Below are positions 1-46,833 of a stretch of DNA of 46,833 nt, piece by piece; positions within the stretch are counted from its first letter, which is position 1, and each line of letters starts with the position of its first letter. A program made the translations under genes and the position numbers. The notes below the pieces were generated by a model. The model saw only the letters and a program-made list of their open reading frames with translations, was not told the origin of the DNA and did no database searches. Location: positions 1 to 46,833 of the forward strand of contig JAHIVT010000073.1 of NCBI GenBank assembly GCA_018816555.1. Reading direction: 5' to 3'. The stretch comes from Pseudomonadota bacterium (GTDB taxonomy: Bacteria; Desulfobacterota; Desulfobulbia; Desulfobulbales; SURF-16).

Positions 1-282
1 CTTTTTATATATTGCGAGAAGGGGTTATGCAAGTAAATAGGGCAAAATGTCGCACCTGCTATTTGTTAACCATAACGAAAGATTAACTTCGGCAATCTAA
101 TGGTTTGAGTAAAATTAGGGAATTAACATTATCCTGAGAAATCTTCCTGATTATGCGCGGACATAAAAGACTCGCCCCAACGAAAACCAGCGACATGTTT
201 CTTCTCTGAAACGTCATCCCTGCCGGAAAAAGCTATTAGGTTGTTCATAAATCACTTTCCACAAGCATAAACAGAGACATGC

Positions 283-1005
283 ATGGCACGGGGGCGGGGC
301 AGCGGCAAGGGAATTAACGATACCAACGCCCAGATCATCACAACCGATAATGGCAGGATCTATAAGCCGCAGGATCTGCTCAGTGCTATCTCAGAGATCC
401 AGCAGTTTTATGTGATCGAGAGCAAGGGCCAGAATATCCCGGCTGAATTTCTCACCCTGGAACGAACCCTGGATTTTTTCAAAATCGGCATGAAAAGTGG
501 CTTTCACGAGGGGCTGGCCCTGGTGCTGCTCTTTCCGGTCTTTCATTTCTATCTCTTCCCTTTTGTCTTCCAGCGACTCGATACCATGAGCCATATCCTG
601 TTCGGCGGTATCCCCTATCTCGCCCTGATCATCAACACCGTGATGTGCAGCTATATCAGCCGCTACTATGTCGGCAACATCACCCGCAAGGGCATCAACT
701 CGCTGCTCATGGGCCGGGCCATGTCCCTGCTGCTCAAGGCCTTTCTGGTTTATGTGGTGTATCTCATCCTGTTTCGGGTCAGCACGCCGGAAAATATCTG
801 GAAGGTGGCCGCTCACTGTGGGTCCAGGGCGGAGAAAATATATTACGGGTTCTTCGAGATCAAGCCGCATCTGCTGCCGGTGGCCGCCGAGAGCGCCATG
901 CTCATGGTGGTGGCAGCGATCTTTCCGTATGGATCGGTTTATCTGCTGGACCTGTGGCATCGGCATAGGATCAGGAGGAACGCGAAAATTATTTCAGCAC
1001 GATAA
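283..1005 (+). CDS. Hypothetical membrane protein, about 4 TM
   Basis: I do not recognise the family. The 240-residue product has a soluble, Gly/Arg-rich N terminus of about 65 residues, followed by hydrophobic stretches near residues 72-95, 103-125, 142-163 and 203-226. It ends in a basic tail (HRHRIRRNAK). The Arg/His/Lys-rich end suggests a cytoplasmic C terminus. The gene is followed after 16 nt by a second unknown gene on the same strand, so the two probably form one transcript. The ATG lies just after an AGAGAC sequence that is a poor ribosome-binding site, so the start is uncertain. An integrase lies nearby at 1749-2801, but nothing in this protein marks it as part of a mobile element. 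Confidence 0.7.
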   Translation: MARGRGSGKGINDTNAQIITTDNGRIYKPQDLLSAISEIQQFYVIESKGQNIPAEFLTLERTLDFFKIGMKSGFHEGLALVLLFPVFHFYLFPFVFQRLDTMSHILFGGIPYLALIINTVMCSYISRYYVGNITRKGINSLLMGRAMSLLLKAFLVYVVYLILFRVSTPENIWKVAAHCGSRAEKIYYGFFEIKPHLLPVAAESAMLMVVAAIFPYGSVYLLDLWHRHRIRRNAKIISAR

Positions 1006-1021
1006 AAAGGGGGATTAAAAA

Positions 1022-1384
1022 ATGGCCGACGAAAGCGACAGCAAAAAGGCAAAACCAACCTGGCAGGAGATCCAGGAAAAGAAGATCAATATGGTCAAAG
1101 AGCGGGGCTCCCGGGTACTGAAGATCAATTCGCCGCTGGGCTCGACGCTCTTCAACATCCTGCGCCAGTTTGACATGGCCTATGCCCACTTCAAGGCCAG
1201 ACTCGGCGAGATGGACGGTATCTCCCACGAGGAGGGCGAAGAGCTGATGACGGAGGGCCGGGAGATCGTCATGGCCTTTTCGGATTACACGGCCAAACTC
1301 AGCAAGCGGATACGGTTTCGTTATTACACGCCCCGGGAAATCAGTGAATTCATGAAAACGGGCCAAGCTGCTGATGCAGAATAA
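1022..1384 (+). CDS. Hypothetical charged cytoplasmic protein (120 aa)
   Basis: Unrecognised protein of 120 residues, rich in Lys, Glu and Arg, with no membrane segment or signal peptide. It appears mostly helical: a Lys-rich opening (residues 1-35), a middle helix containing FNILRQFDMAYAHFKARLGE, and an acidic stretch (HEEGEELMTEGREI). The start is supported by an AGGGGG sequence 6-8 nt upstream. It follows the membrane protein gene by 16 nt and precedes the HU gene by 87 nt. The close spacing suggests it works with the membrane protein upstream; no function can be assigned. Confidence 0.7.
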   Translation: MADESDSKKAKPTWQEIQEKKINMVKERGSRVLKINSPLGSTLFNILRQFDMAYAHFKARLGEMDGISHEEGEELMTEGREIVMAFSDYTAKLSKRIRFRYYTPREISEFMKTGQAADAE

Positions 1385-1471
1385 TCTTGCAAGTGCGGGA
1401 TGGTTTTGCTATCTGAGCAATGGTACGGTTTTTCAGATGAAAACATCTCACAAATTCAGACAGGAGGGCGC

Positions 1472-1744
1472 ATGAACAAAGGTGAACTGGTAGAAAAAGT
1501 GGCCAAGGATTGTGATGTAAGCAAAGCAGCCGCAGAGAAGGCTTTGGACAGCGTCCTCGCGGCAATCTCCGATGCCGTGGCGGCAGGCGACAAGGTGACC
1601 CTGATCGGCTTCGGGACATTCTCAGTTACCGAACGGGCCGCCCGTGAAGGACGCAATCCGCAGACCGGCAAGAAAATCAAGATTGCCGCCAGGAAGGTGG
1701 TCAAGTTCAAGGCCGGCAGCAAGCTGGCGGATGCGGCAAAATAA
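1472..1744 (+). CDS. hup: HU family DNA-binding protein
   Basis: Histone-like HU protein of 90 residues, the normal family length. It bends and compacts DNA as a dimer and assists recombination and replication. The N-terminal helices start MNKGELVEKVAKD, and the beta-arm region carries the GFGTF and GRNPQTGKKIKI hallmarks with the intercalating-proline NP at the arm tip. It ends in FKAGSKLADAAK. The start at 1472 is chosen over an upstream in-frame ATG at 1400 because it begins exactly at the HU domain and is preceded by CAGGAGGGCGC, a strong ribosome-binding site. The stop lies only 4 nt from the stop of the convergent integrase gene. Confidence 0.95.
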   Translation: MNKGELVEKVAKDCDVSKAAAEKALDSVLAAISDAVAAGDKVTLIGFGTFSVTERAAREGRNPQTGKKIKIAARKVVKFKAGSKLADAAK

Positions 1745-1748
1745 GCAC

Positions 1749-2801
1749 TTACAACCCAAGGCTGGCGATACGGTCAACAGCCTTCAGTTTGTGGTCGTCG
1801 AGCAGATGGGTGTAGCGCATGGTCATGGAAATGGTCTTGTGTCCCAAAATGTCCGCCACTGTCCGCAGGTCAACACCGTTCATGATCATATAACTGGCTG
1901 CGGTGTGTCGCAGGTCATGCATGTGAAAGTCGTCAATGCTGGCCCTTTTGACCGCGGCTTCAAAACTCTCCCGGAAATATTGATTCGGCCTGAGCCGGTG
2001 CGTCATTTTCGGATCTTTGGGCAGGAACACATAATCGTTGCAGTCAAAACCACTTGACGGGACAAGATCGGCCAGGGTTTCGATTGCCGGCACGGTCAGA
2101 GGCACCCGGCGCGGATCGGTTTTAGTCTCCTGCAGGTCGATGATTCTCCCGTCAAAGTCAATTTGCCTCCAGGTCAGAGCGGCTCCCTCGCTCGGACGCA
2201 TGCCCGTATGGAGCTGCAGCAGGATGAAATTGTAAAGGTTCGGCCGGTGTCCCTTCCTGCTCTCCTCCAGAAGCCTGACAATCTCGGCACTGGTCAAAAA
2301 ACGCAGGCGCCCGGGAGGGGTCTTGGGTTTTCTGATGATGGACACCGGATTCGTCGTTTCGACGCCCCATTCGCGGATCGCCGTGGTGTAAATATGGGAG
2401 AGCAGGTTGAGGTCCTTGATAACCGTCGCAGGTTGTACCTCGGCAGAACGCTTTTCCCGAAATTGAGCGGCCAGGACCGGAGTGATCTCTTTTAAAGTGC
2501 GGCCGGAGAAATAGTGCAGGGATCTGGATTGATACAGCTCGCGGCGGTGAGTCGATCCAGCTTTTTTGCTTGATGTCTCCGCCAGGTACTTATTCAGGGC
2601 ATCATCAAAAAGCATGTCATTAGGTGAGACCTTTCCGATATACCCAACTGTTCGCAATGCATGTTCTGTGTCCTCAGCCCATCGCAATGCGTCAGATTTT
2701 CGATCAAATGTCCGTGATAAATTAGGATGCCCCTTGATTCTAACCTCAGCGCAATAAACATCCCCTTTTTTACTTCTTTTCAGCGTCTTAATAGTTGCCA
2801 T
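1749..2801 (-). CDS. Tyrosine recombinase/integrase
   Basis: Phage-type site-specific recombinase of about 350 residues. The N-terminal part has an AP2-like arm-binding region (VYCAEVRIKGHPNLSRTF), then a core-binding SAM-like domain (about 65-150) and a catalytic domain (about 165-345). All catalytic residues are visible: Arg in HTGMRPSE, Lys in ETKTDPRR, His-x-x-Arg in HDLRHTAA, His in LGHKT and the nucleophilic Tyr in MRYTHL. I prefer the ATG at 2801 over a TTG at 2816 because GAGAGAG lies about 6 nt upstream of it. The gene sits just beyond the 3' end of tRNA-Leu, the usual integration target, but no cargo follows: the HU gene begins 4 nt past its stop. It is either a relic of an excised element or a stand-alone integrase. 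Confidence 0.92.
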   Translation of the reverse strand: MATIKTLKRSKKGDVYCAEVRIKGHPNLSRTFDRKSDALRWAEDTEHALRTVGYIGKVSPNDMLFDDALNKYLAETSSKKAGSTHRRELYQSRSLHYFSGRTLKEITPVLAAQFREKRSAEVQPATVIKDLNLLSHIYTTAIREWGVETTNPVSIIRKPKTPPGRLRFLTSAEIVRLLEESRKGHRPNLYNFILLQLHTGMRPSEGAALTWRQIDFDGRIIDLQETKTDPRRVPLTVPAIETLADLVPSSGFDCNDYVFLPKDPKMTHRLRPNQYFRESFEAAVKRASIDDFHMHDLRHTAASYMIMNGVDLRTVADILGHKTISMTMRYTHLLDDHKLKAVDRIASLGL

Positions 2802-2853
2802 GGCGCACTCTCTCAAAAAAAATAGCGTGCTTTGTCAGTTGTGTTTACAAAGT

Positions 2854-2876
2854 TTTTGTTCGCAATTTTGTTCGCA
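2854..2876. repeat. 11-bp tandem direct repeat upstream of integrase
   Basis: TTTTGTTCGCA occurs at 2854-2864 and again at 2866-2876, one base apart, about 50 nt upstream of the integrase start and about 120 nt from the 3' end of tRNA-Leu. Closely spaced repeats in this position are typical of integrase arm-binding or excisionase sites, or of a promoter operator. Which one applies is inference. Confidence 0.5.
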
Positions 2877-2949
2877 CTTTTGTGCTATTTGACGATATTT
2901 GATGCTAATCAGTGACAACTATAGCTAATTTTCCCCCTAAATGCAAGAA

Positions 2950-2983
2950 GGGCCAAACCCTTTGTTTCCAAAGGATTTGGCCC
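2950..2983 (-). terminator. Rho-independent-like terminator after tRNA-Leu
   Basis: A long inverted repeat, GGGCCAAAccCTTTG against CAAAGgaTTTGGCCC with a TTTC loop, lies 10 nt past the tRNA-Leu CCA end in the direction of minus-strand transcription. The trailing T-richness is modest (TTCTTGCATTT). It probably ends the secG-tRNA-Leu transcript. Confidence 0.7.
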
Positions 2984-2993
2984 TGTTTATCGA

Positions 2994-3079
2994 TGGTGCC
3001 GAAGGCGAGACTCGAACTCGCACAACCATAGGTTACTACCCCCTCAAGATAGCGTGTCTACCAATTCCACCACTTCGGC
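2994..3079 (-). tRNA. tRNA-Leu (anticodon GAG)
   Basis: An 86-nt class II tRNA with encoded CCA. The acceptor stem GCCGAAG pairs with CTTCGGC. The D-arm has TGGTGGAATTGGTAGACAC, the long variable arm is present, and the T-arm contains GAGTTCGAGTCTCGC. The anticodon stem CTATC/GGTAG frames the loop TTGAGGG, giving anticodon GAG, which reads CUC and CUU. It lies 10 nt downstream of secG on the same strand and is probably co-transcribed with it. Its 3' end faces the integrase gene. Confidence 0.95.
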
Positions 3080-3089
3080 AAATCTGATA

Positions 3090-3659
3090 TTATTTTTCTT
3101 TACTCTCTGTTTTCGCCGCGTCAGCGGGCGCTGCTGCTTTTTCCTGTTTTTCCGGCACCGCAGGAACAACTTCCTGGGTTGCCGGGGCAGCGGCCTCAGC
3201 CGGCTTTTTCTCTGCTTCCGGCGCAGGAGCGACCTTCTCTGCCACCGGTACAGCCGGAACGGCAGCGGGCTTCTCGGCCGCACTCGGTGCTGCCTGGGGT
3301 ACAGGGGTTTCTGCCGGGGTCAGCGGCATATCCGGAGCACTGCCCGACTGCGGCAAGGGTTCAGCGGACCTTTCTATACCATTTCCCTGTTGTTTCTGCA
3401 CATCAAAATCTTTCATCACGGAACTTGTGCTTTTATGTGATGAAATATAGGCCAAAGATATTGATGTGATCATGAAGGTGACTGCCGCCAGGGTCGTCAC
3501 CTTGTTCAGCAACGGCATCGGGCCTTCGGAGCCGAATACTGTCTGGCTTGAACCGCCGAAGGTGGCGCCCATATTCGCACCTTTACCTTGCTGCAGCAGC
3601 ACGATAATCACGAGAAAAAAACAGACTATTATATGTATAATCGTTAGAATATTTGCCAT
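3090..3659 (-). CDS. secG: Preprotein translocase subunit SecG with long acidic tail
   Basis: SecG is the small accessory subunit of the SecYEG channel. The N-terminal 75 residues fit the family: a first membrane helix (ILTIIHIIVCFFLVIIVLLQ), the conserved cytosolic loop (QQGKGANMGATFGGSSQTVFG) and a second helix (VTTLAAVTFMITSISLAYI). The remaining roughly 110 residues are a low-complexity Ala/Pro/Glu/Lys tail, making the protein 189 residues against a usual 75-130. The gene follows tpiA by 62 nt, the common tpiA-secG order, and precedes tRNA-Leu by 10 nt. The tail is probably disordered. Confidence 0.95.
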   Translation of the reverse strand: MANILTIIHIIVCFFLVIIVLLQQGKGANMGATFGGSSQTVFGSEGPMPLLNKVTTLAAVTFMITSISLAYISSHKSTSSVMKDFDVQKQQGNGIERSAEPLPQSGSAPDMPLTPAETPVPQAAPSAAEKPAAVPAVPVAEKVAPAPEAEKKPAEAAAPATQEVVPAVPEKQEKAAAPADAAKTESKEK

Positions 3660-3721
3660 TATTCAATAGAAAATCAGCCGGCTACCAAAAGGTAAGCAGC
3701 TTCACATCATCCATCCCCAGC

Positions 3722-4483
3722 CTAAGCTGATTTTTTAAAATTTATTATCCTGCAGAAAGAATCGGCTTTTAATGCAGCCCCGCCAACCAAGGCCCCGTCA
3801 ACATCATCCTGGGACATCAGTGCGTCAACATTATCAGGATTGACCGAGCCACCATACAATATTCTCATTTGTGTGGCAATATTTTTCTCATACATGTCAA
3901 TGAGGAGATTCCTTACGAAATGATGGGCTTCCTGGGCCTGCTCAACGGTGGCGGTCTTGCCTGTGCCAATGGCCCAGACCGGCTCATAGGCGACCACCAG
4001 TTCCTTGCCGCTGGCCAGTTTGATGTCCAGCAGCCCATTGCGCAGCTGCCGCTCCAGCACCTGGAAGGCCTGACCGGACTCACGCTCTTCAAGGGTTTCC
4101 CCGATGCAGAGGACAGAAACCAGGCCAAAGCGGGCCGCTCCGGCTACCCTTTTGTTGATCATGCCATCCGTCTCGCCAAAAATATGACGTCGCTCCGAGT
4201 GGCCGATAATGGCCATGTGGCAACCGACATCCTGCAGCATGAGGGGTGATATTTCTCCGGTAAATGCCCCCTTTTCCTCCCAGCACACATTCTGGGCTCC
4301 AAGCAGCACCCTTGATCCGGCAAGCACCCTGCCCACGGCGGCCAGCGCGGTAAAAGGCGGAGCCAACATGACATCCCGGTCATCGGTTTTCGCGGCCTGC
4401 GCCACAGCACTGGCCAGCGCCTCCGCCTCGGCTATGGTTGTATGCATCTTCCAGTTTCCGGCAAGTAATGGTCTTCGCTCCAT
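3722..4483 (-). CDS. tpiA: Triosephosphate isomerase
   Basis: Interconverts dihydroxyacetone phosphate and glyceraldehyde 3-phosphate in glycolysis and gluconeogenesis. The 253-residue TIM barrel has the substrate-binding AGNWKMH (Asn10, Lys12), the catalytic His in IIGHSERR, the catalytic Glu in VVAYEPVWAIGTG, and the phosphate-binding RILYGGSVNPDN and GALVGGAALK. The start at 4483 is preferred over 4522 because AAAGGGGGG lies directly upstream and the family begins here. It starts 10 nt after the pgk stop and is clearly in the same operon. Confidence 0.97.
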   Translation of the reverse strand: MERRPLLAGNWKMHTTIAEAEALASAVAQAAKTDDRDVMLAPPFTALAAVGRVLAGSRVLLGAQNVCWEEKGAFTGEISPLMLQDVGCHMAIIGHSERRHIFGETDGMINKRVAGAARFGLVSVLCIGETLEERESGQAFQVLERQLRNGLLDIKLASGKELVVAYEPVWAIGTGKTATVEQAQEAHHFVRNLLIDMYEKNIATQMRILYGGSVNPDNVDALMSQDDVDGALVGGAALKADSFCRIINFKKSA

Positions 4484-4493
4484 AATCCCCCCT

Positions 4494-5690
4494 TTATACA
4501 TCTTTTGCATCAAGTGCGACAACTCCAGGCAGTTCCTTTCCTTCCATCAGCATCAGAAACGCACCGCCGCCGGTGGACATGTAAGAGATATCGTCCGCCC
4601 AGCCCGACTTATGCACCGCAGCGTTGGTATCCCCGCCGCCCACAACGCTCAACGAATGCGAGGTGGCGACTCTCTGCACCAGGGCCATGGTTCCCCTGGC
4701 ATAGGCATCCATCTCAAAGGCGCCCATGGGGCCATTCCACAGGATGGTCCGGGCCGAGTCCAAGGCCTCGCCGAAAAGGGTGGTGGTGGCAGGGCCGATA
4801 TCCAGCATCATCCATTCAGCCGGGACGTCCTGGATGGGCACGACTTTCGTCTGGGCATCGGCGGCAAACTTTTCAGCCACCACGCAGTCAACCGGCAGAT
4901 AGAGTTTCACTCCCTTTTCCCTGGCATCACGGATGAGGTTTGCCGCGGTTTCCAGCAGATCGTCCTCAACCAGGGATTTGCCTATTTCATAGCCCTGGCT
5001 CTTGAGAAAGGTATTGGCCATGGCACCGCCGATGATCATGGCATCCACCTTGTCCATGAGATTAACCAAGGCGGTCAGCTTGCCGGACACCTTGGCGCCG
5101 CCGATGATGGCTACCAGGGGCCGCACGGGATCACTCACCGAGCGGTGGAAAAAATCAATCTCTTTCTGCAGCAGAAAACCGGCAGCGCATTGCTCGCAAA
5201 ACTTTGTTACGCCAACCACCGAGGCATCGGCCCGGTGGGAAACGGCAAAGGCATCGTTGACATAAACATCGGCAAGTGCGGCAAGATCGCGGGAAAAACC
5301 CTCGTCATTTTTCTGTTCTTCGGCATGATAGCGCAGATTTTCCAGCATCAGCACATCGCCTGAGCGCATGGCCCCCACCATTTCCACCACGGGGTCACCC
5401 ACGCAGTCAGGAAGAAGCCTGACCGGTTTTTCAATGAGCTGTGACAGGCGCCTGGCCGCCGGCGCCAGACTGAACTCTTCAAGCCGTTTGCCTTTGGGAC
5501 GCCCCAGGTGCGAACAGATAATCACCCTGGCATTCTGCGACAAGGCATATTGAATGGTCGGCAAGGCCTCGCGGATACGCGTATCATCGGTAATTTGCCT
5601 GTTTTCATCAAGGGGCACGTTAAAATCAACCCTGATCAGAACTTTTTTATCTTTTATGTCAATATCACGGATATTTTTCACGACTGGCAC
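4494..5690 (-). CDS. pgk: Phosphoglycerate kinase
   Basis: Transfers phosphate from 1,3-bisphosphoglycerate to ADP, a main ATP-forming step of glycolysis. The protein has 398 residues, the normal length. Visible motifs are VLIRVDFNVPLDE, SHLGRPKGKR (3-phosphoglycerate binding), RPLVAIIGGAKVSGK, and the nucleotide-binding SVVGGGDTNAAV and ISTGGGAFL-type end (YMSTGGGAFL). The start is GTG at 5690 with no strong ribosome-binding site. The gene sits between rimI (105-nt gap) and tpiA (10-nt gap). Confidence 0.97.
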   Translation of the reverse strand: MPVVKNIRDIDIKDKKVLIRVDFNVPLDENRQITDDTRIREALPTIQYALSQNARVIICSHLGRPKGKRLEEFSLAPAARRLSQLIEKPVRLLPDCVGDPVVEMVGAMRSGDVLMLENLRYHAEEQKNDEGFSRDLAALADVYVNDAFAVSHRADASVVGVTKFCEQCAAGFLLQKEIDFFHRSVSDPVRPLVAIIGGAKVSGKLTALVNLMDKVDAMIIGGAMANTFLKSQGYEIGKSLVEDDLLETAANLIRDAREKGVKLYLPVDCVVAEKFAADAQTKVVPIQDVPAEWMMLDIGPATTTLFGEALDSARTILWNGPMGAFEMDAYARGTMALVQRVATSHSLSVVGGGDTNAAVHKSGWADDISYMSTGGGAFLMLMEGKELPGVVALDAKDV

Positions 5691-5795
5691 CTATTATCAT
5701 TTGCTTATTATGGATGGAAAATAATCATATCTCAGTGTTACCTGCCACATCTGCTCAAGTCAAATGGCAAATGAGACAATCAGGAGAAAAACAAA

Positions 5796-6251
5796 TCATT
5801 TCGCTTTGCCGCCCTTGGCAATGTTCAGCTTGTAGACGACGGCAGCTTCCCTGGGTGAGGAGTAATAATCCCGGCGATAACCGATCTGGCGAAAACCGAA
5901 TTTTTCATAGAGATTCCTGGCAATGGTGTTGGAGTCGCGCACTTCCAGGTAACAGCGGCTTGCACCCTCCTCGGCCATTCGCTGGAGAGCAGACTGCAGC
6001 AGCAGATTGCCTACCCCCTGCCCCCGGAAATCCTGGATTACGGTAAATTTCAGGATCTCCCCTTCTCCGGCCACGGAACGGCAGCATATATAGCCGACAA
6101 ACCGACTGGTCTCGCCATGGCAGGCAACAAACTGCCAGGCGCAAGAATGATACAGCTCCTCGGCAAACTGGGCTGCGGTCCAGGCCGGCCTTTCCTGCTC
6201 GGCCAGGACCAGATCAACCAGATCACCCTCTGTCATGGATCTGATAATCAA
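5796..6251 (-). CDS. rimI: Ribosomal protein S18 alanine N-acetyltransferase-like (RimI)
   Basis: GNAT-fold acetyltransferase of 151 residues. RimI acetylates the N-terminal alanine of ribosomal protein S18. The acetyl-CoA loop is in motif A (FTVIQDFRGQGVGNLLLQ), followed by RCYLEVRDSNTIARNLYEKFGFRQIGYRRDYY, which closely fits the RimI signature including the C-terminal Tyr. The start is probably TTG at 6251, because IIRSMTEGDL is the expected first strand; an ATG at 6236 would cut it. It begins 9 nt after the gap stop, so translation is probably coupled to gap. Finding rimI inside a glycolytic operon is unusual. Confidence 0.9.
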   Translation of the reverse strand: MIIRSMTEGDLVDLVLAEQERPAWTAAQFAEELYHSCAWQFVACHGETSRFVGYICCRSVAGEGEILKFTVIQDFRGQGVGNLLLQSALQRMAEEGASRCYLEVRDSNTIARNLYEKFGFRQIGYRRDYYSSPREAAVVYKLNIAKGGKAK

Positions 6252-6260
6252 TTCGTTACA

Positions 6261-7469
6261 TCACACCATCTGTTCGGCGATGGAAACCGTTCGCTCAGCC
6301 AGCATATTGGTATAGCTGCCCAGCTCATTATCATACCAGCCATAAATCACCGCCTGGGTAACGGGTACGATCATGATCGGCTCGCTGGCGGCACAACCTT
6401 TGATTTTATTCAGATTGACCCTGATGGTCGCGGTCCGGGTATGGGTCTCGGATCCTTCGATGGTAGCCGCGGCAAAAGGTGTGCCGATGATATCGCTGGA
6501 GACGTTCTGCTCATCAGAGTATTGCAGGTAGGGGCTTGTCTTGGCAAACTCCCGGTAAATGGAATTAATCCTTTCCCGCTTGATCGGATCATCCAGATCA
6601 TCCTGCAGATTGACGACCAGAACAATCAGGGAGCCGGTCGAGGTGGGGATACGCACGGATTCCGCGATAAAACCGATCTCCTTCATTTCCGGAATCACCA
6701 GACGCAGCGCCTTGGCCGCCCCGGTGGTGGTCAGAATGATATTGTTTAAGATACTGCGGTTTTTACGCAGATCAGCGGCACCGGTTTTCGGCAGGCTGTC
6801 CAGCACCTTCTGGCTGCTGGTGGCGGCATGCACCGTTACCATGGAAGCGCTCAGAAAATTTTCAGCCCCGATCTGGTCGAGCAGAGGTTTCATCATATAA
6901 GAAAGACAGGTGGTGGTGCAAGATGCCGCGGAGATGAGATTATGCTTGGAAGGGATATAGTCTTCCGCATTGATGCCCATTACCGTGGTCACGGCGTCCG
7001 CCGGCATGTTCAAACCCTGCTGCTTGATCTTGAAGGGGGCGGAGAGAATGGCCTTTTCCGCCCCGGCGGCCAGGTGTCCTCGCAGTGCCCCCGAACGGGA
7101 ATCAGAGTCGGCGGTGGGATCGTTAAAGACGCCGGTTGTATCGACAACCACCCGGACCCCGTTCTCCTTCCATTTGATATCCTTCGGATTTCTCGATTCC
7201 CGCAGAATTCTCACCGGCACCCCGTTAATGGTCATGGTGCCTTCGATTTCATTTAAATTTTCTATCACCTGGCCGCCCTTGAAACCATGCAGGTAGTTAC
7301 CCAAACGGCCGTAGGTGCTGTCCCGGTCTATTGAGGCGGCAAGATCCGCTAATCCCCGGCCTATCTCACGTCCGGTATTGACTACTATTTCTGAAAAATA
7401 TTTTCTGCCGACATGATGCCATAATGTCAGCTTACCGATCCGGCCGAGAGCGTTAATCCCTAACTTCAT
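6261..7469 (-). CDS. gap: Glyceraldehyde-3-phosphate dehydrogenase, long divergent type
   Basis: NAD(P)-dependent oxidation and phosphorylation of glyceraldehyde 3-phosphate. The Rossmann start LGINALGRIGKL, the active-site Cys (about 184) in SAASCTTTCLS, the partner His (about 214) in VTVHAATSSQK, and the C-terminal GWYDNELGSYTNML all mark the family. It has 402 residues against a usual 330-340, with extra sequence in the N-terminal half (DLAASIDRDSTYGRLGNY region). The canonical SCTTNCL reads SCTTTCL, and the coenzyme loop is also atypical, so it belongs to a divergent GAPDH branch and its cofactor preference cannot be read. An AAGGAG lies about 10 nt upstream of the ATG. First gene of the gap-rimI-pgk-tpiA-secG series. 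Confidence 0.93.
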   Translation of the reverse strand: MKLGINALGRIGKLTLWHHVGRKYFSEIVVNTGREIGRGLADLAASIDRDSTYGRLGNYLHGFKGGQVIENLNEIEGTMTINGVPVRILRESRNPKDIKWKENGVRVVVDTTGVFNDPTADSDSRSGALRGHLAAGAEKAILSAPFKIKQQGLNMPADAVTTVMGINAEDYIPSKHNLISAASCTTTCLSYMMKPLLDQIGAENFLSASMVTVHAATSSQKVLDSLPKTGAADLRKNRSILNNIILTTTGAAKALRLVIPEMKEIGFIAESVRIPTSTGSLIVLVVNLQDDLDDPIKRERINSIYREFAKTSPYLQYSDEQNVSSDIIGTPFAAATIEGSETHTRTATIRVNLNKIKGCAASEPIMIVPVTQAVIYGWYDNELGSYTNMLAERTVSIAEQMV

Positions 7470-7788
7470 TTTGTTTTGTTCTCCTTCATGGATTAATTAA
7501 GATGCAAGCATCGGTCTGTTTCGGGTCAACGAAGACAGAACAGAGCATTTTTTCAGTATAAGTTGGATGATGGGTATTTATCCCTAACAACAAAAGGAAC
7601 AATAACCAAATAAAACAAAGGGAGCAGCAGTGCGCAAGCAAAACTTTATCACCGGCCATAAAATAATAGAAACTTAACAAATCGCCAACCGCCGGTACAC
7701 TACCTGACCCTGCCTCCAGCCGCGTGCTGCCCGCATACGGATCGTAAAAACAGCGGGAACGGGCTTTTCGAAAATGTCCGTGGCCTTT
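7470..7788. other. Intergenic region upstream of gap
   Basis: No supported gene. It should hold the minus-strand promoter of the gap operon. Just past the cysK stop an imperfect palindrome (ACGGGCTTTTCGAAAATGTCCGT, 7754-7776 area) followed on the minus strand by TGTTTTTA could be the cysK terminator. A 64-codon open frame at 7486-7680 has no ribosome-binding site and looks accidental. Confidence 0.4.
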
Positions 7789-8700
7789 TTATAAGATCGA
7801 CAGATAACGTTCGCCGGTATCCGGCAGAATGACCACCACGAGCTTACCCTGGTTTTCAGGACGGCAGGCGACTGTCAAGGCGGCCGACACTGCGGCACCG
7901 GAAGAAATACCTGCCAGAATACCCTCCTGCCGGGCAAGCTCTCTGGTTACCTTCAGTGCCTCCTCCGACTTCACCCGGATCACCTCGTCGATTAATTCCC
8001 GTTTGAGGATCTTGGGCACAAAACCGGCCCCGATCCCCTGAATCTTATGGGGGCCGGCCTTTCCTTCCGACAGCATCGGCGACTCATCCGGCTCCACGGC
8101 CACCACCTGCAATGCGGGCTTCCTCTGGCGGATGACCTCGCTGACACCGGTAAGGGTTCCGCCGGTGCCCACTCCTGCCACGAGAATATCTATCTGGCCA
8201 TCGGTATCACGCCAGATCTCTTCCGCGGTGGTCATGCGGTGCACCTCTGGATTGGCCGGATTCTCAAACTGCTGGGGCATGAATGAACCAGGCAACTGGG
8301 CCGCAATTTCCGTTGCCTTGGCGATTGCGCCTTTCATGCCTTCCGTACCAGGGGTCAGGACAATTTCCGCCCCCAGCAGGGCCAGCAGCTTTCTCCTTTC
8401 CACACTCATGGTCTCGGGCATGGTCAGAATGAGACGATAACCTTTTGCCGCCGCAGTCATGGCAAGTCCAATGCCCGTATTGCCGGATGTGGGCTCCACC
8501 AGGGTGGCATTCGGCCCGATCAGCCCCTGTTCTTCAGCCCGGCGGATCATGTTGACACTGATGCGGTCTTTAACGCTGCCGCAGGGATTAAAGGATTCCA
8601 GTTTGAGCACGATCCTGGCCCGGCAGTCTCCGGCAAGGCGTTTCAGGGCAACCAGCGGGGTGCCGCCCACCGTCTCGGTGATGTCATTATAAATTTTCAT
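7789..8700 (-). CDS. cysK: Cysteine synthase (O-acetylserine sulfhydrylase)
   Basis: PLP enzyme that makes cysteine from O-acetylserine and sulfide. The 303-residue protein shows the PLP lysine (Lys44) in NPCGSVKDR, the substrate loop [11 protein letters not shown], the phosphate-binding [10 protein letters not shown], and the C-terminal GISSGAAV and PDTGERYLS. The start at 8700 is chosen because AAGGGGGATC lies upstream and [16 protein letters not shown] is the family N terminus. It overlaps the end of rmuC by 14 nt, so the two genes are translationally linked. A small sulfite reductase encoded nearby at 10257 on the other strand would supply sulfide. Confidence 0.96.
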
Positions 8701-10069
8701 GCATGATCCCCCTTGTGGTTTTATCAATGATTTTCAGTTCCGGTAATGGCTTGTCAAGAGAGGTATCAATATCCTGAAACTTCCGGGCACTCACCAGCAC
8801 CCTGTTTTCAAAAGAGCCTGCAACTTTATTGTATGATTGCACAGTACGGTCAATATTCTTGCGCAATTCTTCAAAATGGGCGGAAAGAACCCACAAACGC
8901 CGGAAAAGGGTCCGGCCCAGCTCCCCGATCTTTTCGGCATGTTCGGCAATCTGCTCCTGCCGCCAGCCATAGCTGACCGCCCGCAGCAGGGCAATAAGGG
9001 TGGTGGGGGTGGCAAGAATCACCCGCTGCGCCACCCCGAATTCGATCAACTCAGGATCCTGGGCCAGTGCCGCGCTGAAAAAATTCTCCCCGGGCACAAA
9101 CATCACCACAAATTCGGGAGAACGGTCAAACTGCTGCCAGTAGGCCTTGCTGCTCAACTGGACAAGATGATTGCGCATCTGCCGGGCATGGCTCTGCAGT
9201 TTTGCCAGGCGCAGATCATCATCCACCATTTCATGGGCCTCAAGATACGCCTGCAGGGAGGCCTTGGAATCAACCACAATATTCTGCCCGTTAGGCAGTC
9301 TGATAACCATGTCGGGACGCAGTTGCCCTTCCGGGCCGTCCACCGTATGCTGCTCAACAAAGTCACAGTACTGCACCATACCGGCCATCTCAACCACCCG
9401 ACGCAGTTGCATCTCGCCCCATCTGCCACGGGCCATCGGCGTGCGCAGGGCCCGCACCAGGTTGGCCGTTTCGCCCTGCAGGCGGACCTGGCTGGCGGCC
9501 ATGGACTTGACCTGCTCGGCCAGGGACGTATAGGCGGCAATGCGCTCTATCTCCAGCTGCCTTACATGAACATCGACCTTCTGCAATGACTCCTGCAGCG
9601 GTTTGACCAGATCGCTGATGGCCTCTTTTCTCCGGGTCAGATCATCCTGGGCTCGTTCCTGGAAATGGGACAGGGTCGATTTGGCAATCTGCAGAAATGA
9701 CTCGCTGTTGCTGCGGTAGATATCAGCGGAAAGGGCCTTGAACGAGGCGGCAAGCTCCTCTCTGGCCTCCTTCAGCAGGGCAAGCTGGCCATCAAGTTGC
9801 CTATTGGCTGAGCTTAATTCGCTCTTTTCGGCAAGCAGGCGGTGATTGTCTTCCGTGGCCTGCTGCAACAGCCTTTCCAGCTCTACCACCTTTTCCTGCC
9901 GGGAGGCCAACCGTTCCTGCAATACCGCCTGATCGGTCAGCAGCCCCTGCTTCTCCCCGGCCAGTCGCCGAACCTCCCGCCGCTCAAGCAGAAAAACCGT
10001 CAGCGCTCCGGCAAAGGCGCCGCCGAGCGCCACCAGGATATAGACCAACGGGGCAAAGGAAGAGTTCAT
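8687..10069 (-). CDS. rmuC: DNA recombination protein RmuC
   Basis: RmuC-family protein of 460 residues, implicated in limiting DNA inversions and rearrangements. It has an N-terminal membrane anchor ([22 protein letters not shown]), a long coiled coil (about 30-190) and a nuclease-like core: [18 protein letters not shown], the [23 protein letters not shown] segment with PD-(D/E)xK-type acidic and Lys residues, and [10 protein letters not shown]. It diverges from the sulfite reductase gene across a 187-nt A/T-rich gap that must carry both promoters. Confidence 0.95.
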
Positions 10070-10256
10070 GAAGATATTATTAATTTAGAATATGAATTAC
10101 AATCGGTTCTTGACTTTTTAATAATTATTACTAAAATTAAAAATTATTATGTGAATGCAAGGAGAGGCAGTAAACATACTAAGATAATACCATTCACATT
10201 ACCACTCGATTTTCAATTCATTTACTTTCAATATATACACTTTTCAGGAGGATGCG

Positions 10257-10925
10257 ATGTCAGAAGCAATATTAAAAGACGGTGAAAAAGGAGCGGTTTT
10301 ACAGAGAGACAAGCAAACTTACGCCATAGTTCCCCATTTCAGCGTGGGTCTGGTCACGGCAAACGATTTGCGAAAAATTGCCGATGTGGCGGATAAATAC
10401 CAGCTGCCGGCCATGAAAATAACCAGTGCGGCCCGGATTGCCATGGTCGGTTTCAAAGCGGAAGACATTGACCAGGCATGGCAGGATCTGGGCATCGATC
10501 CCGGGCATGCTGCCGGCCTCTGCGTACGCAGCATCAAGGCCTGCCCCGGTACGACTCTTTGCCGTCTGGGCAAACAGGACTCACTGAGCCTGGGCAAGGA
10601 ACTCGACAGCCGCTATCACGGTTATCAACTGCCGAACAAATGCAAAATGGGCGTTTCCGGCTGTATCAACAACTGTGCGGAAACACCGGTAAAGGATATC
10701 GGCTTTGTCGGCAAACCAAAAGGCTGGACAGTCATGGTCGGCGGCAATGCCGCCTCCCGTCCGCAGCTCGCTGTGGAACTGATTGAGGGATTAAACGAGG
10801 CCCAGGCCCTGGAAGTTACCGACAAAATCATCAAGCTTTATGAACAGGAAGGGAAAAAAGCCGAGCGTCTTGGCAAATTTATCGATCGCATCGGCTTTGA
10901 TGCCTTTAAAGAAAAGGTTTTATAG
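10257..10925 (+). CDS. Small assimilatory-type sulfite reductase (siroheme/4Fe-4S)
   Basis: Single-domain sulfite/nitrite reductase of 222 residues, about the length of the low-molecular-weight assimilatory-type sulfite reductase known from Desulfovibrio. It has the ferredoxin-like half-domain (FSVGLVTANDLRKIADVADKY), then the cluster/siroheme ligands Cys96-x5-Cys102 (ACPGTTLC) and Cys136-x3-Cys140 (SGCINNCAE). The Arg/Lys set typical of sulfite binding is in SAARIAMVGF and LPNKCKMGV. It would reduce sulfite to sulfide with six electrons from an unknown donor. A good ribosome-binding site (CAGGAGGATGCG) supports the start. It stands alone rather than with dsr genes. Confidence 0.92.
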   Translation: MSEAILKDGEKGAVLQRDKQTYAIVPHFSVGLVTANDLRKIADVADKYQLPAMKITSAARIAMVGFKAEDIDQAWQDLGIDPGHAAGLCVRSIKACPGTTLCRLGKQDSLSLGKELDSRYHGYQLPNKCKMGVSGCINNCAETPVKDIGFVGKPKGWTVMVGGNAASRPQLAVELIEGLNEAQALEVTDKIIKLYEQEGKKAERLGKFIDRIGFDAFKEKVL

Positions 10926-11149
10926 ATGACTGATTCGGCTTTTCTGCGGGCAAGATCTGTCGGTCCACTTGGCCCAACGCTCGCCTCAGCAGCTGGAGAG
11001 ATTTTTTTTTCAGTTCATCATGTTGATTTAATCTCATTATTTCTTTTTCTATGCTAAAATGAACCAGCAAAAGACCACTCACTGAACAAACAGCTATTGA
11101 CAAGAGGGTAATAGCTGTTATTATATCTGGATTTTTCTGATCAACTTCA

Positions 11150-11226
11150 GGGCCTATAGCTCAGTTGGTTAGAGCCACCGGCTCATAACCGGTCGGTCCC
11201 TGGTTCGAGTCCAGGTAGGCCCACCA
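11150..11226 (+). tRNA. tRNA with CAU anticodon (Ile2 or Met)
   Basis: A 77-nt cloverleaf with encoded CCA. The acceptor stem is GGGCCTA/TAGGCCC, the D-arm AGCTCAGTTGGTTAGAGC, the anticodon stem ACCGG/CCGGT with loop CTCATAA, and the T-arm CCTGGTTCGAGTCCAGG. The anticodon is CAU, so it is either elongator tRNA-Met or the lysidine-modified tRNA-Ile2 reading AUA. It lacks the three G-C anticodon-stem pairs plus 1-72 mismatch of initiator tRNA. Sequence alone does not settle Ile2 versus Met. Confidence 0.93.
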
Positions 11227-11338
11227 CCCTTACTCGATACAAAGGAAAAACAAGGCACATTGTTTCGCCGAGCTATTGTTTTTACATTTTTATTTAAGGG
11301 AAAATTCCGACAAGTCAATATTTTGCCGGATTTACTGA

Positions 11339-11372
11339 AAAGGTGCAACCTCATACAGGTTGCACCTTTTTT
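11339..11372. terminator. Strong rho-independent terminator, probably bidirectional
   Basis: The 11-bp perfect stem AGGTGCAACCT / AGGTTGCACCT with a short loop is flanked by AAA on the left and TTTTTT on the right. It ends the tRNA transcript just before the Nif3-family gene. Confidence 0.85.
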
Positions 11373-11421
11373 CATGAGGGACAGGTCGCTGTAAAAAAGC
11401 AATCAAAACAATCTGCAACAA

Positions 11422-12258
11422 ATGGTATCACCAATAAAGCTTAAAGATATTCTTGCATATGTGGGGCGGTTTGCTCCTTGGGAACTGGCCGAACCATGGG
11501 ACAATGTGGGGCTCATGGTCGGCAACCCGGACCAGGAAGCAACAGGACTGCTCATAGCCCTGGATCCAACCCGGCAGGTCCTGGAAGAAGCAATCCTGAA
11601 AAAAACAAACATCATCCTCACCCACCACCCACTCATCTTCCACCCGCTTAAATCAATCAACACCGCAACACCCATCGGACAGTTTCTGAAAAAAGCCCTG
11701 GCCCATGATATTGCCGTTGTCAGTTGCCATACTAATCTCGATATTATCAGTGACGGGGTAAGCGATGCCCTTGCCCGTGTCCTGTATTTGCATAACACCC
11801 GGCCGCTGACCCTTACCGGCAACCGGCCGGACCAGGGATTCGGCAAGATAGGCAATCTGCCGAAACCCATGCAGGGCAGGGCCTTTATCCATTTCGTCAC
11901 GCAACGGCTTAAGCTTGAGGCCATGATGCTTGCCGGCCCTCTTCCTGAAACCGTATCCACCATCGCGGTCTGCGGAGGAAGCGGCTCCGATCTGGCCGAT
12001 GCGGCGTTGCAGGCTAGGGCGGACGTATACATCACTGCGGAACTCAAACATTCGGTGGCCCGCTGGGCCGAAGAGAACGGGCTGTGCATTATCGATGCCG
12101 GCCATTTTGCCACGGAAAACATTATCATTCCCTTTTTGCTTGCCCGAATGACCGCATTTTTTGCCGAAAATAACCACCCGGCGCCTGTTATGGTCTCCCA
12201 GAGGCAGAACAGTCCGCTGCGTTTCTATATTGCCGAAAATATGCCCACAATAATCTAA
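11422..12258 (+). CDS. Nif3/YbgI family dinuclear-metal protein
   Basis: Nif3-like (DUF34/YbgI) protein of 278 residues, a toroidal hexamer with a two-metal site; often labelled GTP cyclohydrolase 1 type 2, though the true function in bacteria is unsettled. Metal ligands appear in ILTHHPLIF (residues 66-74), SCHTNLD (101-107) and the C-terminal IDAGHFATE. The start WELAEPWDNVGLMVG is diagnostic. This is the short form without the central PII-like insertion seen in about 370-residue homologues. It is followed 18 nt later by a zinc-ribbon coiled-coil gene, a pairing seen widely in bacteria. Confidence 0.93.
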   Translation: MVSPIKLKDILAYVGRFAPWELAEPWDNVGLMVGNPDQEATGLLIALDPTRQVLEEAILKKTNIILTHHPLIFHPLKSINTATPIGQFLKKALAHDIAVVSCHTNLDIISDGVSDALARVLYLHNTRPLTLTGNRPDQGFGKIGNLPKPMQGRAFIHFVTQRLKLEAMMLAGPLPETVSTIAVCGGSGSDLADAALQARADVYITAELKHSVARWAEENGLCIIDAGHFATENIIIPFLLARMTAFFAENNHPAPVMVSQRQNSPLRFYIAENMPTII

Positions 12259-12276
12259 CTTCATGAGGAACGAACA

Positions 12277-12996
12277 TTGAAAGAAGACCTCTCACGACTC
12301 ATTGCACTCCAGGAAATCGACCTCCAGATCAAAAAACTGGGTGACGAACTGGCAAACGGCCAGGCGGAAATCCTTAAACGACAGGCCTCCATTGAAGAGA
12401 AAAAAGACAAAATCGTCAAACACGCTTCAACCATTGAAAACGCAGAAGCCAGGCGCAAGGAGCTTGAAGCTGAAATTGAAAGCGAAGTGGCCCACATCAA
12501 GGACCGGCAATCCAAACTGATGAATGTCCAGACCAACCGGGAGTATCAATCACTACTCAAGGAAATCGAGGAAACCAAAAAGAGCAACAAACGCCGCGAA
12601 GAAGAAATCGTCCTGCTCATGGAACAGGTTGAGTCCCTGCAGAAAAAGGTGTCTGAACAGGGCAACGTCTGCAAAAGCGAAGAAAAGCTTCTCACCGAGG
12701 TTGAAGAAAAAATAACCCTGCTGTCCCACGAAACCGAGGAGAAAAAGGGGAAACTCGAAAAAACCCGTGAGCAACAGATAAAAAAGATACCGGAGAATCT
12801 GCGCCGCCGTTACGATCAACTGCTTGACAAACGCAACGGCCTGGCAATAACCGGTGTTATCAACGGAGTCTGCCAGGGTTGTTTCATGAACATTCCGGCC
12901 CAGCAGTTTAACGAGGTCCTCAAAGGCGAACAGCTTCTTTCCTGTCCGACCTGCCAGCGCATGATGTTCCATCAGACTGCGGCAAAAGAGGATTAA
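12277..12996 (+). CDS. Coiled-coil protein with C4-type zinc ribbon
   Basis: 239 residues: a long antiparallel coiled coil (about 5-185) rich in Glu and Lys, then a zinc ribbon with four cysteines (CQGCF and SCPTCQR) near residues 200-230. This architecture fits the family of nucleic-acid-binding zinc-ribbon proteins usually encoded beside Nif3 genes. The start codon is TTG at 12277, preceded by GAGGAACG; no ATG is suitably placed. It sits between the Nif3-family gene and the RNase H gene with gaps of 18 and 4 nt, so the three are one operon. Confidence 0.9.
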   Translation: MKEDLSRLIALQEIDLQIKKLGDELANGQAEILKRQASIEEKKDKIVKHASTIENAEARRKELEAEIESEVAHIKDRQSKLMNVQTNREYQSLLKEIEETKKSNKRREEEIVLLMEQVESLQKKVSEQGNVCKSEEKLLTEVEEKITLLSHETEEKKGKLEKTREQQIKKIPENLRRRYDQLLDKRNGLAITGVINGVCQGCFMNIPAQQFNEVLKGEQLLSCPTCQRMMFHQTAAKED

Positions 12997-13000
12997 GAAG

Positions 13001-13618
13001 ATGGCCAGGGAGGGAGAGGCTGCGGAAATTTTACAGGCCCTCGGCAAGCTGCCGGATGATGTTTTGCAGAGATTTCTTCCCGCCTTTCCCGTGGAACGCA
13101 TCCGAGACGCACTGCATGCCGCCGTCAACATTTTCCCCAAGCCTGCCGGGAAAACCATTAAAGCTCAACCCCTTTTCCCCGAGCAAAATACCCCAAAGCA
13201 AAAAGGAAGCCTCTTTCTTTATACTGACGGGGCGTCGCGGGGCAATCCCGGAGATGCCGGTGCCGGCATGGTGATTCTTGACGATCAGGGCGAGGAAATA
13301 ATCGCCCTGGGCAGATATCTCGGCACATGCACCAACAATGTCGCCGAATACCAGGCGCTGATAATGGGGCTCACCCAGGCGAAGCAACTGAACGGCAGGA
13401 GTATTGATATTTCCCTTGACTCCCAGCTCATTGTCCGTCAGATTCAAGGCCTTTACAAGGTGAAAAGCAGCGATCTCCAGCCTCTCTTTGCCAAGGTGCA
13501 GGGGCTGCTGTCAGCCTTTGACAGTTACAAGATAAGACATATCCCCAGAGAAGAAAACAAACGGGCCGACCAACTGGCCAATCAGGGGATAGATGACCGT
13601 TTAGGAGTGGGCGCATGA
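13001..13618 (+). CDS. RNase HI-type ribonuclease with N-terminal extension
   Basis: Cleaves RNA in RNA-DNA hybrids. The catalytic acidic residues are all visible: Asp76 in LYTDGASRGNPG, Glu116 in NNVAEYQAL, Asp140 in SLDSQLIV and Asp190 in NKRADQLAN. The domain occupies about 68-200 and is of the short, YpdQ/RnhA-like kind that lacks the basic handle. The first 65 residues are an extra helical segment (ILQALGKLPDDVLQRFLPAF) of unknown role. It starts 4 nt after the zinc-ribbon gene. Its last codons, including the TGA, lie inside the 5' strand of the rnpB RNA. Confidence 0.93.
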   Translation: MAREGEAAEILQALGKLPDDVLQRFLPAFPVERIRDALHAAVNIFPKPAGKTIKAQPLFPEQNTPKQKGSLFLYTDGASRGNPGDAGAGMVILDDQGEEIIALGRYLGTCTNNVAEYQALIMGLTQAKQLNGRSIDISLDSQLIVRQIQGLYKVKSSDLQPLFAKVQGLLSAFDSYKIRHIPREENKRADQLANQGIDDRLGVGA

Positions 13619-13955
13619 TCGCGCTGGCGCAGGTCGCCGGTGAGGAAAGTCCGGACTCCGCAGGGCAGGATGGTTCGTAACGCGAACCGGGGGCGACCCC
13701 GGGAAAGTGCCACAGAAAACAGACCGCCCCGGTTTTCCGGGGTAAGGGTGAAACGGCGAGGTAAGAGCTCACCGCTTTCATGGTGACATGAAAGGCACGG
13801 CAAACCCCATCCGGAGTAAGACCAAATAGGAAAGCGTTTGAGGGCTGCCCGCCCGAGGCTTTCGGGTAGGTTGCAAGAGGTGCCGGGTGACCGGCATCCC
13901 AGATAAATGATCATGGCCCCGCAAGGGGTACAGAATTCGGCTTATAGCCCACTCC
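13604..13955 (+). ncRNA. rnpB: RNase P RNA (type A)
   Basis: Catalytic RNA that matures tRNA 5' ends. The conserved blocks are in order: GAGGAAAGTCCGGACTCC, CCACAGAAAACAGACCGCC, the GGTAAGGGTGAAACGGCGAG region, GGTAAGAGCTCACCGC, CCATCCGGAGTAAGACCAAA, and ACAGAATTCGGCTTATAG. The ends pair as GGAGTGGGC (13604-13612) with GCCCACTCC (13947-13955), followed by TTTTTTT. Length is about 352 nt. The 5' end overlaps the last 15 nt of the RNase H gene, so its promoter lies inside that gene or it is processed from the operon transcript. Confidence 0.96.
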
Positions 13956-13964
13956 TTTTTTTAT
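13956..13964 (+). terminator. T-run after rnpB
   Basis: The rnpB closing helix GCCCACTCC is followed directly by a run of T residues, so the P1 stem can itself act in termination. Confidence 0.6.
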
Positions 13965-13980
13965 ATAACTTCAGGGGAAT

Positions 13981-14076
13981 AGTCTGTAGGTGTTTAGCCT
14001 GTTAGAGACGGAAAAGTACCAGACGCAGCCGCCAGTCTACTTTTTACACCTGACAGACTAATAGACTAAAACACCT
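13981..14076. repeat. Imperfect inverted repeat between rnpB and ispDF
   Basis: AGTCTGTAGGTGTTTAGCC (starting 13981) is mirrored downstream twice: by ACACCTGACAGACT (14046-14059), matching its first half, and by CTAATAGACTAAAACACCT (14058-14076), matching its second half. The segment could fold into a branched hairpin. It may be a small intergenic repeat or a regulatory leader of ispDF; no T-run follows. Confidence 0.4.
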
Positions 14077-14107
14077 GACCCCGCTCCTCCATCAGGATCT
14101 TTACACA

Positions 14108-15307
14108 TTGGACTCGATGAAAGCAGCTGCCATCATACCGGCCGGAGGCATCGGCAAACGCATGGGCCTGGGAACCCCCAAGCAGTTCTCCTGCCTGGCC
14201 GGAGTCCCTCTGCTGGTCCATACCGTAAGGGCCTTTGAACAGGTTGCCGAAATCTCGGCAATCATCGTTGCCGCACCAATGGATTATCTGCAGCATACCA
14301 GGCAGCTCATTGAACAATACGGGCTCTACAAGGTCAAAGTCGTTACCGGAGGGGAACTGCGTCAGGACTCGGTACAGGCAGGCCTTGCCCATGTACCTCT
14401 GGAATGTGATTTTGTGGCGGTGCATGACGGGGCACGTCCCCTCATCTCGCCGGAACTGATCCGTGCCTGCCTGGCAGCCGCGCAAAAGACCGGGGCCGCC
14501 ATGGCTGCCATTCCGGTAAAAGACACTATCAAAGAAGTGGGTGCCGATCAATTCATAGTGCGGACCATTGACAGAAAAACCCTCTGGCAGGCCCAGACCC
14601 CGCAGGTGGTGCGCACGGATACCCTCAGAAAAGCCTTTACCGCGGCGGCGGAAAAATCGTTCATCGGTACGGATGAGGCATCTTTTCTGGAGCTCATCAA
14701 TGTACGGATGTCTGTGGTGGAAGGATCAGAACAGAATATCAAGATCACCCGGCCGGATGATCTTCTCATTGCCGAGGCTATTCTCATGAAAAAGGAACAA
14801 CCCAGCACCCCTCTCGCGGCACCATCGTTGCGCATCGGCCATGGCTATGATGCCCATCAGCTGGCTGCGGACCGTCCCCTGATCCTGGGAGGCATTGAGA
14901 TCCCCCACCCCACAGGCCTTTCAGGTCATTCCGATGCAGATGTGCTCACCCATGCTCTTTGCGACGCGATCCTCGGGGCTCTTGGCGCAGGCGATATTGG
15001 CAGGCATTTCCCTGACACGGACCCATCATACAAAAACATTTCCAGCCTGAAACTGCTGGCCCGGGTTATCGCAACAGCAAACGAGCAAGGCTACACTCTG
15101 GGTAATGCCGACATCACCGTTGTTGCCCAGGCGCCGAAACTTGCCCCGCACTTCCCCGCCATGCGGGAAAAGCTAGCCGCAGTCTGCCGCGCAGACCAGA
15201 GTGCCATCAATTTAAAAGGCACAACAACGGAAAAAATGGGTTTTACCGGAAGAAAGGAAGGAATTGCCGCCCATGCCGTTGTACTGCTGCAAAGGCAAGC
15301 GGACTGA
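14108..15307 (+). CDS. ispDF: Bifunctional IspD/IspF (MEP pathway)
   Basis: Fusion of 2-C-methyl-D-erythritol 4-phosphate cytidylyltransferase (about residues 4-235) and 2-C-methyl-D-erythritol 2,4-cyclodiphosphate synthase (about 240-399), steps three and five of isoprenoid precursor synthesis. IspD shows IIPAGGIGKRMG with TPKQF, VAVHDGARPLI, AAIPVKDTIK and LWQAQTPQ. IspF shows IGHGYDAHQL (metal Asp and His), GHSDADVLTHALCDA and the KGTTTEKMGFTGR end. TTG at 14108 has an AGGA 10 nt upstream; ATG at 14117 is the alternative and matches the IspD start better. IspE is not in this window. Confidence 0.95.
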   Translation: MDSMKAAAIIPAGGIGKRMGLGTPKQFSCLAGVPLLVHTVRAFEQVAEISAIIVAAPMDYLQHTRQLIEQYGLYKVKVVTGGELRQDSVQAGLAHVPLECDFVAVHDGARPLISPELIRACLAAAQKTGAAMAAIPVKDTIKEVGADQFIVRTIDRKTLWQAQTPQVVRTDTLRKAFTAAAEKSFIGTDEASFLELINVRMSVVEGSEQNIKITRPDDLLIAEAILMKKEQPSTPLAAPSLRIGHGYDAHQLAADRPLILGGIEIPHPTGLSGHSDADVLTHALCDAILGALGAGDIGRHFPDTDPSYKNISSLKLLARVIATANEQGYTLGNADITVVAQAPKLAPHFPAMREKLAAVCRADQSAINLKGTTTEKMGFTGRKEGIAAHAVVLLQRQAD

Positions 15308-15383
15308 GGTATTTCAGGCACTACGCAGGCTTATTGCAATTTTACTTCACATGTCCGGCAAGGCTGCATCGCCTCGCGTATTC

Positions 15384-15737
15384 CTAATAAGGCTGGATCA
15401 GAATTTCAGCGGGAATACCCAGGAAATTATGCAGATTACGGATCATACGCAGGGAGAGAGACCGCCGTCGCATTAAAATATCACAGACATTGCCACTGCT
15501 GCCGATACAAGGCTTGAGGTCATTATTTGTCAAACCTTTTCTGCGCATCACTCGCTTAATTTCCTCGATAGGGTCAGGTAGGTTTTTGCACCTGCTTTTC
15601 GCCAGCTCATATGTCTGTATTTTACAGATAAACTTCTCCACCAGTTCATCACCAGGCTGAGCGGCACTGTATTCGGCAAGACTGGAATTTTCCGCCGGGA
15701 ACAGATCAAAATCATCGTCGGTTCTAAACTTTTTCAT
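15384..15737 (-). CDS. HigA/COG5499-type HTH protein, apparently without a toxin partner
   Basis: 117 residues ending in a helix-turn-helix. DPIEEIKRVMRRKGLTNNDLKPCIGS and RRRSLSLRMIRNLHNFLGIPAEIL fit the family of HigA-like antitoxins that normally follow a HigB-type toxin gene. The N-terminal 45 residues are divergent from the usual opening of that family. No toxin reading frame is seen in the 164 nt upstream or the 76 nt downstream. It may be an orphan antitoxin, a remnant of a degraded module, or a stand-alone regulator. Confidence 0.8.
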   Translation of the reverse strand: MKKFRTDDDFDLFPAENSSLAEYSAAQPGDELVEKFICKIQTYELAKSRCKNLPDPIEEIKRVMRRKGLTNNDLKPCIGSSGNVCDILMRRRSLSLRMIRNLHNFLGIPAEILIQPY

Positions 15738-15817
15738 CGGATCTACTTCAATACTCCTCTGTCAGTCACAGCGGCAGCACTTTCCGTCATCATGGTGAAT
15801 GTAATGGTCCGCCCCGG

Positions 15818-15847
15818 ATAAAATGGAGCGGTACAGCTCCATTTTAT
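15818..15847. terminator. Inverted repeat, likely bidirectional terminator
   Basis: The perfect 12-bp stem ATAAAATGGAGC / GCTCCATTTTAT with loop GGTACA lies between the HigA-like gene and the small membrane protein gene. It probably ends the minus-strand transcript that comes through 15902. Confidence 0.6.
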
Positions 15848-15901
15848 TCGAGTTCCATTAGTAGTATTCATGACAAGCTGCCCCACAAAGTTTGCTGATT
15901 A

Positions 15902-16177
15902 TTAGACATACAATCTCGGCCGTTTGGCCTGATTGCGACGCTTCTCGTCACGCTTTGTATCAGTCAGATTCTTGCGCTCACGCTCTCTCTGCTCAACAGG
16001 CTTCCAATCCGGACCAAGCAGATCGGACATTTTGAAAAAGCAGTACCAATTGCTGGGGGTTACAGTCGTTGTTGCTGCTGCTCCCTTTCCTTTTGCAAGC
16101 ACCTTTGCAATATTGTCACCAATATGAATAATACCGATCAAACCAACTGCTCCTGTCAATAATGTTAAAGGTTCCAT
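15902..16177 (-). CDS. Small protein, one N-terminal TM, basic tail
   Basis: Unrecognised 91-residue protein. An N-terminal hydrophobic segment (LTLLTGAVGLIGIIHIGDNIAKVL) is followed by a Gly/Ala/Thr linker, an aromatic patch (NWYCFFKMSDLLGPDWKP) and a strongly basic C terminus (RERERKNLTDTKRDEKRRNQ). An AAGGAG lies 6 nt before the ATG, so it is very likely translated. It follows the Usp-like gene by 24 nt and is the last gene of that minus-strand group. A membrane-anchored nucleic-acid or protein-binding tail is possible but unproven. Confidence 0.75.
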   Translation of the reverse strand: MEPLTLLTGAVGLIGIIHIGDNIAKVLAKGKGAAATTTVTPSNWYCFFKMSDLLGPDWKPVEQRERERKNLTDTKRDEKRRNQAKRPRLYV

Positions 16178-16201
16178 GTTCGTCTCCTTAATTGATATTT
16201 T

Positions 16202-16747
16202 TTATAACCGTGAACAAGCCAGATCAAAAACAGGTATCTGCACTCGTCCTTCTTCACCCTGATGCTCAGGTTCGGTGAGTACGTACCGGATGCCGGGGTC
16301 TTTGGCGCTCAATTCGGATATTGCTTTTTCCTGATCACCGATTTCCATGATGTGCACCACGTCCACCGCCATGCTATCCGCCCGCTCAATGTATTTTTCG
16401 AGGTTTTTCTCCGCCTTTTCATAAAAGAGAGCGATCTCTGCCTCTTTTTTTTCACCTGTGAACTGCAACGGGGCATCGGACACGTTCAGGGCCACGATCG
16501 CACAGTCCAGGCGCTGGGCCATCTTCAAGCTGTAATCACTCAACTTGTTGGAATAACATCCATCACCCACCACCAGGATCTTGGTCGGCCCATTTTTCTG
16601 ATCCATCATTCTTTTAATGGCGGCAGCAGCACCGGTAGGATGTCCAGCGGCCATTTCGCCTATGCCAATGGACTCTTCCTTTACTTTGACAACCTTTACA
16701 TCATGATCTTTGTTCTTCTTTGCTCTCAGCCAGTCTAGAAATGCCAT
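16202..16747 (-). CDS. Universal-stress-protein-like, atypical
   Basis: 181 residues. After a basic N terminus with an amphipathic start (MAFLDWLRAKKNKDHD), a Usp-like alpha/beta fold is recognisable from about residue 55: KILVVGDGCYSNKLSDYSLKMAQRL, then CAIVALNVSD, DVVHIMEIGD. The usual ATP loop G-x2-G-x9-G-S/T at the C terminus is missing, so nucleotide binding is doubtful. The start at 16747 is set by AAGGAGG 6 nt upstream. A good sigma-54-like promoter lies about 85 nt upstream (16831-16849) and palindromic sites lie beyond it, so this gene is a candidate target of the regulator at 26273. Confidence 0.75.
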   Translation of the reverse strand: MAFLDWLRAKKNKDHDVKVVKVKEESIGIGEMAAGHPTGAAAAIKRMMDQKNGPTKILVVGDGCYSNKLSDYSLKMAQRLDCAIVALNVSDAPLQFTGEKKEAEIALFYEKAEKNLEKYIERADSMAVDVVHIMEIGDQEKAISELSAKDPGIRYVLTEPEHQGEEGRVQIPVFDLACSRL

Positions 16748-16830
16748 GATCATCCTCCTTATCTAAAATGTTATGTAAGTTCATTCGTTAAACCGTTTTT
16801 GCATCTCGGTTACCCTTTGACTTCTACATA

Positions 16831-16849
16831 TAGCATCAAGCGTGCCACA
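16831..16849 (-). promoter_or_regulatory. Sigma-54 (-24/-12) promoter-like sequence
   Basis: Minus strand reads TTGTGGCACGCTTGATGCTA. TGGCACG matches the -24 box exactly, and GC at -12 lies 10 nt after GG, the obligatory sigma-54 spacing; the -12 box is ATGC instead of TTGC. The predicted start of transcription near 16820 gives a leader of about 70 nt to the Usp-like gene. Confidence 0.65.
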
Positions 16850-16943
16850 ACGTTTTTTGCTCAATTTACTATATAAAATCAACAAGTTAACCATGAAGAC
16901 AGCAAACAGGCCTGGCATATGGCCGTCTGAAAAAACTGGGATT

Positions 16944-16958
16944 GTTGCAAGATGCAAC
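16944..16958. promoter_or_regulatory. 15-bp palindrome GTTGC-N5-GCAAC, putative activator site
   Basis: GTTGCAAGATGCAAC is a perfect palindrome except for its central base, about 110 nt upstream of the -24 box at 16842-16847. That is a normal distance for an enhancer bound by an NtrC-family activator. The same pattern recurs at 17101 and 24564. Confidence 0.55.
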
Positions 16959-17100
16959 TTATCAATTCAGAATCAGAGGGAAAAAGGAAGAAGGGAGAGG
17001 GTGCCTGGCTGGGAAACCGCCGGCAAATCGCCTTGTGGCAAGGATTTCAGACTTTACTGAAGTGAAGAAGCGCTCAAAGAGGCCTTCAGCAGCAGGGTTT

Positions 17101-17136
17101 GTTGCAGAATGCAATTGTTGTGACATTCCGCAACAA
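17101..17136. promoter_or_regulatory. Second activator-like palindrome plus TTGTTG/CAACAA repeat
   Basis: GTTGCAGAATGCAAT (17101-17115) fits RTTGC-N5-GCAAY. It is followed by TTGTTGTGACATTCCGCAACAA (inverted repeat TTGTTG/CAACAA, 17115-17136). Both lie just past the Lon-like stop and about 280 nt upstream of the predicted transcription start of the Usp-like gene. The rest of 16754-17148 contains no supported gene. Confidence 0.5.
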
Positions 17137-17148
17137 GGCTGCAGATTT

Positions 17149-19170
17149 TTACAGGAGAATACTTTCTATCAGCTCGGGAAGCGAGCCCACAAGTTGTAAC
17201 TTCAGGCTGTTTTTTACATCGTCCGGCAGGGCGTTGACCTCTTCATCATTGCGGGCAGGCAGTAGAACCATGGTAACGCCGCCTCGGGCGGCGGCAATGA
17301 CCTTGTCCCGGATGCCCCCGACGGGCAATAACTGGCCTGTCAGGGTCATTTCCCCGGTAACGGCAACATCTCTGCGGGCCGGCCGTTCGGTCAGCAGGGA
17401 AATAATCGCTACGGCGATGGCTGCCCCGGCGGATGGCCCGTCTTTGGCTATGGCACCTGCCGGAAGATGAATATGAATATCCATCTGATCAAAGAAATCT
17501 TCAGCAAGACCGTACATCGCGGCATTGCTTCTGATGTAACTGAGCGCTGTTTGCGCTGATTCCTGGAGAACATCGCCAAGGGATCCGGTCAGGATCAAAT
17601 TATTGTGGCCTTTCATCTTCAAGCCCTCAATGAACATGATCTCTCCACCGAACGGGGTCCAGACAAGACTGGTAACCACACCAACCACATCGTTGCCTTC
17701 GGCAGCTTCCCTTCGGTATTTCCTGGCACCGAGAAGCTTTGTCACCATATTGTCATCCACTGCGCGAACCTGGCTCGAATCTTTGTTTACCAGAATGATG
17801 CGGGCGATTTTACGGCAGATAGTACCGATTTCTCTATCCAGTCCCCGGACCCCTGACTCCCTGGTATAATCGCCAATGACCTTTTCCAGGGCGACATCGG
17901 AAAATTCAGTGTTCAGATCAGCCAGACCGTTTTCAGCAAGCTGCTTGGGAACAAGATAGCGCTTGGCGATAATCAGCTTTTCCTGGTCAGAGTAGCTGGG
18001 AAACTCAATCACCTCAAGCCGGTCCAGCAGTGGGCCGGGCAAATTGCTCACATCGTTGGAGGTAGCGATAAACATCACACTGGAGAGATCAAAAGGAATC
18101 TCCAGATAATGGTCAATAAAATGGGCATTCTGCTCCGGATCAAGCACTTCAAGCAGGGTAGAGGCCGGATCTCCTCGGAAATCCTGGCCTATCTTGTCGA
18201 TCTCGTCGAGCATGAAACAGGGGTTGTTGACCTTCACCCTGTTTATTTCGCTGATAATCCTGCCCGGCATGGCCCCCACATAGGTGCGACGATGGCCACG
18301 GATTTCCGCTTCATCACGCAGTCCGGCCAATGATACCCGGACAAATATGCGGCCAAGGGCCATTGCCACTGACCGGCCAATGGATGTCTTGCCCGTACCG
18401 GGCGGACCGGTAAAACAGAGAACAGGACCTTTGCCCATGTGCAGCCGCTGCTGTTTCTGCAAAACCTCTTTAACGACCCCTTTCAGCTCCTCGAGCTGAA
18501 CAGGCTTGGAAAGATAATGGGTCGCTCCTTTGCGCAGGGCATCGACGGCAGTGGAAACCGTGGCATAACCGGTTACCAGAATAACGTTGGTATCAGGAGA
18601 AATTTTGGTAACCCGCTCAAGCAGCTTGATGCCGTCCATCTCATCCATTTTAAGATCGGTGATGACAACATCAAAACAGCCGCCATTTTCAAACCGGCCC
18701 AAGGCTTCTCTGCCGTTGCCTGCCGTCTGGACGGAATAGCCGTCTTTGGCAAAGAAGTACCGCATGTTATTTCTGGCGATTTCCTCATCGTCCACAATGA
18801 GAATTCTGGCCTTCTGCTGACTTCTGAGCGTTTTTGCCGCCAGAAACTCCAGCACACGCTCCTTCACGTGCTCCAGGCCGAAATGATGTTTACTGAGAAT
18901 TGCCTGGGCTCGGTTGAAGTCCAGATTATCCTGGGTGGAAAAACACCAGGGGAGAGACAGAAGTATTTCGAGGTAATGCTGCCCGATGGCATATTCGGCA
19001 GCAAGCGGATCGGTTTTCTCCAGCTTTTCCAATTCATTTACGGCCTGCTGGCGGGCATGTTCAGGCAATTCTGTTTGGGCAATCTTCTTGGCGAGATCAG
19101 TTAACTGCTGAGACTGGGCTGATGAGCTTACCGAGGATAAAGCATCTTCTGTTTTTTTGAAAAAAATCAT
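17149..19170 (-). CDS. Lon-type AAA+ serine protease with an embedded receiver domain
   Basis: 673 residues with an unusual order. Residues 30-118 match the helical region that precedes the Lon ATPase (ELPEHARQQAVNELEKLEK, LLSLPWCFSTQDNLDF, FGLEHVKERVLEFLAAK). Residues 121-240 are a complete response-regulator receiver: Asp127/128 in LIVDDEE, phosphoacceptor Asp172 in VVITDLKM, Thr200 in LVTGYAT, Lys222 in LSKPV. Then comes the AAA+ module (Walker A GPPGTGKT 255-262, Walker B FMLDEID around 320, RDEAEIRGHRRTYVGAMPG) and the protease domain with catalytic Ser580 (KDGPSAGAA) and Lys623 (GGIRDKVIAA). The N-terminal Lon substrate-binding domain is absent. All catalytic residues are intact, so proteolysis may be controlled by phosphorylation. 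It has its own space after a terminator at 19257. Confidence 0.95.
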   Translation of the reverse strand: MIFFKKTEDALSSVSSSAQSQQLTDLAKKIAQTELPEHARQQAVNELEKLEKTDPLAAEYAIGQHYLEILLSLPWCFSTQDNLDFNRAQAILSKHHFGLEHVKERVLEFLAAKTLRSQQKARILIVDDEEIARNNMRYFFAKDGYSVQTAGNGREALGRFENGGCFDVVITDLKMDEMDGIKLLERVTKISPDTNVILVTGYATVSTAVDALRKGATHYLSKPVQLEELKGVVKEVLQKQQRLHMGKGPVLCFTGPPGTGKTSIGRSVAMALGRIFVRVSLAGLRDEAEIRGHRRTYVGAMPGRIISEINRVKVNNPCFMLDEIDKIGQDFRGDPASTLLEVLDPEQNAHFIDHYLEIPFDLSSVMFIATSNDVSNLPGPLLDRLEVIEFPSYSDQEKLIIAKRYLVPKQLAENGLADLNTEFSDVALEKVIGDYTRESGVRGLDREIGTICRKIARIILVNKDSSQVRAVDDNMVTKLLGARKYRREAAEGNDVVGVVTSLVWTPFGGEIMFIEGLKMKGHNNLILTGSLGDVLQESAQTALSYIRSNAAMYGLAEDFFDQMDIHIHLPAGAIAKDGPSAGAAIAVAIISLLTERPARRDVAVTGEMTLTGQLLPVGGIRDKVIAAARGGVTMVLLPARNDEEVNALPDDVKNSLKLQLVGSLPELIESILL

Positions 19171-19256
19171 AAAAATCCCGCCAGAAAATTGTCTCTGTCA
19201 TATGAGAATACGGATCTCAGCGATATCGATCTTGACAGTCTTTCTACAAAATAAAT

Positions 19257-19295
19257 ACGCATCTGTGAAGCAGGAAATCAGCTTCACAGATGCGT
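19257..19295 (-). terminator. Rho-independent terminator after tandem Usp gene
   Basis: A perfect 15-bp stem, ACGCATCTGTGAAGC / GCTTCACAGATGCGT, is followed on the minus strand by ATTTATTTTG. It lies 16 nt past the Usp stop, so the Lon-like gene downstream probably needs its own promoter in 19171-19256. Confidence 0.8.
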
Positions 19296-19310
19296 TATGA
19301 AAAAAAACAA

Positions 19311-20261
19311 CTAATCTGCTGTGATCAAGGCAACAAAATGATCCGGAAAGTGATGAACGATCTTGCGACTGACACTGCCCATGAAAATCTCACTGACGGC
19401 ATTGCGGCCACGCCTGCCCATAAAAACCATGGAGTTGGGGCGTTTGCCGATCTCCTCTTCTATCAGCCCGGCCGGATCGCCAAACCTGGCAACTTCGGAG
19501 ATGATATTTTCCGGGACTCCAGCGTCCAGGAGCAGCTTCCTGGCCTCCGACAAAAGCATATCGCTTGATTTTGCCGGGACTTGCCCCTTATCGATTTCCT
19601 CGCCATAACGGGCGGCATCCAGGACATGGACCAGCGTTACCTCCTTGACCACTGCGGAACACCCGCTCAGGAGAATCGCGGCCTCGGCCACGGCGGCCCT
19701 GGAATGAACCGATCCATCCACGGCAATAAGACAACGGCCGGCCGGGCACTCTGCTCTCCCCTCTATTTTGCCGACCAGATAAACACTGGCGTGAATGTCC
19801 CGATGCAGCAGGCCCGCCGTCACACTGCCGACCAGAACCTCACTGATTGCCGACAAGCCCCTTCTCTCCATGACAACCGTTGAATAGCCGCTGCGGGCAA
19901 CCTCAGCGATACGCCCAACAGGTTCGCCATCCTCAATGCGGATATCAATAGGCGCCTTGACGCCTGCTTTGCGCAGCAACTGTTCAGCCGCCTTCATTTT
20001 CGGCTCGATCTGCTGCTGGATATGCTGGTTTTTGAGCCTTTTAAAAAGCTCGGACTCCAAGATAAACTCAGTGCGCACGTCCACATTTGCCATGTGCGTA
20101 CTGAGGTACGAGCCCGCCATCACATGCAGCAGACTTACTTTTTCAATCCGGCTTCCCAGTCCCGCATCAATCATCCCCATCAGCCAGGCTATCCGCTCAA
20201 ATGTTTCCGGGCCATCGATGGGCAGCAAAAAACTTGATAACACTTTGCTCTTCATATTCAT
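19311..20261 (-). CDS. Tandem universal stress protein (two Usp domains)
   Basis: 316 residues made of two Usp folds (about 8-165 and 172-314). Both carry the ATP-binding G-x2-G-x9-G-S pattern, ERRGLSAISEVLVGS in the first and GRRGRNAVSEIFMGS in the second, so both are predicted to bind ATP. The first domain has a longer helical insert (ESELFKRLKNQHIQQQIEPK). Usp proteins modulate stress survival and often partner with ion transporters. It begins 27 nt after the ArsB/NhaD-type transporter gene, with AAGGAG 9 nt before the ATG, and belongs to the same operon. Confidence 0.93.
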   Translation of the reverse strand: MNMKSKVLSSFLLPIDGPETFERIAWLMGMIDAGLGSRIEKVSLLHVMAGSYLSTHMANVDVRTEFILESELFKRLKNQHIQQQIEPKMKAAEQLLRKAGVKAPIDIRIEDGEPVGRIAEVARSGYSTVVMERRGLSAISEVLVGSVTAGLLHRDIHASVYLVGKIEGRAECPAGRCLIAVDGSVHSRAAVAEAAILLSGCSAVVKEVTLVHVLDAARYGEEIDKGQVPAKSSDMLLSEARKLLLDAGVPENIISEVARFGDPAGLIEEEIGKRPNSMVFMGRRGRNAVSEIFMGSVSRKIVHHFPDHFVALITAD

Positions 20262-20288
20262 AAATAATAACTCCTTATCAAATAGCTG

Positions 20289-22076
20289 CTAGTAAAACAT
20301 CAGAAGCCAGACGTTGGCGATGGCGACGCTGATCATCATATAGAGGAATGCCACCTTCATATAGGCTACAAACTTTATCGAATATCCCGCTGATTCGGCG
20401 ATACCTAAAGTTACCACGTTGGCGCTGGCGCCGATCATGGTGCCGTTGCCGCCGAAACAGGCGCCAAAGGCCAGAGCCCACCAGAGCACGCCTGATTCCG
20501 CCCCGGGAATGACCCCGGTGAGATAGGCGACAATGGGCAGCATGGTGGCGGTAAAGGGGATATTATCGACAAAGGCGCTCATGATGGCCGACACCCAGAG
20601 AATCAGACAGATCGACACGGCCAGATTGCCGCCGGACAGATTGAGCACCCCATCGGCGATAATATCGAGCAGACCGGTCTCTTCCACGCCGCCCACCAGC
20701 ATAAAGAGAAACATGAAAAAGAGCAGGGTCGTCCACTCAATGTCCTTTTCGATCAGCTCAAGCAGTTTGATCTTCTTGGTCAGCAGACCGTAGGTGAACA
20801 GCAGCGAGGCGCCGAAGATGGCGGCGATGCTGACCTCCATGTGCCAGTAACCGTGGGTGAGAAACATGCTGACGACAATGGCCATGATGATGCCACCCAC
20901 CGTGAGCAGGGTGCCGTCGGTGATCTTGTACTCCTCCCGCAACTTGGCGATGAAGGCCTGAATGTCATCGACCTTGGCCTTGCCGTACTCCTTACCGTAG
21001 GCGATCTTGGAATAGACAAACAGAACCAGCATGGAGACGATACATACAGGCGTCAGGTTTTTGACAAACTCCATGAAGGTCAGCCCGGCATAGGAGCCGA
21101 TCATGATATTGGGCGGATCGCCGATCAATGTCGCCGTGCCGCCGATATTGGACGCCAGAATCAGCGGAATAAGCAGTGCTATGGGAGAAATACCCAGGGA
21201 CAGGGCAATCTCGATGGACACCGGCGTCAAAAGCAGCATGGTGGTGACGTTATCGAGAAAGGCGGAGGTTACCGCGGTGAAGCTCATGAGAATAACAGAC
21301 AGCACAATGACGTTGCCCCGGGCCAGCTGGTACGATTTGTAGGCGCACCACTGGAAGAGGCCGGTATGCTTGAGGATGCCGATGATGATCATCATGCCCA
21401 TGAGCAGCAGGATGACGTTCATGTCAATGGCCTTGATGGCGCTTTCATAGGAGAGAATATGGTATTCGGGATTGAGGGTGCCGAAGGTGTAGCTGATGAC
21501 CAGCATGGTGGCCGCCCCCAGCATGGCGGAAAGCGTCCTGTGCAGCAGCTCGAAGGAAATCAGGATATAGGCCAGGACAAACACCGTGGTGGCGATCCAG
21601 AAGGCCGGCCCGGTGGCGCGTTTGATGGTGACGTTCGCCCTGACCATATACTCATTGCCGGTGCGGGCCATTTTGTCCTGGGTGATGGTTAAACTGTCTT
21701 TTGCATAACTTGGCTTATAAGCCGTAATCTTGATTGTGGCACCTTCCAGGGAGCCGGGGGGAACTTCAAAGTTGGCCTGGAAGGTGCCGTCCAGTTCGGT
21801 TTTCAGGCCTCCGGCGCCCGCGCCATGGCCGCCCGGCTTACCCGTTGCCAGCGGGTGTCCGTTTAACTCCACTTCCACATCCGCATCGCCGACTCCAACG
21901 CCGTGCGAATTGACAATCTTGCCAAAGACAGCCAGAATGTCAATGTTTTCGCTTACCGCATGTTCAGCAGTTGATGCAGCACATGTCCGCCCCCCCGCCA
22001 AGGCGGTCACCAGACAAACCGCGGCAAGCGTCACAAGAATTCCCGATAAATATCGGGGTATTTTACCCAGCCTCAT
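20289..22076 (-). CDS. ArsB/NhaD-family ion transporter with periplasmic beta domain
   Basis: 595 residues. An N-terminal signal or anchor (GILVTLAAVCLVTALAGG) leads to a soluble segment (about 40-150) that reads like an Ig/carboxypeptidase-regulatory beta-sandwich: FGKIVNSHGVGVGDADVEVELNGHPL, TELDGTFQANFEVPPGSLEGATIKITAYKPSY. From about 155 on there are some 11-12 membrane helices of the ion-transporter superfamily, with the twin signature loops SAFLDNVTTMLLLTPV and SAFVDNIPFTATMLPI, plus NIGGTATLIGDPPNI and GGNGTMIGASANV. These resemble NhaD, ArsB and the eukaryotic P protein. Substrate (Na+/H+ or an anion) cannot be read. Lies 39 nt after the SLC13-type gene. Confidence 0.92.
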   Translation of the reverse strand: MRLGKIPRYLSGILVTLAAVCLVTALAGGRTCAASTAEHAVSENIDILAVFGKIVNSHGVGVGDADVEVELNGHPLATGKPGGHGAGAGGLKTELDGTFQANFEVPPGSLEGATIKITAYKPSYAKDSLTITQDKMARTGNEYMVRANVTIKRATGPAFWIATTVFVLAYILISFELLHRTLSAMLGAATMLVISYTFGTLNPEYHILSYESAIKAIDMNVILLLMGMMIIIGILKHTGLFQWCAYKSYQLARGNVIVLSVILMSFTAVTSAFLDNVTTMLLLTPVSIEIALSLGISPIALLIPLILASNIGGTATLIGDPPNIMIGSYAGLTFMEFVKNLTPVCIVSMLVLFVYSKIAYGKEYGKAKVDDIQAFIAKLREEYKITDGTLLTVGGIIMAIVVSMFLTHGYWHMEVSIAAIFGASLLFTYGLLTKKIKLLELIEKDIEWTTLLFFMFLFMLVGGVEETGLLDIIADGVLNLSGGNLAVSICLILWVSAIMSAFVDNIPFTATMLPIVAYLTGVIPGAESGVLWWALAFGACFGGNGTMIGASANVVTLGIAESAGYSIKFVAYMKVAFLYMMISVAIANVWLLMFY

Positions 22077-22115
22077 ACTCTCTCCTCCTCCTCATTCATT
22101 TGAATTTTCATCACT

Positions 22116-23918
22116 TTAGAGACCGTAGAACAAATAAAGAGAAGCGAACATGACCACCAGGTACAGGATGGTCATACCGCTTCCCGCCTTGAAATAATCA
22201 ACTGTTCTATAGCCGCCCGGCCGCATAATCAGGGCATTCACCTGGTGTGTCGGCAGAACGAAGGTGTTTGAACAGGCGACGGCAACCACCAGGGCCGCCA
22301 GCCGCGGATCAGCTCCGGCGGTATTGGCCATATTCATGGCCAGCGGCACCATGAGCACTGTGGCGCCGACATTGGAGACAACAAGGGTAAAAAAGGAGGT
22401 GAGCAAGGCGATGATGACCAGCAGGACAACCGGGACAATACTGCCCACGCCGCCCATGATGGTTTCGGCGATCATCTTCGCCGCACCGGTTTTTTCAAAG
22501 GCGATACCCAGGGGAATCAGGCCACCGAGCAGAAAGACCGTCATCCAGTCCACGGATTCATAGGCCTCATCAATGGTCATAACCTTGCTCAGAATCATCC
22601 CCATGGCACCGGTCAACAAGGCGATGGAGAGCTGGACTTTGAAACCAATAATCATAATGAGAGAGAGAATCAGGCACCCTACGGCATACTTGAGTTTGGC
22701 GGTATTTATGATCTCACCCTGCACCTCCTCGGTGAAGATGACATCCTGTCTTTCTTTCATGAAGTGAAACTTCTCCCAGCGGCCCTGGAGAAGAAGGGCA
22801 TCACCAGCCTGGAGGCGGATATCTGAAATACCGCCGACAAAGGTCTTGTTGCCGCGAAATATGGCCAGGGGGTTGACGCCGAATCTTTTACGGAAGGCAA
22901 AGGAACCGAGGGACTGACGGACAAGCTCGGAACGGGGAGTGATAATACCCTCAATAATACCGGCATTATTAGAGGAAAGATCTTCGGCAAAGACGGAAAG
23001 ATCATCTTTGATCTCCCAACGGAAAGAGGCGGCCAGCTTATGCACCAGTTCCGGAGGACCTTCCACAGCTATGGTGTCGCCGTCGCGGATCAAGGCATCG
23101 GTGCCAGGTGCAAAATTCTTTACCCCCTGGGAGGCTATTGCCACAACAGTGGTGAAGTAGTTCGCTCTGATCTCCAGGTCCCCCAGGGACTTGGGTCCGC
23201 CAAAGTCCGCAGGAACCTGCAGTTCATAAAGATGGCCGATATCCTGGTAAGTCCTCTGGAGATTCTTTGACATGGGGCCGGCGGAAGCCTCTTCCCCCTG
23301 CCCGGCCGGCAGAATGAATCTGCCCAGCAGGGCAAAGTAGGCTATAGCGGCTACGACCAGTAAAACGCCCATGGGAGTGACGTCAAAAAGCCCGAAAGGT
23401 TTCACATTCGGGTCCGCAATCTTCATCACATCGTTCAGCAGGATCAACGGGCTTGACCCGATGAGGGTCACACAACCGCCGATAATGGCACAGAATCCCA
23501 TGGGCATCAGGATTCTTGAGACCGGGATGTTTGTCTGCTTGCAGATTCTTTTGGCCGCCGGCATGAACAGGGCTGCCGCACCGATATTCTGCATGAAGCT
23601 GGAAATAAAGGCAACGGTGCCGGCGATGAGCATCATGATCCGGCTCTCGCTGCGGCCGGCAAACTTGAGAAGAACCCGGGCAAGGGAGTTCATGGCCCCG
23701 GTCTTGTCAAGCCCGGCACCAATGATAATAACCGCGATGATGGATACCACCGCGTTACTTGAAAGCCCGCTAATCGCCTCTTTCGGCGTTACCAGGCCTA
23801 GAATTGGCAGGATAATCATCATAAGGATGCCGACGACATCAACCCGTACCCATTCAAATATAAACAGCAAAATTGCCAGTACCAGAACAGCCATTACTAA
23901 AATTATTGGCAAACTCAT
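22116..23918 (-). CDS. SLC13/DASS-type transporter with RCK_C (TrkA-C) domains
   Basis: 600 residues. Membrane helices occupy about 1-200 and 405-600, with repeats typical of the ion-transporter superfamily (FMQNIGAAALFMPAAKRI, LIGSSPLILLND, VVSNVGATVLMVPLAMNM, FVLPTHQVNALI). Between them two cytosolic RCK_C-like domains (about 220-380) show VPADFGGPKSLGDLEIRANY, ALIRDGDTIAVEGPP and the second copy LGSFAFRKRFGVNPLAIFRG with LQAGDALLLQG. Relatives carry sulfate, dicarboxylates or other anions. First gene of a transporter-transporter-Usp operon; a sigma-54-like promoter lies about 420 nt upstream. Confidence 0.93.
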   Translation of the reverse strand: MSLPIILVMAVLVLAILLFIFEWVRVDVVGILMMIILPILGLVTPKEAISGLSSNAVVSIIAVIIIGAGLDKTGAMNSLARVLLKFAGRSESRIMMLIAGTVAFISSFMQNIGAAALFMPAAKRICKQTNIPVSRILMPMGFCAIIGGCVTLIGSSPLILLNDVMKIADPNVKPFGLFDVTPMGVLLVVAAIAYFALLGRFILPAGQGEEASAGPMSKNLQRTYQDIGHLYELQVPADFGGPKSLGDLEIRANYFTTVVAIASQGVKNFAPGTDALIRDGDTIAVEGPPELVHKLAASFRWEIKDDLSVFAEDLSSNNAGIIEGIITPRSELVRQSLGSFAFRKRFGVNPLAIFRGNKTFVGGISDIRLQAGDALLLQGRWEKFHFMKERQDVIFTEEVQGEIINTAKLKYAVGCLILSLIMIIGFKVQLSIALLTGAMGMILSKVMTIDEAYESVDWMTVFLLGGLIPLGIAFEKTGAAKMIAETIMGGVGSIVPVVLLVIIALLTSFFTLVVSNVGATVLMVPLAMNMANTAGADPRLAALVVAVACSNTFVLPTHQVNALIMRPGGYRTVDYFKAGSGMTILYLVVMFASLYLFYGL

Positions 23919-23986
23919 TTTAATCCTCTTTTTAGAATATTCAATTCAAATAATCATACACTGTGCTGATTTTTTTAACTTTTTGT

Positions 23987-24170
23987 ATGAGCCTCTTGCA
24001 AAATGCAACATCTACTCCGATCGGCTAAAAATATCCCGTGCGGCGTCTTCCTGGTGAAATCGTCCTCAACGTAGCACTGTTACGCTTCCGGGCGATTTCA
24101 CAACTCATCCTTGCACAGAAAATTTTTCTCTCGATCTCGCTACGACCTTCATTTTGCAAGAGGCTCGTAT
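23987..24170. repeat. MITE-like element with 17-bp terminal inverted repeats
   Basis: GAGCCTCTTGCAAAATG at the left is matched in reverse by CATTTTGCAAGAGGCTC at the right, about 180 bp apart. Inside is a second inverted repeat, TGAAATCG / CGATTTCA, in the middle of the element. No reading frame fits. A partial copy of the end (ACGAGCCTCTTGC) occurs at about 31228-31240. This is consistent with a non-autonomous mobile or palindromic intergenic repeat inserted in the leader of the SLC13 gene. Confidence 0.65.
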
Positions 24171-24336
24171 ATGATAATCGGATATCAGAAACAGCAGGAG
24201 GGGCGTTGGCATAATGAGATCTGAAACAGAATTCATCATTTTTTCCCCTCATTTCTCTGCCGATGGAAAAAAACCCAATGCTACGCATAAGAAACCCCTG
24301 TAATTATCATTTGTTGGCAACGGTTTTCTCTATAGC

Positions 24337-24355
24337 GTGCAACGGCTATGCCAGC
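24337..24355 (-). promoter_or_regulatory. Sigma-54 promoter-like sequence for the transporter operon
   Basis: Minus strand reads CTGGCATAGCCGTTGCACGC. TGGCAT-N5-TTGCA matches the -24/-12 consensus except for one base (T for C), with GG and GC exactly 10 nt apart. Transcription would start near 24326, about 410 nt before the SLC13 start codon, and would include the MITE-like element in the leader. Confidence 0.6.
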
Positions 24356-24558
24356 TTGATTTTATGCATTCCCGGCTCCACGTCCAAAATCCTGGGTGGA
24401 GTCAATCTTCAAAATGTCTCAACAGGACAAACCGTTACCATGACAGTTTTGTTGCAAATTGAAATAGCATTTTTTCTGGAAGGTAATTATCTTTTAAAAA
24501 AATTCCCTCCTCATGAATTGAGGTACAAGTATTTGGAATTTCGGGGGGGGACACGACG

Positions 24559-24616
24559 CCTATATTGCATATAGCAACGTTGCATAAGGCAGCAATAGTG
24601 CAATTTGCAATATAGG
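24559..24616. promoter_or_regulatory. Palindrome cluster between divergent promoters, putative enhancer
   Basis: An 11-bp inverted repeat CCTATATTGCA / TGCAATATAGG spans the cluster. Inside it are ATTGCATATAGCAAC (24564-24578, fits RTTGC-N5-GCAAY) and the perfect palindrome GCAACGTTGC (24574-24583). It lies about 210-220 nt from the minus-strand and 170-190 nt from the plus-strand -24/-12 sequences, suiting a shared activator site. Elsewhere in 23919-24812 I see no supported gene. Confidence 0.5.
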
Positions 24617-24743
24617 GGTATATACTGTAATATACCTATTATATGTTATGTGAGCAAAAGACTTCTTGCGGCAAAGAAAACTCTTTCCCCTTTATGCCCG
24701 AAGAAAATCTTTATGGGTGAGAATAACGATGAAAGCACGACTG

Positions 24744-24760
24744 CGGCCTGGAATTTGCTA
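24744..24760 (+). promoter_or_regulatory. Weak sigma-54-like promoter before the sensor kinase
   Basis: CGGCCTGGAATTTGCTA keeps GG and GC 10 nt apart and a perfect TTGCT at -12, but the -24 box is only partly matched (CGGCCT for TGGCAC). It would start transcription near 24770, about 43 nt before the kinase gene. If real, the regulator would control its own kinase operon. Confidence 0.35.
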
Positions 24761-24761
24761 A

Positions 24762-24785
24762 CTTAACTCCAAAGCTAGAGTTAAG
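24762..24785. promoter_or_regulatory. Inverted repeat CTTAACTC/GAGTTAAG
   Basis: An 8-bp perfect inverted repeat with an 8-nt spacer lies immediately after the candidate -12 element and 28 nt before the kinase ATG. It could be an operator or a leader hairpin. Confidence 0.35.
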
Positions 24786-24812
24786 GCAACAAATTTAAAA
24801 AGAGAATGAAAG

Positions 24813-26258
24813 ATGTTTCAACTTAATCTGCGACAAAAAATGATTGGCTTTTTCGTTTTGAAGCTTGCATTTTTTATTTCATTGGGCGCGTTCCTCTATA
24901 ATGATTTTGAAAAATTCAACGAGGATGTCACCATTCTGATTCGGGCCATCAGACTCAGCAACACCTGTCTTGAGATCAGGCGTTACGAGAAAAATTACAT
25001 CATGCGCAGTGAACTGGAAGACTTCCTCACAGCTCAGAAATATATCAATGAGGCTATTGAATACCTGGCTTTTGTGCAGAACGATCTCAACAGACCGAAA
25101 CCGCAGCTCGTTGGGAAAATCGAGACGAAACTCCAGCAATACCGTTCAGCCTTCAAGGCATTGAAAGACAATTGTGAGATATGCAGCGAACATGAAATAA
25201 AATTCTTAAATGACAGCCGCGAGCTCTTGCGGACAATCGGCAAGGAACTGATCGCCTTAAGTGATGAATTTGTTATTGCCGAACAGAATAAACTGAGTAG
25301 GTTTGTTCAGCATTTTCAGATACAGCTCTTTTTTTATCTTCTGCTGCTGGGTGTTTTTACTATTTTCACCACGGCTATGATATTCAAAACCCTGATCAGG
25401 CCACTGAAACTGATCGAGGTTGCGGCTAATACCATTGCCAAAAATCGTTTTACCCCGCTGCCTCTTCCGGACAAAAAAGATGAACTGCATAGTGTCCTGC
25501 GCGCCTTCAATAAAATGGTAAAGGAACTTGAGGAGCAGCAGGAACAGCTTTTCCAGGCTAAAAAGCTGTCCTCCATCGGGACACTGGCCTCAGGCACCGC
25601 TCATCAGCTCAATAATCCACTCAACAATATCTCCACCTCCTGTCAGATCGCGCTGTCTGAGCTGAAAGAGGGTGACTGTCAATTTATCGAGGGCTTGCTC
25701 AAGAACATCGAGCAGGAAACCCATCGGGCCAGCGACACGGTCAAAGGATTGCTTGAGTTTTCCCGGGCCCAGACATTCTCCATCCAGCCCGCTTTTCTTG
25801 ATGAAGTGGTGGAGCGTGCCGTCCGTCTTGTCTCAAGCGATGTGCCTGCGGATATAACCATCAAAAAGAAGATTCCGGCAGATCTCGCCGTTAAAGTTGA
25901 TATCCAGAAAATGACGGAAGCCCTGCTCAATCTGCTGTTAAACGCTCTTCAGGCAATCCCTGAACCTCCCGGCACCATCTCCATTACAGCGGCAGCGGAC
26001 GGTGAAAACAAAAATGCGGTCATCACTGTTGAAGACACGGGATGTGGCATTGATGAAACCAGTATGCAGAAAATTTTTGATCCGTTCTACACCACCAAAA
26101 ACGTTGGCAAAGGAACGGGCCTGGGCCTGGCGGTCGTTTACGGCATCATCAAAAAACATAGCGGCACGATCAAGGTGGAAAGCAAGTTAGGGCAGGGTAC
26201 AAAATTTATCATCACATTGCCCTTGGCCTTTGAAAAGCCTAAATCACTCGAATCTTAA
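24813..26258 (+). CDS. Membrane sensor histidine kinase (NtrB/ZraS-like)
   Basis: 481 residues. TM1 (about 10-29) and TM2 (about 170-192) bracket a helical periplasmic domain containing CLEIRRYEKNYIMR, the pattern of four-helix-bundle/HBM-type sensors. A HAMP region (192-243) and coiled coil lead to HisKA with phosphoacceptor His264 (GTAHQLNNPLNN) and a HATPase domain (NLLLNALQAIPE, DTGCGIDE, FDPFYTTKNVGKGTGLGLAV). The ligand cannot be read; HBM sensors in other bacteria bind small organic acids. The regulator gene follows after 14 nt, so the pair is a two-component system. Confidence 0.95.
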   Translation: MFQLNLRQKMIGFFVLKLAFFISLGAFLYNDFEKFNEDVTILIRAIRLSNTCLEIRRYEKNYIMRSELEDFLTAQKYINEAIEYLAFVQNDLNRPKPQLVGKIETKLQQYRSAFKALKDNCEICSEHEIKFLNDSRELLRTIGKELIALSDEFVIAEQNKLSRFVQHFQIQLFFYLLLLGVFTIFTTAMIFKTLIRPLKLIEVAANTIAKNRFTPLPLPDKKDELHSVLRAFNKMVKELEEQQEQLFQAKKLSSIGTLASGTAHQLNNPLNNISTSCQIALSELKEGDCQFIEGLLKNIEQETHRASDTVKGLLEFSRAQTFSIQPAFLDEVVERAVRLVSSDVPADITIKKKIPADLAVKVDIQKMTEALLNLLLNALQAIPEPPGTISITAAADGENKNAVITVEDTGCGIDETSMQKIFDPFYTTKNVGKGTGLGLAVVYGIIKKHSGTIKVESKLGQGTKFIITLPLAFEKPKSLES

Positions 26259-26272
26259 CCCGACATAAAGAA

Positions 26273-27670
26273 ATGCAAGAAGACAAAGCAATACGCATAC
26301 TCGTGGTTGATGATGAGATTATCAATCTGCAGAATATCCATCACGTTTTAACCAAGGAGGGTTATCACGTTGAAACCGCCTCCTGCGGCAAGGAGGCGGT
26401 GGAAAATATTGCCCACAACCAGTTTGACCTGATCATAACCGATCTGAAAATGCCAGACATGGATGGTGTCCAGGTGATGAATATTGCCAAGGAAATGCAA
26501 CCTGATGCCGAGGTGATCATCATAACAGGCTATGCCACGGTGAATTCTGCGGTGGAGGCAATGGCTGAAGGCGCGTTTTACTACATGGCCAAACCAATCA
26601 AGCTCAACGAGCTGCGCGCCCTGGTCAAAAAAGCCCTGGAAAAGACCATACTAAGAAATGAAATATCCCGTCTCAAGCAGCATATCATGTCAAAAAAAGG
26701 GGTAACCCAGTTTGTCGGCCAAAACCCCGCTGTGCTGAAACTCAAGGATAATATTGCCCAGGTTGCCCATCTCGACTGCAATGTCCTCATCATCGGTGAG
26801 ACAGGCACCGGCAAGGAACTCGTCGCCCGCACCATTTATGAACTGAGCCCCAGGGCCAACAAACGCTTTCTGCCGATCAACTGCGCGGCCTTGACCGAAG
26901 AACTCATGCTGAACGAACTGTTCGGCCATGAAAAAGATGCCTTTACCGGAGCATCCAAGTGGCGCAAAGGCCTTCTTGAGTCGGCTGACGGCGGCGTGGT
27001 GCTGCTGGATGAAATTGGGGAAATGCCCCTGAACATGCAGGTCAAACTGCTGCGGGTCCTGCAGGAAAAAAAGATCATCAGGGTGGGAGGCACCAAGGAA
27101 ATTCCGGTTGATGTACGCATCCTGGCTGCCACCAACAGGGATCTGCAGGAAGAGGTGCAGCTGGGGCGGTTCCGTCAGGATCTCTATTACCGGCTCAACG
27201 TGGTGTCGCTTAATATTCCCCCTCTGCGGGACCGGAAGGATGACATCCCGCTCATTGTCCACCATTTTCTGGCAAAATATCCCGCGCCCGAGGGGAAGAT
27301 AAAATCCATTGAACCAAAGGCGCTTGACATGCTGCAGGATTATGAATATCCGGGCAATGTCCGTGAATTGGAAAACATCATTGAGCGGACCCTGGCCTTG
27401 TGTGGTGAACCGGAGATAAAGCCATATCACCTGCCGCCGGAATTCGGCACCCAGCAGCTCCATTTCACCACGTCGGCCAAGGAGGATAAGCCGGTGCAGA
27501 CCCTGGAGAACCACGAGCGTGACTATATCATGTCGGTTCTGAAGAGCGTGGAGGGCAACAAAAGTCAGGCGGCCAAAATCATGAATATCGACAGGGTGTC
27601 CCTGTGGCGCAAATTAAAAAAATACGAGGAAAGCGGGTTTAATATCGACGAGTATCTGCAGAAAAAATAG
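26273..27670 (+). CDS. NtrC-family sigma-54-dependent response regulator
   Basis: 465 residues: receiver (1-122; Asp13/14, phosphoacceptor Asp57 in IITDLKMPDMDG, Thr85, Lys108), sigma-54 AAA+ domain (about 145-375; Walker A GETGTGKE 175-182, Walker B GGVVLLDEIG 240-249, RQDLYYRLNV) and a Fis-type HTH (420-460; NKSQAAKIMNIDRVSLWRKLKKY). The sigma-54 contact loop reads DAFTGA (222-227) rather than GAFTGA. It should activate promoters of the -24/-12 kind, and three such sequences occur in this window together with palindromic sites. Its receiver resembles that embedded in the Lon-like protease (GYATV-x-(S/T)AV-x-A in both). Confidence 0.96.
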   Translation: MQEDKAIRILVVDDEIINLQNIHHVLTKEGYHVETASCGKEAVENIAHNQFDLIITDLKMPDMDGVQVMNIAKEMQPDAEVIIITGYATVNSAVEAMAEGAFYYMAKPIKLNELRALVKKALEKTILRNEISRLKQHIMSKKGVTQFVGQNPAVLKLKDNIAQVAHLDCNVLIIGETGTGKELVARTIYELSPRANKRFLPINCAALTEELMLNELFGHEKDAFTGASKWRKGLLESADGGVVLLDEIGEMPLNMQVKLLRVLQEKKIIRVGGTKEIPVDVRILAATNRDLQEEVQLGRFRQDLYYRLNVVSLNIPPLRDRKDDIPLIVHHFLAKYPAPEGKIKSIEPKALDMLQDYEYPGNVRELENIIERTLALCGEPEIKPYHLPPEFGTQQLHFTTSAKEDKPVQTLENHERDYIMSVLKSVEGNKSQAAKIMNIDRVSLWRKLKKYEESGFNIDEYLQKK

Positions 27671-27833
27671 CGCGCATCATTATATACACAGCCCCATAAG
27701 TCCAATCCATCCCATCAGCTATTTTTAACGATATCTAAAGTTTGGCAGGCAAAGGCAGGGGCTCGAAACAAATTCTTATCAGCACCTCACCGGCTATTTT
27801 CAGCAGGCTATCACCTTCTCCTGGGCTCACCAC

Positions 27834-29090
27834 ATGCGACATGTTGCTGTTTTCGGGACGGATCCATCCCTGTCATCTCCCTTCATGCAGGATCTGCTTA
27901 ACGGCAATACGCCGGCATATTTCCCGGAAATTCAGCAAAAAAAGGGAATGCTGTTTTCCAATATCACCCTGGCCTGGTTCATGGAAGAGGAGAGGAAACA
28001 CGACAGGTTTGACCTTACCGAACAGCACCAACGAAGCATCCGCTCTCTCTCAAGCGGAGAACAGAAAAAAGCGCTTCTGAACTATCTGCTTGCCCGAAAT
28101 CCCGACTTCCTGGTATTGGACAATCCTTTTGATGCCCTGGATACGGCCTCCCGCTACGCCCTGCAAGAGGAACTGCGGCATTTGAGCCGGCAACTCATGA
28201 TCATCCAGATAGTAAAACGCAGAACGGACCTATTACCCTTTATCAGCCACGCCTTATACTGCGAAGACGATCGGGTTCTCTTTTCAGGAACCATCGGGGA
28301 GTATTTGGAGAGATATGATAGAAGGCCACGCTTCAAACTGAACGGCAAACTGCCCGCTCCTTCATCCCCCCACTACTCCGACATTAGCGAATCACTCATT
28401 AAATTCGAAAATGTGTCTGTCAGTTATGAGGACAGGCCGATTCTGAAGGACATAAACTGGGAAGTCAGGAAAGGAGAATTCTGGGAACTGGTTGGCCCCA
28501 ATGGTGCGGGCAAGACAACCATGCTTACCATGATCACCGGCGACAACCCCAAGGCCTTCGGCCAAGAACTCTTTCTCTTTGGCCGCAAAAAAGGAACAGG
28601 AGAATCGGTCTGGCAGATTAAGGAGAAGATCGGCTACTTAACCCCTTCCATGCTGGATCTGTTTCACAGACGAACCACGGTGGAACAGATGATCATTTCC
28701 GGCATGGTCGACTCCATCGGGCTTTACCGGCAAGCCACCGGTCTGCAGACCAAGCTGGCGGGCAAATGGATTCGACTGCTGGATCTTGAAAATGAACGCC
28801 ATGCCTCTTTTACCAGCCTTTCGCAGGTACACCAACGGATGGTGCTCGTTGCACGGGCCATGGTAAAGCATCCGCCGGTTCTCATTCTGGACGAACCGGC
28901 CAATGGGCTCGATGATAACGCAGCGGCAATGCTGACAGGCTTGATCAACAAAATGGCCGAGGAGAGTGAAACAGCGATTATCTATGTTTCGCACCGGCAG
29001 GAGCCGGGGCTGAAATCTCATAGGGTGTTCGAGCTGATTCCTTCGCAGAACGGTTCAACAGGGAAAGAAAAGACAATAGTAACGGGGTGA
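27834..29090 (+). CDS. Double ATP-binding cassette protein (ModF-like), asymmetric sites
   Basis: 418 residues with two ABC ATPase domains and no membrane segment. Domain 1 (about 1-165) has a good signature (SLSSGEQKKAL) and Walker B (FLVLDNPFDALD), but the Walker A position reads FGTDPSLSS, lacking the Lys, and its first strands are missing. Domain 2 (about 185-405) has Walker A GPNGAGKTT and Walker B VLILDEPANGLDD, but the signature is degraded to SLSQVHQR. In a head-to-tail pair, this leaves one complete ATP site (Walker A of 2 with signature of 1) and one dead site. No ribosome-binding site precedes the ATG, so the true start is uncertain, and no alternative start lies in the open frame upstream. 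It may be an N-terminally eroded gene. Confidence 0.85.
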   Translation: MRHVAVFGTDPSLSSPFMQDLLNGNTPAYFPEIQQKKGMLFSNITLAWFMEEERKHDRFDLTEQHQRSIRSLSSGEQKKALLNYLLARNPDFLVLDNPFDALDTASRYALQEELRHLSRQLMIIQIVKRRTDLLPFISHALYCEDDRVLFSGTIGEYLERYDRRPRFKLNGKLPAPSSPHYSDISESLIKFENVSVSYEDRPILKDINWEVRKGEFWELVGPNGAGKTTMLTMITGDNPKAFGQELFLFGRKKGTGESVWQIKEKIGYLTPSMLDLFHRRTTVEQMIISGMVDSIGLYRQATGLQTKLAGKWIRLLDLENERHASFTSLSQVHQRMVLVARAMVKHPPVLILDEPANGLDDNAAAMLTGLINKMAEESETAIIYVSHRQEPGLKSHRVFELIPSQNGSTGKEKTIVTG

Positions 29091-29216
29091 GGAGTAAGAA
29101 TAAGAAACACCTAGAGAAAAATTGCTTGCTGGTAAGGTCACAGTGAGGGGATATCGAACAAGCTCAGCCGCACCGCTTTATGACGGCGGTTGGAGCGCCT
29201 TGTTGAGCAGCCTTGA

Positions 29217-30464
29217 TCAGGTGCCTGCCTTGTGCCCTGTAGTTCGCGTATTTGGATGGTAAATGAGCAACCCCATTGCCGCGAGAGCCGCGAACGATGC
29301 TCCAGCAATAAAGGTGGCCGAGGCGCCGAATACGCTCCATAATGACCCGGCAATGACGCTTGCCAGCAATAGCGCCCCACCACTTGCTAGATAAAAAATC
29401 CCGAAGGCCGTACCGCGAAGCTCAGCAGGTGCATTATCTGCAACCAGTTTCGTGAGCAATCCCTGGGTGAACGCCATGTGCAGGCCCCAGAATGCCGATC
29501 CAAGGAATGCGATCCCAGGCGACGCAGCTATCGCCAACATGACATCAGCGGCGATGAGCACCCCAAGTCCGAACAGTAGAAGCGTTCGCGCCGAAAACCG
29601 GTCAGCTGCCGAGCCTGCTGGATAGGCGAATATTGAATAGACAATATTCATCACAATCATGATCGTGGGCACGTAGCCGACGGCAAGCCCGACGTCCTGG
29701 GCACGGAGAAGCAGAAATGCCTCACTGAAACGAGCGAGTGTAAAGATTGCTCCGAGCGCGACGACTAGCCAATACCGCAGGGGCAGGCGCTTGGCATCAG
29801 CCAATGTCAGGTGATTCCTAGGATCGGCGGCATGGTCCGAGGACTCTGGTTCGTGCACCGCAACGATCAGCAGAAACACTGCGACAAACGCCGGCACGAC
29901 CGCTACCCACAACACGGCTTTGATGTCGTTCGCGAGCCAAATCATGAATGTGAACGCGAGGAGCGGCCCAACAAAGGCTCCAACCGAATCGAGCGACTGG
30001 CGCAGACCGTAGGCCGCGCCCCAAAGGTGCGGTGGTGCGAAATCGGCGACCAAAGCGTCACGTGGCGCACCGCGAATGCCTTTACCGATGCGATCGACAA
30101 AGCGTGCGCCGAACACCCACCCAATCGTTGTCGCAAGTGGGAATATAGGCTTGGTCATGGCACCCAGTGCGTACCCAACAACCGCGAGTAACTTGCGTTT
30201 CCCGAAGTAATCGCTGATCGCGCCCGAAAACACCTTCGTAATCGCAGCGGCTCCTTCAGCAACTCCTTCGACAATTCCAATCGTGACCATGGATGCACCG
30301 AGCACCGTAGTCATGAATATCGGCAAGAGGCTGTGAACAAGCTCGGATGAGATGTCCATGAACATCGAGACAAATCCAAGCACCCAAATGCCTCTCGGCA
30401 ATTTACGATAAAAGCCCTTGGTGGAAGCTATCGATTCAGGGTTACTTGGTTGTGACGAGGTCAT
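29217..30464 (-). CDS. MFS transporter, possibly acquired
   Basis: 415 residues with 12 predicted membrane helices. The loop between helices 2 and 3 reads GAISDYFGKRKLLAVVGY and that between 8 and 9 GSAADRFSARTLLLFG, both MFS motif-A types; RFVDRIGKGIRGAPRDALVAD is typical of a drug/metabolite-efflux-like subgroup. Substrate unknown. Base and codon use differ from its neighbours (many CG-ending and TCG/GCG-type codons, few of the AAA/GAA runs seen elsewhere). Hairpin-rich sequence lies at its 5' side, and it is flanked by genes of unrelated function. This suggests horizontal transfer. The ribosome-binding site is weak. Confidence 0.9.
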   Translation of the reverse strand: MTSSQPSNPESIASTKGFYRKLPRGIWVLGFVSMFMDISSELVHSLLPIFMTTVLGASMVTIGIVEGVAEGAAAITKVFSGAISDYFGKRKLLAVVGYALGAMTKPIFPLATTIGWVFGARFVDRIGKGIRGAPRDALVADFAPPHLWGAAYGLRQSLDSVGAFVGPLLAFTFMIWLANDIKAVLWVAVVPAFVAVFLLIVAVHEPESSDHAADPRNHLTLADAKRLPLRYWLVVALGAIFTLARFSEAFLLLRAQDVGLAVGYVPTIMIVMNIVYSIFAYPAGSAADRFSARTLLLFGLGVLIAADVMLAIAASPGIAFLGSAFWGLHMAFTQGLLTKLVADNAPAELRGTAFGIFYLASGGALLLASVIAGSLWSVFGASATFIAGASFAALAAMGLLIYHPNTRTTGHKAGT

Positions 30465-30500
30465 AAGTGCTGTTTTCTACGCTACCCAATACCCGGGCGG

Positions 30501-30583
30501 AGCCGCCGCGAAGCGGCCGGTTCGTGCCCCTGGTTCTCCCGGAGCGAAGCGGAGGGAGAACCAGGCAATCAGCCGCGCGGCTT
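30501..30583. repeat. GC-rich hairpin cluster between MFS gene and thpR
   Basis: Three palindromes in about 80 nt: GCCGC-CGAA-type GCCGCGAAGCGGC (about 30505-30517), CTGGTTCTCCC / GGGAGAACCAG (30530-30540 and 30554-30564), and GCCGCGCGGC followed by TTTTT (about 30572-30584). The last is terminator-like on the plus strand. The cluster sits upstream of the MFS gene and downstream of thpR. Confidence 0.5.
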
Positions 30584-30619
30584 TTTGCGTCGGATGAAAT
30601 TTCCACGGGCAAAAGAAAA

Positions 30620-31162
30620 TTACGTTTCAGCCAATGAATAGGCCCCTTCCTGCTGGTGGATCGCCCCTTTTGGCGTGAGAACGCTTGAGTAGAGATAAAA
30701 GCTGTCAACCTGAAACTCCGGCAGGGAAAAAAGGGCGTTGCCGGAGAGAAAATTGGTCAGCCTGACCAGTGGGGTTTCCCTGAGCCGGGCGATGGTGATA
30801 TGGGGTGAGAAATTCCGTTTTTCCGCCGGGATACCCAGTTGGGTAAGCTGCCTGTCAACCCTTTTTCGCAACTGCAGCAGCAGCTCTGATTTTTCCATTC
30901 CCACCCAGAGAACCCGCGGCTCCTTCCTGGGCGGGAAATAGCCGAGCCCCTGCAAACGCATGGGGAACCCCTTGGCTTCCACATTTTCCAGATCCTCGCG
31001 AATTTCCCGGAAAAGGCCGCCATCCACCTCGCCGATAAAGCGCAGGGTGAGATGCAGTTGGTCCGGGGGGACCCATTTGGCCCCGGGCAGGCCGAAACAG
31101 ATGCGGCCGAGTTCATCTTTAATATTTTCAGGCAAATCAACAGCCACAAAGAGCCTTATCAT
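30620..31162 (-). CDS. thpR: RNA 2',3'-cyclic phosphodiesterase (ThpR/LigT)
   Basis: 180 residues of the 2H phosphoesterase family, which hydrolyses 2',3'-cyclic phosphates on RNA and was first found as 2'-5' RNA ligase. The two catalytic H-x-T motifs are present: LHLTLRFIGE near residue 38 and PHITIARL near 124. Length is normal. The ATG is preceded by GGTGAGGGT. It is transcribed away from the intergenic region that holds the GGA-rich RNA candidate. Confidence 0.94.
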   Translation of the reverse strand: MIRLFVAVDLPENIKDELGRICFGLPGAKWVPPDQLHLTLRFIGEVDGGLFREIREDLENVEAKGFPMRLQGLGYFPPRKEPRVLWVGMEKSELLLQLRKRVDRQLTQLGIPAEKRNFSPHITIARLRETPLVRLTNFLSGNALFSLPEFQVDSFYLYSSVLTPKGAIHQQEGAYSLAET

Positions 31163-31259
31163 ACCCTCACCTGACTTTGGTTCATCTTTATTAAGGATAG
31201 GTACTACTCAGACAATTTGGTTGCTTACGAGCCTCTTGCGTACCGAAATACTAACAAAC

Positions 31260-31510
31260 CAGAGGGGAGTAATGCAAATGATATCATGGGCTGACGGACA
31301 AGGAAGCGGTGAAAAACCGGGGGTTAAAAAGGAGGCGGCCCCGGGAGGGAGAACTCCCGGGGCCTGAGGGTTGAGAACATTTTGCCTATTTGCCGATACC
31401 TGATGGTCGACCCCAGCATCTAGGACTTTGGAGGAATCACTGACTCTTAGGAGGAGAGTCAAACACCAAAGGAGAGAGGTGTTAAGCCGCTTGCGGCTCT
31501 TGTTCTTATT
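31260..31510 (+). ncRNA. Candidate CsrB/RsmZ-like regulatory RNA with GGA hairpin loops
   Basis: Within 31163-31803, where I see no convincing gene, about a dozen GGA triplets fall in 250 nt. Three hairpins present GGA in the loop: GGCCCCGGGAG-ggagaa-CTCCCGGGGCC (31337-31364), GACTCT-taggagg-AGAGTC (31442-31460) and AACACC-aaaggagaga-GGTGTT (31462-31483). Further single-stranded GGAGG/GGA sites lie between. The block ends in AGCCG-cttg-CGGCT followed by CTTGTTCTTATT, a terminator. This is the design of RNAs that sequester CsrA/RsmA. The 5' end is not defined. A rival reading is a 31-codon frame at 31272-31367 with GAGGGGAG before it. Confidence 0.5.
31484..31510 (+). terminator. Terminator of the GGA-rich RNA
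   Basis: AGCCG-CTTG-CGGCT (31485-31498) followed by a T-rich stretch CTTGTTCTTATT. The rest of the interval to aroD (31511-31803) shows nothing I can support; the 76-codon frame at 31428-31658 crosses the hairpins and looks accidental. Confidence 0.6.
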
Positions 31511-31803
31511 AAAAAGCAATTCGCATACCACTCTGTGCTATTTAATATTTTTTTCTATAACAAGCTGTAATTACTACATTTTAAGACAATATTCCTCACT
31601 GCACCAGGAAGGCGAATGGGAAATTAACTGGCCATTATTGGGCAAATCACTGCACTGAATCTCCGGATTTGGTCAAATGACCCAAAACTGAAATCCCTTC
31701 AACTTTGCGCAAAAAAACCCTGCAGGAATCAAGCAGGTTGACAAGTGTCAGGCGATAGAATAATTTTGCAGCTTGCTTTTTTCTATTTCCTTCGGAGACA
31801 ACA

Positions 31804-32520
31804 ATGCCCCATGAAATAAAAGGTTCAGCTGCTGGCCTGGTCTGTGTTGCCATTGCCCGGCCGGATATCGACACGGCCATCCAGGCGGCAAAACAGGCGC
31901 AGCCCCTGGCCGATGTCATTGAAATCCGGCTGGACAGCCTGACTGCGCCAGCCATCGAGCCCTTTACCCAGGCGATTGACACCCCCCTGCTCTTCACCAA
32001 CCGACCCCTTTGGGAAGGCGGCCAGTGCGGTGAGCCGGAAGAAAAACGGCTTGACCTGCTGCTGCAGGCCGTGCGAGGAGGGGCAGCCTATGTGGATATC
32101 GAACTCAACAGCGATCAGGCCGCGGTGCAACTCCTCTGTGATGCGGCCAGAAAGACAATGCAAACCCGGGTGATCATCTCCTGGCACAATTTCAGCGAAA
32201 CACCAGGTGTCGCCGCGCTCAATGATATTTTTGTCCGGCAACGAAACTCCGGCGCCCAGATCGGTAAAATCGTCACCATGGCCCATGATTTCAGTGATGT
32301 GCTCCGGGTCCTGCAGCTGCAGGAGCAGGCCCACCAACAAGGGTTCCCGCTTATCGCCTTCTGCATGGGAAGGGCCGGCATGATCAGCCGGCTGGCCACC
32401 TTGGAGCTGGGAGGATTCATGACCTATGCCGCCCTCAACGAAGAGGAGGCCACGGCCCCGGGCCAGCTTGCCGCAGCCGATCTGTTCAATTGCCTGAAGA
32501 GCTTCTCCCATGCAGATTAA
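31804..32520 (+). CDS. aroD: 3-Dehydroquinate dehydratase, type I
   Basis: Dehydrates 3-dehydroquinate in the shikimate pathway through a Schiff base. The 238-residue barrel has EIRLDSL (39-45), the catalytic His128 in IISWHNF, the Schiff-base Lys155 in GKIVTMA, and PLIAFCMGRAGMISR near the C terminus. First gene of an aroD-aroE-aroA operon; its end overlaps the aroE start by 11 nt, implying coupled translation. TTCGGAGACAACA before the ATG provides a ribosome-binding site. Confidence 0.96.
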   Translation: MPHEIKGSAAGLVCVAIARPDIDTAIQAAKQAQPLADVIEIRLDSLTAPAIEPFTQAIDTPLLFTNRPLWEGGQCGEPEEKRLDLLLQAVRGGAAYVDIELNSDQAAVQLLCDAARKTMQTRVIISWHNFSETPGVAALNDIFVRQRNSGAQIGKIVTMAHDFSDVLRVLQLQEQAHQQGFPLIAFCMGRAGMISRLATLELGGFMTYAALNEEEATAPGQLAAADLFNCLKSFSHAD

Positions 32521-33328
32521 CGGCAGAACCATCCTCCACGGCATCATGGGTAATCCGGTGAGCCACAGCCTCAGCCCGGCCATGCATAACAGCGCCTTTG
32601 CCGCCCTGGACCTGAACGCCGCCTATGTGCCCTTTCCGGTCAGCGATGTGGCTGCGGCCATGACCGGTTTCAGGGCCCTGGGCATCAGAGGGGTGAGCGT
32701 CACCATCCCCCATAAGCAGGCTGTGATCGCCCTGCTCGACGACATTGACCCGGTGGCGGCAAAAATCGGGGCGGTGAACACCCTGGACATCCAACACGGC
32801 AGGATCATTGGCCATAATACCGATTGGTTGGGCGCCAACCGGGCTCTGGCGGAAAAAACCGAACTAACCGGCAAAAAGATGCTGATCATGGGGGCGGGGG
32901 GCTCGGCCCGGGCCATCGGTTTCGGCCTGCTGGAGGCGGGCGCGCACATCATGCTGGCCAGCCGGACGGCCGCCAAGGGTATTGAGTTGGCCGAGACCCT
33001 GGGCTGCCCCTGGCATGCTTTGGAGGAAATTGCCGATCTCGCCGCAGATTGTCTGGTGAACGCCACCTCGGTGGGCATGGCGCCCCATACCGAGTCCAGC
33101 CTGGTGCCGCAAGCATGTCTTGCCCGCTATACCGTGGTGATGGATATCGTCTATGCCCCACAGGAAACAAAACTGCTCCGCGAGGCCAGAGAGGCAGGCT
33201 GCCAGGTGGTAAACGGCCTGGCCATGCTGCTTTACCAGGGCGTGGCCCAGTTTGAGCTGTGGACCGGCAAAACGGCCCCGGTGGATATCATGCGGGACAG
33301 CCTGTTGGCCGCCCTGGCGACAAAATAA
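32510..33328 (+). CDS. aroE: Shikimate dehydrogenase
   Basis: NADPH-dependent reduction of 3-dehydroshikimate. 272 residues with the substrate loop GNPVSHSLSPAMHN, the catalytic Lys in TIPHKQAV, Asp in NTDWLGANRAL, the nucleotide loop GAGGSARAIGFGL and the NATSVGM segment. Normal length; central gene of the aro operon, 24 nt before aroA. Confidence 0.97.
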   Translation: MQINGRTILHGIMGNPVSHSLSPAMHNSAFAALDLNAAYVPFPVSDVAAAMTGFRALGIRGVSVTIPHKQAVIALLDDIDPVAAKIGAVNTLDIQHGRIIGHNTDWLGANRALAEKTELTGKKMLIMGAGGSARAIGFGLLEAGAHIMLASRTAAKGIELAETLGCPWHALEEIADLAADCLVNATSVGMAPHTESSLVPQACLARYTVVMDIVYAPQETKLLREAREAGCQVVNGLAMLLYQGVAQFELWTGKTAPVDIMRDSLLAALATK

Positions 33329-33352
33329 AACTTAACGACTCCACTCTTTCCT

Positions 33353-34621
33353 ATGATAGAAATAAAACCTGTTCAACATATCGACGCCATAATCACGGTG
33401 CCCGGCTCCAAAAGCATCACCCAGCGGGCGCTGATCGCCGCGGCCCTGGCCGACGGCAACTCCACCCTGCTGACCCCGCTGGCCAGTGAGGACACTGCCT
33501 ATACCTCCGCCGCCCTGAAGGCCATGGGCATCGTCATCACCCCAGCGGGCGACAAGTGGACGGTTAACGGCACCGGCGGCCGCATCAATACCCCGGACCA
33601 GGAGATTTTCTTAGGCAACAACGGCACGGCCACCCGTTTTCTCACCTCGGTTGCTGCCCTTGGCCACGGGGTATTCACCATTGCCGGGGAAAAGAGAATG
33701 GAGGAACGACCCATTGCCCCGTTGCTGCAGGCACTTAGCGGCTGGGGAGTCGACATTGTCAGCATCAAGGGCACAGGGTGCCCGCCTTTGAGAATTGCGG
33801 CGGACGGCATCAAGGGCGGCAAAACAACCCTGCCGGCAGGCAAGAGCAGCCAGTACCTCTCCTCCTTGCTGCTTGTCGCCCCATATGCCCGAGACAAGGC
33901 CATCCTGACAGTCGAGGGTGATGTGCCCTCCAAGCCCTATGTCACCATGACGCTTGCGGTGATGCGTTCGTTTGGCATCAATGTGGCAGCCAACGACAGC
34001 CTGAACCACTTTGAGATCAGCCAGGGCAGCTACCAACCGCAGACCTATCAGGTTGAGGGGGATGCCTCCAGCGCCTCCTATTTTTTCGCCGCCGCGGCGA
34101 TCACCGGCGGCACCGTCACGGTCACCAATGTGCCCGAGGTTTCCCTGCAGGGCGACACGGCCCTGGTGCAAATGCTGGAAAAGATGGGCTGCACGGTGAC
34201 CTACGGCAACGGCATCACGGTCACCGGCCCGAAAGAGCTGCGCGGCATCGAGGTGGATATGGGCGACTGCCCGGATGTAGCCCCCACCCTGGCGGTGGTG
34301 GCGTCACGGGCCAGGGGCCGCACGGTGATTAAAAACATCGCCCACCTGCGCATCAAGGAGTGCGACCGTATCAACGCCATGGCCACAGAGCTGAGTAAAC
34401 TCGGGGCCAGGGTTGTGGAAGAAGAGGACGCGCTCATTATCGAAGGCCTGGATCCCGATGTTCCCATGCAGGGCGCCGAGATCGAGACTTACAATGATCA
34501 CCGCATCGCCATGTGTTTCGGCGTGGCCGGCCTGGTTGTGCCGGGTATCAAAATCACCAATGAGCACTGCGTGGCCAAATCATTTCCCGATTTTTGGGAG
34601 CGATTCGCCCTGCTGTATTAA
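33353..34621 (+). CDS. aroA: 3-Phosphoshikimate 1-carboxyvinyltransferase (EPSP synthase)
   Basis: Joins phosphoenolpyruvate and shikimate 3-phosphate. 422 residues. Lys20 in VPGSKSITQRA binds phosphate; LGNNGTATRFL and EERPIAPLL form the PEP site; GDASSASYFFAAAA, DCPDVAPTLAVVA, RIKECDRINAMATEL and TYNDHRIAMCFGVAG follow in the expected order. It ends the aro operon and converges with pyk across a 141-nt gap holding a large inverted repeat. Confidence 0.97.
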   Translation: MIEIKPVQHIDAIITVPGSKSITQRALIAAALADGNSTLLTPLASEDTAYTSAALKAMGIVITPAGDKWTVNGTGGRINTPDQEIFLGNNGTATRFLTSVAALGHGVFTIAGEKRMEERPIAPLLQALSGWGVDIVSIKGTGCPPLRIAADGIKGGKTTLPAGKSSQYLSSLLLVAPYARDKAILTVEGDVPSKPYVTMTLAVMRSFGINVAANDSLNHFEISQGSYQPQTYQVEGDASSASYFFAAAAITGGTVTVTNVPEVSLQGDTALVQMLEKMGCTVTYGNGITVTGPKELRGIEVDMGDCPDVAPTLAVVASRARGRTVIKNIAHLRIKECDRINAMATELSKLGARVVEEEDALIIEGLDPDVPMQGAEIETYNDHRIAMCFGVAGLVVPGIKITNEHCVAKSFPDFWERFALLY

Positions 34622-34646
34622 GAGGCGGGCAGGCAAAAATCATTAT

Positions 34647-34728
34647 TACACCACAGAGCACACAGAGATCACGAAGATTGTTTTATTACAGCCAATTCAC
34701 TCTGTGGGCTTTGTGCTCTCTGTGGTAA
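34647..34728. terminator. Large imperfect inverted repeat between aroA and pyk
   Basis: ACCACAGAGCACACAGAG on the left pairs with CTCTGTGGGCTTTGTGCTCTCTGTGGT on the right, about 30 nt apart. It probably terminates both convergent genes. Sequences of the type CCACAGAGCACACAGAG recur between genes in many deltaproteobacteria, so it may also be a dispersed repeat. Confidence 0.6.
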
Positions 34729-34762
34729 ATTTCAGTTTTTCAAATCGACCAACAAGCTGCCC

Positions 34763-36163
34763 TTAAATGGTCCGCACCTGCACGGTTTCGATGAATTTGC
34801 CGCCCACCAGGATATCGGAAAGCACGATAACCCGGTCGCCCTCCTTGATCATTCCCCTGCCCTGCAGCTGTTCAACCGAGCGCTGGATGGAAACCTCCGG
34901 GTCCTTGGAAAAATCGATTCTGAAGGCGTGAATCCCCCAGTACAGTCCCAGCCTGCGCCGCACATGGGTGGTATTGGTGAAGGCGAGAATCGGGGCCACC
35001 GGTCGGCATTTGGATAGCAGCACCGCCATCAGGCCACGCCGGGTATAAACCAGAATCCCCACTGCCTGGAGATTGTTGCTGAGGATGGCGGCGCTTCTGG
35101 CAATCTCCTCTTTGGGATTATTGGTGGCCTTCACCCGCACCCTGGTGTCCAGCCCCATCTGTTTTTCAATCCGCCGCGCCACCGCGTCCATGACCTCCAC
35201 CGCCTTGCACGGGTGTTTCCCGGTCGCTGTCTCGCCGGAAAGCATGACCGCGTCAGTCCCCTGCAGCACTGCATGGTAGATGTCCGTCACCTCCGCCCGG
35301 GTCGGGGTGGGATTGACAATCATGGATTCAAGCATATGGGTGGCCACCACCACCGGCTTGCCGGCCGCCCTGCACTTACGAATGATCTCATCCTCCAGCA
35401 GCGGCACCTCTTCATAGGGCAATTCGGCTCCCAGATCACCCCGGGCGATCATGATACCGTCCGTCACATTGATGATCTCATCCAGATGGGGAATGGCCTC
35501 CGCACTTTCAATCTTGGCCAGAATATCAATGGGCGCTTTCTTTTCCTGCAGATACAGCTGCAGCTCCTCAATGGCCGCAGCACTGCGCACAAAGGAAAGA
35601 GCAATGAAATCAACGTGGTTTTCAATGCCGAAATTGATATCCTGCCAGTCCTTGTCGGTAATGGACGGCAGATCGGCGCTCTTGCCGCGAATATTGATAT
35701 GGCGCCTTGAGGTCAGCACCCCGTTGTCAAGACAGATGCAGCGGACATCCCTGGCGGTGACCTCCTTAACCAGCAGGCTGATCATGCCGCCGTCAATCAG
35801 AACCGTATCGCCGAATTCCACCTCGCTGACAAAGCCGTCATAGCTCACCTCGACACAGTTTTCTTCCAGCTCAGCCTGGCGCCTGATGGTCAGGGTAAGG
35901 ACAGCCCCCTTCTTGAGCACCAGGTCCCGCTTCACATCCCCGGTGCGCACCTCCGGCCCCTTGGTGTCCAGCAGAATGGCAATGGTGGTGGCGAACTTGC
36001 GGTTGAGCCGCTTGATACTGTGAATGACATGCTGGTGCCACTCAAGCGATCCATGGGACATGTTGAGACGCGCCACGTTCATGCCCTTTTCCGCCAGTTT
36101 TTTCAGCTTGTCAAACGACGCCGTAGTGGGGCCGATGGTACATATGATTTTTGTTTTACGCAC
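34763..36163 (-). CDS. pyk: Pyruvate kinase
   Basis: Makes pyruvate and ATP from phosphoenolpyruvate. 466 residues, normal length. KIICTIGPTT starts the barrel; VARLNMSHGS, LLDTKGPEVRTGD, FIALSFVRSA, ILAKIESAEAI, MIARGDLGAELP (catalytic Lys and metal acids), PVVVATHMLESM and the DAVMLSGETATGKHP motif follow. The C-terminal domain is complete. Transcribed with the hydrolase gene 25 nt upstream. Confidence 0.97.
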   Translation of the reverse strand: MRKTKIICTIGPTTASFDKLKKLAEKGMNVARLNMSHGSLEWHQHVIHSIKRLNRKFATTIAILLDTKGPEVRTGDVKRDLVLKKGAVLTLTIRRQAELEENCVEVSYDGFVSEVEFGDTVLIDGGMISLLVKEVTARDVRCICLDNGVLTSRRHINIRGKSADLPSITDKDWQDINFGIENHVDFIALSFVRSAAAIEELQLYLQEKKAPIDILAKIESAEAIPHLDEIINVTDGIMIARGDLGAELPYEEVPLLEDEIIRKCRAAGKPVVVATHMLESMIVNPTPTRAEVTDIYHAVLQGTDAVMLSGETATGKHPCKAVEVMDAVARRIEKQMGLDTRVRVKATNNPKEEIARSAAILSNNLQAVGILVYTRRGLMAVLLSKCRPVAPILAFTNTTHVRRRLGLYWGIHAFRIDFSKDPEVSIQRSVEQLQGRGMIKEGDRVIVLSDILVGGKFIETVQVRTI

Positions 36164-36188
36164 AACTGCCGCCTATGCAAAAATGCCG

Positions 36189-36854
36189 TTAATCGGCGAG
36201 AATAAAATCCGTGATATAAAGATTTTCCTTGATTTCCCGGCCCACCGTGGAGGTCGGCGTCTCGCCGTAATCATGCCCGGGCCAGATGATGGTTTCTGCC
36301 GGCAGCACGATCACCTTTTCCTTCAAGGAATTGATGAGTGTGTCAAGGGAGCCGCCGGTGAGATCGGTACGGCCCACGTCCCCGACAAACAGGGTGTCGC
36401 CGGTAAAAAGATTACCCGCGGCCAGAAAACAGACGGAGCCGGGGGTATGGCCCGGGGTGTGAATCACCTTGATCCGCAGCTTGCCCACCTCCAGTACCTG
36501 GCCGTCCTGCAGTCTGATATCGGCAGGGGCAGGCGCCGGCAGACCGAGCTCCTTTTCTGATTTTTCCCGTATATCAGCGGCGGCAAAAAAGATGTCATCC
36601 GCCTCATGCATGCAGACCGGCACCGAGAAAACCGCCTGCAGTTGCTTGTTGGCCAGCACATGGTCGGCATGACCGTGGGTATTGAGAATATAAACAGGCT
36701 CCATCCCTTCGTCCCGCACCATCTTGACGATCCTCTCCGCTTCTCCACCGGGGTCGATCAGCACCGTTTTTTTGGTTTGCGCACAGGCCAGCAGATAGGT
36801 GTTCACCTTGTATGAGCCGATGGCTGTCTGCCTGATGATCACATCTGATTGCAT
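36189..36854 (-). CDS. Metallo-beta-lactamase-fold hydrolase, glyoxalase II-like
   Basis: 221 residues. Metal ligands: NTHGHADH, TPGHTPGSVCF, FTGDTLFVGDVGRTDL and WPGHDYGETPTS with the C-terminal GREI. The arrangement is that of the YcbL/glyoxalase II branch, thiolester hydrolases such as S-lactoylglutathione hydrolase, but the C-terminal glutathione-binding domain of true GloB is absent. Located 25 nt upstream of pyk, which suggests co-expression, possibly to clear methylglyoxal adducts; that link is inference. Confidence 0.92.
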   Translation of the reverse strand: MQSDVIIRQTAIGSYKVNTYLLACAQTKKTVLIDPGGEAERIVKMVRDEGMEPVYILNTHGHADHVLANKQLQAVFSVPVCMHEADDIFFAAADIREKSEKELGLPAPAPADIRLQDGQVLEVGKLRIKVIHTPGHTPGSVCFLAAGNLFTGDTLFVGDVGRTDLTGGSLDTLINSLKEKVIVLPAETIIWPGHDYGETPTSTVGREIKENLYITDFILAD

Positions 36855-36902
36855 GACTTACTCCTTTTCTCAGGAAAGCACAAAAGATGAGCGTAAGAAT
36901 TT

Positions 36903-39065
36903 TTACTTTTCGTCCAGCGCCTTTCTGACCAACCGGGCCAGCTCGTTCTGGTCAAATGGTTTCATGGCAAGCTGCCTTATCCCCATCTCCTTCACTTTTT
37001 CCGGATTGACCACAGAGCTGTAGCCGGTGCAGAGAATGACGGGCATATCCGGCCGGATTGCCAGAATTTTGCCGGCAAGCACCGTACCCGGCATGGCGGG
37101 CATGGTTTGGTCGGTTAGCAGCAGATCAAAACTGTACGGACTGGAGCGCAATATCTCCCAGGCTTCCATACTGCTGGTCATTGCCGTCACCTGATATCCC
37201 AAACCCTCCAAGACTGATTTCTCATATTTAACAATGGCTGTTTCGTCATCAACCGCAAGAATCCTCTCATGGCCTGCGGGAATGTCGCTCTGGGTCTCAC
37301 ATGACGCCCTGCACACCTCTTCCGAGGCAACAGGAAAGTAAACATGAAAGGCCGTGCCCTTGCCGACTTCACTTTCAACCTTGATCATGCCGCCACAGTC
37401 ATGGACAATCCCATGGACCACGGCCAGCCCGAGCCCTGTCCCCTTGCCGAACTCCTTGGTGGTGTAATAGGGCTCGAAAATCCTGGCCATGGTTGTTTGA
37501 TCCATCCCCTGCCCGGTGTCGCTGACAGAGAGCTCGACAAAAGGACCGGGGGAGACGTTGAGTTCGCTCTCCACATCAGCAGCGTTCAACTCTCTTCGCT
37601 TCAGGCTTACCGTCAGTACACCCTGCTCTTTATCCATGGCCTGCTGGGAATTGGTGCACAGATTGATCATCACCTGCTGCAGCTGGGAAGGGTCGGCCAG
37701 GATAGCGCCGCAATCCTTGTTGATATGCTGCCGGATCTCTATTGTCGTCGGAATGGAAGCCCGCAGCAGTTTGAGAGATTCATTGATGATGAGATGCGGC
37801 GCCAACGGCACAATCTTATAGTCCCCTTTCCGGCTGAAGGTGAGAATATGTTTCACCAGATCCCTTGCCCGCAACGCTCCCTTAATCACCTGTTCGATAT
37901 CGGCCAGGGAGGTAACGCCCATTTTAATGCCCTCCCGCACCAGCTCGGCATAGCCAAGGACTGCTGTCAGGATGTTATTGAAATCATGAGCAATACCACC
38001 AGCCAGGGTACCGATGGCCTCCATCTTCTGGGCCTGCCGGAGCTGCGCCTCAAGCCTGTCACGCTCCTCCAGGTCTTTGCGGGCATTGGTCAGATCATGC
38101 AGGCTCATCAGAATACTTAAGGGCCGGCCATCCTTATCACGGATCACCTTCAGCGTTATCTCAAGGGGCCGGCCGGCAGGATTATCAGGATGGTCAGCCT
38201 CCATGGTGATAATCGCATCACGCATTTGCTCCTGGGCAACACAGACCGGACAAGGCTCAGCCTCACCTGCGGGATGGACAATTGCGCTGATATGTCGGCC
38301 CACGGCTGTCTCCGGCGTGCTGCCGGTCAGCCCGTAAAAAGTTTTGTTGGCGCGCACCAGACAGCGTTTGGGGTCAAGCAGGTAGATGGCGTCATCCGAG
38401 GCATCCATGGCAGCCGCCCATTCCCTGACGGACTGCTCCATGGCCTGTTCAGCCTGCCTGCGTTCGGAGATGTTGCGGGCGATGCCGAGGATAACCGGGC
38501 GGTCGTCAAGTATCAGCTTGCCGATATGAATCTCCACCGGAAAAAGCGACCCGTCCTTACGCCGATGCATGCTTTGCCTCAGGAGGGTATGCTTGGAAGA
38601 CAGCTTGCCCCACAGGTTCTTACTGTCGATGGCCAAGGAGAATTCCGGATCAACATCCGCGACACTCATCTGCAGCAGTTCCTCGCGGGAATAACCCAGC
38701 GACATACAGGCCTCTTTATTGACATCAATCAGATGGCTTTCCATATCGCTGACAAAGATGGCGTCTGTTGCCTGGTTGAGCAGGGTGCGAAATTTTTTTT
38801 CACTCAGGCGCAGCGTCTCGGCTATGCGCGCCTGCTGCTGCATGGAGCGATCAATCAGCCAGTAAAGAAGCATGGCGGTGATGGCAACAAAGGTCCAGCC
38901 TTTATAGATGGCAATGCGGGCGCAAAGTCCCAGGTCTGAAACAAAGGCAAAGAGTATTCTGTCGGAAAAGAGTATCCACAGGGCTCCGAAAAAAAAATAG
39001 AGCAGGGTGATCCTGAGCTGGACCGATATTTTCGGCTTTGCTTGCTTATTTTCATTCAGTTCCAT
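36903..39065 (-). CDS. Hybrid sensor histidine kinase, 2 PAS, C-terminal receiver
   Basis: 720 residues. Two membrane helices (about 19-42 and 54-72) without a sizable periplasmic domain, PAS1 (88-203), PAS2 (213-330; contains PCPVC, two cysteines that could bind metal or sense redox), coiled coil, HisKA with His360 (GGIAHDFNN), HATPase (MINLCTNSQQAM, DTGQGMDQ, EPYYTTKEFGKGTGLGL) and a receiver (about 595-718; AVDDETAIV, LLLTDQTMP, CTGYSS, MKPF). Phosphotransfer would go to its own receiver or a separate partner; no output gene lies adjacent. Confidence 0.95.
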   Translation of the reverse strand: MELNENKQAKPKISVQLRITLLYFFFGALWILFSDRILFAFVSDLGLCARIAIYKGWTFVAITAMLLYWLIDRSMQQQARIAETLRLSEKKFRTLLNQATDAIFVSDMESHLIDVNKEACMSLGYSREELLQMSVADVDPEFSLAIDSKNLWGKLSSKHTLLRQSMHRRKDGSLFPVEIHIGKLILDDRPVILGIARNISERRQAEQAMEQSVREWAAAMDASDDAIYLLDPKRCLVRANKTFYGLTGSTPETAVGRHISAIVHPAGEAEPCPVCVAQEQMRDAIITMEADHPDNPAGRPLEITLKVIRDKDGRPLSILMSLHDLTNARKDLEERDRLEAQLRQAQKMEAIGTLAGGIAHDFNNILTAVLGYAELVREGIKMGVTSLADIEQVIKGALRARDLVKHILTFSRKGDYKIVPLAPHLIINESLKLLRASIPTTIEIRQHINKDCGAILADPSQLQQVMINLCTNSQQAMDKEQGVLTVSLKRRELNAADVESELNVSPGPFVELSVSDTGQGMDQTTMARIFEPYYTTKEFGKGTGLGLAVVHGIVHDCGGMIKVESEVGKGTAFHVYFPVASEEVCRASCETQSDIPAGHERILAVDDETAIVKYEKSVLEGLGYQVTAMTSSMEAWEILRSSPYSFDLLLTDQTMPAMPGTVLAGKILAIRPDMPVILCTGYSSVVNPEKVKEMGIRQLAMKPFDQNELARLVRKALDEK

Positions 39066-39298
39066 AGCAGAATCATCCGGAGATGGGCAATCAACCCCGT
39101 GTCTCAGAAATTTAGCCGTTCACACTATTGTGATGTTGCAGTGATTTTTTTTTGGAACGGCTCCCCTGGCCATGCCTCATAAAACGCACAGCTCCTCTAT
39201 CGAATTGTTACCAACTTCAGCATAACATAGGAAGAGCGGAGAAGGAAAAGGAGAAAAAAAATTATAGAAATTTTCGCAGTAAGCCCGGAGTACGCCGC

Positions 39299-42200
39299 TC
39301 ACTCCTGGGCCGCGCAGCGGAGTGAAAAATCCTGCAGGGACTTGAGATACCCCTCCGAGCGGTCCAGATAAAAGGACAGGGCCCGTGAGAATTTTTTACC
39401 CAGCACGCCGTCGACGAACAGCTGGCTGATCTGCCGCTGCTGTTCGAGAATGAGTTGGGAGGCGACCATGATCCGCCGTTCCTCGGCAGACATGGATTTC
39501 ATGATCGAGTAAAGTGTCATGGCTGCCCGGGGTTGATACATCCAGATATACAGCAGATCCAGGGCGTTGATGATGACGATCTTGCCCAGATCGGGATTCT
39601 TCTCCGCCACGGCCTCCATGAATTCCTTGGGAGACTCAAGCATCTCAAGCACATCGGCCTCCGGGAACAGGGTTTCCAGCAGGGCATAGGTCTCAAACAC
39701 CTGGGCGATCTTGGCCGCATAATCCATGGAGCGGAAGCGGATATTGTTGAACCGGTCAGCCAGCCCCTCGATGAAGCCGGCCACGCAGTCCGAGGCCAGC
39801 TTGGAAATCACCGCAGCCCACTTCTGCAGGATGTCGTTGACAACGGCCACACCGGTGCCGCCGAGCATCCAGCCGATCACCCCGTTGAACAGGACGGCCA
39901 GCGGAATGGAGAGGATGCTGCGGAAAAAATTCCCGTACACCGCGGCCTTGGGCAGCCCCCGGAAAATATTATGGCCCGAGATGTAGACCCCGTTGGCCAG
40001 GGCCATGACCGAATAAAGGGCAACCGGATTGCTTCCGGCGGTGATACCGAACATCTGGTCGAGAATCAGGGTCTTTACCAGCAGATCGAGCAGGGGCACG
40101 GAGAAACCGGTGAAAAGAAGCGAATAGGACAATCTGTCCCAGCTTACATACTCCTTCCATTTCAGCAGGGGCGAGCGGGTGATGCCGCCGGCGCCGAGCA
40201 CTGACTGGATGATATTGCGCAGCCCCGTGATGCCGAACCAGATGAACGCGCCGAAATAGGCGAGAAACCACCAGTCCTTGGTCAGGGCGAAGGTGGCAAA
40301 GGCGGGGATGAAACCGATAAGTATCTTGAGCCCGTTTTTCAGGTAGTTGTTCAGATAGCCCAGGGGAATTCTCCGCTGCTCCTCGGCATCGTCCCGTGCC
40401 TCAAGGGACAGGCCGTTATCCTGTCCCGTCTGCATCCACCCCAGGGTGGCCACATTGCCGTTGGGTTCCATATGGGTGGAGTAGGCTTGCACCTCCCAAT
40501 CTTTCTGCCGCTCGTAGCCGAAGTTCAGCCCGGAAAAGACCGGCCCCAGGGCGCATGACGGGGTTGAAACGCTGGTCTTATGCTCCCAGGGGACACTCTG
40601 GTCCAGGAGTCCGTGGTGGTTTCTCCTGGGGATGAAAGTCACCCGCAGATGGGCGGTAATGCGCACGGGAATGTTCCAGCGCCCGGGTTGCTGTTTGCGG
40701 TCAAGGTCACGCCGCGCAGCGCGCGGCAGGGTGTCCTTCATGACCAACCCCATGCCGTAACGGTGCCGGGAGCTGCCGGTGGAGTCGCTGCCGATACGGG
40801 ACTTGATCAGGGAATTCTTGTAAAATTCCTGCAATGTCGGCATGTTGTGTAAAATGGTGGTCAGTTTTTTCCTACGCTGTTCCGCATCGCGGACCAGGGG
40901 CACAGCCTCACTCACGTCACGGAGAATCTTCTGGATAACCCGTTTGAGGTGAATGACGTTGCCCTGATTGATCGCCAACTGCAGACTGTTGATCTCAGCG
41001 TAATGGACCGCCTTGCCGGTGGTATAATCCTTGAGGTTGAATATCTCCAGGTGGGTGATCTTGCCCCGGCAGTCATAAAGAAGCTCCAGCACATCGGCCG
41101 GGCTGAGTTCGCTCAGATTCAGGGTGATGCGAGAGCCGGAGTGGAGGCTTTCCAGCCGGGTGAGCAGCTCCTCCGGGGAAAGCCGGAGCATGCCAGGCAC
41201 CTCGGCATCATCATGGGGGGCAAACGGATTGTGGATGCCGGGATTTTTCTCCGGCTGCAGAAAACTCTCGATGATGGCATCCGGATCCAGGGTGTTCATG
41301 ATCTCAACGGCGTGGGTGATGCGCAGGCGCTCTTCCTGGTCCGCCCCTGCCCAGCTTTCCCGGAACCCTGCCACCTGCTCGCGCATGGCCGGCAGCATAT
41401 GATTGTAAATATACTTGGCCAGATGCAGCAGCGAGGGCTGGCCAGAGCCGACAAAGGCGAAGAAATCCTCCCGGTCAAAGGGGGCGAGGTTGATGCCGTA
41501 GGCCTCGTTGATCAGCGGCCGATGCCTGGCGTTGAACTCCCTGAACACGGCAAGCACGTAACGCTGCTGGTATTCCGAAACCTTGCGGCCTTCGTCCATA
41601 ACGGCCTTTGACGGGCCATCCTTGAAAAAATTGAGAAAGTCCTTCTTGTCGGCAAAGCCGCGGGGCGCCCAGATGAGTTTAACATAGCGGCCGCGGAATC
41701 TGGCGGAAAATTCTATGCCGATCCTGACGGCGATTCCCATGACTTCCGCCGATTCCAGCAGTTCAGCCGCCACCTCCACGTTGATGAAGTTGTAGTAGAT
41801 CACCGTCAGGCGGCGGATACCCTTGATCCAGGCGTCCATGATAAGGTGGGTCGGCGACTTGCGGCCCTTGGTGTTGGCGTCGTGCACATGGTCGTCGAAG
41901 GCGATCTGATTCCATTCCTCCGGCATCTCGATCAGATGGTACTTCTTCAGCTGGCTGCGGATAAAACGAGGCTTGCCGAAGGTGGCTGTACGGAAATCCC
42001 TGGCCAGCTTGAGCTGCCGCAGATAGTCCCCCTGGGAGCGGACCAGCTCCTTCATGATCTCCAGCAGGATCCGGGCGGTATTCCTGCGCAGCATACTCTG
42101 GGAGCTGCAGAGCACCTCATCACGCAGACAACGAAGCGCATTCTGCCGGTCAGCGGCCTTGCCCGCCTCAAGAGAACCCAGCAGATGAATGACCGCATAG

Positions 42201-42382
42201 GCGATGCGCAGGCCCATGGAGGCTGTCATTTCCTTGATGCCATGCGGGTGGAGATAGGGAATCAGCAGATTTTTGACGTGCTTGTGGGCTTCATCCCTGT
42301 TGAGAACATCATTAACAATATTCAACAGGACATAGTCATTCTCGTCGAAAAAAAACCGGGATACTCTTTTATCTTTAATCAT
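39299..42382 (-). CDS. Large protein: PHP-like segment plus membrane C terminus
   Basis: 1027 residues, no family recognised with certainty. Residues 160-230 read like a PHP phosphoesterase: FDDHVHDANTKGRKSPTHL, then DAWIKGIRRLTVIYYNF and a GIAVRIGIEFSA end, comparable to the H-x-H plus Gi-x-GiE spacing of PHP proteins. Other metal ligands are not obvious, so it may be inactive. A middle region (about 400-600) is soluble; about five to six hydrophobic segments fall between 690 and 880 (FIPAFATFALTKDWWFLAYF, YSLLFTGFSVPLLDLLV, AVLFNGVIGWMLGGTGVAV), followed by a helical C terminus. It follows a degenerate kinase gene on the same strand by 265 nt. Confidence 0.85.
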   Translation of the reverse strand: MIKDKRVSRFFFDENDYVLLNIVNDVLNRDEAHKHVKNLLIPYLHPHGIKEMTASMGLRIAYAVIHLLGSLEAGKAADRQNALRCLRDEVLCSSQSMLRRNTARILLEIMKELVRSQGDYLRQLKLARDFRTATFGKPRFIRSQLKKYHLIEMPEEWNQIAFDDHVHDANTKGRKSPTHLIMDAWIKGIRRLTVIYYNFINVEVAAELLESAEVMGIAVRIGIEFSARFRGRYVKLIWAPRGFADKKDFLNFFKDGPSKAVMDEGRKVSEYQQRYVLAVFREFNARHRPLINEAYGINLAPFDREDFFAFVGSGQPSLLHLAKYIYNHMLPAMREQVAGFRESWAGADQEERLRITHAVEIMNTLDPDAIIESFLQPEKNPGIHNPFAPHDDAEVPGMLRLSPEELLTRLESLHSGSRITLNLSELSPADVLELLYDCRGKITHLEIFNLKDYTTGKAVHYAEINSLQLAINQGNVIHLKRVIQKILRDVSEAVPLVRDAEQRRKKLTTILHNMPTLQEFYKNSLIKSRIGSDSTGSSRHRYGMGLVMKDTLPRAARRDLDRKQQPGRWNIPVRITAHLRVTFIPRRNHHGLLDQSVPWEHKTSVSTPSCALGPVFSGLNFGYERQKDWEVQAYSTHMEPNGNVATLGWMQTGQDNGLSLEARDDAEEQRRIPLGYLNNYLKNGLKILIGFIPAFATFALTKDWWFLAYFGAFIWFGITGLRNIIQSVLGAGGITRSPLLKWKEYVSWDRLSYSLLFTGFSVPLLDLLVKTLILDQMFGITAGSNPVALYSVMALANGVYISGHNIFRGLPKAAVYGNFFRSILSIPLAVLFNGVIGWMLGGTGVAVVNDILQKWAAVISKLASDCVAGFIEGLADRFNNIRFRSMDYAAKIAQVFETYALLETLFPEADVLEMLESPKEFMEAVAEKNPDLGKIVIINALDLLYIWMYQPRAAMTLYSIMKSMSAEERRIMVASQLILEQQRQISQLFVDGVLGKKFSRALSFYLDRSEGYLKSLQDFSLRCAAQE

Positions 42383-42647
42383 CTCACCGCAGCGTGAAAA
42401 AATAACGGAATTTATCTTTATGTCAGGCAGTTACAGCAAATTGCCAAATCAATCCACTCCCCTTTCATATTTGATAGCTCATCTGTCATGATCGGGCAAT
42501 ATTTAAATGGCATTGGCAGAATGTTGCCGCAAATTTTAACAGCAGAAGGGAAGGGACAATAGGGACTTGCCCAACAAATGGTTATGACCGTGGAAAAGAA
42601 AAAAACTGCGGGATGCTGACTTTTTGGATTTTGTTGCAGAAAGTCCT

Positions 42648-43631
42648 TCACAGAGAAGCGACCACCTGCTCGACATCCTCAACAAGTTCATCAACCGTAT
42701 CGTACCAGACGCTTGCTCCCTGGGAAAAATGCATAAAGACATTGTTCATCCCGTCCGGGATATAGGGGAAAAGCTTTTTGAGATTGACCACCCGGTTTCT
42801 GGACAGCAGGGACTGGTCATCAGGGGTAATTGTATCCAGCACCTTCTGGCCGAACCTGGGATCGTCAAAAATTTTTTTGGGAGGAAAATTCCCCCTGCCA
42901 ACCAGATACATCAACAGGTTGCCCAGCTCCAACAGATCCAGGGCAAAGGGCCGCTCCGGCAGATAGAATTCATAGTCAAAATCAATCCAGCGGAAAGTGT
43001 CTGTCCCGTACTCCACCAGAATATGATCCCGACGGATATCTCCGTGGCGGAAGCCGGCCTGATGCAGAAAGCTGATGGCCTTGGCGCACTCGATATATTC
43101 CTTGAGGATGCCGGGCAGATAGGAGGCAAAATACTCCTCGTGGGAACATTCATGGCGATAGATATGTTTGTCAAGCCGGCGGCCGCTGATGATATCAAGG
43201 ATCCGCACCAGGTTGCCCGCCTCATCCTCCACCGCCTTCCCCTTCATGAACCGCGCATGGTCCGCGGTCAATTCCAGGATTCTCGCCTCTTTTTCCGGGC
43301 TGCGGTAACAGGGGATGGTGAAACTGCCCACGGAAACGGAAAACACCTCATGAAAGACAAGCTTGAGGATGTGCGAGACCCCGCTTTCCAGGTCAACAAC
43401 CTTCGGCACCCACTGCTTGGGCTGGTCATCCACCCCGAAGCGTCCCTCAACCGTATAACCTGTTACCAGGAAATAACGGTTGTCGGCCAAGATGACATCC
43501 CCGTAGTCAATGGAGCTGAAGTTTGAGGTATCCTCATAGACCCTGGGCTTGCGCCGGATGGAACTGGAGACAGGATGCGCCTTGTACAGGGAAACAATAT
43601 GTTCCGGGATATCCTTGAGGGTTTTAGGCAT
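42648..43631 (-). CDS. Protein-kinase-fold protein with altered catalytic loop
   Basis: 327 residues. A kinase-like domain spans about 85-290: beta-3 Lys90 (SHILKLVF), a Glu at EKEARILE, the catalytic loop HGDIRRDHILVE (196-207; Asp198 present, but the metal-binding Asn is replaced by His203) and the metal site WIDFDYEF (Asp217). This is like aminoglycoside-kinase-type or lipopolysaccharide-kinase-like folds rather than Hanks kinases. Activity is plausible but uncertain. It follows a Usp gene by 23 nt and precedes the 1027-residue protein gene. Confidence 0.85.
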   Translation of the reverse strand: MPKTLKDIPEHIVSLYKAHPVSSSIRRKPRVYEDTSNFSSIDYGDVILADNRYFLVTGYTVEGRFGVDDQPKQWVPKVVDLESGVSHILKLVFHEVFSVSVGSFTIPCYRSPEKEARILELTADHARFMKGKAVEDEAGNLVRILDIISGRRLDKHIYRHECSHEEYFASYLPGILKEYIECAKAISFLHQAGFRHGDIRRDHILVEYGTDTFRWIDFDYEFYLPERPFALDLLELGNLLMYLVGRGNFPPKKIFDDPRFGQKVLDTITPDDQSLLSRNRVVNLKKLFPYIPDGMNNVFMHFSQGASVWYDTVDELVEDVEQVVASL

Positions 43632-43654
43632 TTATTCTCCACCAAGGGCTGCAA

Positions 43655-44110
43655 TCAAGAAACAACCCACACGGTAAAATCATGGCTTTCCCTGATCACC
43701 GCATTGGAAACACTGCCGAACAGAAACTCTTCCGCCTTGGAAATGCCCCGTTTACCCAGCACCACCGTGCCGAATCCTCCGTCTTTCTGCACCTGCAGGA
43801 TGGTTTTGCTGAAGGTTTTGCCGGTGGCCATCAGACAGGAAGTGGTGATTCTTGTCCCGGCAATGGCGTGACTTTCCAGGACCTTGCCGGCCCGGCTGAA
43901 AATCTTCAGGGAAGCGGTCTCTTTTTCCTCCCGGTATTCCTGCAGGGTGTGCTTCTCGGCGAAATAATAAGGCGGGGGTTCGGGGTAAACATGCAGCAGG
44001 CAGATCTCCACCTTATCAATACCCCCGACAACCTCGCCCACATAGTTCAGGACCTGCTCGGAAAGGCTGCTGTCATCCACTGCCACCAGAATCTTATGCC
44101 AGTCTGCCAT
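43655..44110 (-). CDS. Universal stress protein, single domain
   Basis: 151 residues with the complete ATP loop G-x2-G-x9-G-S (GKRGISKAEEFLFGS). The opening HKILVAVDDSSLSEQVLNYV is typical. The start at 44110 is taken from the domain start; an in-frame upstream ATG would add 26 residues unlike any Usp. It begins 28 nt after the PanE-like gene and 23 nt before the kinase-like gene, so the four genes 45095-39299 are probably co-expressed. Confidence 0.93.
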   Translation of the reverse strand: MADWHKILVAVDDSSLSEQVLNYVGEVVGGIDKVEICLLHVYPEPPPYYFAEKHTLQEYREEKETASLKIFSRAGKVLESHAIAGTRITTSCLMATGKTFSKTILQVQKDGGFGTVVLGKRGISKAEEFLFGSVSNAVIRESHDFTVWVVS

Positions 44111-44138
44111 TGGTTCACCCTTTAAAAAAGAGAAGCTG

Positions 44139-45095
44139 TCAGAATCTCTCTTCCTGCTCTTCAAGCATGCTGTAGCTCTTTTCCACACTTTTTATCAGTT
44201 CAAACATGGTCAGGTGGGTACACGCATCGACCCCGTTTTTTCTGCCATAGCGGTACAGGATGCCGTTCAGGGCATCAACCTCGGTTTTTCTTCTGTTTAT
44301 GATATCCTGCAGCATGGGGGAAATGTGGTTGAAGGTCCGGCGGCAGGTTGTCATCAGTTTCTCATAGAGATCGGTTGAGCCAAGCACCACCCCGCAGGCA
44401 TCGGCGATTTCCTCACCCTCGTCAATGAGCCGTTTCAACAGGGAAACAGACTCCATGCATTCAATGAGATGGCCGTTGCGTTCGCGCACCACCGCGGATA
44501 CGGAATTTATGGCAGCATGGACAATCACCTTGCACCACAGCCGGCTCATGATGTCGTGCACCGGTTCCGTTTCGATGGAGCATTTGTTCAGCATGTCGCT
44601 GATTTTCAGCAGACGCGGGCTCAAGCTGCCGTCGTGTTCGCCTATCTTGGTCTTGCCGATGCCGTCGTTCACCACCAACCCGGGTCCAAGAGCCGTTGCC
44701 GCCATATTGGTGAAACCGGTGATGATATTGCTCCGCGCCACCACCCTTTCCATGACTTCAATATGACCAAGACCATTGAGCAGACAGACCACCGGCGAGT
44801 TATCGGTGATCAGGTGGGAAACGCCCAGCACAGCCTCATAAAGATGATAGGATTTGACGGCCATGACCACCAGATCGCACTCCTTGATGTCACCGCCGCT
44901 CGTCGTCGCCCGGGCCGGAGAATAATTGATCTCCGCCGGTTCCACATCATGGCTGGTGACCCCGACACCCTTGTCGTTGATGGCGGCTACGACCTCCTGA
45001 TCCAGATCCACAAAATAGACATCTTCACCACCCTGGGCAAGTAATGCCCCGAACAGCCTCCCTAAGGCACCTGCTCCGACTATGACGATTTTCAT
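44139..45095 (-). CDS. Ketopantoate reductase (PanE/ApbA) family protein
   Basis: 318 residues. Rossmann start KIVIVGAGALGRLFGALLA, NADPH contact around VVMAVKSYHLYEA, then the C-terminal catalytic helix region with RLWCKVIVHAAINSVSAVV (catalytic Lys and Asn) and RRKTEVDALNGIL (Glu). Reduces 2-dehydropantoate in coenzyme A synthesis if a true PanE; the family also includes other 2-oxoacid reductases. The unusual neighbourhood (Usp, kinase-like, PHP/membrane protein) leaves that open. Confidence 0.9.
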   Translation of the reverse strand: MKIVIVGAGALGRLFGALLAQGGEDVYFVDLDQEVVAAINDKGVGVTSHDVEPAEINYSPARATTSGGDIKECDLVVMAVKSYHLYEAVLGVSHLITDNSPVVCLLNGLGHIEVMERVVARSNIITGFTNMAATALGPGLVVNDGIGKTKIGEHDGSLSPRLLKISDMLNKCSIETEPVHDIMSRLWCKVIVHAAINSVSAVVRERNGHLIECMESVSLLKRLIDEGEEIADACGVVLGSTDLYEKLMTTCRRTFNHISPMLQDIINRRKTEVDALNGILYRYGRKNGVDACTHLTMFELIKSVEKSYSMLEEQEERF

Positions 45096-45427
45096 TTCAA
45101 TACCCGGTCAACGTTAGGAGCCGTCTCTGGTATCAGACGACGATATTATTTTTTTACAACGGTTTACGTTTTTTTCATTGTGCGCCAAGGCGTTTTTATC
45201 CTTTTATCTCAACATAGTGCGCGATACCTGTCAAACGAAAATCACATATAAACCCCTAACGCGGCAATTAACCGCAGCATTTAAAGTGCCTAAAATACTT
45301 TAGACACTCTTCTCTGACCACGATTAGGGTATCTACCTAAAAATCTGTCGAGATCTGATTTTCTGAAGTTGATTCGGGAGACTATGGACTACCCGACAGA
45401 GGGTTCCGGCCCCTGCTGCAGGTTGAT
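45096..45427. other. Intergenic region between PanE-like and AEC genes
   Basis: No supported gene. A short hairpin, GTGCCTAAA-atac-TTTAGACAC (about 45287-45308), may end the AEC transcript. Nearer to the PanE-like gene the sequence is A/T-rich and may hold its promoter. Confidence 0.4.
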
Positions 45428-46354
45428 TTACAACAACGAGGTCAGCGAGAGCATGAACGGCATGGTGCCCAGGGCCAGACAGGTCTGCACCGTGACAATG
45501 CCGGACATGAGCCGGGTATCGCCGCCCAGCTGGCGGGCCAGAACAAAGGAAAGGGCTGAGCAGGGCAATGCGGCGAACAGAACGGCGATTGTAGCACGCG
45601 TATGCTCCACCTGAAAAAACAGACAGAAAAGCCACATGAGCGCCGGCAGGACAATGAGCTTGCCCAGGCAGGCGGCAACGATTGTCCTCGGTGATGCCTG
45701 AAAAATTTTAAAATCAAGGCCGGCGCCTGCGGTGAGAAGGCCCATGGGCAAGGCGGCCTTGCCGAGAATGGCCATGGCGCCCGCCACAGGCGTGACAATA
45801 TGTATCCCCGCGACATTGATGAAAATCCCGGCAAGACAGGCCAGCAGCACGGGATTCTTGAGCAGGGAGAGCAAAATTGCCAGCCGCTTGCGGCCGGATG
45901 TCCGGCTGCCGTAACAGAGCAGCACCACAACGCATAAGATATTGACCAGCGGGATCAGGGTCGCCATGATGATCGCGGCAATCTGCATCCCCGGTTCGCC
46001 AAAGGAAAACAGGATGATGGTCAAGCCGATATAGGTGTTGAAGCGCAACGTTCCCTGGAAAAGGGAGGTGAAGGCCGGCCCCTCGCCGGCAAGCCTCTTT
46101 CTGGCGGCAACCAGCAGCATGGCAATCGTCAGGAAAGCAAAGACCAGCGCGGCAATGAGCGATGCCGTCTGCACACCGCCTGTCCGGGTCGTGCCGATTT
46201 TCAGGACCAGCAGGGCGGGAAAGAGCAGGTAATAGGTGATCTGCTCGGCAGCGGGCCAGAAACGCTCCCCCGGAAAACCGATCCGCCTGAGCACAAAGCC
46301 CAGCAAAATCGTGCCCAATATGGGCGCATAGCTCTGCAGCACACCAATTTCCAT
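45428..46354 (-). CDS. AEC (auxin efflux carrier) family transporter
   Basis: 308 residues with about 10 membrane helices in two repeats. The start EIGVLQSYAPILGTILLGFVLRRIG, the Pro in YYLLFPALLVLKI, and the second-repeat NPVLLACLAGIFINVAG with LPMGLLTAGAGLDF match the family, which exports small organic acids. Substrate unknown. A short, G-rich ribosome-binding region (GGGGAGGGG) precedes the ATG. Confidence 0.92.
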   Translation of the reverse strand: MEIGVLQSYAPILGTILLGFVLRRIGFPGERFWPAAEQITYYLLFPALLVLKIGTTRTGGVQTASLIAALVFAFLTIAMLLVAARKRLAGEGPAFTSLFQGTLRFNTYIGLTIILFSFGEPGMQIAAIIMATLIPLVNILCVVVLLCYGSRTSGRKRLAILLSLLKNPVLLACLAGIFINVAGIHIVTPVAGAMAILGKAALPMGLLTAGAGLDFKIFQASPRTIVAACLGKLIVLPALMWLFCLFFQVEHTRATIAVLFAALPCSALSFVLARQLGGDTRLMSGIVTVQTCLALGTMPFMLSLTSLL

Positions 46355-46828
46355 TCACCCCTCCCCTGTTTTAGGCAGGCAACCTTATCCTGTTTTCCGG
46401 AAAAGAGCACGGGAGTTTTTCATCGAAAAACTTGCCAAGACACAACAGAAGGACCCGAGATTCCGCCCTCACCTTCCCCCTGATTTGTCATCTGTTATGG
46501 CCACAGAAAAGCCCTTTCGTTTCCCTTAACGCTGGTGGATGGATTGATAAAGGGACTCTTTTTAAGGTCGCTCCCAAAATTTTTTAAAAAAATTATTTCT
46601 GTAAGCTGCATGTAATATTTCACCTGTCATATTGCGCAAGTAAACAGCTCATCAGTTCTGCTGCCCTTATATTAAGTTTGGATAAGACTTTTTTGTCTTT
46701 CTGGTTCATGAATATGAGTCCAAGAAGACCCAAGGATTTCCCGGGGAGCAGAGCAGGGCTTTGTTAAGTGCAGGATGGGGAAGCTATTAACCATCCAGGG
46801 AAGAAATGAAGAAAAAAAAGGAGGTCAA
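46355..46828. other. Intergenic region at the right edge
   Basis: No supported gene. It separates the divergent AEC gene from the gene starting at 46829, so it should carry promoters for both. The most conspicuous features are an A/T-rich stretch (46575-46630) and a small hairpin AAGAC-ttttt-tGTCTT near 46685. I found no -24/-12 match. Confidence 0.4.
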
Positions 46829-46833
46829 ATGAA
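46829..46833 (+). CDS. Start of an unidentified gene (cut by window end)
   Basis: ATG preceded by AAGGAGGTCAA, a near-perfect ribosome-binding site, four bases before the start. Only the first codon and two further bases are present, so the product cannot be named. Confidence 0.5.

Follow-up and report, generated by a model that had tools for sequence, protein, structure and literature searches.

A receiver domain within a Lon-type protease, encoded beside an NtrC-type regulator and its putative kinase

The window, by which we mean the whole stretch of 46,833 nucleotides analysed, contains a gene for a Lon-type protease that carries a receiver domain (hereafter receiver-Lon), accompanied by genes for universal stress proteins, anion transporters, a membrane histidine kinase and an NtrC-type activator, as well as by palindromes and candidate σ54 sites (Table 1). 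Further along the minus strand, positions 36903-39065 encode a hybrid histidine kinase that contains a PAS domain and a receiver of its own, and a 1027-residue ORF at 39299-42382 gave no convincing Pfam family, its best match (E 1.4e-4) falling below the cut-off.

Table 1. Features of the receiver-Lon locus, with positions counted in the window.
Feature	Position	Strand	Remarks
Small protein	15902-16177	-	91 aa; not clearly assignable to a family; neighbours the Usp-like gene in near relatives
Distant Usp-like protein	16202-16753	-	183 aa, downstream of receiver-Lon; Usp match below cut-off
σ54-like site TGGCACGCTTGATGCT	16832-16847	-	Ahead of the Usp-like gene
Palindrome TTGCA-N3-TGCAA	16945-16957		Proposed enhancer
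Second palindrome TTGCA-N3-TGCAA	17102-17114		157 bp from the first
Receiver-Lon gene	17149-19170	-	673 aa plus stop; ORF, Pfam, NCBIfam, phmmer
Lon protease domain	17155-17760	-	Residues 471-672; Ser580-Lys623
Lon AAA+ module and lid	17776-18435	-	Residues 246-465; Walker A K261, Walker B D322-E323
Inserted receiver	18436-18819	-	Residues 118-245; D127/D128, D172, T200, K222; α5 (226-245) up to the AAA strand
Three-helix bundle and first AAA helix of Lon	18820-19128	-	Residues 15-117; Pfam, phmmer, AlphaFold2
Universal stress protein	19311-20261	-	316 aa, directly upstream of receiver-Lon
CitMHS-type membrane transporter	20289-22076	-	
CitMHS/DASS-type anion transporter	22116-23918	-	With TrkA_C domains
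σ54-like site TGGCATAGCCGTTGCA	24338-24353	-	Precedes the run of transporter, Usp and receiver-Lon genes
Imperfect inverted repeat holding TTGCATATAGCAA and GTGCAATTTGCAA	24556-24619		Possible degenerate enhancer, weakly supported
Membrane histidine kinase	24813-26258	+	HAMP, HisKA and HATPase domains plus two hydrophobic segments; putative phosphodonor of both receivers
NtrC-type σ54 activator with receiver	26273-27670	+	DAFTGA variant of the GAFTGA loop

The receiver-Lon ORF runs uninterrupted over 673 codons from an ATG at 19170 to a stop ending at 17149 on the minus strand. Pfam analysis placed Response_reg (residues 123-233, E 1.5e-28, 99.6 bits against a cut-off of 30.2), AAA (251-389), Lon_lid (413-465) and Lon_C (471-672) in this order, all four exceeding their curated cut-offs, and the protein passed the curated equivalog cut-off of NCBIfam TIGR00763 (endopeptidase La) with 702.7 bits against 608.05. 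A phmmer alignment with the Lon structure 7yph of the PDB, presumably the M. taiwanensis enzyme, paired residues 22-116 with 245-339 and residues 246-673 with 346-771. Because this alignment breaks at the receiver, the insertion point can be assigned to the short linker that follows the first AAA helix and leads to the strand preceding Walker A, where the receiver stands in place of about six residues of 7yph. The domain order and the break in the alignment bear out the preliminary description of this DNA, which had read a receiver inside Lon from the sequence alone, and the receiver residues that it named (D127/D128, D172, T200 and K222) sit where it had put them. It was equally right that the Lon catalytic residues are intact, Ser580, Lys623, the Walker A lysine K261 and the Walker B pair D322-E323 all being present. 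Its missing N-terminal substrate-binding domain likewise gave no Pfam match in receiver-Lon at E 0.001, and homology to 7yph starts only at about Lon residue 245. Judged by these comparisons, receiver-Lon is a Lon-type protease but, lacking the N-terminal substrate-binding domain, not a canonical LonA. The host genome carries three ordinary Lon genes besides receiver-Lon, together with two weaker Lon_C matches.

A search for proteins combining receiver and Lon domains across taxa, as the preliminary description had proposed, gave matches spanning both parts in 22 of 58 relatives, in 48 of 395 genomes of the phylum and in 25 of 198 genomes of the phylum to which a MAG titled Nitrospirae belongs, where the residue-by-residue check covers one genome, that of locus L012. 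Among the 395, another 45 matching genomes align from residue 242 on only, like ordinary Lon, and one more match, in genome G048, is cut by a contig end. The class sample around a Pokkaliibacter genome, which we take to belong to the Gammaproteobacteria, gave no receiver-Lon in 369 genomes, in a search run without a positive control. This absence is weak, because passages of PMC3333781 name Thioalkalivibrio and Dechloromonas, along with Thermodesulfovibrio, as holding orthologues of DVU3305, the partner regulator of the Lon-containing response regulator DVU3303 of Desulfovibrio vulgaris, mostly with a DVU3303-like gene.

The recurrence of the fusion also bears on whether it is real. The preliminary description had recognised that a sequencing or assembly error joining a receiver gene to a Lon gene would undo its claim. 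We give this explanation negligible probability: the same fusion occurs in 22 of the 58, 48 of the 395 and 25 of the 198 genomes, and a local assembly error is ruled out because other genomes carry it. It is also countered by an unrooted tree built with a quick method from the AAA and protease part alone (receiver columns excluded, one locus, L211, dropped by the program), in which a single branch with 100% SH-aLRT splits 27 receiver-Lons from 22 ordinary Lons.

Comparisons between loci were made over 63 receiver-Lon loci, namely the window, 60 fetched regions and the loci L012 and L013, which were selected on a match that spans the receiver. A full-length match was found in 64 genomes (the 22 of 58 plus the 48 of 395, six being shared), and the neighbourhoods of 61 of these, window included, were taken, leaving out G051, G346 and G133. 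The window extends over 46.8 kb and the other loci over at most 20 kb. All 63 loci keep the Lon residues S580, K623, Walker A K261, Walker B D322-E323, N372, R384 and R442, and all keep D127, D172, T/S200 and K222 of the receiver, while position 128 is D in 61 and E in two.

An AlphaFold2 model of receiver-Lon (29 sequences, mean pLDDT 83.2, pTM 0.67) gave the order three-helix bundle, AAA helix (residues 100-117), receiver fold (122-245) and AAA strand (250-254), with receiver helix α5 (226-245) stopping four residues short of the strand. The Lon part of the model superposes on Lon structures, with 526 residues at 2.7 Å on E. coli Lon 6u5z. Both junctions between receiver and Lon are constant in length across all 63 loci, at 9 and 15 residues, and the distance from Lys222 to Walker A is exactly 33 residues in every one. 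In the partner NtrC regulators, 46 of 50 of which could be measured and four not, the same distance is 66-70 residues in 45, mostly 68, and 34 in one. The distance from Asp to Lys is 50 in 58 of 63 loci (five rows were misread by the text pattern) and that from the helix to the acidic pair is 23 in 52 of 63 (11 rows were not found by the pattern). The constant junction lengths and the fixed spacing of 33 residues suggest a mechanical coupling between receiver and Lon motor that goes beyond tethering.

The genes around receiver-Lon differ from those around ordinary Lon. An NtrC-type regulator scoring above 300 bits is encoded in 50 of the 63 receiver-Lon loci and in none of 20 ordinary-Lon loci; the threshold is the analyst's choice, and three of the 20 encode a regulator of this type at 241-250 bits. 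Kinases scoring above 100 bits occur in 53 of 63 against 0 of 20, and DASS transporters scoring above 300 bits in 21 of 63 against 0 of 20. As controls we used the surroundings of 20 ordinary Lon genes, drawn from 17 of the 58 relatives, in stretches of up to 20 kb, some of them cut by contig ends. No NtrC-type regulator above 300 bits was found in 13 of the 63 receiver-Lon loci, some of which lie on short contigs, and in L168 and L170 the regulator is present but unlike in α1. Receiver and Lon in one protein with a kinase and an NtrC-type regulator nearby is thus the arrangement of the window and, counting the window, of 50 of 63 loci. Wherever the regulator is present (50 of 50), the kinase lies within 300 bp of it, and the N-terminal 190 residues of the window kinase find a match at E < 0.001 in 45 of these 50 loci, window included. 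The part of this kinase that precedes HAMP shows a weak match to the helical sensor HBM, below cut-off (E 5.7e-4), which may hint at an anion or organic acid as signal. A Usp-like gene is present in 35 of the 63 loci, and among homologues of the Usp-like protein at 16202-16753, two of the eight scanned match Usp above cut-off. As a separate observation, 20 of the loci L014-L040, mostly from Zixibacteria, yield a Lon-like consensus with the altered AAA motifs GAPGTGKAS, EDIDYF and CSVR and an intact Ser-Lys protease domain; to go by these motifs, the proteins are possibly Lon paralogues with a degenerate ATPase.

The palindrome TTGCA-N3-TGCAA was first seen in the window, the other loci then serving as its test, and the case for an enhancer consists of its exact form together with its proximity to σ54-like sites. 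It occurs three times in the window, where 0.17 are expected, and the 4.9-Mb genome contains it five times. The 63 loci together carry 47 sites, compared with 0.65 in shuffled sequence; 31 loci contain the palindrome and 32 lack it, while 375 kb of sequence from the 20 control loci contain none. The palindromes of a pair are spaced by 86-89 bp in nine loci; for the window and three near relatives the spacing is 157-158 bp. An exact palindrome at 23996 was set aside as an enhancer; it begins in an arm of a MITE-like repeat (23986-24169) and is still included in the count of 47. This element has 20-bp inverted arms, and the genome contains 23 exact matches to 17 bases of the arm, including eight pairs about 160 bp apart. 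With one mismatch allowed, the window holds 17 palindromes where 21 are expected, so this looser form is not enriched. Nor are σ54-like sites with up to two mismatches enriched window-wide (23 against 31.8 expected). A σ54-like site lies within 250 bp of 24 of 34 palindrome clusters, where 4.4 are expected. Both strands were scanned, and 18 of the 28 sites near palindromes lie on the strand opposite to Lon; when the search was restricted to the interval between palindrome and gene, sites with up to two mismatches were found for 10 of 37 gene/site pairs, mostly in near relatives of the window. Palindromes and σ54-like sites together would fit an enhancer bound by the NtrC-type regulator.

The partner regulators themselves often depart from the standard GAFTGA loop, the first residue being other than Gly in 30 of 50 (EAFTGA in 16, DAFTGA in nine and others in five). 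Near the palindromes the -12 element is often TTGA or TTGT, not TTGC; judged by eye, its covariation with the GAFTGA variants is not clear-cut.

Similarity between receivers offers a guide to the kinase. Among the scored receivers of its own genome, that of the NtrC-type regulator at 26273 is closest to the Lon receiver (46% identity, 113.3 bits; the next reaches 97.0), and it is the best of the 137 other receivers matched in a ranking of 138 that the query itself heads, 150 of 186 candidates having been scored; the resemblance noted in the preliminary description is thereby upheld. We compared the receivers at five positions of helix α1, which we take to be kinase-contact positions. Kinase specificity is carried by α helix-1 and the β5-α5 loop according to passages of PMC2991266. 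At the five positions, Lon receivers share 0.65 identity with their partner NtrC receivers (50 loci), against 0.10 with second NtrC-type regulators of the same loci (n = 6, one further locus having been excluded as both its regulators are family members) and 0.07 with the 28 next-best receivers of the host genome. Over the rest of the receiver the corresponding values are 0.46, 0.37 and 0.36, so the likeness is concentrated on α1. The partner was defined as the regulator of a locus most like that of the window, a choice that favours partners over second regulators. When partners were permuted among loci, the mean at the contact positions was 0.58, and none of 500 permutations reached the observed value. 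In a receiver tree with few columns, sampling 29 of the 63 Lon receivers and 26 of the 50 partners, Lon and partner receivers group with 93% SH-aLRT in a set of 60 rows (29 Lon, 26 partner, three second-regulator and two other receivers). From these comparisons we infer that one kinase acts on both receivers. The earlier suggestion that the kinase at 24813 serves both gains support from the contact positions across loci, but in the window itself only two of the five match, the α1 likeness being weaker in the window lineage than in most loci.

What we observed are the order of the domains, the conserved residues, the unvarying junction, the linked genes, the palindrome and the σ54-like sites. 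On this basis we think that receiver-Lon probably serves as the proteolytic arm in a branched two-component system of the kind formed by DVU3303, DVU3304 and DVU3305, in which one kinase would feed forward through two receivers. The membrane kinase at 24813 would most likely phosphorylate both the receiver of the NtrC-type regulator at 26273 and the receiver inserted into Lon. Once phosphorylated, the regulator would turn on σ54 promoters beside the TTGCA-N3-TGCAA sites and so induce the stress-protein, anion-transporter and receiver-Lon genes. In the protease, phosphorylation of Asp172 would shift the α4-β5-α5 face of the receiver and thereby either alter ATPase or ring activity or open a substrate docking site in place of the lost N-terminal domain, as proposed because α5 reaches the AAA strand before Walker A at fixed spacing. 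The same signal would then both make the protease and arm it. Phosphotransfer and its sign, the binder of the palindrome and the substrates are the parts that we infer. Counting against this reading, simple activation of the target transporter DVU3299 does not explain the chlorate phenotypes of Desulfovibrio vulgaris: in passages of PMC10102598, DVU3303-3305 are detrimental on chlorate, their loss being of help, whereas loss of DVU3299 does harm.

The receiver could also be a built-in adaptor, whose phosphorylated or unphosphorylated surface binds particular substrates and leaves ATPase and ring assembly unchanged, thus replacing the lost N-terminal domain by analogy with the service that CpdR and RssB render to ClpXP. 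Receiver adaptors are, as is generally known, established for another AAA+ protease, and both the missing substrate-binding domain and the retention of the receiver in 63 of 63 loci would suit such a role. Its fixed length is compatible with an adaptor as well; the short constant junctions and invariant spacing between receiver and Walker A in all 63 loci, however, point towards mechanical coupling, and we regard a pure adaptor as unlikely. The receiver might instead be a phosphate sink or a structural remnant attached to a constitutive Lon, with phosphorylation doing no more than tune how much flux reaches the NtrC-type regulator. Kinase-contact residues common to both receivers would allow such competition. 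A sink, however, would need neither the fixed junction nor a Lon whose catalytic residues are all kept, and both features hold across the 63 loci, which include one from a MAG titled Nitrospirae; we consider this reading improbable.

A negative feedback, in which receiver-Lon degrades its partner regulator or kinase and the receiver provides recognition, would agree with the linkage of the genes, and contact between the receivers is conceivable because those of Lon and NtrC are close kin. A protease that destroys its regulator should give mutants of opposite sign, yet the D. vulgaris mutants share their sign, all pairwise cofitness values among DVU3303-3305 exceeding 0.9 in the 2023 mutant screen reported in passages of PMC10102598. 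This cofitness disfavours Lon as a destroyer of its own regulator, and we hold negative feedback to be improbable.

Within the branched two-component reading, a more specific version holds that the motor is switched directly by aspartyl phosphorylation, in a coherent feed-forward circuit under one kinase and with the receiver replacing the substrate-recognition domain; on present sequence comparisons this is a serious but tentative possibility. What sets the protein apart is that the receiver switch is built into the protease itself and joined to the motor by a junction whose length does not vary among the 63 loci. A simple in vitro experiment could here address whether an AAA+ protease is under direct phospho-control, because the switch lies in the chain, the junction is fixed and the presumed kinase can be identified, and the palindrome and the match at the kinase contacts provide concrete predictions of regulon and wiring.

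Compared with known proteins, receiver-Lon resembles LonA (7ypk, 6u5z and 6on2) in its three-helix bundle, AAA+ and Ser-Lys protease domains, which superpose, and differs from it in having no N-terminal substrate-binding domain and a receiver ahead of the Walker A strand. NtrC-family activators (receiver, linker, AAA+ and DNA-binding domains) likewise carry a receiver on an AAA+ protein, but in receiver-Lon the receiver lies within the AAA+ region after its first helix and the output is proteolysis. To our knowledge, proteolysis elsewhere comes under two-component control mainly by way of separate adaptors. CpdR and RssB are receiver adaptors of ClpXP, by which two-component phosphorylation controls an energy-dependent protease; their receiver acts in trans, whereas that of receiver-Lon is part of the Lon chain. 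Both adaptors are mentioned in passages of PMC12974527.

The closest counterpart is DVU3303 of Desulfovibrio vulgaris Hildenborough, which passages of PMC3333781, dating from 2011, present as a response regulator that contains a Lon protease, partnered by the histidine kinase DVU3304 and the σ54-dependent regulator DVU3305, with the suggestion that phosphorylation is possibly needed for protease activity. The novelty implied by the preliminary description therefore does not hold, because the fusion, its partners and the idea of phosphorylation for activity were already in print there. DVU3305 is counted among the σ54-dependent regulators in passages of PMC4641369, and its targets are DVU3302-3298 in passages of both papers. 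As far as these passages describe it, the system matches the window in its receiver and Lon protein, histidine kinase and σ54-dependent regulator, and its regulon of UspA-type proteins and a putative anion transporter matches the window genes at 19311, 20289, 22116 and 16202. The window differs in that receiver-Lon lies behind the transporter and Usp genes, with kinase and regulator encoded on the other strand, and in that the Usp-like gene has its own palindromes and σ54-like site. The window system thus belongs with the DVU3303-3304-3305 kind, the two being likened by description and gene neighbourhood, and what is added here are the counts of linkage to the NtrC-type regulator, the shared putative kinase-contact residues and the recurring palindrome with its σ54-like sites.
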